DNA of 64,000 nt, taken from Rhodocyclales bacterium (GTDB taxonomy: Bacteria; Pseudomonadota; Gammaproteobacteria; Burkholderiales; Rhodocyclaceae). Under the pieces are notes generated by a model. The model did no database searches and was not told where the DNA came from. It saw only the letters and a program-made list of their open reading frames with translations. Location of the stretch: positions 1 to 64,000 of the forward strand of contig JAPLQY010000068.1 in NCBI GenBank assembly GCA_026399475.1, read 5' to 3'. The position numbers and the translations under genes are program-made. Positions 1-64,000 of the stretch are shown here, piece by piece; position 1 is the first letter of the stretch; each line of letters opens with the position of its first letter.

Positions 1-195
1 GCTTCCTTCAGACAAGCCCTCGCGGGCTTGCCCTTGCCTTCGGCTAGTGGTTATCATGTCTTCATCATGAAGTCATGTCGGTACTCCCACAGGGGACTTC
101 CACCCCATCACATCGCGCCCATGCTGGGCGCACACCCATCATTCCACCGGACCTTGCGCATAAAGCCGCGCAAGGCCGGTGAATTCAAACGTTAG
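1..195 (+). CDS. Partial cassette-borne reading frame running through an attC site
   Basis: The frame is open from the first base to a TAG stop, so the start lies outside the window. About 64 residues are visible, ending with the peptide RKAGEFKR. The last third of the frame is the attC site itself, so the C-terminus is encoded by recombination-site DNA, as happens in some integron cassettes. There is no recognisable domain. It may be the tail of a real cassette gene or only an open frame over non-coding DNA. Confidence 0.3.
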   Translation, partial: ASFRQALAGLPLPSASGYHVFIMKSCRYSHRGLPPHHIAPMLGAHPSFHRTLRIKPRKAGEFKR

Positions 196-198
196 AAC
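129..198 (+). repeat. attC recombination site 1 (integron cassette)
   Basis: The site has the imperfect palindrome typical of attC: the arms CCTTGCGC and GCGCAAGG flank a short loop, and the 3' core site is GTTAGAAC. The segment CCATCATTCCACCGGA recurs exactly in the attC site at 3741-3812. The upstream core (R'') is degenerate, ending CAC rather than AAC. Confidence 0.7.
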
Positions 199-211
199 TC
201 AAGGGGCGCCT

Positions 212-628
212 ATGGCTATCCGCCAAATATTCGCAACCCACTTGGTTGGCCTCGCGATTGGTCTTTCCATACCTTTAGCATTTGCATCCGACAGTTCCAA
301 AGATATTGCTACCGAGAACCATCTTCCATTGTCCAAAGGAATGTTTGCAAGTGCTCAGCAGGCGAACCGTTGCGCCGAAGCTGCGAGAGAGCAAGCTGAG
401 AGATTGCTGGATTTTCACTATGGTGCCGATCACGCCCCTACTAATATAGATTCGGTGAAGGCACTTCGTCCGATGCGCCACCCAAGAAATCCGAAAGTAA
501 TGTTGGATGTCTTGGAGGTGCACGCGTGGATATACAAGAGCGAGTTTCGTATGCGGTTCCGATATATGTATCATCGGTTGAATAATCCAACTTGTGTTTT
601 GGTAGGTCAGGAAATATTCGAGTATTGA
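212..628 (+). CDS. Secreted protein of unknown function (integron cassette gene)
   Basis: A 138-residue protein with an N-terminal signal peptide (hydrophobic stretch LVGLAIGLSIPLAFA, cleavage likely after AFA) and a basic, Tyr-rich C-terminal part. Only two cysteines are visible in the mature part. The ATG was chosen over an upstream in-frame GTG because it lies inside the cassette, whereas the GTG falls within the preceding attC site. Base composition is clearly AT-richer than the chromosomal genes further on, which fits a transferred cassette. It is the only gene between two attC sites whose core sequences are complementary. Family not recognised. Confidence 0.65.
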   Translation: MAIRQIFATHLVGLAIGLSIPLAFASDSSKDIATENHLPLSKGMFASAQQANRCAEAAREQAERLLDFHYGADHAPTNIDSVKALRPMRHPRNPKVMLDVLEVHAWIYKSEFRMRFRYMYHRLNNPTCVLVGQEIFEY

Positions 629-644
629 TCCGTGAATCAATTGA

Positions 645-717
645 GTTCTAACCCATCCATCAACACGGACGCTGCGCGATGAAGCCGCGCAGCGCCGGTT
701 ATGTCAGACGTTGAAGC
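645..717 (+). repeat. attC recombination site 2
   Basis: The upstream core GTTCTAAC is the exact reverse complement of the GTTAGAAC core that precedes this cassette, as expected when a cassette has integrated at its own site. The inner arms GGACGCTGCGCG and CGCGCAGCGCC form the hairpin around ATGAAGC, and the 3' core is GTTGAAGC. The left end of the insertion sequence lies one base beyond the site. Confidence 0.85.
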
Positions 718-718
718 T

Positions 719-2502
719 GTAGAAAAACCCCATTTCGGGCCGCAAAAGTCTCTCCGAATGGCGCGATTTTCCACGCGCCATTTGTCATCTCATCGTCGAA
801 GTAATCGAGTCGCCGTGCCGCCAGCACCGACTCCTGCCTCAAGCCACCCGCATACCCTGTTGGGCGGTCCTTCCCCGCTCTTCCTTCCTACTGCGCATAG
901 CCGTGATGCGCCAGCTTCTCGATGTTGTGCACCAGGCAGAAGAGCTTCCACTGCGTGTCGACCTTCTGCTGCCCGCGTAGCGTGAAGCGATCCAGCCCCT
1001 TGTTGTAGCGGATGTTGGCAAACACCGGTTCCACCGTGGCAAAGCGTCCGCCATACAGCGCCCGCCCGCGTTCCGAATCGATGGCCCGCTTCATGCGGTC
1101 GCTGTAGTTCAGCGTGGTGCCGGATGCCTTGCCATAGAAGAAGCTGACCTGCCGGGTCTGGGTGGTCTCCGGTTTCCTCAGGCACTTGTCGCGTTGCGTG
1201 CAGGGCAGGCAGTCGCGCAGCGCGCCCTGGAACTTCACCGCCAAGTGGCCGTTGTGGTTGCAGTTGGCCCCGTTCTGGTAAAGCATCTTGCCGGCTGGAC
1301 AGATGCAGGTACCGGCCGCTGCGTCGTAGTCGAAGTCCTTGGGCCGGTAGTGGCCGCCGCTCTTCTTCGGGTGCGCCTTGTCGTAGAGCGGATCGGGCTG
1401 GGCCTTGTACTTTGCCTGGTCCTTGAAGCGCTCATCTCGCTTGCGCATCTGGTTGTCGGCGATCAGCGCCGGCCGGTTTTGCTCTGCCATGGCTTTGAGG
1501 TTGGCGTCGGAGTGGTAGCCGGCGTCCGCCGTGATCAGGGTATCGGACGTGCAGTGCGGGCTGACCGCCTCGACCATCGGCATCAGCAATGCCTGTTCGC
1601 TGCCGGTGCCGTGGGCTTGGGCTTCGACGATGATCTGGTGGCGGGCGTCTACGGCGGCCACCCCGGTGTAGCCCTGGATGACGCCCTTGCTGGTGGCCAT
1701 CTTGGCCGATTCGTTATCGGTGCGGTTGCTCTTGATGACTTTGCCCTTCGCGCCCTTGCGCTCGTCCGGATTGGCGCTGAGCCACTGCCGCATTTGGGCG
1801 GCTTCCTGCGTCAGACGCTCCACCTGCCGGGTTTCCTTGGCGGCCAGGTCCGGTTCGACCGGCAGAGCGTCGTTGGCCCGATGGCGGGCGAGCATGGCCT
1901 GCGCGGCGGCTTCCATCTTGGCGGCCTGACGTTCGAAGTCGGCACGCGTGCCGCTCTTGGCCTTGCTGGCATTGCTGGGCAGCTTGACGCCGTCGATGGC
2001 GAACATCTCGCGACCGATGAGGCCCTGGCGGTCGCAGATCAGCAGGACTTCCTTGAACAGCGGAACGATCTCGTCGCCCAGGGTGCTGACGAAGGCGGCG
2101 AAGGTGGTGAAGTGCGGGGCGCTGTCGCCAGAGAGCGCAATGAAGGTGACGTGCTCGGTGCAGGCACGCGCGATGTCGCGCGAACTGACGATGCCCCGCG
2201 AATAGGCGAACAGCACGACCTTGAGCAGCATGGCCGGCGGGTAGGCGCTGGCGCCGGTGAGGTCGTTCTTGTAGCGGGTGTCGAATCGGGAGAGATCGAT
2301 CTGGTGATCGATCAGGTAGTTCAGGGCGTGTTCGAAGGTGCCCGGATGCAATTGCCGTTCGAGATCGACGGCAATGAAGCGCGGGCTGGTGTCGATGGGT
2401 TTGTAGCGGGCCATGAAGTCTCCTTCGCATGAACTTATGCTTGGAGTCTTGTTATTCCATTTGGTTCACGGCAGGATGCGTCTATGAATGAACTTTTTCT
2501 AC
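719..2502 (-). mobile_element. IS1182-family insertion sequence
   Basis: The element is about 1.78 kb and carries one transposase gene on the minus strand. Its ends are short inverted repeats: GTAGAAAAA at the left edge and TTTTTCTAC at the right. I see no direct target duplication. The left flank is the core of one attC site and the right flank is six bases short of another, so an adjacent cassette seems to have been lost. The orientation opposes the cassette genes. Confidence 0.8.
888..2414 (-). CDS. IS1182-family DDE transposase
   Basis: A 508-residue transposase. The N-terminal DUF772-type domain contains the family-typical stretch around YPPAMLLKVVLFAYSRGI. The DDE catalytic core begins with MFAIDGVKLPSNAS (first Asp) and continues through ITADAGYHSD (second Asp). 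A cysteine-rich C-terminal segment (CICPAGK, CLPCTQRDKCLR) is typical of the IS1182 group. The length is normal for the family and the frame is intact, so the element may be active. The catalytic residue assignment is by family resemblance. Confidence 0.92.
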   Translation of the reverse strand: MARYKPIDTSPRFIAVDLERQLHPGTFEHALNYLIDHQIDLSRFDTRYKNDLTGASAYPPAMLLKVVLFAYSRGIVSSRDIARACTEHVTFIALSGDSAPHFTTFAAFVSTLGDEIVPLFKEVLLICDRQGLIGREMFAIDGVKLPSNASKAKSGTRADFERQAAKMEAAAQAMLARHRANDALPVEPDLAAKETRQVERLTQEAAQMRQWLSANPDERKGAKGKVIKSNRTDNESAKMATSKGVIQGYTGVAAVDARHQIIVEAQAHGTGSEQALLMPMVEAVSPHCTSDTLITADAGYHSDANLKAMAEQNRPALIADNQMRKRDERFKDQAKYKAQPDPLYDKAHPKKSGGHYRPKDFDYDAAAGTCICPAGKMLYQNGANCNHNGHLAVKFQGALRDCLPCTQRDKCLRKPETTQTRQVSFFYGKASGTTLNYSDRMKRAIDSERGRALYGGRFATVEPVFANIRYNKGLDRFTLRGQQKVDTQWKLFCLVHNIEKLAHHGYAQ

Positions 2503-2508
2503 ACCCTC

Positions 2509-2516
2509 GTTAGGGG
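2509..2516 (+). repeat. Orphan attC core site (R') beside the IS
   Basis: GTTAGGGG is the exact complement of the CCCCTAAC core that ends the following cassette, so it marks the true left boundary of that cassette. The rest of the attC it belonged to is missing, replaced by the insertion sequence ending six bases upstream. Its AGGGG also lies at Shine-Dalgarno distance from the next ATG. Confidence 0.65.
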
Positions 2517-2521
2517 TAACA

Positions 2522-2971
2522 ATGAAACGAATCGCTATCTTGATGGTGATGTTTGCAAGCTCGCACGCGATTGCCGATTGCCAAGACGAATGGCTGTCGT
2601 TTCATTCGTCATCTTTGTATCTCTCGGTGGGCTACAGCCTCGGTTGTTACGAAGGAGAACGGATAATCAATTTTTCGAAGATTCCAAAGAATGGACCCAA
2701 ATGGCCATTACCTTTGAAGTCGATACCGTTTGATCAAGAGTGCTCGCCGAAGAAACACGACAAAATCGGAGAAATCGTCGAATTCATCTGTCGCAAAGAT
2801 GGCGAATCGCCCCTCGCTGGCGCGACTTATCGATACAAACAAATCAGAACTACCATGCGGTGCGATGGCATCGATACGCCAGATTGGGATCTTTCATTCA
2901 TATGTATTAGCGGCTGTCGGCCTACTACACCGAAAAGATTGACCGTCGTGCATGGCGAGGGGTGCTCGTGA
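2522..2971 (+). CDS. Secreted cysteine-rich protein of unknown function (integron cassette gene)
   Basis: A 149-residue protein with a clear signal peptide (MKRIAILMVMFASSHAIA). The mature chain has nine cysteines, including a CISGC motif and a C-terminal cysteine in HGEGCS. This suggests an exported, disulfide-bonded domain. The start is only five bases after the cassette boundary and its ribosome-binding site is part of the attC core. It is AT-rich relative to the chromosome. Family not recognised; export is inferred from the leader sequence only. Confidence 0.65.
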   Translation: MKRIAILMVMFASSHAIADCQDEWLSFHSSSLYLSVGYSLGCYEGERIINFSKIPKNGPKWPLPLKSIPFDQECSPKKHDKIGEIVEFICRKDGESPLAGATYRYKQIRTTMRCDGIDTPDWDLSFICISGCRPTTPKRLTVVHGEGCS

Positions 2972-3035
2972 CGATGGACAAGGTTTCCTTTGACTACCAG
3001 TTGTTTCGCTGCCGACCAGACCCACACCGCAAGCT

Positions 3036-3124
3036 CCCCTAACATGGCGCTCAACCTCGCTCCCTTCGGTCGCTGGACGCTGCGCGATAAGACCGCGCAG
3101 CGCCGGTTAGCTCTACGTTCGGCG
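3036..3124 (+). repeat. attC recombination site 3
   Basis: The upstream core is CCCCTAAC and the downstream core GTTCGGCG. The inner palindrome is GGACGCTGCGCG with CGCGCAGCGCC. A longer spacer (CTCGCTCCCTTCGGTCGC) makes this the largest of the sites. The upstream core is complementary to the boundary at 2509, closing that cassette. Confidence 0.85.
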
Positions 3125-3160
3125 TCTTGTAATCTGTAACGTCTCGGGTTACGATGGCGC

Positions 3161-3439
3161 GTGATCCTAAGTTTCAAACACAAGGGCTTGGCCCGCTTCT
3201 TCGCGCACGGTTCCAAGTCGGGCATCCAGGCTCAGCACGCGGAGCGGCTGCGGCTCATACTCGGTCGGCTCCATGTCGCAACGGCCGCCCGAGATATGGA
3301 CTTGGCCGGTTTGCGCCTCCACGCACTCAAGGGCGAGCGCAAAGGCGTGTGGTCGGTGTGGGTGAGCGGCAACTGGCGGGTCACGTTTCAGTTCGTGGGA
3401 AGGGATGCCGAACTGGTGGACTACGAGGACTATCACTGA
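3161..3439 (+). CDS. higB: HigB/RelE-type mRNA interferase toxin
   Basis: A 92-residue plasmid-maintenance-killer (RelE superfamily) toxin. It opens with SFKHKGLARFF, the usual HigB N-terminus, and contains LRLHALKGERKGVWSVWVSG and the late WRVTFQF strand of the fold. Family members cleave mRNA on the ribosome. The start is a GTG; an ATG seven bases upstream is in another frame. It is followed 11 bases later by its antitoxin gene, the toxin-first order of hig modules. The pair fills one integron cassette, a location where toxin-antitoxin systems are common and may stabilise the array. Confidence 0.88.
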   Translation: MILSFKHKGLARFFAHGSKSGIQAQHAERLRLILGRLHVATAARDMDLAGLRLHALKGERKGVWSVWVSGNWRVTFQFVGRDAELVDYEDYH

Positions 3440-3450
3440 GGTAATTTGCT

Positions 3451-3735
3451 ATGCGTATGCACAACCCCCCTCATCCGGGTGAAATCATCAAGTCTCTGTG
3501 CTTGGAGCCTGTAGGTCTTACGGTTACCGAGGCTGCGGAAGGTTTGGGCGTAAGCCGTAAAACCCTTTCTGCAATCCTCAATGGGCGCTCGGGCATCAGT
3601 CCCGAAATGGCGATACGCCTATCCATTGCCTTTAACACCAGCGCCGAGAGTTGGCTGAGCCAGCAAGTGCAATACGACTTGTGGCACGCGGAGCAAGGGC
3701 GTAAAGCGCTCAAGGTCATCAAACTTGCCGCGTAA
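3451..3735 (+). CDS. higA: HigA-type XRE antitoxin
   Basis: A 94-residue helix-turn-helix protein of the HigA family. It starts with [16 protein letters not shown], the family signature, followed by the DNA-binding helices ([24 protein letters not shown] at residues about 22-46) and a C-terminal dimerisation and toxin-binding region. It neutralises the upstream toxin and would repress the pair. The gene ends just before the attC site that closes the cassette. Confidence 0.9.
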
Positions 3736-3740
3736 CCAGA

Positions 3741-3812
3741 CGCCGAACCCATCATTCCACCGGACGCCGCGCGATGAAGCCGCGTCGCGCCCTTGAACTG
3801 CAACGTTCGGCC
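3741..3812 (+). repeat. attC recombination site 4
   Basis: The upstream core CGCCGAAC is the exact complement of the previous boundary GTTCGGCG, so the hig cassette is complete. The inner palindrome GGACGCCGCGCG / CGCGTCGCGCCC is slightly degenerate. The downstream core is GTTCGGCC. The segment CCATCATTCCACCGGA matches attC site 1 exactly. Confidence 0.85.
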
Positions 3813-3885
3813 TTTGAACAACGCCCCACGCTGACACCAATTCCAAGCATCCAATCGATATGCATCGCTCTACCGGAGAACACTG

Positions 3886-4032
3886 ATGACTGCCAATACT
3901 GAATCACAACTGTCAGCGGATGAAAGAGCGCTACGTGCAGCGCTTAGAAGTGCGTTGAACGGTGAAGCAAACGGGTTGTCGTCCTGCACGCCTTCATCAA
4001 GAAGTCTCAGGAAACACCCGACCGAGAACTGA
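3886..4032 (+). CDS. Short open frame with hybrid sequence (first gene of broken cassette)
   Basis: A 48-codon frame starts at an ATG preceded by CCGGAGAACACTG, a plausible ribosome-binding site. Its first 28 residues (MTANTESQLSADERALRA and onward) look like a normal soluble N-terminus, weakly reminiscent of ribbon-helix-helix antitoxins. From about residue 29 the frame runs out of phase through sequence that encodes a toxin tail in another frame. I read it as the start of a gene that lost its 3' part by deletion. Function unknown. Confidence 0.35.
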   Translation: MTANTESQLSADERALRAALRSALNGEANGLSSCTPSSRSLRKHPTEN

Positions 4033-4073
4033 AGTTGGCGCGAAAGCGCATGAAGGAGGTTTCAAATGGCTGA
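3969..4073 (+). pseudogene. C-terminal remnant of a RelE/HigB-like (Gp49-type) toxin
   Basis: One frame reads KRVVVLHAFIKKSQ and then TPDRELKLARKR, the conserved C-terminal half of phage-derived Gp49-like toxins of the RelE superfamily. An in-frame stop (TGA) lies immediately upstream of this stretch and the N-terminal two thirds are absent, so no working toxin can be made. The remnant overlaps the start of the intact antitoxin gene by 8 bases, the arrangement of a once functional pair. Confidence 0.75.
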
Positions 4074-4383
4074 ACTGAAATTTAAGCCCGTCCGCCATTC
4101 GCACAAAGAATTTCTTGCCAAGGCGGCAACCCGCAAGGGGTTCGTCGAAGCCTATGACGCCCTCGCCCTTGAGTACCAAGTTGCCGGCCAAATGCTCAAA
4201 GCGCGGTCTCGTGCCGGCCTGACGCAAGACGTCGTTGCGGAACGGATGGGAACAACCAAGAGTGCGGTTTCGAGGCTCGAATCTGCTGGAAAGCATGCCC
4301 CGTCGCTCGCAACGCTCAAACGGTACGCGCAAGCTGTTGGTTGTGAGCTTCAAGTGAAGCTAGTGCCGCAGAAGGCTGCATGA
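4066..4383 (+). CDS. XRE-family antitoxin, orphaned
   Basis: A 105-residue helix-turn-helix protein. Residues about 40-65 (MLKARSRAGLTQDVVAERMG, then TTKSAVSRLES) form the Cro/C1-type DNA-binding motif, and the C-terminus ends LVPQKAA. It matches the antitoxins that accompany Gp49-like toxins and overlaps a toxin remnant upstream. The SD sequence is GGAGG, nine bases before the ATG. The frame is intact, so the cassette encodes an antitoxin without a partner, possibly protective against related toxins or simply a relic. Confidence 0.82.
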   Translation: MAELKFKPVRHSHKEFLAKAATRKGFVEAYDALALEYQVAGQMLKARSRAGLTQDVVAERMGTTKSAVSRLESAGKHAPSLATLKRYAQAVGCELQVKLVPQKAA

Positions 4384-4427
4384 CGCCCAACCCTGCGGTG
4401 CAGGGGACGCAGCGCGATGAAGCTGCC
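4384..4427 (+). repeat. Truncated attC site 5 at the end of the cassette array
   Basis: The upstream core CGCCCAAC and the first arm (GGACGCAGCGCGATGAAGCTGC) are recognisable, but the second arm and the GTTRRRY core are missing. The following DNA is unrelated chromosomal coding sequence. This marks the physical edge of the array on this side. Confidence 0.65.
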
Positions 4428-4915
4428 GCGAACGCCTCGCATCTACCCAGGCAGTCGCCTGCATTCCTCTCGCGCAAGCCAGGAACACTTTCACGCCGCC
4501 TGATCTGTACAAGGGTGTTGTCGGGTGCGTTGCCCGGGACAATTGCGATCTTGCTGCCGGCTTGTTCGCGCTGGCGGGCATTTACGGCAGCTTCGATGCC
4601 GCGCGGGTCAGCGACAGGTCGGCTGGACAGGCGAAAGCGGTCCTGGTGATGAACACATTCGCGACCATGTCGCCGGACAGGAAAACCCGGTTCAGTGAGG
4701 CGCTGAACGGCGTGGCGAAGAACCCGAAAGCCCTCGGCAGGCTTTGTGCTGAAGTGCGGAAAATCGGCATGCCAAATTACTATCCGGGCTACATGATTCT
4801 GCATGGCATCAAGGCGTTCACGGGCAAGCTCCATGACGGGGCGCTGCTCGAGGAATTCGATTCGCAAAAAGTCTGGATGAATCTTCAGGCCACATACCTC
4901 CATTGCCCGGCGTGA
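4421..4915 (+). pseudogene. Hypothetical protein gene lacking its 5' end
   Basis: A coding frame without a plausible start begins right after the truncated attC and runs to a TGA stop. The sequence reads well throughout (for example FTPPDLYKGVVGCVARDNCD, LFALAGIYGSFDAARVSD, NYYPGYMILHGIKAFTGK), so coding extends at least 130 bases upstream of the first possible start, a TTG at 4562. The N-terminus, perhaps a signal peptide, was probably removed when the array edge formed. Use of the internal TTG would give a 117-residue product. The family is not recognised. Confidence 0.5.
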
Positions 4916-4976
4916 ATTGCCGCACCCGGCTTCCATGGAGCATAATTTTTTCAACGCCACGCAGGAGGCATGAAAA

Positions 4977-7847
4977 ATGGAAAGCGCGAAAATCAGGATG
5001 CTGCTGTTGATGCGGGGCAACGCCGGCAAGGAGGTCGCCGCGCTGAAGGCTGCCTTGCGCAAGGCCATGGGCGAGGGCGCCGCCACTTATCCAGGCCTGG
5101 CCGCCGGCAATGAATTCGAGGCCGACACCGAGACGGCCCTGCGCGCCTGGCAGTCCGGCGTGGGTCTGGTGGCGGATGGCATCGCCGGGCCGCGCAGCCT
5201 GTCCGCGCTGGGCATTGCGCCGACCGCGGAACTGGCCGTCAGCGTGGATGGCGCCCTGGTGGGCAAGCTGTTTCCCTACACCCGGACATCGAACATCGCC
5301 AGGAATCTGCCTTACGTGACGGCGGCACTGGCGGCTTTCGGCCTGGGCGATGCCGGCATGATCGGCGTCGCGCTGGGCACGATACGCGCCGAGACCGAGG
5401 GTTTCGTGCCGATCGCCGAGTTGCCATCCCATTTCAATACCTTGCCCGGCCAGGCCGCTTTCAGCGCCTACGAATACAAGCTGGGCAACACGAATCCCGG
5501 CGATGGCGGAAGGTATCGCGGACGCGGCTACGTGCAATTGACCGGGCGCGCCAACTACGAAAAGTTCGGCAAGGTGCTGGACATTCCGCTGCTGGACAAC
5601 CCGGACAGCGCCTGCGCGCCGGAGGTGGCCGCCTGCCTGCTGGCGGCCTTTCTCGATGCGAACCGAGACAGTTTGGGCCGGGCACTGGCCAGGGATGACC
5701 TGAAGGCGGCGCGCAAGGTCGTCAACGGCGGCAGCCATGGCCTGGAGCGTTTTGCCGATACTTTCCGCATGGCGCAAAAGGCGTGGGTCGCCGCGAAACC
5801 GCTGCCGGCAGCGCGGGGCAGGGCAGCCGTCCCCATCGCGGCGCGTCGTGCCAGCCTCGATGTGAAGCGCGATGCCGCGGACCTGCGCGATCGGCCCTAC
5901 CTGCCGCCGCCGCGCTCGCTGCCGCCGATGTTCCCGGCCGATGGCGACATCCGGGATTTCGTGGGCGCCTATACCCGGGCCGGGCTCATTCTGGATCAGG
6001 GACAGGAGGGGGCCTGCACCGGTTTCGGCCTGGCCTGCGTGATCAACTATCTGCGCTGGCGATCTGCCGGGATGCCGAAGACGCTCGAGTCGGTGAGCCC
6101 GCGCATGCTGTACAAATTCGCCCGGCGTTTCGACGAATACGAGGGCGAGAGCTACGACGGCTCGAGCTGCCGCGGTGCGCTCAAGGGCTGGTATCACAAT
6201 GGCGTATGCCTTGAATCGCGGTGGCCTTACGCGGCGGGGGACAATGCGCTGCCGATATCCGGATGGGATGGCGACGCGATCGAACGGACGCTGGGGGTGT
6301 ATTACCGCATCGACCCGCAGGCCATCACCGACCTGCAGGCAGCGATTCTGGAAGTCGGCGCGATCTACGTTTCGGCCTGTACCCACAAGGGCTGGGATGC
6401 GGTGAAAACCAGCGCCCGGGCGCCGACATCGCATGCCACCCTGCCGCTGATCGACTACGACGGCAAGCCGTCGCGCAGCGGCGGCCACGCCTTTGCGCTG
6501 GTGGGCTTCAACCGGGCCGGTTTTGTCATCCAGAATTCCTGGGGGCACACGTGGGGAGCCGGCGGCTTCGCCGTGATCAGCTATGCAGACTGGCTGGCCC
6601 ATGCGATGGATGCCTGGGTTGCGGCGATGGGCGTGCCGGGTGTGGTCTCGGGTCGCCTCGCCGCGGGCGGCAGGGAACAGGCGGGCGCTGCAAGTGCTGC
6701 CGGCCATGCCAACTGGTGGGACGAGGCAACGGCCTACCGGCACAGCATCGTGCTGGGCAACAACGGTCGCGTCGAGCGCTTCGACACGCCGGACGGCGTC
6801 ACGCGCAGCTTGCAGCACCAGGCGTGCGTCATGCCGGACGCCTGGTTCCGGCAGAGCCCGCAGGAGAGGAAGCGCCTGGTGATCTACGCCCACGGCGGCC
6901 TCAACAGTGAAGCGGATGCGATCCGGCGCGCCCAGGCCATGGGCCGCTATTTCCTCGGCAACGGCTGTTACCCGCTGTTCCTGGTGTGGAAGAGCGGCCT
7001 GCTCGAAGCGCTGGGGAACATTCTTGCGGACAAGGCCAACGCGGGCGCCGCAGGCATTGCCGGGGGCTTCGGCGGCTGGGTGACGGACACGATCAGCGAT
7101 CCGGTCATCGAAAAGACCATCGGGCGCCCATTCGCCCGTCCGCTGTGGAGCGAAATGAAGGAAAACGCCGAGCTCGCGGCGCAAAGCGGGCGCGGCGGCG
7201 ATCTGCTGACGGAGGCGCTGCGTTCGCTGGCCGGCAGTTGGGGCGACCGATTCGAGCTGCACCTGATCGGCCATTCCGCCGGATCCATTGCACTCGGCAG
7301 AATGCTGGACATCCTGGCGCAGAAAGACCTGGCCGGCAGCGTCAAATCCGTCCATTTGTACGCCCCGGCCTGCACAGTGGCTTTTGCCAACCGGCACTAT
7401 GCACCGCATGCCGAAATCATGAACAGGCTGCACCTGGACATCCTGGCGGATCGGCGCGAGCAGGACGACAACGTGGCGTATGTCTACCAGAAGTCGTTGC
7501 TCTACCTGGTTTCCAACGCGCTGGAAGCCGATTTGCGCACGCCGGTCCTCGGTCTGGCGAACGTTTGCAATCCGCAGTATTCCGGCTGGGATGGCTCGCC
7601 AGACAGTGCCGAAACCCTGGCCAACTGGCGCAATGCGATGGAAACAAGCCGGCTGGAAGATCGCCTGTCGATCCACGACGAGGAGAAAATCCTCACCCGG
7701 CGCGGGAACGGCGCCGATCAGGAAGAGAAGACCGAAAGCGCATCCCACGGCGGCTTCGACAACAATGTCGAAGTCATCGGCAGGACGCTGGAGCGGATTA
7801 CGGGGGCGGCACTCGATCTGCCGGTTGACGACCTGGTCGGCTTCTAG
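4977..7847 (+). CDS. Multi-domain protein: peptidoglycan-binding, GH19-type muralytic, papain-like protease and alpha/beta-hydrolase modules
   Basis: A 956-residue protein with four enzyme or binding modules and no signal peptide. Residues about 10-80 resemble a peptidoglycan-binding repeat (FEADTETALRAWQSGVGL, VADGIAG). Residues 100-270 resemble a GH19 chitinase/muramidase, with Glu139 and Glu141 in RAETEGF and the signature YRGRGYVQLTGRANYEKFG near residue 180. Residues 325-555 are a C1-type cysteine protease: Cys347 in QGQEGACTGFG, His504 in SGGHAFALVGF, Asn520 in IQNSWG. Residues 640-870 look like an alpha/beta hydrolase, with IYAHGGLNSE and Ser767 in IGHSAGS. The start follows AGGAGG by eight bases. 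It is transcribed alone. A cell-wall-targeting effector or phage-derived lysin is possible, but the role is not known. Confidence 0.8.
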   Translation: MESAKIRMLLLMRGNAGKEVAALKAALRKAMGEGAATYPGLAAGNEFEADTETALRAWQSGVGLVADGIAGPRSLSALGIAPTAELAVSVDGALVGKLFPYTRTSNIARNLPYVTAALAAFGLGDAGMIGVALGTIRAETEGFVPIAELPSHFNTLPGQAAFSAYEYKLGNTNPGDGGRYRGRGYVQLTGRANYEKFGKVLDIPLLDNPDSACAPEVAACLLAAFLDANRDSLGRALARDDLKAARKVVNGGSHGLERFADTFRMAQKAWVAAKPLPAARGRAAVPIAARRASLDVKRDAADLRDRPYLPPPRSLPPMFPADGDIRDFVGAYTRAGLILDQGQEGACTGFGLACVINYLRWRSAGMPKTLESVSPRMLYKFARRFDEYEGESYDGSSCRGALKGWYHNGVCLESRWPYAAGDNALPISGWDGDAIERTLGVYYRIDPQAITDLQAAILEVGAIYVSACTHKGWDAVKTSARAPTSHATLPLIDYDGKPSRSGGHAFALVGFNRAGFVIQNSWGHTWGAGGFAVISYADWLAHAMDAWVAAMGVPGVVSGRLAAGGREQAGAASAAGHANWWDEATAYRHSIVLGNNGRVERFDTPDGVTRSLQHQACVMPDAWFRQSPQERKRLVIYAHGGLNSEADAIRRAQAMGRYFLGNGCYPLFLVWKSGLLEALGNILADKANAGAAGIAGGFGGWVTDTISDPVIEKTIGRPFARPLWSEMKENAELAAQSGRGGDLLTEALRSLAGSWGDRFELHLIGHSAGSIALGRMLDILAQKDLAGSVKSVHLYAPACTVAFANRHYAPHAEIMNRLHLDILADRREQDDNVAYVYQKSLLYLVSNALEADLRTPVLGLANVCNPQYSGWDGSPDSAETLANWRNAMETSRLEDRLSIHDEEKILTRRGNGADQEEKTESASHGGFDNNVEVIGRTLERITGAALDLPVDDLVGF

Positions 7848-7879
7848 CGGAAGCGAGCGAGGACACGGCCGGCCTCAAT

Positions 7880-9250
7880 TCAACGCCAGATTCGATCGGC
7901 TGGCCGGGTCGCCGGCGCTGCAATTTCAGGCTGGCTGTGCGAGGCGTGAGCCTCGGCCAGCGGCAGTTCCACCCAGAAGGTGCTGCCCAAACCTTCGATG
8001 GACTCATAGCCGATGCGTCCGTGCATTCTTTCAGTCAGTCGTTTCGCTATCGCCAGTCCGAGCCCGGCCCCCTGGACCGATCCGGATTCCGCGCCCAGCC
8101 GGGCAAACGGCTCGAACAACTGGTCCCGCCGGTCGCTCGCAATGCCGACGCCGGAATCCGCGACGCGGATGCGCAGGTAGGCGGTACCGGCCGCCTGGCA
8201 CGAGACCGTGACCGTGCCGCCATCGCGATTGAATTTCACGGCATTGGACAGCAGGTTCAACAGCACCTGCTTTATCAGGGCGTGGTCGGCCCATACGACC
8301 CACGCGGCAGCGGATGCGCAGTCGTCGATCAGCGCAATGCCTTTTTTGCTTGCGTTCAGTTCGACTATCGAGAGGCAGGGCGCGATGATTGCGTCGGTGC
8401 GAACAGGTTCCATCCTGACTTTCAGTTCGTCTGTCTCGAGGCGGCTCATGTCGAGCACCTGTGTCACCAGTCCCAGCAGATGTTTCGCTTCGCCGGAAAT
8501 GTGGCCGATGTTGCCCAGTTGTTCCTCGGTCAGCGGATTCGCCTGGTCGGAACGGAGCAGTTCGGCGAGTTCCAGGATGGCGGTCAGCGGGGTGCGAAAC
8601 TCATGGCTCATCGAAGTCAGGAAAACCGATTTCGCGCGGCTCGATTGTTCGGCGGCATGCTGCGCGGAACGCAAACGGGCCTTGACGATCGCGCGATCGC
8701 GCACGACGACGACTCCCGCCAGCACCACCAGCCCGGCCGAGCCCAGCATGGAAGTCAGCATCAGCGCGGGCGTGGCCGAAGCGGGAATGAAACTGGCAGG
8801 CAGCCAGCCCAATGCCGTTGCCAGATACAGGAACACCAACGCGGTCGTCAGGAGGGCCCCGGTCGCCAGCAGGATGGCGGTGTTGCCGAAGGTGCTCAGC
8901 AGGGCGAGGTTCGCAAGAAATACCGGCAGCGCAACCGAACTGAAGCCGCCTGTCAGGAAGGACCATACGGCGACGATCAGGATGCCGCCGATGTTGGTCG
9001 TCACCAGGCCCAGGCTGATGTCGCCTGTTGCCCGAATCAGCAAGGCTCCGAACACGGGCGTCGCTATTCCCGCGGCGAACAGGGCGTACTCGATCGACGG
9101 CAGGTCCCCTCGAACGAAGAGGTCGCCAAGGAGCATCAGCGATGCGACCAGCGAAATGGCCAGCAGGGATTTTGCGATGCCTTTGTGCAGCGTGCATCGG
9201 CGCGGGTCGTTCAGGACACTCGGCGGCACAAACCAGGTGATGACATCCAT
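7880..9250 (-). CDS. Membrane-bound sensor histidine kinase
   Basis: A 456-residue kinase. The N-terminal 180 residues form about six closely packed membrane helices with almost no periplasmic loop, so it probably senses a membrane or intracellular signal. A HisKA dimerisation domain follows (SMSHEFRTPLTAILE, phospho-acceptor His216), then a HATPase domain with N box (NLLSNAVKFN), G1 (DSGVGI) and G2 (GAGLGLAI). There is no receiver domain and no response regulator beside it, so its partner is elsewhere. The ATG was chosen because it has a GAGAG ribosome-binding site and directly precedes the first helix; longer frames add low-complexity residues. Confidence 0.88.
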   Translation of the reverse strand: MDVITWFVPPSVLNDPRRCTLHKGIAKSLLAISLVASLMLLGDLFVRGDLPSIEYALFAAGIATPVFGALLIRATGDISLGLVTTNIGGILIVAVWSFLTGGFSSVALPVFLANLALLSTFGNTAILLATGALLTTALVFLYLATALGWLPASFIPASATPALMLTSMLGSAGLVVLAGVVVVRDRAIVKARLRSAQHAAEQSSRAKSVFLTSMSHEFRTPLTAILELAELLRSDQANPLTEEQLGNIGHISGEAKHLLGLVTQVLDMSRLETDELKVRMEPVRTDAIIAPCLSIVELNASKKGIALIDDCASAAAWVVWADHALIKQVLLNLLSNAVKFNRDGGTVTVSCQAAGTAYLRIRVADSGVGIASDRRDQLFEPFARLGAESGSVQGAGLGLAIAKRLTERMHGRIGYESIEGLGSTFWVELPLAEAHASHSQPEIAAPATRPADRIWR

Positions 9251-9419
9251 GGCAAGCGCACTCTCTCGGCCGCTGCTGGACCGTTGTCGGGGGATCGGAA
9301 TGACGATTGTACAAGTGGCGGGACAAAGTCGGGAAATGGTAAGGTACATGGACTCTGCCGGCCAATGCCGCGTTCCGGCGAGCCGGTTGTACCCGGTGTC
9401 CCCCTGAAAGGAGCCGCAA

Positions 9420-9818
9420 GTGATTGAAGGAAGCTGCCTGTGCGGAGGCATCCGCTACCGGTATGACGGCGAAATCGATGAGATTTCGATCTGCCACTGC
9501 TCGCAGTGCCGCAAGGCACAGGGCTCGGCTTTTGCCGTCGTGAGCCCGATCGCGTCCGCAAAGTTCACGCTCCTCTCGGGTGCCGAACTGCTCAAGGAGT
9601 TCCGCGCCACGCCAGGCAAGGCCAGGGTCTTTTGCGCCAACTGCGGCAGCCCGATCTACAGCGCCAAGGACGATTTGCCGGAGATAAAGCGCCTGCGCCT
9701 CGGTACGCTGGATACGCCCATTGTGTGCCGCAATGTCTATCATATTTTCGTCGGCTCGAAGGCGTCATGGCTGGACTGCGACGACGCGTATCCGCGCTTT
9801 GCGGAACGCAGGCCGTAG
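9420..9818 (+). CDS. GFA-family (glutathione-dependent formaldehyde-activating-like) zinc protein
   Basis: A 132-residue protein of the GFA/CENP-V fold. It shows the zinc-binding cysteines of the family: CLCGGIRY near the start, CHCSQCRKAQGSAFA at about residue 24, and FCANCGSPIYS at about residue 76. Family members bind Zn and in a few cases act on S-hydroxymethylglutathione; most are of unknown substrate. The start is GTG, preceded by GAAAGGAGCCGCAA. It is divergent from the upstream kinase and probably independently transcribed. Confidence 0.85.
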   Translation: MIEGSCLCGGIRYRYDGEIDEISICHCSQCRKAQGSAFAVVSPIASAKFTLLSGAELLKEFRATPGKARVFCANCGSPIYSAKDDLPEIKRLRLGTLDTPIVCRNVYHIFVGSKASWLDCDDAYPRFAERRP

Positions 9819-9837
9819 CGGGTATCTGAAAGGGGGA

Positions 9838-10308
9838 ATGAAGGTGCTGCCGAAGTCGATAACGGAACTCGAAAAAATACGAGTGTCATGCAGGTCGATG
9901 GTCAGGAGGCGTGCGGCAACCTCGGGGGGCATGTCCCTGATTCCCATTCCGGGTGTGGACATCGCGGGAGACGTCGGCATGCTGCTGCAACTGATCCCGG
10001 CGATCAACAGGAAGTTCGGCTTGACGCCCGAGCAAATCGATGAGCTCGATACCCGCCACCAGGTGATGATTTACGCGATGGCAAAGAAAGTCGGTACCGA
10101 TCTGGTGGGCCGCGCCATTACCCAACAGATGGTGCTGGCCGCCCTGAAGAAGGTGGGCGGGCGCATGGCCACCAGGCAGGTGCTCAAGTACATTCCCTTT
10201 GCCGGGCAGGCCGCCGCCCTTGCACTCAGCGTGGCGGCGATGATGTATCTGGGTAACGCACATGTCGACGCCTGCTTCGAGGTCGCCAGGGGCGCGACCA
10301 TCAAGTGA
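9838..10308 (+). CDS. Small membrane-associated protein of unknown function
   Basis: A 156-residue protein. The stretch GGMSLIPIPGVDIAGDVGML at residues about 28-50, followed by a helix around LTPEQIDELD and a C-terminal hydrophobic segment (IPFAGQAAALALSVAAMMYL), resembles DUF697/YcjF-type membrane proteins often found with dynamin- or Era-like GTPases. No GTPase is present here. The start ATG follows AAAGGGGGA. It lies 19 bases after the GFA gene and may be cotranscribed with it. Confidence 0.6.
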   Translation: MKVLPKSITELEKIRVSCRSMVRRRAATSGGMSLIPIPGVDIAGDVGMLLQLIPAINRKFGLTPEQIDELDTRHQVMIYAMAKKVGTDLVGRAITQQMVLAALKKVGGRMATRQVLKYIPFAGQAAALALSVAAMMYLGNAHVDACFEVARGATIK

Positions 10309-10341
10309 AATTTTGTGGCATAACTTTCCGGAGCAAGGCAC

Positions 10342-10779
10342 ATGAACACAGCATCAGGCGCAGTCGCGCCTTCCCTCGTCAAATGGCACCAGATGGTGGC
10401 CGCCAGGGATTTCGGCGCCCTGCCGGCGCTGCTGCATCCCGACGCGACCTTCCGCTCGCCGATGGCCCTGAAGCCGTATCACAGCGCGCAGGCGGTGGCG
10501 CTGATCCTCGGCACGGTGGTCGGCGTCTTCGAGGACTTCACATACGGCCGCCAGTTCGCTTCTGCGGACGGGTTCGATGTCGTGCTGGAATTCAGCGCAC
10601 GCATCGGGGAGCGGCAGCTCAAGGGCATCGACATGATCCACTTTGACGAAGAAGGCCGCATCGTGGATTTCGAGGTAATGATCCGGCCCTTCAATTCCCT
10701 GCAGACGCTCGGCGAGGAGATGGGCCGGCGCCTCGGGCAGTTTCTGCCGGCCTACAAGGCGACAAAGCCGGTGCCATGA
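10342..10779 (+). CDS. NTF2-like (SnoaL-type) protein
   Basis: A 145-residue protein with the cone-shaped NTF2-like fold pattern: an N-terminal helix (KWHQMVAARDFGALPALLHP), the strand start DATFRSPM, and late strands around LKGIDMIHFDEEGRIVDFEV. Proteins of this type are small isomerases, hydrolases or binding proteins; nothing here fixes the substrate. A GGAGCAAGG ribosome-binding site precedes the ATG. Its stop overlaps the start of the acetyltransferase gene in an ATGA, so the two are translationally coupled. Confidence 0.75.
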   Translation: MNTASGAVAPSLVKWHQMVAARDFGALPALLHPDATFRSPMALKPYHSAQAVALILGTVVGVFEDFTYGRQFASADGFDVVLEFSARIGERQLKGIDMIHFDEEGRIVDFEVMIRPFNSLQTLGEEMGRRLGQFLPAYKATKPVP

Positions 10780-11321
10780 CAGGCGCTTCGAGTTTCATGA
10801 TTCCGCAACGGCTGGAGACCGATCGCCTGCTGCTGCGGATGTTCGTCGAAGACGACTGGCGTGCGTTGCACGAGCACTTCTCGGACGCCGAGAGCACCCG
10901 CTACACCTTTCGCCGGGCCTTGACCGAAGCCGGCACCTGGCGGGCGATGGCCAGCATGGCCGGGCATTGGTCTTTGCGCGGCTATGGCCCCTACGCCCTC
11001 GAAGAGAAGTCGACCAAAGCCGTGCTGGGCACGGTCGGACTCTGGTATCCCCTCGAGTGGCCGGAGCCGGAAATCAAGTGGGCACTGGCTCGCCGGCACT
11101 GGGGCAAGGGCTACGCCAGCGAAGCGGTGCGCGCGGTCCAGCGCATGGCGCATGAATGTCTGCCCGATCTTTCGCTGATCAGCCTGATCGATAGCCAAAA
11201 TGCCGCATCGATCCGCCTGGCGCTGGCAGTGGGAGCGACACTGGAGCGGGAACTGGAGTTCGCCGGCAGCCCGTTCCACATTTACCGGCATCCGGTGTCC
11301 GGTGCAGGCGGGATCGCATAG
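10776..11321 (+). CDS. GNAT-family N-acetyltransferase (RimJ/RimL-like)
   Basis: A 181-residue acetyltransferase. It begins with the RimL-type ETDRLLLRMF motif, has the acetyl-CoA loop region around RRHWGKGYASEAVRA at residues about 105-120, and the closing LISLIDSQNAASIRLALAVG. Members of this branch acetylate N-terminal amines of proteins or small-molecule amines; the target is not evident. It overlaps the upstream NTF2-like gene by four bases. Confidence 0.85.
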   Translation: MTGASSFMIPQRLETDRLLLRMFVEDDWRALHEHFSDAESTRYTFRRALTEAGTWRAMASMAGHWSLRGYGPYALEEKSTKAVLGTVGLWYPLEWPEPEIKWALARRHWGKGYASEAVRAVQRMAHECLPDLSLISLIDSQNAASIRLALAVGATLERELEFAGSPFHIYRHPVSGAGGIA

Positions 11322-11356
11322 AATCGATCGGGAGCTTGCAAACGGGGAGAGACAGA

Positions 11357-12130
11357 ATGAAGTCACGCGCAATCATTGCCCTGCTGGCACTAGCAGTCAT
11401 TGCTCTTGAGTCGGCGGCGGCCGACCTGCCAGCGGGGAACTGCGCTGCACCGATGGCAGCGACGGATCTTTCGCAGTGTGATTTTTCGCGCAAGAAGCTG
11501 GCAGGGAAAGACTTGCACGGCGTGCGGCTGGCGGGGGCCAAGTTCGAGAGTACCGATTTCAGCAAGGCCAACCTGGCCGGTGCCGACTTGCGCGGCAGCA
11601 ATGCCAAATGGGCCAACTTCACCGGCGCCAACCTCGCCGGCGCGGATTTGCGCAATGCGGATCTGTTCCACGCGACCTTCGACGACGGGGATCTGGGCGG
11701 GGCGAACCTCGCCGGCGCCTACCTGTTCGGCGCCAACCTGATCAATACCAAGGCGCCGCGGGCCGATTTTTCGGGGGCCTACCTGAAGGACATACTGATG
11801 GAAGGAATCGACCTTTCCGGCGGCTCTATTCGCAACTGCTACGCGTTTCGCGGCGTGTTTACCGGGGCGCGGCTGGTCGGCACCGATCTGTCCGGAGCCG
11901 ATCTGACCGGCGCGGCAATGGAGCAGGTGGATTTCACGAATGCCAGGCTCAAGGGAACCCGGCTGGCGGGCGCGACATTGCGCCAGGCGGTGTTTTTCAA
12001 GGCCGACATGCAGGGCGCCGACCTGGCCAATGCAGATGTCTGGAACGCCAGTTTCGACCAGGCCCTCAACCGGGACGATTCGGTGCAGGAGGCGCTGGTG
12101 GAGCCATTCGTCGTCAGGGATCGCCGGTAG
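11357..12130 (+). CDS. Secreted pentapeptide-repeat protein
   Basis: A 257-residue protein with a signal peptide (IIALLALAVIALESAAA) followed by about 35 tandem pentapeptide repeats of the A(D/N)LXX type, for example ANLAGADLRGSNAKWANFTG. Such repeats fold into a right-handed quadrilateral beta-helix. The repeat tract runs from about residue 35 to 240 with an interruption around residues 135-150. Exported members have no established function; the DNA-gyrase-mimicking Qnr and MfpA proteins are cytoplasmic and not a close model. The start follows GGGGAGAGACAG. Confidence 0.85.
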   Translation: MKSRAIIALLALAVIALESAAADLPAGNCAAPMAATDLSQCDFSRKKLAGKDLHGVRLAGAKFESTDFSKANLAGADLRGSNAKWANFTGANLAGADLRNADLFHATFDDGDLGGANLAGAYLFGANLINTKAPRADFSGAYLKDILMEGIDLSGGSIRNCYAFRGVFTGARLVGTDLSGADLTGAAMEQVDFTNARLKGTRLAGATLRQAVFFKADMQGADLANADVWNASFDQALNRDDSVQEALVEPFVVRDRR

Positions 12131-12167
12131 CCGCGGTCTTTCCTCGTTGCCGAGAGCGGGCGCGAAA

Positions 12168-13022
12168 ATGAGTGCTGAAGCCATTTCTTTCGAACTGCGG
12201 ACTGCCGATGCAGTGAGCCTTTCGGGTCAGGCATGGATGCCGCCGATGCCACGCGCCGTGGTGGCGTTAGTGCATGGCATAGCCGAGCATTCGGGGCGCT
12301 ATGGCTTTCTGGCCGGACGGGCCAATGAACGCGGCGTGGGCGTGGTGTCGCTGGATTTGCGCGGTCACGGGCGTTCGCCGGGCGAACGTTCCTGGGTCGA
12401 GCGTTTCGACAACTATCTGCTGGACGTGGACGCATTGCTGGCGAAGGCGCACGAACTGGCCGCCGGGCGCCCGGTGTTCCTGATGGGGCACAGCATGGGC
12501 GGCGCCATTGCCCTGCGCTGGCTGGCGCAGCGACGGCAGCCGGTGGCGGGGCTGATCCTCTCGTCGGCGGCGCTCAGGATCGGCGGCGATGTGCCGCGCC
12601 TGCTGGTGGCGCTGGCGCCGCTCCTGTCACGCTGGCTGCCCCATCTGCGCGGTCAGCGCATCGACCCGGCGGTGATCAGCCGCGACGCGGCGGCGGTAGC
12701 CGCCTATGTGGCCGATCCGCTGGTGAGCCTGCAGGCGCCGCCGGCCCGCACCGGCGCCGAACTGTTGCGTGTGATGGCAGCCAATCACGCGGCGGCAGCG
12801 GGGCTCGCCGTGCCTGTGTACCTGTTTCACGGCGATGCCGACCGGCTGACCGATCCCGTCGGCAGCCGCGAGATCTTTGACCTGTGGGGCGGATCGGACC
12901 GCACGCTGCGCCTGTGGCCGGGCAGCCGCCACGAGACGCTCAACGACCTGGAGCGCGAGGCGGTGGCGGCAGAGCTTCTGGATTGGGTGCTGGCACGCTG
13001 CCTGTCGCCTGTCGGTGAATGA
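12168..13022 (+). CDS. Monoacylglycerol lipase-like alpha/beta hydrolase
   Basis: A 284-residue serine hydrolase of the Hydrolase_4 (MGLL/PldB-like) group. It has the oxyanion-loop motif LVHGIAEHSGRY, the strand LDLRGHGRSPG, the nucleophile elbow GHSMGGA with catalytic Ser, an acid in FHGDADRLTDP, and His in GSRHETLND. Family members hydrolyse monoacylglycerols or lysophospholipids. There is no signal peptide. It lies 37 bases after the pentapeptide-repeat gene and may share its transcript. Confidence 0.87.
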   Translation: MSAEAISFELRTADAVSLSGQAWMPPMPRAVVALVHGIAEHSGRYGFLAGRANERGVGVVSLDLRGHGRSPGERSWVERFDNYLLDVDALLAKAHELAAGRPVFLMGHSMGGAIALRWLAQRRQPVAGLILSSAALRIGGDVPRLLVALAPLLSRWLPHLRGQRIDPAVISRDAAAVAAYVADPLVSLQAPPARTGAELLRVMAANHAAAAGLAVPVYLFHGDADRLTDPVGSREIFDLWGGSDRTLRLWPGSRHETLNDLEREAVAAELLDWVLARCLSPVGE

Positions 13023-13377
13023 AACCGGCAAATGCGGAAATAAAATAATCCATTCCGTCATTCAGGTTATTGGTCTTATAGTTGACTTGTCACAAACACG
13101 AGGGGCGCCACCCTGTCCCGCGTGTTAGTTCGGAGCGGCGTTAAGGCGCCTCTCTTTCCTGTACGCCAGGAGCAACTCCCGGCTACGCCGTGATGGAATC
13201 CGCCGTTCGCGCCCCCGAGGCTGCGGACGGCTGGATTCGAACTGGCGTTGTTGCACTGCAAGTTGATCCCTTGTTCCAAGTCAACGCGGATTGCCGCGAT
13301 CGGGGGCATTGTGCAGGTGCAGCAACAAACCCATGAGGCGATCCGGGTATTGTCCGGTTACGGAGAAGGCAGGCAGG
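13023..13377 (+). other. Intergenic region upstream of the rnf-nifJ operon
   Basis: No convincing gene is present. A minus-strand open frame of 77 codons (13076-13309) exists but lacks a ribosome-binding site and recognisable features. A TTGACT hexamer at about 13081 could be part of a promoter for rnfB, but it has no good -10 partner. The region probably carries the operon promoter and a long leader. Confidence 0.4.
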
Positions 13378-14256
13378 ATGGAGTCGTTGTCGAATCTGGC
13401 GGTGGCAGGCGCTTTCATGGCGGGGCTGGGCGTGGTCCTGGCGCTGATGCTCGCCTTTGCCAACAAGAAGCTCTACGTCTACGAAGATCCGCGCATCGGC
13501 GAGGTTGAGGAACTGCTGCCGAAATCGAACTGCGGTGCCTGTGGCCAGGCCGGCTGCCGTGATTTTGCCGAGAAGGTGGTCGGCGGCAGCATCATTCCTG
13601 CGCAGTGCACCGTCAGCACGGTGCAACAGCGCCAGGGCATCGCCGATCTGCTGGGCGTTGCCGCCGGCACGGTGGCCAAGAAGGTGGCGCGGCTGGCCTG
13701 CGGTGGCGGCCATCACGTTGCTTTCCTGCGCGCCCGCTACGAAGGCCTCAAGACCTGCCGCGCGGCGGCGGTGGTTTCCGGTGGCGGCAAGGAATGCGCC
13801 TGGGGTTGCCTCGGGCTGGCCGACTGCTCGCGCGCCTGCACCTTCGACGCCATTGTCATGGACATGCACGGCCTGCCGGTGGTCGACAGCGCGAAATGCA
13901 CGGCCTGCAACGATTGTGTCGAGGTCTGCCCCAAGGGCCTGTTCAGCCTCGAGCCGGTGAGCCATCGGCTCTGGGTAGCCTGCAAGAACCAGGCGGACGG
14001 CGATACCGCCGAGGCCGCCTGCGAAGTGGCCTGCACCGCCTGCGGCAAGTGCGTCATGGATGCCCCGCCGGCGCTGATGAAGCTCGACGGCAACCTGGCC
14101 GTCATCAACTACGAAAAAAACGCCCTGGCCGGCCGCCAGCCCATAGAGCGCTGCCCGACCGGCGCCATCGTCTGGTTCGACGATCCCGATACCCCCGTCA
14201 AGGGCGCCGCCGCACGCAAGATTCTGCGCAACGACCCCTTGCCGCTGCGCCACTGA
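13378..14256 (+). CDS. rnfB: RnfB, Fe-S subunit of the Rnf complex
   Basis: A 292-residue subunit that accepts electrons from ferredoxin. Residues about 7-27 form the membrane anchor. A NCGACGQAGC motif near residue 58 with a later Cys binds the Fe-S cluster typical of RnfB. Then come three cysteine clusters: CAWGCLGLADCSRAC, CTACNDCVEVCP and ACTACGKCVMDAPP with a distant CPTGAI. This four-cluster form is longer than the roughly 190-residue proteobacterial RnfB and resembles the extended form of strict anaerobes. It is the first gene of the operon, 33 bases ahead of nifJ. Confidence 0.93.
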   Translation: MESLSNLAVAGAFMAGLGVVLALMLAFANKKLYVYEDPRIGEVEELLPKSNCGACGQAGCRDFAEKVVGGSIIPAQCTVSTVQQRQGIADLLGVAAGTVAKKVARLACGGGHHVAFLRARYEGLKTCRAAAVVSGGGKECAWGCLGLADCSRACTFDAIVMDMHGLPVVDSAKCTACNDCVEVCPKGLFSLEPVSHRLWVACKNQADGDTAEAACEVACTACGKCVMDAPPALMKLDGNLAVINYEKNALAGRQPIERCPTGAIVWFDDPDTPVKGAAARKILRNDPLPLRH

Positions 14257-14289
14257 ACGCCACCGAATTGGAATTTAGAGGAAGCCATC

Positions 14290-17200
14290 ATGTCCATGTC
14301 ACTTATCAAGAAGATGTTCTCGTTCTCCCTGCTCGAGACCACGGGCGCCGCCAAGACGTCGAAGGCGGTCAAGTATCCCGGCGTGCGCGACGCGGTCGAT
14401 GGCAATACCGCTGTCATCCACGTTGAACGCGAAGCCTCGGACGCGGCCGGTGCCTACCCGATCACGCCGTCGACGCAGATGGGCGAGTACTGGGCGGAAG
14501 AAGTCGCGGCGGGGCACCTCAACATCTCCGACCGTCCGCTGATTTTCGTCGAGCCCGAGTCCGAGCACGCCGCGGCCGGCGTCACCGCCGGCATGTCGAT
14601 GACGGGCTTGCGCGCCACCAACTTTTCCTCGGCACAGGGCGTGGCCTTCATGCACGAGTCGCTCTACGGCGCGGTGGGCAAGCGCCTGCCCTATGTGCTG
14701 AACATGGGCTGCCGCGCCATCACCAAGGCTTCGCTGAACGTGCATTGCAGCCACGACGACTACCACTGCGTTGACGACACCGGCTTCATCCAGGTCATGG
14801 CCAAGAACGCAACCGAGGCCGCCGACCTCAACCTGATCGGGCGCAAGATCGCCGAACTGTCGCTGACCCCCGCCATCATCGGCCAGGACGGCTTCCTCAC
14901 CACCCACCTGATCGAGTCGGCTGTGCTGCCCGAGCGCGAACTGGTGGCCGAGTTCGTCGGCAAGCCGGACGACCTGATCGATACGCCGACGCCGGCGCAG
15001 CAGATGCTGTTCGGGCCCAAGCGCCGCCGCGTGCCGGCAATCTGGGACGTGGATGTTCCGGTGGTGTCGGGCGTGGTGCAGAACCAGGACGCCTACATGC
15101 AGGCCACCGCCGCGCAGCGCCCGTATTTCTTCGACCACATTGAAGCCCTGACCGATCTCTGCATGGACGAATATGCCGGGCTGACGGGCCGCCGCTACCA
15201 GCGTGTGTCCACCTTCAAGGCCGACGATGCCGACTACCTGATCTTCGGCATGGGCAGCATGATCGTGCAGGCTGAGGCGGTGGCCGACTACCTGCGCGAA
15301 ACGCGCAAGCTCAAGGTCGGCGTGGTCAACCTGACCATGTTCCGCCCCTTCCCGGGCGACCTGCTGGGCCACGTGATGAAGGGCAAGAAGGGCGTGGCGG
15401 TGCTGGAGCGCACCGACCAGCCGCTGGCCGAAGACCTGCCGCTGATTCGCGAGCTGCGCGCGACGCTGATCAAGTGCATCGAAAACGGCATGGCAGGTGC
15501 GGATGGCATAAAGCCCTTCCCTGATTACGCCAGCTATACGACGGCGGGCGACATGCCGCGCCTGTATTCCGGCTGCTACGGCCTCGGCTCGCGCGACATG
15601 CAGCCCGAGGCGCTGATCGGCGCGGTGGAGAACATGCTGCCCGAAGGGACCCAGCGCAAGTTCTACTACCTCTCCGTGGATTTTGTCCGCGATCCGATCA
15701 ATCCGAAGGACGAGGTGCATCAGCAGGATATCCTCGACAAGTATCCGAGCATTCGCGAGATGGGTGTGCGCGGCTCGGAGAATCCCAACCTGCTGCCCAA
15801 GGGCGCGATCACGGTGCGCATGCACTCGGTCGGCGGCTGGGGTGCGATCACCACCGGCAAGAACCTGGCGATGACCCTGTTCGAATTGCTCGGCTGGGAC
15901 ATCAAGGCCAATCCGAAGTACGGCTCGGAAAAGAAGGGCCAGCCGACCACCTACTACCTGTCGGCGGCGCCGGAACCGATCCGCATCAACTGCGAATACG
16001 TCTTCGTCGACGTCGTGCTCTCGCCCGACCCCGCGGTGTTCGGCCACAGCAATCCGCTGTCCGGCCTCAAGAAGGGCGGCTTCTTCATCATCCAGTCCAA
16101 CCTCGGCAAGGAAACCTGGGCCAACTTCCCGCTCTGGGCGCAGAAGTTCATCGTGGACAACGAGATCCGCGTGTTCTACCTCGATGCTTTCCAGATCGCC
16201 CGCGAGGAGGCCGGTTCGGCCGAGCTGATGTTGCGCATGCAGGGCATCGCCTTCCAGGGCGCCTTCTTTGCAGCCAGCCCGACCATGGCGAATGCCGGCC
16301 TGACCGAAGAAGCGCTGTTCACCGCGATCGAGGCGCAGCTGCAGTCGAAGTTCGGCGGCAAGGGCGCGCGTGTCGTCGCCGACAACCTGCGCGTGGTGCG
16401 CCGCGGCTTCACCGAGTTGACCGAGATCATCGACAAGGAAGTCGGCCAGACGCGCAAGCAGTACGCGAAGAAGGATGCCGGCCTGCCCATCATGCTCAAG
16501 CAGATGCCTGCCGGTGACGTCAAGCTGGCCGACATCCATCGCTTCTGGGAACAGACCGGCAACTTCTACCTGACGGGTCGCGGCAACGACAACCTGGTCG
16601 ATCCCTTCATCGGCATGTCCCTGGTGCCGGCCGCCACCGGCGTGTTCCGCGACATGACCGGCATCCGCTTCGAGCATCCGAAGTGGATCGCGGAAAACTG
16701 CACGGCCTGCGGCAACTGTTATACCGAGTGTCCCGACTCGGCGATTCCTGGCCTGGTAACGTCGGTGTCGGATGTGTTCGCCACGGCGCTGAATCGCATA
16801 GAAACCTCCGGCACGCCGACGCGCTACCTGCGCCGCGCCGTGCGTACCGTCGAGAAGAAGCTGCGTGCGCTGATCGACCGCCAGGGCGGCGCGGTGCGTC
16901 CGCTGATCGACATCGCCATCGACGAGGTGATCGCCGAAGCCCCGGATGCCGACCGCGCCGGATTTGCCGCGGAGTTCACCCAATTGCAGATTCAGCTCGG
17001 TGGCTTCCAGTTCGGCACCACCAAGCCCTACTGGAATCAGAGGGAGAAGAAGACCAAGGGCGGCGGCGGCCTCTTCTCGATCACCGTCAATCCCTACACC
17101 TGCAAGGGCTGTGCGCTGTGCGTGACGGTCTGCGAGGACAACGCGCTGCAGATGGTGACGCAGACCGACGAGTCCGTCGATCGCCTGCGCCGCGACTGGA

Positions 17201-19230
17201 ACACCTGGCTCGGCCTGCCGACCACGCCGAAGGAGTACAGCCGCATCGACAGCCTCGACGAGAAGATCGGTGCGCTGGAGACCCTGCTGCTGGACAAGCA
17301 GAACTACAACTCCATGGCCTGCGGCGACGGCGCCTGCCTCGGTTGCGGGGAGAAGACCGCGATCCACTTGTTCACCTCCACGGTGACCGCGCTGATGCAG
17401 CCGCGCGTCGAGTCCTTTGTGGCGAAGATCGGCGACCTGGTGGTACGCCTCGAACAGCACATGCGCGTCAAGCTCGCTTCGGCGGTCGACCTGACCGATA
17501 CCGGTGCCGTGGTGCGCGCGGTGGATGCGACGGGCCAGCACGACCTGACCCTGTCCAACCTGGCAGCCCGACTCACCGCCGACAAGCCGACGCAGTTGCT
17601 CGATCCGGCCTGGGTCAAGAACACCGCGCAACTGCTGGAGAAGCTCAAGGACCTCAAGTGGCGCTATGTCGAAGGCCCGACCGGGCGCGGCCGCGCCGAG
17701 ATGGGCATTGTCAACTCCACGGGCTGCACCTCGGTCTGGGGCTCGACCTATCCCTTCCATCCCTATCCCTTCCCCTGGACTTCGCACCTGTTCCAGGATT
17801 CGCCTTCGGTCGCGATGGGCATCTTCGAGGGCCACATGGTCAAGATGGCCGAAGGCTTCAAGGCCGTGCGCATGGCCGAGATGGAACTGGCCGGTGAATA
17901 CCTGCCGGATCGCGACGACGAGTTCTTCCGCCGCTTCAACTGGCACGGCTTCTCGGCCGACGAATGGCTGCTCTGCCCGCCCGTGGTCTCGATCGGCGGC
18001 GACGGCGCGATGTACGACATCGGCTTCCAGAACCTGTCGCGTGCCCTGATGTCGGGCATGCCGATCAAGGTGCTGGTGGTCGACACGCAGGTCTATTCCA
18101 ACACCGGCGGCCAGGCCTGCACCTCCGGCTTCATCAGCCAGGTTTCCGACATGGCGCCCTATGGCGTGGCGCAGCGCGGCAAGCAGGAAACGCGCAAGGA
18201 GATCAGCCTGATCGGCATGGCGCACCGCACGTCCTACGTCATGTCCGGCACCATCGCCCACGTCAACCACCTGCTGGAAAGCTATGTCGACGGCCTCAAC
18301 AGCCGCCGTCCGGCACTGTTCAACATCTACGCGGTGTGCCCGCCGGAGCATGGCGTCGGCGACGACAAGGCGGTGGACCAGAGCAAGCTGGCGGTCGAAG
18401 GGCGTGCCTACCCGCTGTTCCGTTTCGATCCCGATGCCGGCACCACCTTCGCCGAGTGCGTCAGCCTCGAAGGCAATCCTTCAATGGATACCGACTGGCC
18501 GGTGTACAACCTCAAGTACGTCGATGGCAACGGTGCCGAGCAGAGCATGGAGCTGCCGATGACCTTTGCCGATTTCGCGGCGACCGAGGCACGCTTCCTC
18601 AAGCAGTTCAAGAAGGCGCCGCCGGAAACCTGGAATGACAGCATGGTGGCGGTCGCCGACTTCCTGCAGCTCGACAAGGACGAGCGCGAAGGCAAGTTCC
18701 CCTTCATCTGGGGCGTGGACAAGAAGAACCACCTGACGCGCCTTCTGGTGACCGAGGAGCTGATTCTTTCCTGCGAAGAGCGCCTGAGCTTCTGGCGCCA
18801 GTTGCGCGGCATTGCGGGCCTCGACGCCCAGGCATCGGACTCCGGCGAATTGGCGGATCGCATTCGCGCCGAACTGCTGGCCAAGGTCAGCGCCAGCCTC
18901 GGGCTGGGCGGCGCCGTGGGCGCCGCATCAGAGGCGGCAGCCGGCGCTGGCGATATGGCGGCGGGAAGCGAGGGCGGCGATTACGAGCCGGTCTGGATCG
19001 AGACGCCGGAATGCACGGCCTGCGACGAGTGCACCACGCTGGCGCCGAAGGCCTTTGCCTACAACGACCAGAAGCTCGCCATCGTCATCAATCCGAAGGG
19101 CGCGAAATTCGCCGACATCGTCAAGGCCGCCGAGAAATGCACCGCGGGTTGCATCCATCCGGGCACGCCCTGGAATCGATCCGAGGCAGGCGTCGAGAAG
19201 CTGATCGCGCGCGCAGCGAAGTTCAACTGA
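14290..19230 (+). CDS. nifJ: Pyruvate:ferredoxin (flavodoxin) oxidoreductase, unusually long
   Basis: A 1646-residue single-chain 2-oxoacid:ferredoxin oxidoreductase that interconverts pyruvate plus CoA with acetyl-CoA, CO2 and reduced ferredoxin. Order: PP domain with YPITPST near residue 56; transketolase-like domain II; CoA/gamma domain around residues 480-690; two 4Fe-4S motifs, CTACGNCYTECP (Cys804) and CKGCALCVTVCEDNA (Cys938); CGDGACLGCGEKTA; and the TPP-binding GGDGAMYDIGFQN near residue 1238. It is about 450 residues longer than usual NifJ: there are long inserts, and after residue 1480 an extension ends in another ferredoxin-like domain (CTACDECTTLAPKAF, Cys1575). Pyruvate as substrate is by homology only. 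It sits inside the rnf operon, which implies direct ferredoxin exchange with Rnf. Confidence 0.92.
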   Translation: MSMSLIKKMFSFSLLETTGAAKTSKAVKYPGVRDAVDGNTAVIHVEREASDAAGAYPITPSTQMGEYWAEEVAAGHLNISDRPLIFVEPESEHAAAGVTAGMSMTGLRATNFSSAQGVAFMHESLYGAVGKRLPYVLNMGCRAITKASLNVHCSHDDYHCVDDTGFIQVMAKNATEAADLNLIGRKIAELSLTPAIIGQDGFLTTHLIESAVLPERELVAEFVGKPDDLIDTPTPAQQMLFGPKRRRVPAIWDVDVPVVSGVVQNQDAYMQATAAQRPYFFDHIEALTDLCMDEYAGLTGRRYQRVSTFKADDADYLIFGMGSMIVQAEAVADYLRETRKLKVGVVNLTMFRPFPGDLLGHVMKGKKGVAVLERTDQPLAEDLPLIRELRATLIKCIENGMAGADGIKPFPDYASYTTAGDMPRLYSGCYGLGSRDMQPEALIGAVENMLPEGTQRKFYYLSVDFVRDPINPKDEVHQQDILDKYPSIREMGVRGSENPNLLPKGAITVRMHSVGGWGAITTGKNLAMTLFELLGWDIKANPKYGSEKKGQPTTYYLSAAPEPIRINCEYVFVDVVLSPDPAVFGHSNPLSGLKKGGFFIIQSNLGKETWANFPLWAQKFIVDNEIRVFYLDAFQIAREEAGSAELMLRMQGIAFQGAFFAASPTMANAGLTEEALFTAIEAQLQSKFGGKGARVVADNLRVVRRGFTELTEIIDKEVGQTRKQYAKKDAGLPIMLKQMPAGDVKLADIHRFWEQTGNFYLTGRGNDNLVDPFIGMSLVPAATGVFRDMTGIRFEHPKWIAENCTACGNCYTECPDSAIPGLVTSVSDVFATALNRIETSGTPTRYLRRAVRTVEKKLRALIDRQGGAVRPLIDIAIDEVIAEAPDADRAGFAAEFTQLQIQLGGFQFGTTKPYWNQREKKTKGGGGLFSITVNPYTCKGCALCVTVCEDNALQMVTQTDESVDRLRRDWNTWLGLPTTPKEYSRIDSLDEKIGALETLLLDKQNYNSMACGDGACLGCGEKTAIHLFTSTVTALMQPRVESFVAKIGDLVVRLEQHMRVKLASAVDLTDTGAVVRAVDATGQHDLTLSNLAARLTADKPTQLLDPAWVKNTAQLLEKLKDLKWRYVEGPTGRGRAEMGIVNSTGCTSVWGSTYPFHPYPFPWTSHLFQDSPSVAMGIFEGHMVKMAEGFKAVRMAEMELAGEYLPDRDDEFFRRFNWHGFSADEWLLCPPVVSIGGDGAMYDIGFQNLSRALMSGMPIKVLVVDTQVYSNTGGQACTSGFISQVSDMAPYGVAQRGKQETRKEISLIGMAHRTSYVMSGTIAHVNHLLESYVDGLNSRRPALFNIYAVCPPEHGVGDDKAVDQSKLAVEGRAYPLFRFDPDAGTTFAECVSLEGNPSMDTDWPVYNLKYVDGNGAEQSMELPMTFADFAATEARFLKQFKKAPPETWNDSMVAVADFLQLDKDEREGKFPFIWGVDKKNHLTRLLVTEELILSCEERLSFWRQLRGIAGLDAQASDSGELADRIRAELLAKVSASLGLGGAVGAASEAAAGAGDMAAGSEGGDYEPVWIETPECTACDECTTLAPKAFAYNDQKLAIVINPKGAKFADIVKAAEKCTAGCIHPGTPWNRSEAGVEKLIARAAKFN

Positions 19231-19270
19231 GCGTTGACGTGAAACAAACATCGAAGCCGAGTCAACCATC

Positions 19271-19332
19271 CGAGCGCAGCGAGCCGGTCAGTCGCCCCGC
19301 CCTCGGGGCGGGGTCGGGGGTGGGGGGTGACC
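19271..19332. repeat. GC-rich interspersed repeat with hairpin
   Basis: The element has the layout CGAGCGCAGCGAG, CAGTCGCCCC, a GC palindrome (CGCCCCG / CGGGGCG) and then a G-rich tract. A second copy with the same order of blocks lies at 26868-26921. Here it separates nifJ from rnfC within the operon. It may act as an mRNA stability or partial termination element; that is inference. Confidence 0.6.
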
Positions 19333-19390
19333 AATTGCCTTTGCGTGGTTTCATCCTCAGGAGTGCAGATAGGGATAGCGTGAGCGTCAG

Positions 19391-20734
19391 ATGAAGTTTC
19401 TCAACTACTTCCGCGGCGAGGCATTTGCCCGCGGCATCCATCCGCCGCAGCACAAGGAGACGGCGGGGATGCCGATCCGGCGCCTGCCGTTCGCGCCGCG
19501 GCTTTACGTGCACCTGTCGCAGCAGGTAGGGCGCCCGGCGAAGCCGCTGGTGCGAGTCGGCGAGGAAGTGCTGCGTGGCCAGCCGATCGCGGAGGCGGAC
19601 GGTTTCGTCTCGGTGCCGCACCATGCGCCGGTGAGCGGCGTGGTGGAAGCGATCCGCCTGCATCCGACGGCCAACGGTCCGTGGAGCGACGCCATCGTGA
19701 TCCGCTCGCATGCCGGCTCGACCCAGGAAGTGCTGTGGGAGAAGCCGCGCGATGTGTCGACGCTGGATGCCGACGGCCTTGTAGCCGCGGTGCAGGAGAC
19801 CGGCATCGTGGGTCTGGGTGGCGGGGTGTTCCCGACCCATGCCAAGCTCAAGGTGCCCAAGGAGTGGCCGGTGGATACGCTGGTGGTCAACGGCTGCGAG
19901 TGCGAGCCCTACCTGACTTCGGACCATCGCATCATGGTCGAGAAGCCCGCCGACATCATCGCCGGCATCGCCATGGTGCGCCGCATGCTGGGCGGCCCAC
20001 GCGCGATCATCGGCGTCGAGGACAACAAGCCCGATGCGGTCGAGGCCTTGCGCGCCTGCCTGCCGGATGACGGCTCGGTCAGCGTCGAGGCGGTGCCGAC
20101 CAAGTATCCGCAGGGTGCCGGCGAGATGCTGATCAAGACCCTGGTCGGGCGCGAAGTGCCGCCCGATTCGCGTTCCTACCAGATCGGCGCCTACGTGCAG
20201 AACGTCGTGACCCTGGCCCAGATGGGTTCGCTGGTGCCGCGCGGGCGCGGCTTCATCGAGCGCGTCATCACCGTGGCCGGGACGGCCGTGGAACGCCCCG
20301 GCAACTATCTTGTTCCGATCGGCACGCCGCTGCGCTTCCTGCTCGATTATGTCGGTGCCAGGGACGAGTATCTCGAAGTCGTGTTCGGCGGCCCGATGAT
20401 GGGCCAGGCCGTGGGTTCGCTCGATACGCCGGTGACCAAGGGCGTCTCCGGCATCCTGGTGTTCCGCGGCCGCGACATCGAGGAGCGCGCGGGGCGCAAG
20501 ACCTATCCCTGCATCAAGTGCGGCGAATGCGTCGAGTCCTGTCCGATGGGCCTCAATCCCTCGACGCTCGGCATGCTGGCGGCAAAACGCGAATACGACC
20601 TGATGAGCGAACGCTACTTTCTCGGTACCTGCTTCGAGTGCGGCAGTTGCAGTTACGTCTGCCCGGCCAACATTCCCCTGGTACAGCAGTTCCGGGTGGC
20701 GAAGCGCATCCTGCGCGAAAAGGCGGCGGCATGA
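19391..20734 (+). CDS. rnfC: RnfC, NADH-binding Fe-S/flavin subunit of the Rnf complex
   Basis: A 447-residue peripheral subunit, the site of NAD(H) interaction. It has the N-terminal barrel-sandwich domain, the nucleotide and FMN-binding region with GIVGLGGGVFPTHAK near residue 139 and VNGCECEPYLTSDHR near residue 167, and two C-terminal 4Fe-4S motifs, CIKCGECVESCPMGLNP and CFECGSCSYVCPANIPL. Length is normal for the short RnfC type without the alanine-rich tail of enteric proteins. Its stop overlaps the rnfD start by four bases. Confidence 0.94.
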   Translation: MKFLNYFRGEAFARGIHPPQHKETAGMPIRRLPFAPRLYVHLSQQVGRPAKPLVRVGEEVLRGQPIAEADGFVSVPHHAPVSGVVEAIRLHPTANGPWSDAIVIRSHAGSTQEVLWEKPRDVSTLDADGLVAAVQETGIVGLGGGVFPTHAKLKVPKEWPVDTLVVNGCECEPYLTSDHRIMVEKPADIIAGIAMVRRMLGGPRAIIGVEDNKPDAVEALRACLPDDGSVSVEAVPTKYPQGAGEMLIKTLVGREVPPDSRSYQIGAYVQNVVTLAQMGSLVPRGRGFIERVITVAGTAVERPGNYLVPIGTPLRFLLDYVGARDEYLEVVFGGPMMGQAVGSLDTPVTKGVSGILVFRGRDIEERAGRKTYPCIKCGECVESCPMGLNPSTLGMLAAKREYDLMSERYFLGTCFECGSCSYVCPANIPLVQQFRVAKRILREKAAA

Positions 20735-21864
20735 AATCACCGATGATAGAGATCCGCTCGGCGCCGCACGTCAAGAGCCAGCGCAGCGTCGAGATGATCA
20801 TGCGCCACGTGGTCTGGTCGCTGCTGCCCATCTGCGCCTTCTATGTGCTCCAGTACGGCATCTCGGCGCTGGCATCGATCGCCGTCATCACCGCGGCCTG
20901 CCTGCTCACCGAGCGTGCCTTCGTGCGCACCGGAACACAGGCGGGCGACCTCTCCGACTATTCCGCCGTAATTACCGGGATCCTGCTGGCGCTGACCTTG
21001 CCGCCGGGTTTTCCGTTGTGGATGGGCGTGGTGGCCGCCGTGGTTTCCATCGCGCTGGGCAAGGCCTTGTTCGGCGGCATCGGCTTCAATGTTTTCAATC
21101 CGGCGCTGGTCGGCCGCGCCTTCGTCCAGGCCGCATTTCCGACATCAATTGCGACCTACACGCCGTCTTTCCTGACCGGCCGCTTCACCGAGTTCATACC
21201 GTCCTCGATAGCGTTGCCCTTCATGACGCCGGCCGATGCGGCCTTGTGGCTCAAGTTCAAGAACCTCGACGCCCTGGCCGGCGCGACGCCGCTGGCGAAA
21301 TGGAAGTTCGACGGCGTGGTGGCCAATGCCTTCGAACTGCTGACCTCGCTTTCCGGGCACATGGCGGTCGGCCCGGCACCGGCCCTGATCCTGGCCTGCG
21401 GCATCTACCTGGCGGCGCGCCGCTTCATGGACTGGCGCATTCCGATCGCGATCCTCGGCAGTGCGGCGCTGACCGCCTGGCTGCTGTATGCCATCGATTC
21501 GTCGCACTATCCGAACCCCTTCTTCATGCTGTTTTCGGGCGGCCTGATCCTCGGTGCGGTGTACATGGCAACCGACATGGTGACCTCGCCGGTGACGCCC
21601 GCCGGGATGTGGGTCTACGGTGCGCTGATTGGGCTCCTGACCGTGGTCATCCGCTATTACAGCGGGCTGCCGGAAGGGGTGATGTACGCCATCCTGATCG
21701 CCAATGCCGCTTCGCCGCTGATCGAGAGGATCACCCAGCCGATCACCTTCGGCCGTGGTGCGCCCGGACGAAGTCGCGAGGGTTCGCCGGGCTACGTGTC
21801 GCGCACCGATGCCAACGCCGCGATTCCCAAAAAGCGTTTCCTGCGCAACAAGCCTAAAAAGTGA
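20731..21864 (+). CDS. rnfD: RnfD, membrane flavoprotein subunit of the Rnf complex
   Basis: A 377-residue integral membrane protein of the NqrB/RnfD family with about nine to ten helices. It begins with the family-typical IRSAPHVKSQRSVEMIMRHV. The NPALVGRAFVQAAFP segment and the YMATDMVTSPVTPAG motif are conserved; the latter carries the Thr to which FMN is covalently attached in the family. The basic C-terminal tail ends RNKPKK. It is translationally coupled to rnfC. Confidence 0.93.
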   Translation: MKSPMIEIRSAPHVKSQRSVEMIMRHVVWSLLPICAFYVLQYGISALASIAVITAACLLTERAFVRTGTQAGDLSDYSAVITGILLALTLPPGFPLWMGVVAAVVSIALGKALFGGIGFNVFNPALVGRAFVQAAFPTSIATYTPSFLTGRFTEFIPSSIALPFMTPADAALWLKFKNLDALAGATPLAKWKFDGVVANAFELLTSLSGHMAVGPAPALILACGIYLAARRFMDWRIPIAILGSAALTAWLLYAIDSSHYPNPFFMLFSGGLILGAVYMATDMVTSPVTPAGMWVYGALIGLLTVVIRYYSGLPEGVMYAILIANAASPLIERITQPITFGRGAPGRSREGSPGYVSRTDANAAIPKKRFLRNKPKK

Positions 21865-21877
21865 ACGGGTTTCCAGG

Positions 21878-22630
21878 ATGAACAGCCCAGACAAGCAATC
21901 CGATAGCACACCGCGCGTGATTCCGATCGTCTCAGCCGGCGCAACGCCTCCCGCGCCGCAGGTGACGCCGACCGTCGGCATGGTGCGCACCCTGGGTCTG
22001 GTATCGGCCATCTGCGGCCTGATCATCGTCGGCGCCTACCAGAGCACCTACGACGCGGTCGCGGCCAACAAGCGCATCGCCACCGAGCGCGCGGTGTTCA
22101 AGGTGATACCGGCGGCGAAGTCGATTGCCGAATACGTGACGCTGCCCGGCGGCGGCATCGAAGCACGCGTCGGCGCCGGCGACGCGGCGCTGGCGCCGGG
22201 CACCGTCAAGTTCTTTGCGGCCTACGACGAGAGCGGCAAGCTCGCCGGCATCGCGGCGGAAGGCGCGGCCAAGGGCTATGCCGACACGGTGCGCATCATG
22301 TTCGGCTATTCGCCGGCCTGCCAGTGCGTGGTCGGCATCGGCGTGGTCAACATGCGCGAGACGCCGGGCATCGGCGACAAGATCATCACCGACAAGGACT
22401 TCGTCGCCAACTTCAATGCCCTCGACACCAAGCTGAACAAGGAACTGTCGGCACTGGCCAACGACGTCAAGACGGTCAAGCACGGGACCAAGACCAATCC
22501 CTGGCAGATCGACGCCATCTCCGGCGCGACGATCACCTCACGCGCCGTCGGCCGCGCCATCAACGATTCGGCGCAGGCGCTGCTGCCGCGCCTGGTTCCC
22601 AACCTCGAAAAACTAGCGAGCAAATCATGA
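21878..22630 (+). CDS. rnfG: RnfG, covalent-FMN subunit of the Rnf complex
   Basis: A 250-residue protein with one N-terminal membrane helix (residues about 35-55) and a periplasmic FMN-binding domain. The SGATITSRAVG motif near residue 220 provides the Thr for covalent FMN attachment. VNMRETPGIGDKI is the second family signature. The start ATG follows GGTTTCCAGG. A 30-residue Pro/Ala-rich leader before the helix is longer than in enteric RnfG. Confidence 0.92.
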   Translation: MNSPDKQSDSTPRVIPIVSAGATPPAPQVTPTVGMVRTLGLVSAICGLIIVGAYQSTYDAVAANKRIATERAVFKVIPAAKSIAEYVTLPGGGIEARVGAGDAALAPGTVKFFAAYDESGKLAGIAAEGAAKGYADTVRIMFGYSPACQCVVGIGVVNMRETPGIGDKIITDKDFVANFNALDTKLNKELSALANDVKTVKHGTKTNPWQIDAISGATITSRAVGRAINDSAQALLPRLVPNLEKLASKS

Positions 22631-23277
22631 ATCCCGACACCGCAACCACCTGGGACGAATTCATGGAGGGCATCTGGCGCCAGAACCCGGTGTTCGTCAT
22701 GGTGCTGGGCATGTGCCCGACGCTGGCGGTCACGGTCTCGGCGGTGAATTCCATCTCCATGGGATTGGCCACCCTGTTCGTGCTGGTCTGTTCCTGCGGG
22801 CTGGTATCGCTGCTGCGCAAGCTGGTGCCGAAGGAAGTGCGCATCGCCGTCTATATCGTGATCATCGCCACCTTCGTCACCGCGGTGGATTATGCGATCC
22901 AGGCCATCAGCCTCGCACTCTACGACGCGCTGGGTGCCTTCATTCAGCTGATCGTGGTGAATTGCATCATCCTCGGCCGCGCCGAGGCGCATGCGGCGAA
23001 AAACCCGCCGCTGTCGGCCATGGTCAATGCCGCGGGCATGGGTATCGGCTTCGTCATCGGCCTGCTCGCGCTCGGTGTGGTGCGCGAAATCCTCGGCGCC
23101 GGTACGCTTTTCGGCGTGTCGCTGTTCGGCGCCGACTTCCAGCCCTGGGTCATCATGGTGCTACCGCCCGGCGGCTTCTTCGTGCTCGGCGGCTGGCTGC
23201 TGCTGTTCTCCTGGCATGCGCGCAGGAAGCAGCGCAAACAGTCAGGCAAACTCGGGGAGGCCACGCAAAATGCATGA
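22627..23277 (+). CDS. rnfE: RnfE, membrane subunit of the Rnf complex
   Basis: A 216-residue six-helix protein of the NqrD/RnfE family. It shows GIWRQNPVFVMVLGMCPTLAVT at the N-terminus and IVVNCIILGRAEAHAAKNP in the middle, the two half-repeats characteristic of the family with the conserved intramembrane Cys that binds an iron centre with RnfA. It overlaps rnfG by four bases and rnfA by eight. Confidence 0.93.
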   Translation: MNPDTATTWDEFMEGIWRQNPVFVMVLGMCPTLAVTVSAVNSISMGLATLFVLVCSCGLVSLLRKLVPKEVRIAVYIVIIATFVTAVDYAIQAISLALYDALGAFIQLIVVNCIILGRAEAHAAKNPPLSAMVNAAGMGIGFVIGLLALGVVREILGAGTLFGVSLFGADFQPWVIMVLPPGGFFVLGGWLLLFSWHARRKQRKQSGKLGEATQNA

Positions 23278-23848
23278 GACCGCCTTCCAGATCTTCGTCA
23301 ATGCGCTGCTCGCCAACAATTTCGTGCTGGCGATGTTCCTCGGCCTTTGTCCCTTCCTCGGCGTCTCGGGCAAGCTCGACACGGCCTTCCCGATGGGGGT
23401 GGCGACCACCTTCGTCATGCTGGTTGCCTCGCTCTGCGCCTACGGCCTGAACCTGCTGCTGGGGTATATGCATCTGGAGTTCCTGCGCCTGATCTCCTAT
23501 ATCGTGATCATCGCCTCGTCGGTGCAGCTGGTCGAGATGGTGCTCAAGAAGTACAGCCCGACCCTGTTCCGCGCACTGGGCATCTACCTGCCGCTGATCA
23601 CCACCAACTGCGCCGTGCTCGGCGTCGCGCTGTTCCAGACTGCGCGCGAATACGACTTCGTCCAGTCGGTCACCTTCAGTGTCGGTGGCGGCCTCGGTTT
23701 CACCCTGGCGCTGGTGCTGATGGCCAGCGTGCGGGAGCGCCTGACCCTGTCCAACGTGCCCGACCTGGCGCAGGGCACGGCGCTGTCGCTGATGCTGGCG
23801 GGGATTCTTTCGCTCTCCTTCATGGGCTTCGCGGGTCTCGGTGGCTGA
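23270..23848 (+). CDS. rnfA: RnfA, membrane subunit of the Rnf complex
   Basis: A 192-residue six-helix protein homologous to NqrE. The conserved FVLAMFLGLCPFLGVSGK and LPLITTNCAVLGVALF segments carry the two intramembrane cysteines that pair with those of RnfE to hold an Fe-S centre in the membrane. Length and topology are standard. It overlaps rnfE and is followed two bases later by the NqrM-like gene. Confidence 0.93.
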   Translation: MHETAFQIFVNALLANNFVLAMFLGLCPFLGVSGKLDTAFPMGVATTFVMLVASLCAYGLNLLLGYMHLEFLRLISYIVIIASSVQLVEMVLKKYSPTLFRALGIYLPLITTNCAVLGVALFQTAREYDFVQSVTFSVGGGLGFTLALVLMASVRERLTLSNVPDLAQGTALSLMLAGILSLSFMGFAGLGG

Positions 23849-23850
23849 TC

Positions 23851-24063
23851 ATGACTTACGTCGTGACCATCGGCCTCATTTTCACCATCATGCTCGCCGG
23901 CATTGCCGTCGAGCGGCTGTATCGCGCTTTTGCCCAGCACAATCCGCAACTCGGCCCTTTCCGCGATACCAGCAAGTGCGGCAGCTGTTCGGCCGGCAGC
24001 GGCTGCAGCGACGCTTCCTGCGCTGACGATCGCGGGGAGCCCGCCGTCGTGCCGCGCCGTTGA
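23851..24063 (+). CDS. NqrM-like small membrane protein with four cysteines
   Basis: A 70-residue protein: one N-terminal membrane helix (residues 3-21) and a soluble tail with Cys43, Cys46, Cys52 and Cys57 in CGSCSAGSGCSDASC. Topology and size match NqrM (DUF539), the factor needed for iron delivery to the NqrD/NqrE membrane centre of Na+-NQR. Here it directly follows rnfA, so a parallel role in maturing the RnfA/RnfE iron centre is a reasonable inference. Sequence identity to NqrM is limited to the pattern, so assignment is tentative. Confidence 0.65.
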   Translation: MTYVVTIGLIFTIMLAGIAVERLYRAFAQHNPQLGPFRDTSKCGSCSAGSGCSDASCADDRGEPAVVPRR

Positions 24064-24087
24064 TCAATTCTTTCCGGAGCCAATGTC

Positions 24088-24945
24088 ATGCAGACAACGA
24101 AACCACCCGCGCCCCCGCCCGCCAGAACCTATTCCGCCGTCCTCGTGCAGTCGCGCCGCATCACGTCGCCCGCCTCGCGTGAGGAGGTCAGGCACCTGGT
24201 GTTTCGCACCGGGGACACGTCTTTTGGGGGCACGCCGGGCAACTGCATCCGCGTCCTCGCGCCAGGGCAGTTCGGCAATGCCTACCACGGCCGTCTCTAC
24301 TCGATCATGGATATGGAGCGGCGCGGCGACGCGACCGAGTTCGCCATCTGCGTGCGGCGCTGCTCCTACATCGACGACTTCAACGGTGAGGAATACAAGG
24401 GCGTGGCGTCGAACTACCTGTGCGACATGCAGCCCGAGGACGCACTCCAATTTGCCGGCCCGGTGGGCTACCCGTTCGTCATTCCTGAGGACAGGACCGC
24501 CGATATCCTGATGCTGGGCATGGGCACCGGCATCGCTCCGTTTCGTACCCTGATCCGGCAGATCTACGAAAAGATCGGCGGCTGGCAGGGCAGGGTGCGG
24601 CTGTACTACGGTGCCAGGAGCCCGCTGGAAATGCTCTACATGAACGACGAAAACAGCGACCTCGCCAACTACTTCGACCAGCCGACCTTCAAGGCCTTCC
24701 AGGCAGTCAGTCCGCGCCCCGCTTTCGACGCGCCGGTGGCGCTGGACAAGGCGCTGGAGGAGAACGCGGCGGAAGTCTGGGAGATGCTCAAGCGGCCGAA
24801 CACGCAGGTTTTTGTTGCCGGTTCCGGCAACATGCTGGCACCGGTCGACAAGGTCATGGTCGAGCTGGCCGGCTCCGCCCGGGATTGGGCCTCAGTCCAT
24901 GCCCAGCTTCGCTCCAGCGGGCGCTGGAGCGAAGTGCTGTACTAG
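24088..24945 (+). CDS. Ferredoxin-NADP(+) reductase-like flavoprotein
   Basis: A 285-residue FAD enzyme of the plant/cyanobacterial-type FNR fold. The FAD site is seen in GRLYSIMDM (RxYS) at about residue 70, and the NAD(P) site in MLGMGTGIAPFRTLIRQ at about residue 150, with FVAGSGNMLAPVDKVM near the end. It lacks the C-terminal aromatic Tyr context of photosynthetic FNR but does end in Tyr (EVLY). As last gene of the rnf-nifJ operon it would provide a second exit from reduced ferredoxin, to NADPH. Confidence 0.85.
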   Translation: MQTTKPPAPPPARTYSAVLVQSRRITSPASREEVRHLVFRTGDTSFGGTPGNCIRVLAPGQFGNAYHGRLYSIMDMERRGDATEFAICVRRCSYIDDFNGEEYKGVASNYLCDMQPEDALQFAGPVGYPFVIPEDRTADILMLGMGTGIAPFRTLIRQIYEKIGGWQGRVRLYYGARSPLEMLYMNDENSDLANYFDQPTFKAFQAVSPRPAFDAPVALDKALEENAAEVWEMLKRPNTQVFVAGSGNMLAPVDKVMVELAGSARDWASVHAQLRSSGRWSEVLY

Positions 24946-24952
24946 CCGGCGT

Positions 24953-25963
24953 TTACTTTCCGCCTGCCTGCTGCTTCGGCTGGAAGGCCATCGAGCGGGC
25001 CGAGATGGTGAAGGCATCGGAGAAGCACATGCCTTCCTCGGCGCCCTGACTCTTCAGCGTCGGGAAGATGGCTTCGACCATTTTCACCGAGCCGCAGGCG
25101 TAGATCTCGTGGCCCCCGAGGTCGGGGAAATCTTCCAGGATGGCTTCGTGCACCAGGCCGGTGCGACCGGTCCAGTGGTCATCGGGCGCGGCATCGGAGA
25201 GCACCGGGATGAAATGGAAGTTCGCGTGATCGCGCGCCCATCGTTGCGGCAGGTCCGGCAGGTACAAGTCAGCCAGCTGGCGCACGCCCCAGTAGAGATA
25301 GATGGGGCGCTTGAGGCCGCGATGGAAGGCATCCTCGACCATGCTCTTGACAGGCGCGAAACCCGTGGCGCCGGCAACGAACACGATTGGACGCTCGGAT
25401 TCGCGCAATGAAAAATCACCCAGCGGGCCCTCGAACTGCACGGCATCGTCTTCCTTCATGTGTTCGAACACATGGGTGGTATAGCGGCCACCCGGCATCA
25501 GGCGAATCTGCAGTTCGATCAGGTCGGGCAGATGGGGCGGATTGGCGAAGGAGAAGGCGCGGCGCTGGCCGTCGTCGAGAATGATGTTGATGTACTGCCC
25601 GGCCTTGAACGAAATCTGTTGCCCGTGCGGCAGCTTGAGCATGACGCGCATGACGTCGTGGGTCAGCTTTTCCATGTTCACCACTCGCGCGCTGTATTCG
25701 CGGACGGCACTGGGGGCAGCGGCGGATTCATATTCGATTTCGACGTCGCCCAGCGCGGTGGCGCAGCAAAGCAGGACCTTGCCCGCTGCGAGTTCCTCGG
25801 TGGACAACGCGCTCGGCTGATACAGGCCGGGATCGACATTGCCGCTCAGCACCGTGCATTTGCACTGGCCGCAGCCGCCGTTACGGCATTCGTAAGGCAG
25901 GTTGATGTCATGGCGCAGGCCGGCATCGAGCAGGGTTTCGTCGAAGCGGATGGCGACGGTCCA
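24953..25963 (-). CDS. 2Fe-2S ferredoxin/FAD oxidoreductase, 5'-truncated and out of frame with upstream cytochrome b
   Basis: The protein resembles CDP-6-deoxyglucoseen reductase/oxygenase-reductase flavoproteins. A plant-type 2Fe-2S domain (DETLLDAGLRHDINLPYECR, then NGGCGQCKC) is followed by the FAD domain (RRAFSFANPP) and the NAD domain (FVAGATGFAPVKSM, YACGSVKMVEA). About a dozen residues at the start of the ferredoxin domain are missing, and no ATG, GTG or TTG lies in frame upstream. The nearest internal start, GTG at 25852, would omit three of the four cluster cysteines. The frame merges into the cytochrome b gene in another phase. Either a deletion broke two adjacent genes or the assembly has an error here. 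Confidence 0.7.
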   Translation of the reverse strand, partial: WTVAIRFDETLLDAGLRHDINLPYECRNGGCGQCKCTVLSGNVDPGLYQPSALSTEELAAGKVLLCCATALGDVEIEYESAAAPSAVREYSARVVNMEKLTHDVMRVMLKLPHGQQISFKAGQYINIILDDGQRRAFSFANPPHLPDLIELQIRLMPGGRYTTHVFEHMKEDDAVQFEGPLGDFSLRESERPIVFVAGATGFAPVKSMVEDAFHRGLKRPIYLYWGVRQLADLYLPDLPQRWARDHANFHFIPVLSDAAPDDHWTGRTGLVHEAILEDFPDLGGHEIYACGSVKMVEAIFPTLKSQGAEEGMCFSDAFTISARSMAFQPKQQAGGK

Positions 25964-26787
25964 CCGATGATGCCGAACCAGACATACAGCGGATTGACGA
26001 CATAGACCAGCGCCAGCACCGGCATCTGGAACCAGTCGAAGGCGATGTTGGTCGGCACTACCAGCATGTCTGCTTCACCGCCCTGGCTAACCACCGGCTT
26101 CACCAGCGCGAGGACAACGAACATCAGGGTGAATGCGATGGCGATTGGACGCGGTGGATTGATGTGGGCGCGCGGTACACGTTGCACATGCACCCAGGCG
26201 ATGACTCCGGCGATCAGCGGGGCGCCGAGGTGGATGAAGGCGAGCAGCGTGAACAAGCGGCTGGTGACGTTTTCCTGATAGATGAAATTGCGGATCAGGG
26301 TGCCGTTGAACATCGGCAGCACGTCGAACCACTCGGCGATTGCCACCACCACGAACTGGGCCAGCTTGTCCCACACCAGCATGAAGCCGTTGAGGCCCGA
26401 GGCATACACCAGCCAGATCAGGGCGACGCCGGTGGCCCAGGAGAACCAGCGGAAGCCGCGATAACGATCGTAGGCGAAATGCCGCAGCATGTGCAGCAGC
26501 ATGGTCAGGATCATGCCGTCGGTGGCGTAGCGGTGGATGCTGCGCATGATGCCGCCGGCCCACCACTGCTTGTGGGTGATGCGTTCCACCGACTGGTAGG
26601 CGTCATGCACCCCGGTATCGGCGAAGATGTAGAGGTAGATGCCGGTGCCGATCAGCAGCCAGAACTGCCAGAAGCTGATGGTGCCGAGATGGTAGAAGGG
26701 ATTGATCTTCTCGCCGAAGGCGACGTTGAACAGGTTCTCCGCGCGCATGAAGAACCAGCGCACGAGTTTTTGGAGGAGGGTCAGCAT
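25846..26787 (-). CDS. Cytochrome b (b6-type), 3' end lost and frameshifted
   Basis: A di-heme cytochrome b N-terminal domain. The first 280 residues read cleanly: amphipathic start, four-helix heme bundle with His pairs in SIHRYATDGMILTMLLHMLRH and IHLGAPLIAGVIAWVHVQ, then further helices to NPLYVWFGIIGG. After this the frame continues as an arginine-poor nonsense tail (SPSASTKPCSMPACAMTST) that is the ferredoxin domain of the next gene read out of phase. The last helix is missing compared with the paralogue at 27438-29009. It would pass electrons between a quinone pool and the flavin reductase if both were intact. Confidence 0.75.
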   Translation of the reverse strand: MLTLLQKLVRWFFMRAENLFNVAFGEKINPFYHLGTISFWQFWLLIGTGIYLYIFADTGVHDAYQSVERITHKQWWAGGIMRSIHRYATDGMILTMLLHMLRHFAYDRYRGFRWFSWATGVALIWLVYASGLNGFMLVWDKLAQFVVVAIAEWFDVLPMFNGTLIRNFIYQENVTSRLFTLLAFIHLGAPLIAGVIAWVHVQRVPRAHINPPRPIAIAFTLMFVVLALVKPVVSQGGEADMLVVPTNIAFDWFQMPVLALVYVVNPLYVWFGIIGGPSPSASTKPCSMPACAMTSTCLTNAVTAAAASANARC

Positions 26788-26867
26788 GGTGTCTTTATCC
26801 GCGCAGAAGGATGGGGGATTAACGTGGAATACACTCGTTGCGATGAACGAAGTATTCCTTCTCTGTC

Positions 26868-26921
26868 GAGCGTAGCGAGCTAACAGTCACCCCCGCCCGG
26901 GCGGGGGTTGGGGGGTGGAGG
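26868..26921. repeat. GC-rich interspersed repeat with hairpin, second copy
   Basis: The block order matches the copy at 19271-19332: GAGCGTAGCGAG, CAGTCACCCC, a perfect palindrome CCCCCGCCCGGGCGGGGG and a G-rich tract. It lies between the anchored-protein gene and the downstream cytochrome b gene, again inside an operon. Confidence 0.6.
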
Positions 26922-26947
26922 AGTTCAATTCGCATTTGCTTTTGCAT

Positions 26948-27445
26948 TTACTGGAAGAACAGGCCGCCCTTGTCCGGGTTGAAGTCGATCACCAGAACCT
27001 GTGCCGGCTTGAGGGTGACCTGCGCTTCCTTGACGTAGTTGAAGCCGGGGTTGACCAGGTTGTCGTTCATCTTGACGGCGAGCTTGTAGGTGCCGGCCTT
27101 GAGTTCGAAGCGCTTGTACACCGTGCCGACGCCGTCGCGCGAGAGTCCGGTCGGTTGCATGATGAATTCATAGAGTGGCTTGTCGTCGAGTTCGAGCACG
27201 ATCTTCGTGTCGGACCGGCCGCGCGGACAATCCAGCGGGGCGCGCATGTTGGGTGGCAGCTTCTGCAGTTCTTCAGGGCTGCGCTTGCGGCACTCGCGTC
27301 CGCCGAGATGGCTCATCGAGAGCTTGATCAGGGACACGTCGTCCGCTATCTGCTTGTAGGTGGGCGCAGTGGCGAAGTAGCCTATGAAGGCGGCGAAGGC
27401 GCCGTAGAGGATGATCTGGCCGACGATGGCGGCGGGTTTAGCCAT
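26948..27445 (-). CDS. Membrane-anchored protein of unknown function in cytochrome b operon
   Basis: A 165-residue protein with one N-terminal membrane helix (IVGQIILYGAFAAFIGYFA) and a roughly 140-residue domain likely outside the cytoplasm, rich in beta-strand sequence with a late LKAGTYKLAVKMNDNLV. Two cysteines (in GGRECRKR and LDCPRGR) are visible. Its ATG overlaps the stop of the preceding cytochrome b-ferredoxin-MvhD gene by eight bases, so it is translationally coupled and probably part of the same complex. I do not recognise the family. Confidence 0.6.
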   Translation of the reverse strand: MAKPAAIVGQIILYGAFAAFIGYFATAPTYKQIADDVSLIKLSMSHLGGRECRKRSPEELQKLPPNMRAPLDCPRGRSDTKIVLELDDKPLYEFIMQPTGLSRDGVGTVYKRFELKAGTYKLAVKMNDNLVNPGFNYVKEAQVTLKPAQVLVIDFNPDKGGLFFQ

Positions 27446-29009
27446 GATGTGTTTTTCTCCGGGAATAGGCGGGTGGTTTGTTGCTGGCGACCGTCTGGGT
27501 TTCGAGTTGGATCCTGAATTCCTTCACCGCGGCGGCGAGTTGCCTGCTCTCGGTGCTGGATGCATAAACCAGTCGCAGCCGATCCTGCGGGACGAGGCTG
27601 CGCAAATAAGGTTCGCGCTGGTGGGCCAGGCGTTCCTGCGTCCATTGCATGCCGAGGCGAAAATCGCAGCCGCCCTCGCGGCAGCCCGTGACGACGATGC
27701 CATCGACGCCGCTGCGCAGTGCATATTCGATGAAGGAAGGCGGCAGCATGCCGGTGCAGATCAGGCTGATGGTAGCGGTGTCGGTGTTGGCCAGACCGCT
27801 TACATCGGCGCCTTTGTCGCAGCCGAAGACAAGCATCTTTGTCGTTCCGTCGAGTTGTGCCAGCCTGGCCTCGAGTTGCTGGCGCATGACATCGACGGGT
27901 TGCTGCGGCATGTCGATGCCGGTCACCAGCTCTTTCTGGCTGCGGAAGGGTGTGGATGAGGGACAGGAGCCCGCGCAAATGCCGCAACTGGCGCACAGGT
28001 CGGGATCGACAATGGCGATCTTGTGTCCCGGTTTGTGCGGATGCACGGCCATGGTGACTGCCTCATACGGGCAATCCGCGTGGCAGCGGCTGCAGCCGTT
28101 GCAGTTGGCTGCATCGACCACGGCAATCGGCTGTGTCTTCGGGTGAGGCAGAAAGGGCAGGGCGAAGAGCAGGATCGTGGCGCCGAATACGAGCGTCCAC
28201 ACAGCAGCGGGCGAGGTGATGTCGGTCAGCGGATGGATGAACAGGATGAACCAGTCCAGCGGAACATTGGCCGGCACCAGGGCCAGGTCGGCAGGCAATT
28301 CGCTGAGCGCCGGCTTGGCCACGGACAAGACCAGAAAGCTGGCCAGGGTACCCAGCATCAGTCGCCGCGAAGGCAGGTAATCCACCCGGCTGATGCGATT
28401 GACATGAGCCCAGAGGCCGAGGATCAGCATCAGCGGGACGCCGATGTGAATGAAGATCAGCATGGTGAAGAAGCGGTCGTTGATCGAGTCGGGCGCGAGG
28501 AAGTTGCGCGCCGTCGGCTCGTTGAAGAATGGCAGCCAGTCCAGCAGTTCCGTGGCGGCGATGGCGGAGTACTGGGCCAGGCGGTCCCAGACGATCCAGT
28601 AGCCGCCGATGCCCGAGATATACGCCAGCCAGATCAGCGGCACGCCGGTGACCCATGAATAGAGGCGGAAGCCGTAGTAGCGACCGCAGGCCCACTCCCT
28701 GACCAGATGCAGCATCATGACCAGGACGAAGCCATCGGACGCGTAGCGATGCAGGCTGCGCAGTATGCCTCCCAGATACCACTGCTGCTGCGACAGGTGG
28801 CCGATGGATGTGTAGACGCCCTGGATGCTGGTATCCAGCACCGTGTAGAGATAAAGCCCGGTGGCCACCAGTATCCAGAGGAAATACAGACCCAGGGCGC
28901 CCAGATGGCGCAGGGGATTGTCGCTGCCGCCAAAAAACGCGTCGATGAAATTCTCGATGCGTTCGAAGAGGGTTTGCGCGTTGCCGCGCAAGGTTGCGTG
29001 CAAGCTCAC
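27438..29009 (-). CDS. Fusion protein: di-heme cytochrome b, 2x[4Fe-4S] ferredoxin and MvhD-like domain
   Basis: A 523-residue fusion. Residues 1-290 are a cytochrome b/b6 domain with His pairs in LHRYASDGFVLVMMLHLVRE and IHIGVPLMLILGLWAHVN. Residues 300-350 hold two 4Fe-4S motifs: CNGCSRCHADCP (Cys303) and CASCGICAGSCP (Cys339). Residues 380-490 resemble MvhD, the 2Fe-2S subunit that links hydrogenase to heterodisulfide reductase, with MLVFGCDKGAD, LICTGMLPPSFIEYAL and VTGCREGGCDFR. This makes a one-chain path from membrane quinone to soluble Fe-S partners. The start appears to be GTG. An inverted-repeat operator candidate lies 66-86 bases upstream. Confidence 0.85.
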   Translation of the reverse strand: MSLHATLRGNAQTLFERIENFIDAFFGGSDNPLRHLGALGLYFLWILVATGLYLYTVLDTSIQGVYTSIGHLSQQQWYLGGILRSLHRYASDGFVLVMMLHLVREWACGRYYGFRLYSWVTGVPLIWLAYISGIGGYWIVWDRLAQYSAIAATELLDWLPFFNEPTARNFLAPDSINDRFFTMLIFIHIGVPLMLILGLWAHVNRISRVDYLPSRRLMLGTLASFLVLSVAKPALSELPADLALVPANVPLDWFILFIHPLTDITSPAAVWTLVFGATILLFALPFLPHPKTQPIAVVDAANCNGCSRCHADCPYEAVTMAVHPHKPGHKIAIVDPDLCASCGICAGSCPSSTPFRSQKELVTGIDMPQQPVDVMRQQLEARLAQLDGTTKMLVFGCDKGADVSGLANTDTATISLICTGMLPPSFIEYALRSGVDGIVVTGCREGGCDFRLGMQWTQERLAHQREPYLRSLVPQDRLRLVYASSTESRQLAAAVKEFRIQLETQTVASNKPPAYSRRKTHHG

Positions 29010-29074
29010 GTTGGGAGATTCCGTAACGCCGGGACTAGTTGACGAATGCCGACTATTAGCGATTGATGATATAT

Positions 29075-29095
29075 AAGTCGGGAGTATTCCGACTT
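29075..29095. promoter_or_regulatory. Inverted repeat, candidate operator of the cytochrome b operon
   Basis: AAGTCGG and CCGACTT form perfect 7-bp arms around a 7-bp AT-rich spacer. A degenerate second copy (AGTTGACGAATGCCGACT, plus strand) lies about 35 bases nearer the gene. Size and symmetry suit a dimeric regulator such as an Rrf2-type (IscR/NsrR-like) or TetR-like repressor, but the exact family cannot be told from sequence. Confidence 0.45.
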
Positions 29096-29103
29096 GACTC
29101 GTA

Positions 29104-29982
29104 TCAACCGGATTGAATCTTGTCGCGGCGGCGACCTCTCATGAAACTCCATGCCACCCAGATCATGAACATCATGAAGCTGATGAACCCGGCGATGTCG
29201 AAATACAGCGCGTAGTTGGTGCGGTATTTCCCGCTGATGGGGTCATACACCGAGCAGAGTATCCTGACCCGGTCGACGATCTCCGCCAGGGTGCTGGTCT
29301 GGGCCGGGATGGGTGAGCCGGTAATCATTGCCTTGAGCGGTTCCGCAAGGTCTGCGGCGGTAAACGTTTCGCCATAGATCTGCCTGAAAATTTTCCCCTC
29401 GGCATCGACAAGGGTAACCTGGTTCATGTGGTCAAAGCCTGCGCTCGTGGCCACATAGCTGAAGCCGAAATTTTTCGTCAGATCGTCGACGATGGCCGCT
29501 GCCGGGCTGAGGAACTCCCAGTTGGGCAGATGGATGCCATGCTGGAAGGCGAAAGCCTTCATTGCCTGCGGAGTGTCGAAGGGCTGGTTGAAACCGATGC
29601 TGACGATATTGAAACGTTCAGGCCCCAGTACGTTAACCGTTCCCTCCACGGCCTTTTGCAGGTTCTTGGTGGTGGTGGGGCAGACCTGGAAGCAGGCGGT
29701 GTAGACAAAATTCACCAGCAGCGGCTTGCCCCGGTATTTGGCAAGCGGCGTCGGCCGCTCCTGGCGATCGAGCAGGACGTGGTCGCCAACGGGCCTGCCG
29801 ATCACGCTCTGCGACAGGGCAAACGCCGTCTTTTCGTCAAGTGTGGTGAGCGCAAGGCCGGTGCGCGCACCCTGGGGCTGCTGGGCAAGCTTGGGCTCAG
29901 GCGCCTTGTCTGCTGACTGGGCACAAGTCGCGGCAATGACCAGAGCCGCTGCGAGTGCAGCACGAAAGAAGGGATACATCAC
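29104..29982 (-). CDS. senC: SCO1/SenC-family copper chaperone
   Basis: A 292-residue protein with a signal peptide, a thioredoxin-like Sco domain and a C-terminal membrane helix (FISFMMFMIWVAWSFMRG), an addition to the usual Sco layout. The copper ligands are CFQVCP at about residue 99 and a His in TSAGFDHMNQVTLVD at about residue 186. Sco proteins deliver copper to the CuA site of subunit II. It is the last gene in the block downstream of subunits II and I and heme O synthase, consistent with assembly of that complex. Confidence 0.88.
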   Translation of the reverse strand: MMYPFFRAALAAALVIAATCAQSADKAPEPKLAQQPQGARTGLALTTLDEKTAFALSQSVIGRPVGDHVLLDRQERPTPLAKYRGKPLLVNFVYTACFQVCPTTTKNLQKAVEGTVNVLGPERFNIVSIGFNQPFDTPQAMKAFAFQHGIHLPNWEFLSPAAAIVDDLTKNFGFSYVATSAGFDHMNQVTLVDAEGKIFRQIYGETFTAADLAEPLKAMITGSPIPAQTSTLAEIVDRVRILCSVYDPISGKYRTNYALYFDIAGFISFMMFMIWVAWSFMRGRRRDKIQSG

Positions 29983-29997
29983 AAGGAGGACGCCAGG

Positions 29998-30888
29998 CTA
30001 GAACCGAGCGTCGATGATTGCAGTAGTGAGTACCAGAGTCAACTGAACCAGCGAAGCATGGAAGCAGCTCATGGCTGTCTCACGGTTTGTGTTCTGCACC
30101 AGGCGCCATGCCTTCTGGATGAACAGGAAGCCACCGCTGGCGGCGCCGACGAGGTAGATGCTTCCCAAGCCGAAAGCCAGCGGGATGAAAGAAGCCGCGA
30201 CCAGTACCAGGGTGCTGGCAAAAATCGTTTGTGCTGCGCGCTTGTCCCCCACGACAACAGGCAGCATGGGTACGCCGGCGGCCGCGTAGTCCTCGCGAAA
30301 GGCAATCGCCAGGCTCCAGAAGTGCGGTGGCGTCCACAGAAAAAGAACAAACGCCAAGGCAAGCGGTATGGCGCCAAGCTGCGGATTGGCGGCGGTAGCG
30401 CCCGCCAGCACCGCCCAGCTCCCGGCCAGCCCGCCGAATACGATGTTGAGCCAGGTGCGGCGTTTCAGCCAGACCGTGTAGACGATGGCATAGAAGAACG
30501 CGCCGAGAAAGGTGAACAGCGCCGTCCAGGCATTCAGCGCAATCCACGCCGCGGCGACCGACAAGGCCATCAGGCCGAAGATCACCACCAGCCAGATGGG
30601 CCCGTGCTGGATTTCCCCGGTGGCGAACGGCCTGTTGCGGGTCCGTGACATCAGGGGATCGATGTCGTGCTCATAATACTGGTTGAAGGCCCCTGCGCTG
30701 GCTGACGACACCAGTACCGCCAGTGTCAGCGTGATGAGCTGCGCCAGGCTCAGGCTCGGGCCGGCGCTCACCGACAAGCCGGCCAGCGCGGTAAAGGTGA
30801 TGACCACGCCGATGCGCAGCTTGAACACTCCCATGATGGCACGGAAGGGAAAGCCGGAAGCTTTGGTGGGGGGCAGCGTCGATTCCAT
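29998..30888 (-). CDS. cyoE: Heme O synthase (protoheme IX farnesyltransferase)
   Basis: A 296-residue UbiA-superfamily prenyltransferase with about nine membrane helices that adds a farnesyl group to heme B. The signature NQYYEHDIDPLMSRTRNRP at residues about 67-85 contains the Asp/Asn substrate-binding cluster, and the second loop has YTVWLKRRTWLNIVFGG. An upstream in-frame GTG at 30927 would add 13 residues; neither start has a strong ribosome-binding site. It implies that the neighbouring oxidase-type subunit I carries heme O or A. Confidence 0.88.
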   Translation of the reverse strand: MESTLPPTKASGFPFRAIMGVFKLRIGVVITFTALAGLSVSAGPSLSLAQLITLTLAVLVSSASAGAFNQYYEHDIDPLMSRTRNRPFATGEIQHGPIWLVVIFGLMALSVAAAWIALNAWTALFTFLGAFFYAIVYTVWLKRRTWLNIVFGGLAGSWAVLAGATAANPQLGAIPLALAFVLFLWTPPHFWSLAIAFREDYAAAGVPMLPVVVGDKRAAQTIFASTLVLVAASFIPLAFGLGSIYLVGAASGGFLFIQKAWRLVQNTNRETAMSCFHASLVQLTLVLTTAIIDARF

Positions 30889-30933
30889 CAAGTGTTTGTG
30901 AGGTGGTGTCGTTGTAGTTCTTGTCACTGTTGA

Positions 30934-30999
30934 AACCTGCTTGAATCGGGCCTGTTGGTCAAGTCCGATTCAGGCAGGTTCCCCGCACCGAAGTGCGGG
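30934..30999 (-). terminator. Two consecutive hairpins between subunit I and cyoE
   Basis: Read on the minus strand, the first hairpin after the subunit I stop is CCCGCAC-TTCG-GTGCGGG, a perfect 7-bp stem with a UUCG tetraloop. It is followed directly by a second hairpin with 16-base arms (AACCTGCCTGAATCGG and its near-complement, 15 of 16 pairing). No long T-run follows, so it may attenuate or stabilise rather than terminate. Confidence 0.6.
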
Positions 31000-31026
31000 A
31001 AAACCTTATACCCGAGTCTTCAGTAT

Positions 31027-32724
31027 TTAGCTGAGACCCCAGACTTCGGACAGGTACTTCCAGTTCACGAAGTAGTAGAGGACGAAGCAGACCAGCAAGG
31101 TGATTGCCAGTACCACTGTACCCGGTACGCTGACATGCTCTTCGCTGCCGGTGCGGGAAGCGCTTGCCGCGACGGACTGATCGGGGATCGGCACGGTCTT
31201 GTCGGAGGTCGGGCCGCCGTCGAGCTTTTTGCCGAACAGCAGGGAGCCGACTACCAGCAGGATCCACAAACCCCCACCAAGCACGGCCAGCACGCCGAAG
31301 ATGCCGGTCAGGCCCATCATCAGGTAAGCAGCGCCAGGCCATTCATACTGGAACGGCGCACCCGAGAAGGCCATGTCCCAGTGACGACGGGAAACGCCGA
31401 GGGTACCGGCACCCATCATGACCAGGGACAGCACGATCATGCTGAGGCCGTACAGGTAGGGCTGGATCTGGCACAGTTTCGGGAAGATCATTTCGCGCTT
31501 GAACAAGGTCGGTACCAGCAGGTAGGTAACTGACATGAACGCCAGCGTAGTGCCGACGACGACTGTTGCGTGGAAATGGCCCGGCACGTAGAAGGTGTTG
31601 TGCATCAGCATGTTGATCTGCTCGGTTCCCAGTACGACACCGGAGATGCCGCCGATGAAGCCGAAGCCGACCAGGGAAATGAACATGCCCGAGAACAGCG
31701 GATTGCCCCAGGGTGCCTTGCGCAGCCACTCGAACAGGCCGTTGTTGAAACCCTTCTTGCGCTGCGCTGCTTCGATCGCACCCGGAACCGTAAAGCCGTG
31801 GATCATTGAGGCCAGTACCGCGAAGTACATGAAGTAGGAGGTATTCAACACCTTCCACTCGGCGCTCATGCCCGGGTCGGACAGCAGGTGGTGCGCGCTG
31901 GCCAGTTGCAGGAACAGGATGTAGAGCAGGAAGGCGAAACGGGAGACCTTCTCCGACAGCGGCTTGGCGCCGAAAGCCACGGCAGCGACCAGATACCAGA
32001 TCGAGACGTGAGCAGCGACGTTGATCTGCTGCGAGGAGTGACCCAGTGCCCACCAGACCATGCGATACAACTCCGGATCGATTTCCTTGATCAGGCCGAG
32101 CGACCAGAGGAAGGTCGGGATCAGGATCGCGGCACCGGAAGCAATGGTGAACACCGCGATGATCGCGGCCGTCATGGCGCCGAAAGTGACCAGCGGAATC
32201 GAACCCGTGTAGGTCTTTTCCCGCTTGGCTACCACCAGCGTGCCGAAGAAGACGCCGCAGCCGATCAGGGCGCCCACCGCAAACAGGATGATGCCGAGAT
32301 AGAAGTGCGGTGCGGCCTGCATCGGCACGTAAGACGTGAACATCACGCTCGAGCCACCCTGGAAGATCGCGACGTTGGTCATGATGCCGCCAATGGCCAT
32401 CAGCCAGAACTGGACCCACGCCAGTTTTGGCGTGGCGAGCCGGCATCGCAGCAGGGTCGACGAGGCGAAGTAGAGCACCGCCATTTCAAAGAAAATGATC
32501 CACAGGATCAGCATGTCGATGCCGTGTGCCGTCAGGATCAGGTAGAACTGGTCTGCCGGCAGCAGTTTGATCGCCGGCCAGCGCGTCAGGATCACCAGCA
32601 GCGCGGTGATGCCGCCCACCAGCAGCCAGAGGACGCCGGCTACGGCGTTCCAGCGCATCAGTTTGTCGGCATCGAGGTCGAATTGCAGCCCGGTGCGCGG
32701 ACAGGTACGATATGTAGTTGCCAT
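31027..32724 (-). CDS. Heme-copper oxidase-type subunit I, probable sNOR-type nitric oxide reductase (NorY-like)
   Basis: A 565-residue membrane protein with 13-14 helices, related to B-type oxidases. All metal ligands are present: His67 (low-spin heme, LTAHGID), His229 (GHSSQQINVAAHV), His278-His279 (ASAHHLLSDPG), His383 and His385 (VPGHFHATVVV). At position His229+4, where O2-reducing enzymes of this type have the cross-linked Tyr, this protein has Gln233. That points to a nitric oxide reductase subfamily derived from oxidases. The neighbours (CuA subunit upstream, SenC downstream) match norSY-senC clusters described in nitrifiers. Enzymatic NO reduction is inferred; an unusual O2 reductase is the alternative. 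Confidence 0.8.
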   Translation of the reverse strand: MATTYRTCPRTGLQFDLDADKLMRWNAVAGVLWLLVGGITALLVILTRWPAIKLLPADQFYLILTAHGIDMLILWIIFFEMAVLYFASSTLLRCRLATPKLAWVQFWLMAIGGIMTNVAIFQGGSSVMFTSYVPMQAAPHFYLGIILFAVGALIGCGVFFGTLVVAKREKTYTGSIPLVTFGAMTAAIIAVFTIASGAAILIPTFLWSLGLIKEIDPELYRMVWWALGHSSQQINVAAHVSIWYLVAAVAFGAKPLSEKVSRFAFLLYILFLQLASAHHLLSDPGMSAEWKVLNTSYFMYFAVLASMIHGFTVPGAIEAAQRKKGFNNGLFEWLRKAPWGNPLFSGMFISLVGFGFIGGISGVVLGTEQINMLMHNTFYVPGHFHATVVVGTTLAFMSVTYLLVPTLFKREMIFPKLCQIQPYLYGLSMIVLSLVMMGAGTLGVSRRHWDMAFSGAPFQYEWPGAAYLMMGLTGIFGVLAVLGGGLWILLVVGSLLFGKKLDGGPTSDKTVPIPDQSVAASASRTGSEEHVSVPGTVVLAITLLVCFVLYYFVNWKYLSEVWGLS

Positions 32725-32736
32725 CTATGGCCTCCC

Positions 32737-33291
32737 TTATTTCACGTAAATACGGCCAAGCATCGTGTGGTGCCCGATGCCGCAGTATTCGTTACAGACG
32801 ATGGCGTAGGTGCCGGCCTTGGTCGGTGTCATCTTGACCACATGCTCATAGCCGGGAAGAACCTGGATATTGATGTTCACCGGTTGCAGCGAGAAGCCAT
32901 GGTTGTAGTCGACCGAGGACAAGTGGATCTTGTAGGTCTTGCCGGCTTCCAGTTCAAGGATCGGATACCAGGACCAGAGGCGTGCCAGCAGGAAGGCCTC
33001 GCCCTTGGCGTTCGGCTTGACTACCGGAAGCTGCTGGTCAGGATTGGCCAGATTGGGCTCGGTGCGAATCGTGTTTTCCTTGACGAAGGCATCGGTCTTG
33101 GCCTGGAACATCTCGGTAGTCGTCCTGTAAACCTCGTTCGAGAGGTTCTGCTTACCGTTGATATGCCAATAGACCATCATGGTGAACATGATCATGGCCC
33201 AGACAAAGGCGATACCGATCCAGGCCCATTCTTGCCCGGCGATCGGCTGTTTCCACCACAACCGCTCTGCTGGCGGCAGGATTGCACTCAT
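32737..33291 (-). CDS. Subunit II with CuA centre (NorS-like)
   Basis: A 184-residue protein: one membrane helix near the N-terminus (WIGIAFVWAMIMFTMMVYWHI) and a cupredoxin domain. The CuA ligands are intact: His in VDYNHGF, and CNEYCGIGHHTM giving two Cys, a His and a Met with the backbone Glu. It accepts electrons from a cytochrome c or other periplasmic donor and passes them to subunit I, whose gene starts 12 bases downstream. The single membrane helix and short length are typical of B-type oxidases and sNOR. Confidence 0.87.
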   Translation of the reverse strand: MSAILPPAERLWWKQPIAGQEWAWIGIAFVWAMIMFTMMVYWHINGKQNLSNEVYRTTTEMFQAKTDAFVKENTIRTEPNLANPDQQLPVVKPNAKGEAFLLARLWSWYPILELEAGKTYKIHLSSVDYNHGFSLQPVNINIQVLPGYEHVVKMTPTKAGTYAIVCNEYCGIGHHTMLGRIYVK

Positions 33292-33318
33292 ATGATTCTC
33301 CCTGGTTGACTGGATTGC

Positions 33319-33468
33319 TTACTTGGCGAGGGGGACACTCATGATGTCCACGACGCCCCATAAAATGTAGATAAGACCGGGAGACGCTACTCCCAGGAAC
33401 AGGAGCAGGAAGTGGTTGTCCAGCAACTTCTGCATGAATGGAACATCTTCGTCATTGTTATTCGCCAT
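33319..33468 (-). CDS. Small single-helix accessory subunit
   Basis: A 49-residue protein with an acidic N-terminus and one membrane helix (FLLLFLGVASPGLIYILWGVV). It precedes the CuA subunit gene by 27 bases and has a good ribosome-binding site (AGAGGG). Size, topology and position correspond to the tiny subunit IIa of B-type heme-copper oxidases. It is too short for sequence-based proof. Confidence 0.7.
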   Translation of the reverse strand: MANNNDEDVPFMQKLLDNHFLLLFLGVASPGLIYILWGVVDIMSVPLAK

Positions 33469-33574
33469 GTGTCTGCCCTCTATCGTTAGCGCGCTGCAGC
33501 GCGCGGTTGAAACGAACCTCTGGAAACTGATACGGATGGGGTGCGAGGATAACCCGACCCGGACCATTTGTAAT

Positions 33575-33588
33575 TTGATCCAGAACAA
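33575..33588 (-). promoter_or_regulatory. Near-consensus FNR/Anr/Dnr box
   Basis: On the minus strand the site reads TTGTT-CTGG-ATCAA, matching TTGAT-N4-ATCAA at nine of ten positions. It is about 107 bases upstream of the first gene of the small subunit-NorS-NorY block, a distance that allows an activator at -41.5 with a leader of about 70 bases. It suggests induction by low oxygen or NO through an FNR/Dnr regulator. Confidence 0.5.
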
Positions 33589-33615
33589 GAAATCGCCCCA
33601 TTACCAAGGGTTTCC

Positions 33616-33645
33616 ATGCTGCGGTGCGACAAAGCGTCGCAGCAT
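33616..33645. terminator. Hairpin between the MBL-fold gene and the NOR-type operon
   Basis: ATGCTGCG and CGCAGCAT form an 8-bp stem around a 14-base loop, with TTGTTTT following on the plus strand. It lies 41 bases past the stop of the MBL-fold gene, so it may end that transcript, though the minus strand lacks a T-tract. Confidence 0.4.
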
Positions 33646-33686
33646 TGTTTTGGCGGCTAAAGCTGGAACAAGCTTCCCTGACTCGG

Positions 33687-34637
33687 TCAGGCAGCTTCCT
33701 GGGCTTCCAGCCAGAAGGCAAGGCCCTGCGCGTTGAGTTCGAGGTCGAGATGCCAGATATCCAGAATCTCGGCATCGCTGAGGCGGCAGCCGTGGATGTG
33801 TGCTTCCTGCAGCAGGAGAGCGGTCAGGCCCTCGCGGATGCGTGCCGTCTTGTCCTCGTCTTCGCTGGCGGCGAGCGCAATCGCGACATACTGGTCGAGC
33901 AGTGCCAGCACTTTTCGGCCGAGTTCGGCAGGCGCCGCCAGCCGGCTGAAGTGCGTCAGATAGACCGCATCCGGATTGAAGGAGAGCATGCGCTCGATGG
34001 AGTTGCGCATTTCGTCAGGATCGAACTGGATCGGTGTCGACGAGGGGAAGATCAGCGGGCGGCCTTCGACATCCAGTTCGCGGTAGGAAATGCCGAAGGT
34101 GTCGCCGGTGAAAATCCCGCTGGTCTGGCGGTCCACGATGGCGATGTGGTGGCGGGCGTGGCCGGGCGAATCGATGCACAGCAATTCGCGCGAACCGAGG
34201 CGCAACACCGTGTTGTCATGGGCTTCAATGATGCGTTCGGCAGCGATCGGGATCAGCTTGCCGTACATTTTTCGCGCCCGCTCCTGGCCATACACGCCTT
34301 CGACGCCGGCCATCAGTTTGGTCGGCTCGATCATGTGCCGCGCCCCGCGCGGATGCACCACCAGCCGGGCGTTGGGAAAGGCTTCCATCATCACGCCGGC
34401 GCCGCCGGCATGGTCGAGATGGATGTGGGTGAGGATCACGTAATCTACCGCGTCGGGATCGAGGCCGCGCGCGGCCAGCGCCGCCAGCGCCCGCGGCATG
34501 ACCTCGAAGTTGGCGGTGTCCACGAAGGCCGCGCGGCCCTCGCTTTCGATCAGGTGGATGGCCGCGAGCAGGGGGCGGACGTAGCCGGCATCGAAGGCGT
34601 AGATGCCGTTGTGGTAGTCGATCAAGGCGCTGGTCAT
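33687..34637 (-). CDS. Metallo-beta-lactamase-fold hydrolase
   Basis: A 316-residue protein. The metal site THIHLDHAGG (HxHxDH) is at about residue 74, with further ligands in GHARHHIAI and FTGDTFG, and a late His in YLTHFSR. The C-terminal 110 residues are an extra helical region. Family members include glyoxalase II-like thioesterases, lactonases and sulfur dioxygenases; the sulfur dioxygenase pattern is not evident and the substrate is unknown. The ATG was preferred to a start 21 codons upstream because that extension runs through the REP-like repeat. It is probably in one unit with the upstream dehydrogenase genes. Confidence 0.8.
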   Translation of the reverse strand: MTSALIDYHNGIYAFDAGYVRPLLAAIHLIESEGRAAFVDTANFEVMPRALAALAARGLDPDAVDYVILTHIHLDHAGGAGVMMEAFPNARLVVHPRGARHMIEPTKLMAGVEGVYGQERARKMYGKLIPIAAERIIEAHDNTVLRLGSRELLCIDSPGHARHHIAIVDRQTSGIFTGDTFGISYRELDVEGRPLIFPSSTPIQFDPDEMRNSIERMLSFNPDAVYLTHFSRLAAPAELGRKVLALLDQYVAIALAASEDEDKTARIREGLTALLLQEAHIHGCRLSDAEILDIWHLDLELNAQGLAFWLEAQEAA

Positions 34638-34650
34638 GGTGCAATTTTCT

Positions 34651-34742
34651 CGCAGGAGTGAGCTTGCTCGCGATTGCCTCGGTTCGCCAGTGCTTTGCAT
34701 GCCGGGGATTCCCCTTCGGGGGCCGGCAAAGCTGGCTCCTAC
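34651..34742. repeat. REP/REPIN-like palindromic repeat pair
   Basis: The left part reads GCAGGAGTGAGCTTGCTCGC and the right part, inverted, GTAGGAGCCAGCTTTGCCGG. Both resemble the Pseudomonas-type REP core GTAGGAGCGAGCTTGCTCGC. Facing each other 50 bases apart they form a REPIN-like unit. The right end overlaps the stop codon of the GMC oxidoreductase gene. Confidence 0.65.
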
Positions 34743-36364
34743 GCCTTCCGCGCGGCGCGGATCAGCGCCGCGCCGCGTTCGGCGATCATGATGGTCGGGG
34801 TGTTGGTGTTGCCCGAGGTGATGGTCGGCATGATCGAAGCGTCGACCACGCGCAGTCGCGCCACGCCTCGCACGCGCAGCTCCGGATCGACCACGGCTTG
34901 CGCGTCATCGGCCCGGCCCATGGCGCAGGTGCAGGTGGGGTGGAAGATCGTGGTGCCGATGTTGCCGGCGGCCATTGCGAGTTCCTCGTCGCTCTGGAAC
35001 TGCGCGCCGGGCAGGAACTCCTCGGGCCGGTAGGCTTCCATGGCCGGCTGCGCCACCACCTGTCGCGTCAGGCGCAGGGCGCGGGCGGCGACCTGGCGGT
35101 CCTGTTCGGTCGACAGGTAGTTCGGCGCGATGAGCGGTGCGCTGCCCGGGTCGCGGTCACGGATCTTCACCGTGCCGCGCGAGCTGGGGCGCAGGTTGCA
35201 GACGCTGGCGGTGAAGGCCGGAAAGCGGTGCAGGGGATCGCCGAACTTGTCCAGCGACAGCGGCTGGACATGGAATTCCAGGTCGGGCGTGGCGACCTCG
35301 GGTGCGGAACGGAAGAAGCCGCCGAGCTGGCTCGGCGCCATTGACAGCGGGCCAGAGCGGAACAGCGCATATTCGAGGGCCATCATGGCCTTGCCCCAGA
35401 GGCTGTTGGCGGTCTGGTTCAGGGTCTTGATGCCATGCACCTTGAAGATCATGCGCAACTGCAGGTGATCCTGCAAATTGCCGCCGACACCGGGCAGCTC
35501 ATGCACCAGAGGCACGCCGTGTTGCTGCAACAGCGCGCCGGGACCGATGCCCGAGCGTTGCAGGATCGCGGGCGAGCCGATCGCGCCCGCGGTCAGCACG
35601 GTTTCGATGCGCGCCCCGGCGCGGTGCCGAGTGTTACCGTGGCCGCCGAGGCTGAACTCGACACCGCGGGCTTCGCGCCCCTCCATGACGACCTTGTCGA
35701 TCAGGGCACCGGTGACGACCTTGAGGTTGGTGCGGTGCTGCACCGGGCGCAGCATGGCTTTCGAGGCATTCCAGCGCACGCCCTTCTTCTGGTTGACCTC
35801 GAAGTGGCCGATGCCGAAATTGTCGCCGCGGTTGTAGTCCTCAATGAAGGGAATGCCGGCCTGCTGTGCGGCTTCCACATAGCGGTCGAGCACGTCCCAG
35901 TGCAGGCGCTGCTTCTCCACGCGCCACTCGCCCTTGTCGCCGTGCATCTCGTCGGCACCGCGCCAGTAGTCCTCGCTCTGCTTGAACACCGGCAGCACGT
36001 TTTCCCAGTTCCAGCGCGAGTCGCCCGTGAGCTGCGCCCATTCCTCGTAGTCGCGGACCTGGCCACGCAGGCAGAGCATGGCGTTGATCGAGGAACTGCC
36101 GCCCAGCACCTTGCCGCGCGCGTATCCGATGGACCGGCCGTTGAGGCCGGGCTCGGCTTCCGTCTTGTAGCACCAGTCGGTGCGCGGGTTGTTGATGCAG
36201 TAGAGGTAGCCGATCGGAATGTGTATCCAGATCCAGTCATCCTTCGCGCCGGCTTCGAGCAGCAGCACCGTGACGTCCGGGTCGGCCGAGAGGCGGTTGG
36301 CCACGACACAACCGGCTGTGCCGCCGCCGACGACCACGTAGTCGAACTCGCCGAAATCATTCAT
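34739..36364 (-). CDS. GMC-family FAD oxidoreductase (choline/alcohol dehydrogenase type)
   Basis: A 541-residue flavoprotein. The FAD-binding motif DYVVVGGGTAGCVVANRLS is at the N-terminus, the first GMC signature is near GYARGKVLGGSSSINAM, and the second near GAIGSPAILQRSGIG. The C-terminal region has HPTCTCAMG with the active-site His/Asn area and MPTITSGNTNTPTIMIAE. It is of the BetA/AlkJ size class. Such enzymes oxidise alcohols to aldehydes with electrons going to quinone. Placed next to MmsA, it may oxidise a hydroxyacid or polyol intermediate rather than choline; no betB or betI is nearby. Confidence 0.88.
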   Translation of the reverse strand: MNDFGEFDYVVVGGGTAGCVVANRLSADPDVTVLLLEAGAKDDWIWIHIPIGYLYCINNPRTDWCYKTEAEPGLNGRSIGYARGKVLGGSSSINAMLCLRGQVRDYEEWAQLTGDSRWNWENVLPVFKQSEDYWRGADEMHGDKGEWRVEKQRLHWDVLDRYVEAAQQAGIPFIEDYNRGDNFGIGHFEVNQKKGVRWNASKAMLRPVQHRTNLKVVTGALIDKVVMEGREARGVEFSLGGHGNTRHRAGARIETVLTAGAIGSPAILQRSGIGPGALLQQHGVPLVHELPGVGGNLQDHLQLRMIFKVHGIKTLNQTANSLWGKAMMALEYALFRSGPLSMAPSQLGGFFRSAPEVATPDLEFHVQPLSLDKFGDPLHRFPAFTASVCNLRPSSRGTVKIRDRDPGSAPLIAPNYLSTEQDRQVAARALRLTRQVVAQPAMEAYRPEEFLPGAQFQSDEELAMAAGNIGTTIFHPTCTCAMGRADDAQAVVDPELRVRGVARLRVVDASIMPTITSGNTNTPTIMIAERGAALIRAARKA

Positions 36365-36382
36365 TCAAAACCTTTCAAGAAT

Positions 36383-37900
36383 CTACTTGTTCACCGGCAT
36401 GACGAACTCCGGGCCCTTCGATTCGGAGCCGGGCCAGCGCTGCATGATGCTCTTGTAGCGGGTGTAGAAGCGCACGCCTTCCTCGCCGTAGATGTGGTGG
36501 TCGCCGAACAGGCTGGCCTTCCAGCCACCGAAGGAATGCCAGGCCATGGGCACCGGAATCGGCACGTTGATGCCGATCATGCCGACCTCGATTTTCTGCA
36601 CGAAGGCCTGCGCCGTGCCGCCGTCGCGGGTGAAGCAGGCAACGCCGTTGGCGAAGCTGTGGCGGTTGATCAGTTCCACCGCCGCGGCGAAGGTCGGCAC
36701 ACGCACCACGCACAACACCGGGCCGAAGATCTCTTCACGGTAGATGCTCATTTCGGGGCTTACGTTATCGAACAGCGTCGGGTTGATGAAGAAGCCCGCG
36801 GCCAGCTCGCCGGTCAGTCCCTCGCGGCCGTCGAGCACCAGCGTCGCGCCTTCCTGCACGCCGGCAGCAATATAGCTGGCCACCCTGACGCGATGGACCG
36901 CGGTCACCAGCGGCCCCATCTCGACGTTCGCCGCATCGCCGGCGCCGACTTTGAGCTTCTTCGCCCGTTCGACGACACGGGCCACCAGTTCGTCGGCACA
37001 GCTGCCGACCGCCACCGCCACCGAGATCGCCATGCAGCGTTCGCCGGCCGAGCCGTAGGCGGCGCCGATCAGCGCATCGGCCGCGCCGTCGAGGTCGGCG
37101 TCGGGCATCACCACCATGTGGTTCTTCGCCCCGCCCAGTGCCTGCACGCGCTTGCCGTGGGCAATGCCGGTCTGCTGGATGTATTTCGCGATCGGCGTCG
37201 AGCCGACAAAGGACACGGCCTGCACGTCCGGATGTTCGAGCAGGGCGTCCACCGCTTCCTTGTCGCCCTGCACCACGCTGAAGGCGCCCGCCGGCAAGCC
37301 GGCTTCGCGCAGCAGTTCGGCCGCCAGCATCGAAGGCGAGGGATCGCGCTCCGAGGGTTTCAGCACGAAGGTGTTGCCGCAGGCCAGCGCCATCGGCGCC
37401 ATCCACATCGGCACCATGAAAGGAAAGTTGAAGGGCGTGATGCCGGCCGTGACCCCCAGCGGCATGCGCTGGCTCCAGTGGTCGATGCCGCCGCCGATGC
37501 CGTGCGAATGCTGGCCCTTGAGCAACTGCGGAATGCCGCAGGCGAACTCGATGACTTCAAGGCCCCGCTGCACTTCGCCCAGCGCATCGGGCAGGGTCTT
37601 GCCATGCTCGGCGCTGAGCAGCCGGGCGAGGTCGCCGGAATATTGCTCGACCAGGTCGCGGAACTTGAACATCACCCGCGCCCGCCGCTGCGGCGCCGCT
37701 CCGCCCCAGTCAGGGAAGGCCGCGCGCGCCGCGGCGACGGCGCGATCGACGTCGCCGCGGGAAGCCAGCGCGACGTGTCGCGCAACGCGACCCTGCGCCG
37801 GATTGAATACCTCGCTGCGCCGTGTGCCGGCGCCGGCATCGGCTTGTCCGTTGATCCAGTGGCCGACAAGGTCGGCGGCGTTGATGAATTGCAGGCTCAT
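36383..37900 (-). CDS. mmsA: Methylmalonate-semialdehyde dehydrogenase (CoA-acylating)
   Basis: A 505-residue aldehyde dehydrogenase that converts methylmalonate or malonate semialdehyde with CoA and NAD+ to propionyl- or acetyl-CoA in valine, beta-alanine and inositol breakdown. The MmsA pattern is clear: [43 protein letters not shown], and catalytic Cys in [11 protein letters not shown] at about residue 287. Length is normal. The ATG with GAGGAAGCC upstream was preferred to an in-frame ATG seven codons earlier. It is the first gene of a probable mmsA, GMC oxidoreductase, MBL-hydrolase unit. Confidence 0.93.
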
Positions 37901-38045
37901 GGCTTCCTCTGTGCGCGGCACGAATGACCCGCATTGCAGCGTGATGCCGTGACTAAGTCAAGCGCGGACCCTCCGCGCAAGAACAGCGCAAGAACATTTC
38001 TTGCGCGGACCCGCGGCGTATGGCAGAATGCGCGCCTTCTCACGT

Positions 38046-38122
38046 GGAGTGGTAGTTCAGTTGGTTAGAATACCGGCCTGTCACGCCGGGGGTCGCGGGT
38101 TCGAGTCCCGTCCACTCCGCCA
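38046..38122 (+). tRNA. tRNA-Asp (GTC)
   Basis: The 7-bp acceptor stem GGAGTGG/CCACTCC, D-arm TTCAGTTGGTTAGAA, anticodon arm CCGGCCTGTCACGCCGG with anticodon GTC, T-arm with GGTTCGAGTCC and an encoded CCA end are all present. It is a single tRNA gene with no obvious terminator and is flanked by unrelated operons. Confidence 0.97.
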
Positions 38123-38261
38123 ACATATTTCCGCAAGTTGCTGACTCGGAACAGTTTCAGCAGACGAGCGACCGAAACGCCTCACTTGGCATCCTGCCGG
38201 GCGAGGCGTTCGTACTTCCGGGCCGGGGTATTATTCGCGGCAGACACCCATCAGGACTCTT

Positions 38262-39821
38262 TTGTTGAAAATTCCTCCCGTTGAACCCGGCACCGTCGGC
38301 CCGTGCCCGGTAGCACCCGATGCCTTGCAGGGCATCGTTCGCCAGCAGACCAACCCCGCACGCTGGAATGGCGCGGGCTGGCAGGATTTCGTCGCGGCCT
38401 TGCGCGCGGTCGGCGTGGAGCTTGCCGAGGGCACTGCTGCCTGCGGCGTATATGCCACCGATGCCGGCGGTACCGCCTACGGCTTGCCGCATGGCGTGGT
38501 GATTGCGCGCAGTGCTGCGCAGGTTTCGCTGCTGCTCAAGGCAGCCCAGGCCCACCGGGTGCCGGTGACGGTGCGCGGCGGCGGGCTGACTACCGAGGGC
38601 GAGTCGGTGGCCTTCGGCGGCGTGCTGCTCGACATGACCGGCATGAGCCGTGTGGTGAGCGTGGATGCCGCCGCGCTGACGGTGCGCACCGAGGCCGGCA
38701 TCTACTGGCACAGCCTGGCCGAGGAACTGCGCCGCGAAAATCTCGACTACCTCTCGGCGCCGCTCAATCTGACCGCGTCGGTTGGCGGCACGCTGGGCGT
38801 CGGCGGCATCGACGTCAATTCGGCGCGACTGGGCTGCAGTGCCGACCAAGCCCTGTCGCTGCAGGTGGTCACCCCGACCGGCGAGATTGTCGAATGTTCG
38901 GACAGCGAGAACCCGGAACTGTTCCAGCGCGTGATCCTGGGTTACGGCCAGTTCGGCGTCATCACCGAAGCGACCCTGCGCGTGCGCCCCTACACGCCGG
39001 TCTCGATGCACTACTATTACTATTCCTCGCTGCGCACCGCGATCGAGGATCTGCAAATGCTCGACCGCAATGACGCCAGCGACTATTCGGGCATTCTCAC
39101 CATCATGGATTGTGCGGTGAACCTGCTGGTGGCCTTCGACTCCGACGAGCGTCAAGCGGCGTTTCGCAAAGACTGGGAGTCTCGCCTGCGCGGCTACGGC
39201 GAGTTCGGCTTCGCGCTGTGCATGGCCGGACACTATGCCCTGCGGCCATGGAAGCTGGGCGAGGCCCTGTACCTGCTGCAACGCAAGCGCGAGGTGTTCC
39301 CCGAGTTTCGCCGCACCGAGTACATGCGGAACGGCAAGATGCATGACCGCACCGTTGTCTATTCGCGAGCAGTATGGAAATACTGGGGTTCGCGGAACAT
39401 GGTGATCCCCGATCTGGCGACGTCGGCCGACCGTTTTGTCGAGGCCGTGGAACGTGGCAACGCAGTGTGCCGCAAGTATTTCAGGCGCTACACGCTGTAT
39501 TGCGTCGGCATCAGGCTGCGATCCGATCACGCGGCCCACTACGAAATGTCCTGCGTCCCGCCCGGTGCGGAGGGTTGGGCCTATGGCTGCGAATTCGAGC
39601 CGATGATCGAGGGCAAGGTATACAGCCGCGATCATTTTCAGGCCTTCAAGAACGCAATCTACGACATCGGCGTCGACATGGGCGCCAGCTACTACCGCTT
39701 CGGCGGCATGATGAAAGGCTACATCCGCCGCGTGTTCGGTGACGCCCTGGTGGACACGCATCTGGCCATGAAGCGGCGTGCCGATCCGGCGATGATCCTC
39801 AACCGGGACGTGATTTTCTGA
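38262..39821 (+). CDS. FAD-linked oxidase (GlcD/BBE-like, FAD_binding_4)
   Basis: A 519-residue flavoprotein of the vanillyl-alcohol oxidase/GlcD superfamily. The PCMH-type FAD domain shows VIARSAAQVSLLLKAAQ, VTVRGGGLTTEGESVA and the pyrophosphate-binding LNLTASVGGTLGVGGID, followed by YGQFGVITEATLRV. The C-terminal half has no close match that I recognise and no obvious covalent His attachment. The start is TTG with AGGA about eight bases upstream. Its stop overlaps the start of the Fe-S gene in ATG/TGA fashion, forming a three-gene operon. It probably oxidises a hydroxy compound and passes electrons to the Fe-S partner. Confidence 0.75.
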   Translation: MLKIPPVEPGTVGPCPVAPDALQGIVRQQTNPARWNGAGWQDFVAALRAVGVELAEGTAACGVYATDAGGTAYGLPHGVVIARSAAQVSLLLKAAQAHRVPVTVRGGGLTTEGESVAFGGVLLDMTGMSRVVSVDAAALTVRTEAGIYWHSLAEELRRENLDYLSAPLNLTASVGGTLGVGGIDVNSARLGCSADQALSLQVVTPTGEIVECSDSENPELFQRVILGYGQFGVITEATLRVRPYTPVSMHYYYYSSLRTAIEDLQMLDRNDASDYSGILTIMDCAVNLLVAFDSDERQAAFRKDWESRLRGYGEFGFALCMAGHYALRPWKLGEALYLLQRKREVFPEFRRTEYMRNGKMHDRTVVYSRAVWKYWGSRNMVIPDLATSADRFVEAVERGNAVCRKYFRRYTLYCVGIRLRSDHAAHYEMSCVPPGAEGWAYGCEFEPMIEGKVYSRDHFQAFKNAIYDIGVDMGASYYRFGGMMKGYIRRVFGDALVDTHLAMKRRADPAMILNRDVIF

Positions 39822-40858
39822 TGTTCGGATTATTTGCCAAAGCGCCTGCCGTGGCGCGCGATTACGCCGCCTGCAGCGGCTGCAACTTGTGCCTTCTGGT
39901 CTGCCCGATGTGGCGCACGCACCGCGATCCGCGCTTCAGTCCGGAAGGCCTGGCCAAGGCGCTGCAGTGCAGTGCCACAGCAGCAGAACTGGCGGCGCCG
40001 ATCGAGGCTTGTTCGTTGTGCGGCGCCTGCGATCCGGTCTGTCCGGAGCGCATCGACCTGTCCGGCATGATCATGGACTTGCGGCTGCGATTGACGAACT
40101 CGCTGCCGCCGCGCACACCGCAGCCGGCCGTGCTGGCCGATCTGTCCGCCAGGCTGCAGCAGGCGACCGGCGTGGCCGCGGCGGCAGGCGTCGTCTCGCG
40201 CTCGGCCCCGGTGCTGCTGCCGGGCCCGGACTTGCGAGCTGACGCCGCCCTGCTGGCGCGGGTACAGGCCCTGGTTGGGCTTGCCCTGTTCGACGACGAT
40301 GGCGCCGACATTGCCCTGGCGCTCGAACTCGGTGTCGAGATTCCGCAGCAACGCCTGCACACCTTCCTTGACTCGCTGCGCGGCCACAGCATCGTTGCCT
40401 CCGACGGGCTGCTGCTGCGCCAATTGCGCCGCTGGCTGCCCGGATCGCAGCGCATGAGCCTGGGGGCGGCCCTGAGCACCCGGGCAGCGGTACGCAGCAA
40501 TCTTGTCCCTTCCGACCTTTATGTAATCGAGCCGCGCGCCTTCCATGGCGACTACGAACGCATGGTGGGCTACTATGACCGGCTGCAGCGCGAAACCGGC
40601 TGCAGCCTCAGCCTCGACTTGCAGCGCATCGCCATTCCCGCGGCCTCGTCGGAGCTGGCGCAGAAACTGGGTCTGGCCGCCGGCGACGACGTGCAGGCCA
40701 GATGGATGTTGCAGGGGCGCAAGCCGGCCCGCATTGTTGTCGAAAATCTGGCCGATCGCGCCGCCTTCGAGCGTGTCTGCGACCTGCCTGTTGTGCACCT
40801 TGCAGAATTGGGAGAAGACCCACAGATGATGAAGAAATTTCGACATGCGTTCGGTTGA
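39821..40858 (+). CDS. Protein with two [4Fe-4S] ferredoxin motifs (GlcF-like N-terminus)
   Basis: A 345-residue protein. CSGCNLCLLVCP at residues 18-29 and CSLCGACDPVCP at residues about 64-75 bind two 4Fe-4S clusters in the arrangement of GlcF/HdrD/SdhB-type proteins. The CCG domains that follow in GlcF are absent; the remaining 260 residues are cysteine-poor and unrecognised. Its position between two flavoprotein genes, with overlaps on both sides, suggests that it relays electrons between them. Confidence 0.75.
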   Translation: MFGLFAKAPAVARDYAACSGCNLCLLVCPMWRTHRDPRFSPEGLAKALQCSATAAELAAPIEACSLCGACDPVCPERIDLSGMIMDLRLRLTNSLPPRTPQPAVLADLSARLQQATGVAAAAGVVSRSAPVLLPGPDLRADAALLARVQALVGLALFDDDGADIALALELGVEIPQQRLHTFLDSLRGHSIVASDGLLLRQLRRWLPGSQRMSLGAALSTRAAVRSNLVPSDLYVIEPRAFHGDYERMVGYYDRLQRETGCSLSLDLQRIAIPAASSELAQKLGLAAGDDVQARWMLQGRKPARIVVENLADRAAFERVCDLPVVHLAELGEDPQMMKKFRHAFG

Positions 40859-42056
40859 TGTAGTCATAGTCGGCGCCAGCCTGGCTGCGGCCGCCGCGGC
40901 CAAGCGCACGGTCGACGCCGGGCTCGAGACCGTGATCCTCGAGCGCAAGGAACTGCCGCGCCACAAGATCTGCAGCGGCATCCTCTCGCCGCGCGGCCAT
41001 CGTTTCCTGCTGGAGAATTTCGGCCCGCTGCCGCCTGAGACCCTGCACGAGCCGACCTCGTGCCGTGGCGTGACCTTCCATTTCCCGAGCATGGTGTCGA
41101 TGCCGATGGATTTCTTCCATGGCACCACGCCGCACCTGCATCGCAAGTATTCCGACCACTGGGCGATCCAGCGCAGCGGCGCCGAAGTGCATGACCAGAC
41201 TTCCTTCGCCGGCCTCGAAGACAAGGGCGACCACGTGCTGGTGCACGCCAGGAAGCAGGGCGAGCCGGTCGAGTACCGCGCGCGCCAGGTGATCGGCGCC
41301 GACGGCCCCAGTTCGCTGGTGGTGCGCGCCGTCTATCCCGATTACGCCAAGCAGATTCCGTGGTTCTTCGTCGGCCAGAAGTTCCACGACATCATCGACT
41401 GCCCCTTGAGTCCCGACTACTTCCATTTCTGGTTCCACCCCGGCCTCGGCCACTACACCTGGAGCCATGCGCGCGACGGGCGGCAGATCGTCGGCGTCGG
41501 CTTCAAGCGCGGCGACAATTTCGCGAAGAAGCACCAGGTGGTGCAGGCTTACCTGCAGGACAAGCACGGCGTACATCTGAAGCCGGCCGGCGATGACGAC
41601 GAAGGCTGTGCCGAGAATTTCGGCCCCTCGCTGATCAACCGCTACGTCTTCGGCAAGGGCAATGTGCTCGTCACCGGGCAGGCCGCCGGCTTCCTCAACA
41701 TGATCGGCGAAGGCATGAGCTGCGCCCTGCATTCCGGCGCGATTTCGGGCGAGGCCGTGGTCGAGGCGCAACGCCGCAACCGGCCGGTGCAGGAGATGTA
41801 CCGGCAGATGATCGCCTCCGAGGTGCAGCGCTGCACCGACCAGTGGAACCCGCTCAAGATCGCCTTCGACAAGCCGCACGAAGCCGATTTTCCCGAGGCG
41901 CTGATGGCCCTGAGCTGGCGTGATCGGGCCAAGGTGCTGCGCGACATGTGGCGCTTCGTCGTCCTGTTCAAGGAATTCAAATGGGGCCGGCAGATCGCCC
42001 GCGCGGCCCTGCAGCGCCCGATGATCGGCGGCTATCCGGCGCAGCGCTGGTTGTAG
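40845..42056 (+). CDS. Geranylgeranyl reductase/FixC-like FAD oxidoreductase
   Basis: A 403-residue flavoprotein with an N-terminal dinucleotide-binding motif (DVVIVGASLAAAAAAKRTVD), the CSGILSPRG motif at about residue 43 that is typical of geranylgeranyl-reductase-like proteins, VIGADGPSSLVVR at about residue 148, and VLVTGQAAGFLNMIGEGMS near residue 275, where the FAD ribityl contacts lie. In the first motif the usual GxGxxG is GASLAA, a degenerate form. Relatives reduce isoprenoid double bonds or pass electrons to quinone. It overlaps the Fe-S gene by 14 bases. Substrate unknown. Confidence 0.77.
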   Translation: MRSVDVVIVGASLAAAAAAKRTVDAGLETVILERKELPRHKICSGILSPRGHRFLLENFGPLPPETLHEPTSCRGVTFHFPSMVSMPMDFFHGTTPHLHRKYSDHWAIQRSGAEVHDQTSFAGLEDKGDHVLVHARKQGEPVEYRARQVIGADGPSSLVVRAVYPDYAKQIPWFFVGQKFHDIIDCPLSPDYFHFWFHPGLGHYTWSHARDGRQIVGVGFKRGDNFAKKHQVVQAYLQDKHGVHLKPAGDDDEGCAENFGPSLINRYVFGKGNVLVTGQAAGFLNMIGEGMSCALHSGAISGEAVVEAQRRNRPVQEMYRQMIASEVQRCTDQWNPLKIAFDKPHEADFPEALMALSWRDRAKVLRDMWRFVVLFKEFKWGRQIARAALQRPMIGGYPAQRWL

Positions 42057-42178
42057 GAAACTGCCGCTTGGCGAGGAGCAAGTCAGGTTCCTGATTTCCC
42101 TGTCCCGAACACCCGCCGTTATTGGTCGTGCGGATAGCCTGGGCCACTGATCCGAATCAATGGGGCGTTCTGGAAAGG

Positions 42179-43360
42179 CTAAGCCAGCTTGACCCTCAAT
42201 ACCTCGGCGTTCAGATCCTGGGCGAGTTCTGCAAGCTTCTTGCAGGCAAGCATGCAGCTACGAGCACTTATCGCCGCCTCGTCGGTGCTGTCCTCATTCT
42301 CCTTGATGCGTTCCCGTACGACGATGGCAATCGTCTGCTGATCGGAAGCCATGTCCGCGACGTTGGCGATTTCGCCCGTCACGCCGGCGATGTTCTCGAC
42401 AATCTGCTGCAACGCGCTACCGGTCGCTTCAGACAGCTTGTGGCCTTTGCCCATTTCCTTCAGGCTGTTGTTCGACTTCGTCACGGCCTCGCCGATACGG
42501 TTGTGGATATGCTTCAGCACCAACTCGATTTCGCGCGTCGCTGACGTGGTTTTCTCGGCCAGTTTGCGTACCTCGTCGGCCACCACCGCGAACCCGCGCC
42601 CGGCCTCGCCGGCGCGCGCCGCTTCGATGGCAGCGTTCAGCGCCAGCAGATTGGTCTGGTCCGCAATCTCACGGATCGATAGCGAGATATGCTGGATTTC
42701 CTTCGAGTGGTTGGCGAGATTGCCGATGTCCTCCGTCAACCCCGTGACTGCATCGTTCATGCGGGCGATGCCCTCCTGGGCCCGTTGCACGGTGACATGG
42801 CCCTCGGCGGCTGAATTCTTCGAGCGCCCGGAGTTATCCACTGCGGATGAAGCGCTACGGCTGATGCCATCCGCGGCCTCGCTCATGGCGTCGACGAGCC
42901 CCACAATTTGCGAGGAATTGTCGTGGTGCGACGCGAGCTTCATGTGGAGGTCTTCCATCAGGCCGTCGATGGCACGGGCTTCGTTGCCCACTCGCGCCGA
43001 CAGTGTCGATATGACGGACACCATGCGGCGCATGTTCTCCGTCATTTGCCTGAAGGAGTCGGCGATGCTGCCGACCAAATCGTTCGATTCCAGAGTGCAT
43101 TCGGCCGTGAGGTCTCCGGAACCAAGCTGCCCGGCAAGGTCGGCCATGATCCTCAGTTTCGATAGCAGGATGGCATTCAGGATGGCGTAGGAAAAAATCC
43201 CGATCGACACGCCGGCAACCATGCAGCCGAAGATGAACCAGCCGAACATGCCGGGCTTCCATTCGACAAAATACTGCGCATAGAAGGAGAAGGCCAATGC
43301 CATAGCCAGGCCGAAGCCGATGTACGACCAGCGAAGTTTTGTGAGTATTGATGAGGTCAT
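42179..43360 (-). CDS. Methyl-accepting chemotaxis protein without periplasmic sensor domain
   Basis: A 393-residue chemoreceptor. Two membrane helices (residues about 13-31 and 37-62) are separated by only a few residues, so there is no periplasmic ligand domain. A HAMP linker follows, then the signalling hairpin with the conserved tip [20 protein letters not shown] and [18 protein letters not shown] near residues 245-290. It may sense energy state or interact with another sensor. No CheA or CheW is nearby. The upstream flank contains remains of a kinase gene. Confidence 0.9.
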
Positions 43361-43502
43361 GCCAATTGTCCTGTCCTGGTTTCCATATCCTGCACTGCCA
43401 CCGGGGTTAGCCCTTGCTGGATGAATGGGTGGGCTTGTTGTAATTCATCCTGAAGAAATGCAATCGGTATAGATATCGTCGGCAATGACGGCAATGCGAG
43501 TC

Positions 43503-43556
43503 GGCTTCCAGTGCTTCGGCCAGTGCATGGCCCCGTTGTTCGACGATGTCCTCCCC
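43503..43556 (-). pseudogene. Remnant of a hybrid-kinase Hpt C-terminus
   Basis: This 54-base stretch is nearly identical (about five mismatches) to the end of the Hpt domain of the kinase at 44981-48754. It reads GEDIVEQRGHALAEALEA in one frame and then diverges. There is no associated gene start. Together with the N-terminal remnant at 44875-44984 it marks where a third tandem kinase copy once was. Confidence 0.75.
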
Positions 43557-43635
43557 GTTCACTTGACATGGCATTGAGGACGAAGGCGGATCGGGATTGT
43601 TTTGTTGGCCCATGGCATCTTTACAAGGCCATCAG

Positions 43636-44772
43636 CTAGTCTCCACCGGTCACCCTTTTCAGTCGGGTGGTCGCTTCCCGAAGGCGTTGACTTGTCGAAT
43701 TGCTGTAATCCTGCAGGTGGGAGATGCGATCGATTCCGTGCTGGGTTAGCGATACGAGTTCTTCCTCCTGCCCCTGGCTGAGTCCAAGGTGAACGAAAGC
43801 GCGGGTCAATGATTGCAGCTGGTCGTTGGCGATGAGAAGTACCTGGACGCGGTGGTCCTCCTGATGCCGTTCGATCTCCTCCAGCGTTGCCGTGAGATCG
43901 GCAACGGCGGCAATCACTTCCTGTGCCTGGGCGAGTCGCCTTGCCTCGTTCTGCATGGACAGGAACCGCGCTTCCGCGCCCTCGGCCAGCATTACCAGGT
44001 GATCACGAAAGCGCCCCATCCGGTCGGCGTCGCTGAGCGGCAAGCCGGAGATGAGCAAGGTGGCATGTCGGTAGTTGATCGCCAGGCGGTCGCGAAACTG
44101 GAAAATGCGCTCAAGGCTTTGGGCGTGCCCAAGAAGGGAAATTTCCAGCGCTGTGCATGGACCACGGCTGGAGACGCAGTGGCTGTTCGTCTCATCCCGA
44201 AGTTCGACCAGGCCCTGCAGGCCGTATTGTTCCAGTGCACCGCAGACGGCACGGCCGAGTTCGTCCGGTGTCTGGCAGTTGAAGGAGGCGCGCAGGAAGT
44301 CCTGCGTTACGCCCATCTCTGCCAACGAGGACATCGCCGTGAAGGCGGTTTGGTGCGCGAACTGCGCCTGCTCGTTCGCGGTGCAGGCCAGCTGGATGGC
44401 GCGGGTTGCGATCCCGATTTTGCGGCCCAGTTCCTCTGCAGCGTAAGGCTTGACTATATAGTCGTTGCCGCCGGCGTCATAGGCTGCCAATCGCGTTTCC
44501 AGATCGTCGCGGGCCGAGACGAAAATGATCTGGGCGCCGGCGTTGCCTTCGGTACGGATGGCACGACAAACATCTATGCCGCCTGTCCCGGGCATTTCGA
44601 CGTCCAGGATCACTATGTCGGGCGCCTCCCCAAGAGCAGCAAGACAGGAAGCTCCGTCAGGGAATTCGTGCACATCGACATCCAGATGCTCCATCTGGAA
44701 CAGCGCGATCATTCGCGCAGAAGGGTCATCGTCGACCACGAAAACCTTCAGTGTCTGTTTTGTCATTGTCAT
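43636..44772 (-). CDS. Response regulator with unrecognised helical output region
   Basis: A 378-residue protein. The N-terminal receiver domain (residues 5-125) has the acidic pair in FVVDDDPSAR, the phospho-acceptor Asp in IVILDVEMPG, Ser in FVSARDD and Lys in IVKPYAAEE. The remaining 250 residues are largely helical with heptad-like stretches (AEGAEARFLSMQNEARRLAQ, DLTATLEEIERHQED). There is no DNA-binding, GGDEF or HD-GYP domain. It lies between fragments of a broken kinase and next to a chemoreceptor, so it may take phosphate from the hybrid kinases upstream. The start was set at ATG ACA ATG near the receiver domain. Confidence 0.8.
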   Translation of the reverse strand: MTMTKQTLKVFVVDDDPSARMIALFQMEHLDVDVHEFPDGASCLAALGEAPDIVILDVEMPGTGGIDVCRAIRTEGNAGAQIIFVSARDDLETRLAAYDAGGNDYIVKPYAAEELGRKIGIATRAIQLACTANEQAQFAHQTAFTAMSSLAEMGVTQDFLRASFNCQTPDELGRAVCGALEQYGLQGLVELRDETNSHCVSSRGPCTALEISLLGHAQSLERIFQFRDRLAINYRHATLLISGLPLSDADRMGRFRDHLVMLAEGAEARFLSMQNEARRLAQAQEVIAAVADLTATLEEIERHQEDHRVQVLLIANDQLQSLTRAFVHLGLSQGQEEELVSLTQHGIDRISHLQDYSNSTSQRLREATTRLKRVTGGD

Positions 44773-44874
44773 GTATGGCACGGTTTGTGTTTCTATCGGA
44801 ACTGGCACTTATAGACGGAATGATGCAATCGAGTGCGAGAGGTCTTCGGCCGGATGTTTCAGCAGATGGACGAA

Positions 44875-44984
44875 AATGCGCCCGGCCAGATGCGGGCCAC
44901 AGTCGCATGCCCCAGCCAGGCGCAGAGGAAGTAGCCCAGCGTGACAATTGCAATCCGGGTAGGCAGCAGCCAGTCGGGCTTCAC
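44875..44984 (-). pseudogene. Remnant of a third tandem MASE1 kinase (N-terminus)
   Basis: The minus strand reads MKPDWLLPTRIAIVTLGYF and LCAWLG, matching the first 26 residues of the kinase at 44981-48754, then jumps to sequence equivalent to its residues about 53-65 and ends at a TGA stop. The jump falls at a GGCTGGG direct repeat that also exists in the intact gene at both positions, so slippage or recombination between repeats is the likely cause. No functional product is expected. Confidence 0.8.
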
Positions 44985-47900
44985 CGGCTCTCCTGTTCGC
45001 GGGTAAATCCGGCAAGTTCGGCCAGGACGGCTTCCAGTGCCTCGGCCAGTGCATGGCCCTGCTGTTCGACGATGTCTTCCCCGGCGCGCATGGCGGCCTC
45101 GACGGCCCTGGCCAGTTCATGCAGCCGACGGGCTTCCAGGTTGCCGCTGACGCCCTTGAGGCTGTGTGCGATGAAGCACAGGGCCTCCCGGTCCCCGAGC
45201 CGCGTCGCAGCGCGCAGCCTGGCCGGGGTGTCGGCATGGTGCTCGCATGCCGATGCCGCCAATTTCATGACGAATGCATTACGTCCGCTGAAGCGGGCGA
45301 GCAGTGCCGGCCAGTCGATTGCGCTGTCGGCGGGAGGCGGCGAAACAGAAGCTGCCGGCACGGATGTCGGGCCTGGCAAGGCGGCGGATGGGTGCGGCGC
45401 CAAAGCGTCGGGCCGTGTGTGACGCTGGATGGCTGCGACCAGGACATTCACGTCAATGGGCTTGGTGACGTGCTCGACCATGCCGGCCGCCAGGCACTTG
45501 TCGCGCTCCTCGGCCATGGCGTGGGCGGTCAGGCCGATGACGGGCAGGCCGGGGGCTATCGCGGCGATGCGCCGGCTGGCCTCGAAGCCGTCCATCACGG
45601 GCATTTGCACGTCCATCAGCACCACATCGAAGCTGCTGACCCCGGCCTCCTCCAGCCGTTCCAGGGCCTGCCGGCCGTCGTTGGCGACAATGGTGCGGGC
45701 ACCTTCGTGCGTCAGCAGGTCTTCGAGAATGAGCCGGTTGACTTCCACGTCATCCACCGCCAGCACCGAGAGACCGGCGAGCCGCCGGCCGCTGGCGGTC
45801 GGTGTGCCGGCAGGCTGGATGGAGTGCGCGGGGGCATTGGCTGCCGCCATGGGCAGTCGCAGGATGAAACTGCTGCCCATGCCGGGGCTGCTTTCCACGG
45901 TGATTGCGCCACCCATCAGGTGGGCGAGGCTCTGGCTGATGGCCAGTCCCAGGCCGGTGCCACCGTAGGTGCGCGTGGTCGAACTGTCGGCCTGCTCAAA
46001 GGGTTGGAACAGGCGTGCCAGCTGCTCCTCGTTCATGCCGATGCCACTGTCGATGACCCGAAAATATATGTCCTTGCCGTCGCGCGCGGCCCGCAGTCGC
46101 ACCTCGCCCTGCTCGGTAAACTTGATGGCGTTGGACAGCAGGTTGGTAAGAATCTGGGACAGGCGCAGCGCGTCGCCCTCCGCCCACTCCGACAAGCCGG
46201 GAGCCAGCGAGACGGCTAGTGCCAGGCCCTTGTCCTCGGCGCGCGCCGCGACGAAGCTCGTCACGCTGTCGATGGTGGCGACCAGGGCGAAGGGCCGCTT
46301 TTCGATCTTGAGCTTGCCGGCCTCGATCTTGGAAAAGTCGAGAATGTCGTTGATCACGCCCAGCAGGTGCTGGCCGGCGTCGTGGATGCGCTGGCAGGTA
46401 TCGCCGGTCTTGCGTCCCGGGTTCTCGCGTATTCCGATGCGCGCCAGGCCCAGAACGGCATTGAGCGGCGTGCGGATTTCGTGCGACATGTTGGCGAGGA
46501 ACTCGCTTTTGACTCGCGCCAGGCGCTCGGCTTCCTCCTTGGCGGCATTTGCCTCACGTTGCAGTTGCTTCAACGCGGAAATATTGGTGGCAATGCCTAT
46601 GACTCCGCTTACTTGTCCCTGGTGATCGAGCAGCGGGACCTTGGTGGTCAGGTAGTCGTGACGGGTGCCGTCGGCACGCGACGCCGATTTTTCGAAGGTG
46701 ACGGAAACCGTTCCGTCCATCGCGCGCCGATCCCAGTCCATGATGGCATCGGCGATGTCCAGCGGATAGATTTCCCGGTCGCTGTGGCCGATCACCTGGT
46801 CCCTGGCCATGCCGGTCTCCTCGACATACTTGCGGTTAATCATCGTGTAGCGACCCTCCGCATCTTTCATGAAGAATAGCTGCGGCAGGTTTTCGATAAT
46901 GGTTTCCAGGCGCCGCTGGTTTTCCACAAGTTCGGCGGTTTTCAGGTTCACCCTCTGTTCCAGGTTGGCCTGATGATCGATGAGCGACCGCTCCGCCTGA
47001 GCGCGAATGAGATAGGTGATCAGGATGTCGGCCACGGCGGTGACGAACGTCATTTTGCCGGAGTCGAGTTGGGTGCCGGGAGGCAGGAAGAACGCCAGCA
47101 CGCCGATCACCCGTCCTTGCGCGGCAAGGGGAATGTTGTAGTGGCCGTGGTCGGCCATGGTGGGACAGATGGTTTCGTGGTGCGCATCGACGCAGGGTAC
47201 GTACTGCGATTCGCCGCTGGCGGCGGCCCGGCCGCAATGACAATGGCCCAGCGGTACATGGGCGCACGCGGCCAGCGACTGCGGCTCGAGGTTGTGCGAG
47301 GCGACCAGCCGCAAGCCCTGGCCGTTTTTTTCCATCAGGAAAATTGCGCCCTTGGGTAGCAGGGTCAGCCAGGAGGTTGACAACAGAACCTCAAGGTAAT
47401 GCCGCAGCGTAGCCTCGACGGGGCCGTTCTCCAGAACGGTTTCGAGCAATCGACGCAATGTCGTCTGCTGATCACGGTCCAGCTCGATCTGGCGCTCGGC
47501 CGCCTTGCGCTCGGTGAGGTCCTGCACCGTGCCAACAGAGCGCAGCGGCGTACCGTCTGCGGCATAGTCGGTGTAGCAAACTTCATCGACGTACTTCACC
47601 CGTCCGTCCTTCATCAGCAGGCGATGAGTGATTACGTAAGGGCTGCGGTTCACCAGGGATTCTTCGTAGGCGCGTTTGACGGCCTCCCGGTCGTCGGGAT
47701 GGACGGCGTCGAGAAAGGCCTCGTAGCTCGCACCGAACTCTTGCACCTCGATTTCAAAGATGCGATAAATCTCGGGCGACCATTTCAGCCGGTTATTGCA
47801 CAGGTCCAGCTCCCAACTGCCGAGCAGGGCAATGCGTTGGGCATTTATCAGGTGAGCCTGCCCCGCGCTGACTTTTCCGAGCGTCTGCTGCAACTGCCGA

Positions 47901-48754
47901 CTCAGGGCGACGATCAGCAGGCTGACGACCCCCATGGTGAACATGAAGGCCCACAGTCGGGGCAGTTGCACCACCCCGGCCGGGGTGACGAAGGGGCTGG
48001 ACAAATCCAGGACACCCCATACGACGAGAGCACAGACCAGCAGCGTGGCGAGAGGGGCGGCATAACGGTTGCCGCGCTGCGCCAGCCAGATTACAAAGGG
48101 CAGGGCCAGCAGGGGTGGCAGACCCTCCGGCACGGGCGAGAGCGGCGTCGCCGCAAGCGCGGTGACGAGCAGCAGGCCGCTCCAGGCGAGCACACTTTCC
48201 GGTCCCGACATGTAGCTGTCGCTGGACAGCCGGCGCTCCTGCCACAACAGAAGGGCAGGGCCGACGATCAGTGCGCCGAGCGCGTCGCCCAGCCACCAGG
48301 TCAGCCAGGCATGGCCCAGCGCTGTCTCCGGCAGCAGGCCGCTTGCCAGCAGGCTGACGCTGCCTACGCTGGCGTTTATGGCCATGCCGCCCATGACCCC
48401 GATGCCGACGAAAAGCAGCATGTCGCGGGCGGTGGCGAAATCCCGGTTGAAACGCAGTCGGCCCAGCAGCCAGGCTGCCAGCAGCGGTCCGGCGGTATTG
48501 CCGCAGGCAATCGCTGCCGCCAGCGGCGCGGGCAGGGCAGCGACCAGCAGATTGGCGAAAAATGCACCCAGCCAGATGCCGGGCCACAGTCGCATGCCCC
48601 AGCCCAGCAGGGCAAACAGCGCTATCCCGGTGGGCGGCCAGATTAACGTTACGGCATCGCTGTAGGTGGCGAAGTGCAGGCCCAGCCAGGCGCAGAGGAA
48701 GTAGCCCAGCGCAATAATTCCAATCCGGGCAAGGAACTGCCAGTCGGGCTTCAC
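44981..48754 (-). CDS. Hybrid histidine kinase: MASE1-PAS-GAF-PAS-HisKA-HATPase-REC-Hpt
   Basis: A 1257-residue sensor. Residues 1-300 form an eight-helix MASE1 domain (LHFATYSDAVTLIWPPTGIA). PAS domains lie at about 320-430 and 615-735 with a GAF domain between, which contains a Cys/His-rich VPLGHCHCGRAA. The HisKA acceptor is His758 in [15 protein letters not shown]. The HATPase has NLLSNAIKF and [10 protein letters not shown]. The receiver Asp1048 is in VVLMDVQMP and the Hpt acceptor His1197 in FIAHSLKGVSGN. This provides a full internal phosphorelay. It starts with GTG overlapping the stop of the upstream kinase by four bases; the two C-terminal halves are clearly paralogous. Confidence 0.9.
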   Translation of the reverse strand: MKPDWQFLARIGIIALGYFLCAWLGLHFATYSDAVTLIWPPTGIALFALLGWGMRLWPGIWLGAFFANLLVAALPAPLAAAIACGNTAGPLLAAWLLGRLRFNRDFATARDMLLFVGIGVMGGMAINASVGSVSLLASGLLPETALGHAWLTWWLGDALGALIVGPALLLWQERRLSSDSYMSGPESVLAWSGLLLVTALAATPLSPVPEGLPPLLALPFVIWLAQRGNRYAAPLATLLVCALVVWGVLDLSSPFVTPAGVVQLPRLWAFMFTMGVVSLLIVALSRQLQQTLGKVSAGQAHLINAQRIALLGSWELDLCNNRLKWSPEIYRIFEIEVQEFGASYEAFLDAVHPDDREAVKRAYEESLVNRSPYVITHRLLMKDGRVKYVDEVCYTDYAADGTPLRSVGTVQDLTERKAAERQIELDRDQQTTLRRLLETVLENGPVEATLRHYLEVLLSTSWLTLLPKGAIFLMEKNGQGLRLVASHNLEPQSLAACAHVPLGHCHCGRAAASGESQYVPCVDAHHETICPTMADHGHYNIPLAAQGRVIGVLAFFLPPGTQLDSGKMTFVTAVADILITYLIRAQAERSLIDHQANLEQRVNLKTAELVENQRRLETIIENLPQLFFMKDAEGRYTMINRKYVEETGMARDQVIGHSDREIYPLDIADAIMDWDRRAMDGTVSVTFEKSASRADGTRHDYLTTKVPLLDHQGQVSGVIGIATNISALKQLQREANAAKEEAERLARVKSEFLANMSHEIRTPLNAVLGLARIGIRENPGRKTGDTCQRIHDAGQHLLGVINDILDFSKIEAGKLKIEKRPFALVATIDSVTSFVAARAEDKGLALAVSLAPGLSEWAEGDALRLSQILTNLLSNAIKFTEQGEVRLRAARDGKDIYFRVIDSGIGMNEEQLARLFQPFEQADSSTTRTYGGTGLGLAISQSLAHLMGGAITVESSPGMGSSFILRLPMAAANAPAHSIQPAGTPTASGRRLAGLSVLAVDDVEVNRLILEDLLTHEGARTIVANDGRQALERLEEAGVSSFDVVLMDVQMPVMDGFEASRRIAAIAPGLPVIGLTAHAMAEERDKCLAAGMVEHVTKPIDVNVLVAAIQRHTRPDALAPHPSAALPGPTSVPAASVSPPPADSAIDWPALLARFSGRNAFVMKLAASACEHHADTPARLRAATRLGDREALCFIAHSLKGVSGNLEARRLHELARAVEAAMRAGEDIVEQQGHALAEALEAVLAELAGFTREQESR

Positions 48755-51700
48755 CGGCCCTCCGGTTCGCTGGTGAAATCGGCAAGTTCGGCGAGGAGGG
48801 CTTCCAGTGCTTGGGCCAGTGCATGGCCCTGCTGTTCGACGATGTCTTCCCCAGCGCGCATGGCGGCCTCGACGGCCCTGGCCAGTTCATGCAGCCGGCG
48901 GGCTTCCAGGTTGCCGCTCATGCCCTTGAGACTGTGCGCCATGAAGCCCAGGGCCTCCCGGTCCCCGAGCCGCGTCGCAGCGCGCAGCTTGGCCGGGGTG
49001 CCGGCATGGTGCTCACATGCCGACGCGGCCAATTTCATGACGAATGCACTACGCCCGCTGAAGCGCGCGAGCAGTGCCGGCCAGTCGATTGCGCTGTCGA
49101 CGGCCTTCGCCTCCGGTGACGCGCCGAAGGAAGTCCCCGAAGGATGTCCCGTCGCGGGATTGGGGGATAACGCAAAGGCAGCGTCCTTGCCGGCAGGTTC
49201 CGCCGTATCGCGGGATCGCGCCTGGCGGCGAATCGCCTCCACCAGAACCCTGAGGTCGATCGGCTTGGTGACGACGTCGGCCATGCCGGCGGCGAGGCAT
49301 TTCTCCCGCTCCTCGGCCATGGCGTGGGCCGTGAGGCCGATGACGGGCAGGGCCGGGGCGATTACGCGGATCCTGCCGGTTGCCTCGATGCCATCCATCA
49401 GCGGCATCTGGACATCCATCAGCACCACGTCGAAGGCTGTGGTTCCTGCCTGCTTCAGCCGCTCGATCGCCTGCTGGCCATTCTCGGCGAACACGACTTT
49501 CGCACCTTCATGCACCAGCAAATCTTCCAGCACCAGCCGGTTGATTTCGATGTCATCCGCCGCCAGCACGGAAATTCCGGACAGCCCTGGCCCCTCTGCG
49601 GGCAGCGGTCGCGCAGAGCGTTCCGGTGCCGTCGCCGGCAGTGGCAGTTGGAGTGTGAAGCTGCTGCCCGCGCCGGGACCGCTATCCACGCTGATGTCGC
49701 CGCCCATCAGACGGGCGAGGTCGATGCTGATGGCCAGGCCGAGGCCGGTGCCGCCGTAGGTTCGCGTGGTCGAGGTGTCGGCCTGTTCGAAGGGCTGGAA
49801 CAGGCGTGCCACCTGCTCGTCGTTCATGCCGATGCCGGTGTCGATGATCCGGAACCAGGTGTTGTCGCCGTCGCGGGCCACCCGCAGGCGAACCTCACCG
49901 GAGGGGGTGAACTTGATGGCGTTGGACACCAGGTTGGTGAGGATTTGGGCCAGGCGCAGGCCATCGCCCACCACCCATTGCGGCAGGTCCGGCGCCAGTG
50001 AAACGCTCAAACTCGTGTTCTTGGCCGCGGCACGACCGCTGACGAAGCTCACCACGCCGTCGATGGCGGCGCGCAGGGCGAAGGGTTGCCGCTCGATCTT
50101 GAGCTTGCCGGCTTCGATCTTGGAGAAGTCGAGGATGTCGTTGATGACGCCGAGCAGGTGCTCGCCGGCGTCGGCGATCCGGCCGAAGGTCTGGCCTGCC
50201 GGGCTCCCGGCGCCGTCGCGCATGCCGATTTGCGCAAACCCGATTACGGCATTCAGGGGCGTCCTGATCTCGTGGCTCATGTTCGCCAGGAAGCGGCCCT
50301 TGGCCTGCGTGGCGATCTGGGCTGCGTGCAGCGCGGCCTTCTGTGCCGTAATGTCGCGGATCACGCCGAGGAAGCTGTTGCCGTGGTCGTCCACCATTTC
50401 GTTGACGGCGAGTTCGATGGCGAACAGGCTGCCATCCTTGCGCCGGCCCTCGGCCTCGCGTCGCGTGCCGATAAGTCGCGCCTGGCGAGTCTGCGCATAG
50501 CGGTGCAGGTAGCCGTCATGGGCCGCGGCATGAGGCTCCGGCATCAGGATCCTGACGTTGTGGCCGACCAGTTCTTCTTCCTCGTAGCCGAACATTTCCT
50601 GGATCGCATTGTTGACGGAAAGAATGATGCCATCCGCATCGATGTGCACCACGCCGTCGAGCATGGTGGTGAGTACGGCGCGGGCGCGGGCTTCGCTCGT
50701 TTGCAGTTCCACCGTGCGTGACTTGACCTTCTCTTCGAGACTGTGCTGATGCATGAGCAGCGTTTGCTCCGCTTCGGTGCGCAGGAAGTAAGTCGCCAGG
50801 ATGTCGGCCACCGACGCCAGGAACTTTTCGGCGTAAGGGTCGCGCGGTGTAGCGACCGGCACATACAGCATCAGCACGCCGAGCTTGCGCGTTCCGGAAG
50901 TGATGGGCAGGCAGTAGTGACCGTGATCGGCCATGTCCGGGAAAGCCACATCATGCTTGCCATCGACGTGGGCCGCGTATTGCATTGTGTTGGTGGCGGC
51001 GGCCCGGCCGCAATGGCAGTACCCGAGCGGAACCTGGGCGCACAGGAGGAGAAGTTCCGGCGCCAGATTGTGGGCGACGACCAGGCGCAGGCTGTTGCCG
51101 TCTTCCTCCATGCGGAAGACGCCTCCCCTGGGCAGCAGGGACAGCCATGAAACGGACAGCAGAAGGTGCAGGACACGCGTCAACGAAGCCTCGACGCTCC
51201 TTCCTTCGATAACGATCTCGAGCATGCGCCGCAGCACTTCCTGTTGTTCGCGGTCGCGTTGAGTCACGGATTCGGCCAGCTTGCGCTCCGTGATGTCGAA
51301 ATGTGCGACCACCAGGCCCTGGTCGGCACCGGCCAGCGGCCGGGCAGACATGATGAACCAGCGTCGGGTTTCGGGACTGTGGCAGGGATATTCGAGGCTG
51401 AATGCCGGCAGTCGACCATCCCTGACGGCTTCGAGTCCGGCGAGGGCTTCCGCCGCGAGCGGATCGCTGCCGGCTGCGTCGCGGCAGACCGCGAGATAGT
51501 CGAGGCCCATGCCGCCCTGCAGCAGATCGGAGCCGGCGTTCGAAGCGGCAAAGTCGCGCCAGGCCGAATTGACGCCGATGACGATGCCTTGGGGACTCAG
51601 GACGGCGATGCTGCTGCGCAGGGCGTCCATGACAGAGCGCAGCAGATTCGTTCGCTCGCTCCGTTCCCGTTCCGCGGCCTTGCGCTCGCTGACGTCGCGC

Positions 51701-53325
51701 AGGAAGGCAAAAAAGCGCCCGTCGCCGATTGGCCAGTAAGTGACCGTCGCCTCTACCGGCCAGGGCGTGCCATTCTTGTGGCGATGATCCGATTCGAAGC
51801 GGTAGGTGCCGATCCGCTTGGCCTCCAGCATGTTGAGCTGGACCTGGTCAGGGCTTTCGTTGGTTTTCAGGTCGGCCACGCGCATGGTCAGCAGTTCGTT
51901 ACGCGTGTAGCCGGACAGCCTCGCATAGGAATCGTTGACGTCGAGAATGCGTCCCTCTTTGTCGGTCATCCAGAATCCATCGATTGCGGTCTCGACGATC
52001 ACGCGACTCTGCTCGTCGCGCAAGGCGATGCTCTCCTGCATCGTGCGGAAGCTGTGCACCAGGGTGCCCAACTCTCCCGCGCCGCCCTCGGGCAGCGGTT
52101 GGTCGTAACGCCCGGCGGCGATGGCCTGCGCCGCCTGCGTCAAGCGGCCCAGCGGGGCGAATGTCCGCCGCACCAGCCAGAGCAGCAGTACGAGAATGAG
52201 CAGACTGCTGATCGCAACCCCGATGAACATATAGTGGCGCGTACTTTGGACGTAATCATCGATGACTGTTTCGGGGAATGTGTAGATCAGCCGGAGATGG
52301 CGCTCGGGCTGCAGCGGATCGATAGCCACCTGACGGGTCACTGCATAAACCATCCCGCCCGCCGAGGACAGGCGTTGCAGGGGAGTTTTCTCTTCGGTCG
52401 CCATGGCCGGTTGCATCTGCAGTCCGGGCAGTTCGTCCTGCCAGCGGTAGCGCCGGCCGGGGTCGAAGCTGTTTGCGTCGCCGGGATGCAGCAGGTAGTC
52501 GCCGGCCGAATTGGCGATATGGGTGGTCACATCAGGTGTCAGGTGGAGCGCAAGATCCTGCGACAGGTAATGGAAGTCCAGATTGACCACCACGACGCCA
52601 AATACGGCGCCGTCGGGTCCGAATACCGGCGTGGCGGCTCGCAGCACAGGCGTACGCGGAATCCCGACCTTTCCTTGTTCGGTGTCGAGACTGATTTCAG
52701 CCAAATGGACTTCGCCGGCCTTCAGCTTCAGGGCGGCCTGGAAAAAGTCGCGGTCCGCTTGATGCTGAAGCTGCTCGCGGGGGGCGCTCACCGCATAGCC
52801 GTCGCGCAGGTCTACGCGCACGATTTCACGGCCCTGATCCGCAACCCCGACGTAGCGGACATGGAGATATTCCGGCCGCGCCTCGGCAAAGGCAGAAAAA
52901 ATTTCCCCCAGGCGCAGCTTCCAGGTGCCGAGCGAGTTGCCATCGCGGTGATCGAAGCCCTTGTTGCGTGCGGCGCGAACGATTCCCTGTACGGGCGGCG
53001 TTTGGGACAGGAACAGAACGTTCCGGCGCAGATCATCAACCTTCTGGCGCAGTCGGGCCTCGTCCGATTGGGCGGTAGCCGAGAGCAGCACGTGACGGTC
53101 CGCAGTAACGCTGTCGCGCAGGTGCGAAGCGATCAAAGTCATCATGCCCAGTGCGGTCAGCGCAATGAGCACTGCGACACCCAGCGCGACGCGGGTGCCC
53201 AGGGACAGGGAGTCAGTTCGCCGGTCGGCGATGGCGTCGAACAAGGACGCTCCGCCTCGACCAGGGGTCGAAAGCGGGTCAGGAACGGTGGCAGCTGCGG
53301 GGATATCTTTCATGCTTCGCTTCAT
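48751..53325 (-). CDS. Hybrid histidine kinase: dCache-HAMP-PAS-PAS-GAF-PAS-HisKA-HATPase-REC-Hpt
   Basis: A 1524-residue sensor. Two membrane helices flank a periplasmic double-Cache domain (residues about 65-340; the later strand has [17 protein letters not shown]), followed by HAMP and three PAS domains with a GAF domain carrying [12 protein letters not shown]. HisKA His1018 is in [15 protein letters not shown], the receiver Asp1304 in VVLMDVQMP, and the Hpt His1464 in [12 protein letters not shown]. The Hpt and receiver modules are close paralogues of those in the downstream kinase. Start choice: two ATGs four codons apart; the first lies within the repeated leader shared with the GGDEF-EAL gene. 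Confidence 0.9.
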
Positions 53326-53430
53326 GTTCCTGTAGGCGCATTGCGCAGGGCAATGCGAATCCGGATTCCATAAGCGAGGCAGTTTCTTGGGCCCCAATGG
53401 CAAGCAGCCAGAAAACCAGCCGCTTGTGAT
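53311..53430 (-). promoter_or_regulatory. Shared leader sequence with conserved hairpin (copy 1)
   Basis: About 120 bases are homologous to 57466-57585. Both copies carry GGGGCCCAA, GAGGCAG, GGAATC and an 8-bp stem CGCATTGC/GCAATGCG, while the loop differs (GCAGG here, ATACG in the other). Conservation of the stem with a changed loop suggests a structured RNA leader or a protein-binding palindrome. It lies immediately upstream of the dCache kinase start. Confidence 0.6.
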
Positions 53431-53552
53431 TTGCGTCTTTCAACCGTTTCAATGCTAACACCCGGATAAATTCTTGCAACAGGACAGAGTCTTCGCCGAA
53501 GGCATTCTGTTTGTGCGCATCGCTCCATCCCTGCAAAAGAGCCCCTCCGGCC

Positions 53553-56500
53553 TCAGGCCGTAACTGCTTGTACCCTGGAGTTGGCGTCAGGTCTTGCCTG
53601 AGTCATGCTGAATTGCTCGAACGCCCTCAGGGGCAAGGGTTTGCTGAACAGATAACCCTGGTAGGCATGGCAGCCGGATCTGGCCAAAAAGACCTGTTGC
53701 GCTTCCGTTTCAACGCCTTCTGCTATCACGCCCAGGCCCAGGCTGTTGGCCAGTGCCACGACGGTCCTGGCAATCGCGGCATCGTTCGGGTCGGTGAGGA
53801 CGTCGCGGACGAATGACTGGTCGATCTTCAATTGGTCCAGCGGCAGGCGCTTGAGGTAAGACAGCGAGGAATAGCCGGTGCCGAAGTCGTCCAGCGAGAA
53901 GCCCACTCCATCGGCCTTCAGTGCCGACATTTTTTCGATGATCTCTTCCACGTTCTGCACCAGAAGACTTTCAGTCAGTTCCAGCTTCAGTCGCCGTGGA
54001 TTGGCACCGGTATTCTTGAGTGCACGCAGCACCTGATCGACGAAGTCGGGTTGGCGGAACTGGCGGGCGCTGACATTGACCGCAATCGTGAGATGGGCCA
54101 ACTGCGCCTGGGTGGCCCAGAGTGCCAGCTGGGTACAGGCGGTTTCAAGAACCCAATTGCCCAGAGGCAGGATCAACCCGGTTTCCTCGGCCAGGGGAAT
54201 GAACTCGGCCGGCGACACCATGCCGCGTTGGGGATGCTGCCAGCGCACCAGGACTTCGGCTCCGGTCAGCTGGCCTTCACCGGCGACCTGGGGCTGGTAA
54301 TGGAGCAGGAACTGTTTCTGCTCCAGCGCCTGGCGCAAATCTTCTTCCAGCGCGGCGCGCGCCTTCACGGCGACCTCCATGGCCGGATCAAAGAAACGGA
54401 ATGTATTGCGTCCCGCTTCCTTTGCCTTGTACATGGCGAGATCAGCCTGTTTCATCAAATCATCGATGGTAGCGAGCTGGCCGCTGAACAAAGTGATGCC
54501 TATGCTTGCCGTGCCATGGACGGTCACATTGTCAAGGCGGTAGATTTGGCCGAGTGTGGCGACAATTTTTTCGGCGACTGTTTCGATGCTGGTGGCGGCT
54601 TCCATCTGGTTTGTACTGAGGTTCGCCAGCATCACCACGAATTCATCGCCACCCAGTCGCGCCACAGTGTCACCCGTGCGCACGCATAGCGTCAGGCGCT
54701 GGGCGGCCTGCTTCAGCAACAAGTCACCCATGTCATGCCCGAGCGTGTCGTTGACCGTCTTGAAATTGTCCAGGTCGATGAACAGCACGGCGCCACGACT
54801 GTTGTTGCGGGAGCTGGCTGCCCTGGTTTGCTTCAGACGATCCAGCAAGAGCGTCCGGTTGGGCAATCCCGTAAGCTGGTCGAAGAAGGCCAGCTCATTG
54901 ATCCTCTGTTCTGCCATCTTGCGTTCGGTGATGTCGGAATGCGTACCGATGTAGTTGGTCACGGTTCCGGCAACGTTCTTCACGGCCGAGATGGTGAGCC
55001 ATTTCTGGTGCTCCTCGCCATTCTTGTGCCGGTTCCAGATTTCTCCCTGCCATCCACCGGTGCTGTTGATGGTCTCCCACATGCTCCGGTAAAAATCTGC
55101 GTCGTGACGGTCCGAGCGGAGCAGGCGTGGCGTCTGGCCGACGAGTTCCTCGGCCGTGTAGCCGGTGCTCTCGGAATAGGCCTTGTTGACCCGCAGGATC
55201 ACAGCGGCGGTATCGGTGATCACCATGGCTTCCTGCGACTCGAAGGCGGCGGCAGCGATGCGAAGGTCAGCCTCGGTTTGCTTGCGTTCGGTGACATCCC
55301 TGCCCACGCCCCGATAGCCGGTGAACTCGCCGGCGGAATTGAACACCGGATCCCCGCTGACGGTGAGATGGTGCGCGGCGCCATTGGCTCTGAGCCGCAC
55401 GATCTCGAAATCGCGGAATGGCAGATGCGCGTCCAGTAACGCACGATGAGTGTTCCAGCCAGATTCGTCTGGTGCAAGATGGGGTATTTCCCAGCGGCGT
55501 TTGCCGATGGGCGATGCGTGCCGGAACACATCTTCCGCCACTTCCCTGGCGGTCTCGGTGCGCTGGGTGATGCGGTGCTCGGCGTCGCTCTCCCAGTAGA
55601 AGTCGGATGACATAGCCGTGAGGCCGCGGAAGCGTATCTCGCTTTCACGAAGTTGCTCTGCAGCGCGCCGTCGCTCAATGGCGATGCTGGCCAGGTGGGC
55701 GGATTGTTCGATAAGGTGGATGTCGGATTCGCCGGGTGCGTGCGCTTCATGATGATAGATGGCAAATGTGCCCAGCATCTGATTCGCCGAGGAGCGGACA
55801 GGCTGCGACCAGCATGCGCCCAGTCCGGCACTCGCCGCGAGTTCCTTGTAGGGCGCCCAATAGGGATGTGTCGCTATGTCTTCAACGATGACTCGCTCGC
55901 CCGAAAAAGCCGCCGTTCCGCAGGAGCCGACACCCATGCCGATTTCGATGCCGTCGATTGCGGAGTTATAGAAATCAGGCAGGCTGGTGGCTACGCCCTT
56001 GCCGAGATGTCTGCCTTCGTTATCCAGCAACAGGATGCTGCAAAGCATCGCCGGATTGAGTTGCTCCACGCCGCGCACAATGACTTCAAGAATGCGGGTA
56101 AGCGGTGCGTCTCCAGCCAGCAGTTCCAGTATGCGACTGCGAAATTGCTCGTATTGCCTGGCCTGTCTGCGCTCGGTAATGTCGGAATAAATCCAGATGC
56201 TGCCGTCGTGTGGGTGGGCGGGATCGATTGCGCGACCGCTCAGTGCGCCCCAGAACACGCTGCCATCCTTGTGCCGCAGCTCCACTTCCGTACTGAAGCT
56301 CTTGTTTTCCGCCACGGTCTCGTAGGCGACCACGCCGATATTCTCGAAGGTTTCGCGCGAGTCATAGAGCCGCTCGGACGATTCACCGATCAGTTCGCCA
56401 GGCCCGTATTGAAAGATTTCCTCAAGGCGGCGGTTGCAGGAAACGATGCACCGCTGTTTGAGGTAGACGATGCCGACCAGTGCGTTGCCCAGTATGGTTT

Positions 56501-57338
56501 CGTTTTCCGCCAGAAGCTTGCGGGTGTGTTCCTCTTGCTGCCGACGTTCGGTGATGTCGTGGATGACGCTGACGAAATTGGCCACAGCGCCCTGTGCATC
56601 GAGAATCACGCTTGTCGAAACGTCACCCCACAGGATGCGGCCGTCGCAGGCGATATACCGTTTCGTGATGCGATAGTGGTCCATCTTGCGGGCGAGTATT
56701 TCCTTGACGAAGGCCATCTCCAGTTTCAGGTCGTCGGCATGGGTGAAATCAGCCAGGTTCATGCGTCCCAGCACCTCGGCGTCGCAACCCAGCATGGCGC
56801 GGAAGGCCTCGTTGAAACTGCTTACCCGCCCGCTGCTGTCGGTCGATGCAATGCCGGTGTTGGCGTTCTCGAAAATGCTGCGAAACCAGGCTTCGCTTTC
56901 GCGCAAGCTCCGCGCTTCACCGGCGTGTGAGGCCGGTTGCTGAATGCAGTCTCGCTGAGACCAGAGGCGGTGCAGGATCGGGGCCATGACGCTGATGACA
57001 GCAAAGGCACTCAGCCCAGCCCAGAAGGCGAGGTTCCACGTTGGCTCCATCACCGCGATACCGAGGCCGGCGTCGGAGGCACGCTCCACCTGTGGGCCAT
57101 GGAGGTTGATCGCCGCTACTACGAGCAGCGACACCAGCAGTGCCAACGATGCGATCAGTGGCACGATCCAGCGCGGCATTCCGAGGGAGTACTCGTCGTC
57201 CTGCATTTTTCCTTTGCGCAAACGGTCGGCTGCGACGGGTCGCGCTGAAGCAAGCCCTTTCTGGTCGGAACGCCGCGTGGCCGTCACCTGCGACAAGTCG
57301 CCCTGGGGCTGGCTTTTCTCAATCGTCTGGTGATTCAT
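53553..57338 (-). CDS. Multi-PAS/GAF sensor with GGDEF and EAL domains
   Basis: A 1261-residue c-di-GMP enzyme. Two N-terminal membrane helices (MPRWIVPLIASLALLVSLLV; NLAFWAGLSAFAVISVMAPI) are followed by several PAS domains and a GAF domain (GMGVGSCGTAAFSGERVIV). The GGDEF domain has an intact GGDEF at residues 896-900 and the RxxD inhibitory site (RTGD) five residues upstream. The EAL domain has ExLxR as EVLVR (Glu1028), NVSARQF, DDFGTGYSS and DQLKIDQSF. Both cyclase and phosphodiesterase sites look competent. The ATG was chosen because it follows a stop in the leader-coupled frame; a longer start at 57449 would read through the repeated region. Confidence 0.9.
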   Translation of the reverse strand: MNHQTIEKSQPQGDLSQVTATRRSDQKGLASARPVAADRLRKGKMQDDEYSLGMPRWIVPLIASLALLVSLLVVAAINLHGPQVERASDAGLGIAVMEPTWNLAFWAGLSAFAVISVMAPILHRLWSQRDCIQQPASHAGEARSLRESEAWFRSIFENANTGIASTDSSGRVSSFNEAFRAMLGCDAEVLGRMNLADFTHADDLKLEMAFVKEILARKMDHYRITKRYIACDGRILWGDVSTSVILDAQGAVANFVSVIHDITERRQQEEHTRKLLAENETILGNALVGIVYLKQRCIVSCNRRLEEIFQYGPGELIGESSERLYDSRETFENIGVVAYETVAENKSFSTEVELRHKDGSVFWGALSGRAIDPAHPHDGSIWIYSDITERRQARQYEQFRSRILELLAGDAPLTRILEVIVRGVEQLNPAMLCSILLLDNEGRHLGKGVATSLPDFYNSAIDGIEIGMGVGSCGTAAFSGERVIVEDIATHPYWAPYKELAASAGLGACWSQPVRSSANQMLGTFAIYHHEAHAPGESDIHLIEQSAHLASIAIERRRAAEQLRESEIRFRGLTAMSSDFYWESDAEHRITQRTETAREVAEDVFRHASPIGKRRWEIPHLAPDESGWNTHRALLDAHLPFRDFEIVRLRANGAAHHLTVSGDPVFNSAGEFTGYRGVGRDVTERKQTEADLRIAAAAFESQEAMVITDTAAVILRVNKAYSESTGYTAEELVGQTPRLLRSDRHDADFYRSMWETINSTGGWQGEIWNRHKNGEEHQKWLTISAVKNVAGTVTNYIGTHSDITERKMAEQRINELAFFDQLTGLPNRTLLLDRLKQTRAASSRNNSRGAVLFIDLDNFKTVNDTLGHDMGDLLLKQAAQRLTLCVRTGDTVARLGGDEFVVMLANLSTNQMEAATSIETVAEKIVATLGQIYRLDNVTVHGTASIGITLFSGQLATIDDLMKQADLAMYKAKEAGRNTFRFFDPAMEVAVKARAALEEDLRQALEQKQFLLHYQPQVAGEGQLTGAEVLVRWQHPQRGMVSPAEFIPLAEETGLILPLGNWVLETACTQLALWATQAQLAHLTIAVNVSARQFRQPDFVDQVLRALKNTGANPRRLKLELTESLLVQNVEEIIEKMSALKADGVGFSLDDFGTGYSSLSYLKRLPLDQLKIDQSFVRDVLTDPNDAAIARTVVALANSLGLGVIAEGVETEAQQVFLARSGCHAYQGYLFSKPLPLRAFEQFSMTQARPDANSRVQAVTA

Positions 57339-57715
57339 GATCAGGCTAGCGAGGCCAGGCCCCGAAGCGCGGAAAATACGGGAATGGGTAATGGCGTCGA
57401 ACCGCCCCATATCGACGAGGGGCCGAATGCAAGCCAGAACGGACGGCAACTGCGGAGAATTTTTCCATGCTTCGCTCCATGTTCCTGTTGGCGCATTGCA
57501 TACGGCAATGCGACTCCAGATTCCATAAGCGAGGCAGTTTTTTGGGCCCCGACTGAAAGCTGCCGGAAAACCGGCAGTCCAGATTGTGTAGTTCAGCTAA
57601 TTGTCATGCCCGCGTCCAACTGGTTGGAATAATCCCATACGGGCAGCATTTTGTTTATACGTGAAATACGCGACAAACTGCGGTTTCTACGTAGTTCGCC
57701 GAACTCCGATGCTTG
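57339..57715. other. Intergenic region with leader repeat upstream of the GGDEF-EAL gene
   Basis: No gene is convincing here. The segment holds the second copy of the shared leader (annotated separately), a short upstream frame on the minus strand beginning MERSMEKFSAVA that stops before the GGDEF-EAL start, and a CTACGTAG palindrome at about 57691 close to the end of the ANTAR regulator gene. Confidence 0.4.
57466..57585 (-). promoter_or_regulatory. Shared leader sequence with conserved hairpin (copy 2)
   Basis: This is homologous to 53311-53430 over about 120 bases, including GAGGCAGTTTTTTGGGCCCC on the plus strand and the CGCATTGC/GCAATGCG stem with a different loop. At the gene-proximal end both copies read ATG-(G/A)AG-CGA-AGC-ATG. 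In copy 1 this is the start of the kinase; here it opens a short frame that stops before the GGDEF-EAL start, so it may be an upstream open reading frame. Confidence 0.6.
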
Positions 57716-58270
57716 CTAGGGCTCCTGCCGATGGTCGCCTTCGACCATGGCTCGCGCCAGATCTTCCAGCCTGCAGCGCTGGGTACGGGCCTGCTGACGC
57801 AAGCGCTCGAAGGCGGTTTGCTGGTCGAGACCTTCGGCGCGCATCACCATGCCGACAGCGGTTGCGATGGTGCGATTGCTCGACAACGCAGTCTTCAGGC
57901 CGCTGAGGTCCTGCGCACGGGCGAGTGCGGCGCGTAGTGTGGGCACTATCGCCGTCACCTGGAGCGGCTTGATCAGGTAGCCGAGGGCGCCGATCTCCAC
58001 TGCGCGCTGGACCAGATCCTTATCCCCATAGGCGGACAAAAAAAGAAACGGCACTGTCGTTTCATCGCGCAGGCGGCGTGCCAGTTCAAGGCCGCCGAGG
58101 CCAGGCATGCGGATGTCGAGTAGCGCCAGCGCGGGCGCCTCGCTCTGGCACACCGCCAGCGCCCGCAAGCCGTCATGCGCCTCGATGACCTCGAAACCGG
58201 CTTCGCGCAGGCCCTCGGCCAGCGTAAACAGCACTACCCTGTCATCATCGGCAACAAGAATTTTTGTCAT
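57716..58270 (-). CDS. ANTAR-domain response regulator (AmiR/NasT type)
   Basis: A 184-residue regulator. The receiver domain has VADDDRV, Asp52 in LALLDIRMPG, and Lys in LIKPL. Residues about 122-178 are an ANTAR RNA-binding domain (LSSNRTIATAVGMVMRAEGL, then QQTAFERLRQQAR). ANTAR proteins bind tandem hairpins in nascent mRNA to prevent termination. It follows its likely kinase by two bases, so the pair forms a phosphorylation-controlled antitermination system. Its RNA targets are not evident in the window, although the shared leader hairpins nearby are worth testing. Confidence 0.9.
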   Translation of the reverse strand: MTKILVADDDRVVLFTLAEGLREAGFEVIEAHDGLRALAVCQSEAPALALLDIRMPGLGGLELARRLRDETTVPFLFLSAYGDKDLVQRAVEIGALGYLIKPLQVTAIVPTLRAALARAQDLSGLKTALSSNRTIATAVGMVMRAEGLDQQTAFERLRQQARTQRCRLEDLARAMVEGDHRQEP

Positions 58271-58272
58271 GA

Positions 58273-59895
58273 TCAGGCCGCCTCTTTCGGATGCGTCGCC
58301 ACTACGACAGGAGATGTCATTTTCAGGGTTGTCAGCATGAAGCCCTCGGCATCGGATTCATAGATCAATTGTGCGCCCTGATCCGGCAGCAGCGAACGGA
58401 CCAGGCGCAAGCCGGTGCCGAGGCCCTGCCCGGTGTCGATGTTGAAATCGGGCGCGGCACTCAGGGCATTGCGGATGACAATTCGTGCGCTGATGCCGTC
58501 GGCGCTCAGCGACACGGTCGGATCGCGACCGCCCTCAGGTGAATGCTTGACGGAATTGAGGATCAGTTCATTGAGCACCAATGCAACCGGAATGGCTTCG
58601 TCGCTGTCGATCCGTACAGGCCTGAAGGTGGTTTGCTCGTGCTCTATGTCGAACAGCACCGGACGCTGCGACAGATCCGAAACCGTCTTGCAGATATTGC
58701 TGACGCTGTCACACAGCCGAATGGCCTCGTCGGGACCGGCACTTTGCAAGCCATGAACGACGGCGATGGCATGGACCTGGCTGATCGCCGTTTCCAGCTG
58801 CGGGTCGAGTTCGACAAACTTGCCCAGTTCGCGCTGCAGCAACCCGGCAACGCTTTGCAGATTGTTCTTGATCCGGTGATGCACTTCGCGCACCAGGGTG
58901 TCGCGTTGAGCGGCCAGTTCGACGCGGCGCTGCTCATCCCTGTCCCGCAGCTCGGTGATGTCGGAAATGCAACTGATGTAGCCGACCGGCTTGCCACGCT
59001 CGTCCAGTTCGACGGTCGCTTCGCTGAGCACCCAGCGCACCGTTCCATCGGGCCTCAGTACCCGCCATTCGAGCGGCTTCGGTTGGCGAGCGGACATATC
59101 CCGGCGCCATTCCGCCAGCACACGGTCGCGGTCCTCCGGATACATGACGCGCAGCCAGCCGTCGCCCAGCAGTTCCTCCACCGGTCGCCCGGTTCCCTCC
59201 GCGCAGCGCAAGTTGGCGTAGATACACTGGCCCTGTACATCAATGCGGAGAATCGCCGCCGGCGATATCTGCGCCAGGCGACGGAAGGACTCCTCGCTGC
59301 GGGACAGCGCCAGTTCGATACGCTTGCGTTCGCCGATGTCGCTCAACACGATGCGCAGCACCGGTACACCATCCTCCTGCGCGGCGGTGGCCGTCAAATG
59401 CGCCCAGAATTGCGTGCCATCATTCTTCAACATTCGCAACTCGCAGGATTGCGGACCATCGCTTCCTGCAAGCTGTCTATGGAACAGGTAGTAGATGTCC
59501 TGATCATCCTCGAGGATGAACCGGGGAAAAGGCTGCTTGACCGGCGCGCCCCGGGCCAGGCCCAGCAGGCTGGCGGCGGTAAGGTTGGCTTGCAGGATCC
59601 GGCGGCCTTGCGCGCTGACGGTGCAATGGCCTACCGGTGCCAGATCGTAGAGATCCAGGTAACGTGCCCGCTCGGCTTCCCGTGCCGCCTCCGATTCGCG
59701 CAATTTCTCGTTCTGCATTTCCAGTTCAATCTGGTGCACCTGGAGTTCGTGCAGCAGTTCTTCGGCCGGGCGCGCAGGAGGCGCTGTCATTGGAGCGCAT
59801 CCCGTGGTCTTGAGCCACGTCGGGGGCACTTCCATCGGGGCGCCGGCAAGCTGCGCGTCGGCTGCCCCGCTCGTCCTGGATACTTTCTTGTCCAC
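58273..59895 (-). CDS. PAS-PAS sensor kinase of the HisKA_2/HWE type
   Basis: A 540-residue soluble kinase. An N-terminal coiled coil (LHELQVHQIELEMQNEKLRE) leads into PAS domains at about residues 75-195 and 205-325. The HisKA_2 domain contains the acceptor His339 in REVHHRIKNNLQSVAGLL, followed by a HATPase domain with VLNELILNSVKHS and GQGLGTGLRLV. This kinase type typically pairs with ANTAR regulators, as here, where the regulator gene is two bases downstream. No membrane segment, so the signal is cytoplasmic, likely redox or a small molecule through the PAS domains. Confidence 0.9.
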   Translation of the reverse strand: MDKKVSRTSGAADAQLAGAPMEVPPTWLKTTGCAPMTAPPARPAEELLHELQVHQIELEMQNEKLRESEAAREAERARYLDLYDLAPVGHCTVSAQGRRILQANLTAASLLGLARGAPVKQPFPRFILEDDQDIYYLFHRQLAGSDGPQSCELRMLKNDGTQFWAHLTATAAQEDGVPVLRIVLSDIGERKRIELALSRSEESFRRLAQISPAAILRIDVQGQCIYANLRCAEGTGRPVEELLGDGWLRVMYPEDRDRVLAEWRRDMSARQPKPLEWRVLRPDGTVRWVLSEATVELDERGKPVGYISCISDITELRDRDEQRRVELAAQRDTLVREVHHRIKNNLQSVAGLLQRELGKFVELDPQLETAISQVHAIAVVHGLQSAGPDEAIRLCDSVSNICKTVSDLSQRPVLFDIEHEQTTFRPVRIDSDEAIPVALVLNELILNSVKHSPEGGRDPTVSLSADGISARIVIRNALSAAPDFNIDTGQGLGTGLRLVRSLLPDQGAQLIYESDAEGFMLTTLKMTSPVVVATHPKEAA

Positions 59896-60063
59896 GGAAT
59901 TCCCTTTCGACCCGCGTCGAGATGCGTTTTCTTGCGAATGCTACTACTGATTTCCGCGGCACGAGAATGCTCTTTGCGTGCCGGGCGCATTTGAAACTGT
60001 CGGTCAGGATCGGAAATCCCGGACTTGCTGGTAGGCTGCCGGTTTGCGCAAAGAGAAACGAAA

Positions 60064-60339
60064 GTGGCGACAAACAGGCGATCAATGCTGCTGCGGTGGC
60101 TGGCGGACCGGCTCGCTCGGCGTGAGGCATTGTCCCCGGAGCTGAAACAAGGCAGGGAGCTGCTTGCCGCGATTGACGCCGGGGGCATACCGCTCAATCC
60201 GGCGATCATCAACCGGATCGCGCGCAACCTGGGGCTGGAAGTCTCCACCAGCGCTGCGGTGGAGGAAACCATAGGGCGCATCCGCGCAGCGGTCGAGCGA
60301 GGGACGAACGCGTTTTCGGCAGAGGACGGTTTGCGGTAG
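60064..60339 (+). CDS. Small conserved-looking protein of unknown function
   Basis: A 91-residue basic protein with a well-formed, largely helical sequence (ELKQGRELLAAIDAGGIPLN, then PAIINRIARNLGLEVS) and no cysteines. The start is GTG at the beginning of VATNRRSMLLRW; the Met seven codons later is an alternative. It is divergent from the HWE-type kinase and 42 bases ahead of phosphoglucomutase. No membrane segment or known motif is visible. Confidence 0.6.
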   Translation: MATNRRSMLLRWLADRLARREALSPELKQGRELLAAIDAGGIPLNPAIINRIARNLGLEVSTSAAVEETIGRIRAAVERGTNAFSAEDGLR

Positions 60340-62037
<1,698 letters not shown>

Positions 62038-62065
62038 ACGGGACGCCCGTCGATGCGCGTTTCGT

Positions 62066-62112
62066 ATCCCCTCCCCAGCCATCTCCTTCAAGGGGAGGGC
62101 TGGGGAGGGGAT
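62066..62112. terminator. Perfect 15-bp inverted repeat after pgm
   Basis: ATCCCCTCCCCAGCC and GGCTGGGGAGGGGAT are exactly complementary around a 17-base loop. It lies 29 bases beyond the pgm stop. There is no T-tract, so it may be a processing or partial terminator structure or a dispersed repeat; G-rich arms resemble the repeats at 19271 and 26868. Confidence 0.5.
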
Positions 62113-62311
62113 GGGAATGGGGCTCGAGAGGCAGATACCCGCGCAGCGACTGCCGCGTCCGGTTCCGTGACGGCTTCTTTACGCCGACCTGGGCGAATGC
62201 AGCCGGAGTTACATGGGCTTACATCTGCGGGTCAGCGTTTCCTGCCCGCTACACGTTATGGTCACTACGGGCCGACGACATGTGCCCATCAACCGGAACA
62301 AGGAGACTTTC

Positions 62312-62647
62312 ATGAAACTCAGTACACTGACTATCGCAGCAGCGCTGATCGCCGGCCTTTCCCTCAACGCACAGGCGCAGACCGGCACCGCGCCGGCAGC
62401 TACGCCGCAGATGAAGCAGGACAAGGAAAAGCTTCAGGCCGACCGCGCCGCGCTCAAGGCGGACGTCGACAAGGCCAGGGCCGACAAGGCGGCGGGCAAC
62501 AAGGATGCGCTCAAGGCCGATCGGGAGAAGATCAAGGCCGACCGTGCGACATTGAAGACCGATCGTGCGACGCTGAAGGCCGACCGGGAAAAGCTGCGCG
62601 CCGAGAAGCGCGCGGCGAAGAAAGACCAGCCCGCCAAGGCCAACTGA
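62312..62647 (+). CDS. Secreted charged coiled-coil protein
   Basis: A 111-residue protein: a signal peptide (LTIAAALIAGLSLNAQAQ) followed by an almost continuous run of Lys/Asp/Ala/Arg-rich helix with imperfect seven-residue repeats of the LKADREK type. It would form a long, highly charged helix or coiled coil in the periplasm. The start has AAGGAGACTTTC. The composition is extreme: almost no aromatic or cysteine residues. No family assignment; a periplasmic scaffold or stress protein is a guess. Confidence 0.75.
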   Translation: MKLSTLTIAAALIAGLSLNAQAQTGTAPAATPQMKQDKEKLQADRAALKADVDKARADKAAGNKDALKADREKIKADRATLKTDRATLKADREKLRAEKRAAKKDQPAKAN

Positions 62648-62925
62648 TCCCTGCTTTTGTCTTGAAACCCGCCGTACGCAGCGATGCGGACGGCGGCATG
62701 CGCCGGGTGCCGGATAGCCCGGCTTTCATTGCGCTAGAACCAGCGCTCCTTCGAAAGCGCAATTGATTACAAACATCTTTTTATCACCGACTCGCTGAAC
62801 TCTAAAGTATTGTTGGATTATTCCGTTGTTGTTTCATGAGCCGGCTGCCAGGGGGGACTTCGAGTACTCCATGACCTGTGCCCTCAAGTGCTCTCACGCC
62901 CTGTGTTCGGAAATGGTGAAACAAG

Positions 62926-64000
62926 ATGGTTGAAACGCTCGTCGAAATCGAGCCATACAGGCTGAGGCCCGGCATGTATGTTCATCTGGACCTGGGCTGG
63001 ATGGATCATCCGTTTCCGTGGAATCGTTTCAAGATCAGGACCGAAGCGGAAGTCCGGGCCTTGTGCAGCCTCGGGTTGACGACGGTGCGCTACTGCCGTG
63101 AACGAAGCGACACCGAGCCTCTGCTTGCCGATGCGCCGTCCATCGTCCACGAACGGGTTCCCGAAGTGACACCACAGGCCCGCAGCGAGATGGCGGCCAT
63201 CTTCGAGGAAAAGCGCCGCCGCAAGGAGTCGCTGGCGAAATACCGCGCAACGATCGCCGAAGCCAAGCGGATGCTGGCCGTGTCGGGCGAAACCATGCGC
63301 AGCATTCACGGTGATGTCTTCGCGCGCCCGCAGGCCAGCCTGGAATCGGCAGGCAGCATGATTGAAGGATTCATGGAGCAGTTGCCACGCGCCGACGATC
63401 TGGTCCTGTATTCGATCAACGACAGAACCGCGGGCGCTGCGATCTACAACCACTCGGTGAATGTCGCCATCCTCGGCCTCATGCTGGCGCGGAATCTGGA
63501 TCTTTCTGCCGAGGCCATCATGCAGCTCGGCATGGGTTGCGTCTTTCACGACATCGGACTGGTACAGATCCCGGCGCGCATCAGGAACAAGACGGAGGCC
63601 ATGACGGCACCGGAAAAGGCGCTGTTCGAGGACCATTGCATGCTCGGCGAGCGGATAGCCCGCGCTGCCGGCCTGTCGCCATCCGCCGTCGAAATTGTCA
63701 TGCAGCATCACGAACTGGTGGATGGCAGCGGCTACCCGAAGAAACTGCTCGGGAGCCAGAGTTCCCCGCTTGCCCGCCTCGTCGCAATCATCGAGATCTA
63801 CGAGCATTTCTGCAACTCGCCCAATCCCGCCCTGAGTCTTACGCCGCATGAGGCCATGTCACAGCTTTTCGTTCGCTACCGGTCCAGGCTGGACCCCGAA
63901 ATGCTTCAGTCCTTCATCCACATGATGGGCGTGTATCCTCCCGGCAGCATCGTGGTCCTTTCGAACGACACCTACGGGGTTGTCCTGTCGGTGGCCTCGC
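62926..64000 (+). CDS. DUF3391-HD-GYP c-di-GMP phosphodiesterase (3' end outside window)
   Basis: 358 residues are visible and the frame remains open at the window end. The N-terminal domain (IEPYRLRPGMYVHLDLGWMD, with PWNRFKI) is the DUF3391 type that precedes HD-GYP domains. The HD-GYP domain shows NHSVNVAILGLMLA, the HD pair His208-Asp209 in CVFHDIGLVQIP, and HHELVDGSGYP at about residue 264. Such enzymes hydrolyse c-di-GMP. It complements the GGDEF-EAL protein in this window. The start is fixed by an in-frame stop three codons upstream. Confidence 0.9.
   Translation, partial: MVETLVEIEPYRLRPGMYVHLDLGWMDHPFPWNRFKIRTEAEVRALCSLGLTTVRYCRERSDTEPLLADAPSIVHERVPEVTPQARSEMAAIFEEKRRRKESLAKYRATIAEAKRMLAVSGETMRSIHGDVFARPQASLESAGSMIEGFMEQLPRADDLVLYSINDRTAGAAIYNHSVNVAILGLMLARNLDLSAEAIMQLGMGCVFHDIGLVQIPARIRNKTEAMTAPEKALFEDHCMLGERIARAAGLSPSAVEIVMQHHELVDGSGYPKKLLGSQSSPLARLVAIIEIYEHFCNSPNPALSLTPHEAMSQLFVRYRSRLDPEMLQSFIHMMGVYPPGSIVVLSNDTYGVVLSVAS

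What the first reader, a model, noticed from the sequence alone, without database searches (positions are those of the whole stretch)
4977..7847. Single polypeptide combining wall binding, GH19-like hydrolase, papain-like protease and lipase-like modules
Three apparently complete catalytic centres (Glu139/Glu141 region; Cys347-His504-Asn520; Ser767) and a peptidoglycan-binding module occur in one 956-residue protein lacking a signal peptide. I know of no characterised protein with this combination. It could be an effector delivered into other cells, a phage-like lysin, or a self-processing system in which the protease separates the modules.
Basis: partly seen in the sequence, partly recalled or inferred. 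Interest (0 to 1): 0.8.

Follow-up and report, generated by a model that had tools for sequence, protein, structure and literature searches.

The report
Three-enzyme cell-wall, protein, lipase-like hydrolase
One bacterial protein joins a cell-wall cutter, a papain-type protease and a lipase-like enzyme, and relatives have assembled similar trios from different parts, which suggests a purpose-built protein for taking bacterial cells apart.

Summary
Window 4977-7847 (+) encodes one 956-residue protein: PG_binding_1, a phage-endolysin-type GH19 domain, a papain-family (C1) protease and an alpha/beta hydrolase (ABH). No signal peptide or membrane helix is apparent. 77 of the 80 loci kept from a genome scan carry it as one full-length frame in the same order (52-84% identity).

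The constant part is C1-ABH, which also exists alone (~600-740 aa). Peptidoglycan hydrolases were fused to it in three separate clades: PGB-GH19, another GH19, and an N-acetylmuramidase. The same ABH family also occurs as amidase-ABH-caspase and beside caspase genes. Wall hydrolase + cysteine protease + esterase-like enzyme is therefore a recurrent trio with exchangeable parts. A caspase version (lipase, amidase, protease) was remarked on in 2012; I found no description of the papain version.

I found no sign that it is phage-borne. The type VI secretion marker VipB is missing from its own genome and from 13 of 15 genomes of its clade that I tested, but present in 24 of 34 genomes with more distant copies. 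Best guess: an envelope-demolition (self-lysis or conflict) effector. Activity, substrate and localisation are untested.

The parts
4963..4968 (+). AGGAGG ribosome-binding site, 8 bases before the ATG
   Evidence: sequence printed; role inferred
4977..7847 (+). whole gene, 956 aa, PGB-GH19-C1-ABH
   Evidence: full-length homologues
5025..5210 (+). PG_binding_1 domain, residues 17-78
   Evidence: 1.1e-5, above curated cut-off
5271..5822 (+). GH19 endolysin-type domain, residues 99-282; invariant E139 (5391-5393) and E148 (5418-5420)
5796..5870 (+). variable, low-confidence linker, residues 274-298
   Evidence: residues 276-298: 32% mean identity to the window; pLDDT under 50 at 274-288
5871..5966 (+). 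conserved DxxDxRDxxYxPP segment, residues 299-330, where the alignment with the solved bacterial protease 3ois begins; possible occluding or cleavage segment
   Evidence: role inferred; 301-312 poorly modelled
5979..6632 (+). papain-family C1 protease, residues 335-552; Q341, C347 (6015-6017), H504 (6486-6488), N520 (6534-6536)
6732..7844 (+). alpha/beta hydrolase domain with its leading strands, residues 586-956; S767 (7275-7277), acid E828 or D831 (7467-7469), H924 (7746-7748)
   Evidence: profile match to caspase-linked ABH domains

Best explanation
It is a three-enzyme envelope-demolition protein made in the cytoplasm. Its fixed part is a papain-type protease joined to an alpha/beta hydrolase (C1-ABH). 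Peptidoglycan-cutting modules have been added to that core independently in different lineages, here PG-binding plus a GH19 lysozyme-like domain. Proposed mechanism (inferred): the protein accumulates inactive in the cytoplasm, perhaps held by the conserved segment in front of the protease; on a death or conflict signal the hydrolase attacks membrane lipids or other esters, which lets the GH19 domain reach peptidoglycan, while the protease degrades cell proteins or releases the modules. The outcome would be lysis of the producing cell (programmed or altruistic lysis), or of neighbours after release. Shown: architecture, conservation of all three active sites, repeated assembly in separate clades, family link of the ABH to caspase-paired ABH domains. 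Inferred: activity, substrate, trigger, site of action.
For: All three active sites are invariant in 78 of 78 sequences. C1-ABH is the conserved unit at 32-43% identity outside the PGB-GH19 clade, with the protease Gln, Cys, His, Asn and the ABH Ser, Glu/Asp and His invariant in 22 of 22 rows. Wall hydrolases are fused to it in three separately placed clades: PGB-GH19 (100/100), muramidase PF11860 in L099 (2.5e-61), another GH19 in L130 (1.5e-9). The same ABH family lies between Amidase_2 and a caspase in L138 and L139 (probability 100, 1.7e-53) and matches a profile of three ABH proteins, two of them (L107, L140) beside a caspase gene (3.8e-40). A GDSL lipase-caspase-M15 peptidase gene lies 57 bases downstream of one C1-ABH gene (L142). 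Of 26 genes in operon-like position beside 34 stand-alone C1-ABH genes, 5 are wall-hydrolase-type, against at least 2 of 103 at distance 4-5 (p=0.0037, post hoc). In L106 (Rhizobium gallicum) a trypsin-NucA-type endonuclease protein lies four genes away; that pair is the core of a conflict system which, in some versions, has lysozyme and papain-like effectors (PMC7159879 section 32). No signal peptide is evident and no immunity-like neighbour recurs. Kaur et al. 2020 report that caspase and alpha/beta-hydrolase genes pair in bacterial conflict systems (PMC7159879, passages and section 9 part 1); Asplund-Samuelsson et al. 2012 tie amidase-caspase fusions to autolysis (PMC3501461, passages).
Against: I measured no activity and found no paper that did for this family. 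The ABH substrate is unknown: no convincing solved relative by sequence, so 'lipase' is a guess. The window gene is solitary: no sensor, NTPase or adaptor like those of known conflict systems was recognised beside it (by eye), and PADLOC has no model for it. Taking all neighbours within two genes, wall hydrolases are not significantly enriched (5 of 129 against at least 2 of 103, p=0.33). Type VI secretion is commoner in genomes carrying the protein (26 of 49) than in the class sample (34 of 185), which would fit export. A wall hydrolase without a signal sequence could also serve outside the cell after an unknown export.
Confidence: 0.4

Rival explanations
1. An antibacterial effector injected into neighbours by type VI secretion or another machine; GH19, protease and hydrolase act in the victim.
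For: VipB in 26 of 49 homologue genomes against 34 of 185 in the class sample; 24 of these 26 are among the 34 genomes with the more distant copies (identity up to 60%). GH19 and other wall hydrolases are common in type VI effectors, some with two toxic domains (PMC12135965, passages; TseP, PMC11893102, abstract and outline); TseP 8xcl is a structural hit.
Against: The window's own genome, rated 100% complete with 9% contamination, has no VipB, and only 2 of 15 genomes with copies at 65% identity or more have it. No PAAR, VgrG or other delivery marker appeared in Pfam for the protein. No recurrent immunity-like neighbour, which periplasm-targeting effectors normally need (recalled).
Confidence: 0.22
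2. A secreted or lysis-released scavenging enzyme that digests dead cells or biofilm matrix: three hydrolases for three polymers, no killing role.
For: Solitary gene, no recurrent immunity-like neighbour, sporadic distribution; the PGB domain could anchor to wall debris.
Against: No secretion signal is apparent; coupling of the ABH to caspases points to regulated cell death rather than feeding.
Confidence: 0.2
3. A self-processing precursor: the papain-like domain cleaves the linker before or behind it and releases a free wall hydrolase.
For: Linkers 274-288 and 558-576 are poorly modelled; the first varies in length; a conserved DxRD segment precedes the protease; papain-like autoprocessing of toxins is described in PMC3482391 (passages).
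Against: No conserved cleavage motif was seen in the 276-298 linker (32% identity). The C1-ABH junction is kept in the aligned cores, though separate ABH genes exist. Not exclusive of the other readings.
Confidence: 0.15
4. A phage endolysin or prophage remnant.
For: GH19 and PGB modules resemble phage endolysins.
Against: No relative among viral contigs (which reaches close relatives only); in 50,697 phage records 17 weak hits to C1-ABH, all to the protease domain (the GH19 part was not searched there); no phage gene was recognised by eye in the called genes of the window; relatives lie on contigs of up to 4 Mb or on large plasmids.
Confidence: 0.03

Closest known systems
Amidase-caspase and GDSL lipase-amidase-caspase proteins (Asplund-Samuelsson et al. 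2012, PMC3501461; passages read)
   Same: One polypeptide with wall hydrolase, cysteine protease and esterase/lipase; I found two amidase-ABH-caspase proteins whose ABH is of the same family
   Different: Here the protease is papain-type and the wall hydrolase GH19; the paper counted four amidase-caspase sequences, one of them also with a GDSL lipase
Caspase plus alpha/beta-hydrolase pairs in MoxR-vWA ternary conflict systems (Kaur et al. 2020, PMC7159879; passages, section 9 part 1 and section 32 read)
   Same: Cysteine protease coupled to an alpha/beta hydrolase; related ABH next to caspase in L107 and L140
   Different: No MoxR or vWA gene recognised beside the window gene; not compared with the paper's own sequences
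Papain family C1A, bacterial short type (3ois, recalled to be xylellain of Xylella)
   Same: Gln/Cys/His/Asn and N-terminal segment
   Different: Embedded between a wall hydrolase and an ABH
GH19 phage-type endolysins (4ok7, 9ms7, 9eoi)
   Same: Fold and E139 position
   Different: Not found in phages as part of this protein; part of a multi-enzyme protein
TseP, type VI effector with amidase and lysozyme domains (PMC11893102; abstract and outline read)
   Same: Multi-enzyme wall-attacking protein
   Different: No protease or ABH reported; has a VgrG partner and an immunity protein

Membership tests
Papain family C1 | Gln-Cys-His-Asn in order on a papain fold | tested here: met
   Pfam 9.6e-6 over cut-off; residues 78 of 78; Foldseek papain-type hits; distances not measured
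GH19 endolysin | GH19 fold with catalytic Glu | tested here: met
   phrog_181 1.6e-28; Foldseek 9ms7 target TM 0.85; E139 and E148 invariant; Pfam GH19 below cut-off; activity not tested
Alpha/beta hydrolase superfamily | Nucleophile elbow GxSxG with acid and His after the expected strands | tested here: met
   strand 759-766, S767, helix 769-782; E828/D831 after strand 818-823; H924 after strand 918-921; no Pfam model over cut-off; no fold search of this domain alone obtained
Lipase | Hydrolysis of lipid esters | not testable with these tools
   only insignificant hits to esterases and lipases
Phage endolysin | Encoded by a phage or prophage | tested here: not met
   with the limits stated in the rival
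Type VI secretion effector | Genome encodes type VI secretion | tested here: not met
   own genome 0 VipB; 26 of 49 other carriers have it
Type VI secretion effector | Delivery domain and adjacent immunity gene | tested here: not met
   no delivery domain in Pfam; no recurrent immunity-like neighbour
MoxR-vWA ternary conflict system | MoxR and vWA genes beside it | tested here: not met
   none recognised by eye among the genes called around the window gene. Among the 34 stand-alone C1-ABH loci MoxR-type genes lie two to four genes away in L131, L137, L153 and L154; whether these are ternary systems was not settled
Caspase-ABH pair | ABH of the caspase-paired family | tested here: met
Caspase-ABH pair | Caspase partner | tested here: not met
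   partner is papain C1
Known anti-phage system | PADLOC model | tested here: not met
   no model for the window protein at E 0.01

The most novel reading that the evidence does not exclude
There is an undescribed class of three-enzyme lysis proteins in which evolution has repeatedly combined one conserved alpha/beta hydrolase with a cysteine protease (papain or caspase) and whatever peptidoglycan hydrolase was at hand (GH19, muramidase, amidase). In this class the papain-type protease takes the place of the bacterial caspase, so that this protein is the executioner of an apoptosis-like, self-contained lysis programme.
Probability: 0.3. Interest if true: 0.8.

Novelty: new variant of a known kind. 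Interest (0 to 1): 0.62.

Why it matters
If the trio really acts together, it shows that bacteria have built dedicated envelope-demolition proteins several times, with a papain-type protease where others use a caspase. It would make a testable link between bacterial caspase-like cell death and cell-wall lysis: which ester does the shared hydrolase cut, and does the protease switch the protein on? The proteins are also candidates for new bacteriolytic enzymes.

Tried and rejected
Phage lysin: rejected on what was searched. Type VI as a general explanation: weakened, not excluded for the second clade. Conserved operon partner or immunity gene for the full-length protein: none seen; the neighbour clusters printed (the 40 largest) were common superfamilies such as regulators and ABC ATPases, or sets confined to close relatives. 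The 117-aa ORF just upstream (4562-4915) has no relative in the loci held. The long antisense frame 4818-7748 (976 codons) was not pursued: the + strand protein has 77 collinear homologues.

Wall-hydrolase neighbours of the 34 stand-alone C1-ABH loci: all within two genes, 5 of 129 against at least 2 of 103 at distance 4-5, p=0.33; operon-like genes only, 5 of 26, p=0.0037. A first version of this test had 1 of 103 far hits (p=0.0012); a recheck found a lytic transglycosylase in L157 and the weaker figure stands. With one set of session queries at every distance, immediate neighbours give 7 of 67 against 2 of 240 at distance three or more (p=0.0004); leaving out L158, found only by itself, and the fragment in L159, and adding the L157 gene, 5 of 67 against 3 of 240 (p=0.014). 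These tests were chosen after seeing the data, L106's DUF2272/SH3 protein is counted as a wall hydrolase by inference, and some loci are near-copies (L149/L150/L152, L153/L154, L131/L133). The Pfam tallies print only the 25 commonest families, so both counts are lower bounds; near genes were looked at more closely than far ones. Genes over 3000 or under 210 bases were left out of the two tallies, not of the 26.

ABH relatives in the PDB by sequence: none convincing. A fold of the ABH alone and a viral fold search could not be obtained.
Full report
What is there. Window 4977-7847 (+) encodes 956 residues with a good ribosome-binding site. Domain searches give PG_binding_1 (17-78), a GH19 endolysin-type domain (99-282), a papain-family protease (about 335-552) and a C-terminal alpha/beta hydrolase with GHSAGS at 765-770. 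The AlphaFold2 model (57 sequences, mean pLDDT 79.9, pTM 0.67) has mostly well-folded domains separated by weak linkers at 274-288 and 558-576. Foldseek finds papain-type proteases and GH19 endolysins in the PDB. In the model C347 starts helix 347-363, H504 lies in strand 503-511, N520 follows strand 515-519, S767 sits between strand 759-766 and helix 769-782, E828 and D831 follow strand 818-823, and H924 follows strand 918-921: the expected order for papain-like and alpha/beta hydrolase active sites.

Is it one protein elsewhere? A scan of one genome per species found 141 relatives, of which the best 80 were kept. 77 of the 80 have a single full-length frame (starting by residue 100 and reaching 940 or beyond); L054 and L057 are split in two and L075 starts at a contig end. 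Identity is 52-84%. In the window and these 77, E139, E148, Q341, C347, H504, N520, S767, E828, D831, H924 and D928 never vary; E141 varies in 2. The protease is the most conserved part (73% mean identity to the window), the 276-298 linker the least (32%). By record title it occurs in beta- and gammaproteobacteria and in Desulfobulbales-type bacteria (L016, L021, L031, L057); the 73% copy in Buttiauxella and the 68-74% copies in Desulfopila suggest horizontal transfer (inference). It is sporadic: of 61 genomes (own and relatives), 12 had any match and 2 the full-length protein; 15 of 274 class genomes matched the protein and 17 of 398 phylum genomes the core, own included. The window's genome has one copy.

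The core and its add-ons. Distant relatives are shorter, about 600-740 residues, and hold only C1-ABH. In an alignment of 22 cores both active sites are invariant. On a tree of 38 cores, chosen for spread from those held, the PGB-GH19 fusion forms one clade (100/100). The muramidase fusion L099 (PF11860, 2.5e-61) and the GH19 fusion L130 (1.5e-9) lie in two other clades (100/100 and 100/99) whose other members are unfused. The tree is unrooted; three independent fusions is the simplest reading, not a proof. L130 keeps the GH19 residues and both fusions keep the protease and ABH residues. PGB-GH19 also exists as a free gene (for example L109, beside an amidase gene).

The link to caspases. Two proteins, L138 (955 aa) and L139 (913 aa), read Amidase_2 - ABH - caspase with His and Cys motifs of caspases present (motifs recalled). 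Their ABH matches ours at probability 100, E 1.7e-53. A profile of three further ABH proteins (L107, L140, L141), of which L107 and L140 lie next to caspase genes, matches at 3.8e-40. In L142 a GDSL lipase-caspase-M15 protein lies 57 bases downstream of a C1-ABH gene. FGE-sulfatase genes lie near C1-ABH in four loci (L131, L132, L153, L154). In L106 a trypsin-NucA-type endonuclease protein lies four genes away, the pair that Kaur et al. describe as a conflict-system core with lysozyme and papain-like effectors in some versions (PMC7159879 section 32). The same paper reports caspase and alpha/beta-hydrolase genes as constant neighbours in its VMAP ternary systems (passages and section 9 part 1). 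Asplund-Samuelsson et al. (PMC3501461; passages) list four amidase-caspase proteins, one with a GDSL lipase as well, called a 'highly destructive weapon', and FGE-sulfatase among caspase-linked domains. So a papain-type protease here occupies the place that a caspase has in related assemblies. Whether our ABH is the very family of the 2020 paper was not tested.

Neighbourhood. No gene was seen to recur beside the full-length protein except through synteny among close relatives or as a common superfamily. For 34 stand-alone C1-ABH loci, 129 proteins within two genes and 103 at distance four or five were scanned with Pfam. Wall-hydrolase-type genes: 5 of 129 near (L105, L106, L108, L144, L158) and at least 2 of 103 far (L144 amidase, L157 lytic transglycosylase), p=0.33. 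Among the 26 genes on the same strand within 200 bases there are 5 (L106, L108, L142, L144, L158), p=0.0037 against the far set. With one set of queries at all distances the immediate neighbours stand out at p=0.0004 to 0.014 depending on which doubtful cases are kept. These tests were chosen after the fact and some loci are near-copies, so this is supporting evidence only; the fusions carry the argument.

Delivery. The window's genome (rated 100% complete, 9% contamination) has no type VI sheath gene VipB. Of 50 loci given from the 80, 49 genomes could be searched and 26 had VipB; among the 15 with copies of 65% identity or more 2 had it, among the other 34, 24 (with identities; completeness of these genomes is not told). 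A class sample has 34 of 185. Type VI delivery therefore does not explain the window's clade but remains possible for the second clade; the excess there may also reflect taxonomy and genome size.

How it may work. The most likely role is envelope demolition from within or after release: the hydrolase acts on membrane or other esters, GH19 on peptidoglycan, the protease on proteins or on the protein's own linkers. Architecture and conservation are shown; activity, order of events and trigger are inferred. No paper on this combination was recognised in seven searches of the open-access library; of the papers they listed I opened PMC3482391, PMC7159879 and PMC3501461 in passages or sections and saw the others only as listings. 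Subscription papers are not covered.

Noticed in passing
window 3161-3735 (+): A RelE/HigB-like ORF (by eye) followed by an HTH gene (HTH_3 3.7e-12) looks like a type II toxin-antitoxin pair; a second HTH gene lies at 4066-4383.
   Followed up: no
window 888-2414 (-): DDE transposase (PF13751 2e-22) close upstream; histidine kinase at 7880-9451 (-) converges on the gene.
   Followed up: no
L054 7992-10803; L057 8013-10865: Two natural copies are split into two reading frames, near residue 632 and near residue 345.
   Followed up: partly
L108 5066-9728; L109 5705-8696: Parallel gene sets: a membrane protein (not matched between the two) and a homologous amidase-PGB gene are followed by C1-ABH in Rhizobium etli and by PGB-GH19 in Caballeronia; these two last genes are the two halves of the window protein.
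   Followed up: partly
L108 5066-6211; L110 15056-15997: Membrane proteins sharing a short FLAGFxERLV region lie upstream of C1-ABH in two distant loci (4e-7 in a pairwise comparison); no Pfam match.
   Followed up: partly
L137 5816-7717; L106 11593-12930; L108 10654-12279: Animal-haem-peroxidase-type genes near C1-ABH in three loci.
   Followed up: no
L131, L132, L153, L154: FGE-sulfatase genes near C1-ABH, a domain also reported for bacterial caspases.
   Followed up: no
L106 49-3147 and 14608-16656: A 1032-aa protein with trypsin and NucA-type endonuclease domains four genes from C1-ABH, and by eye a second C1-ABH-like gene on the same stretch.
   Followed up: partly
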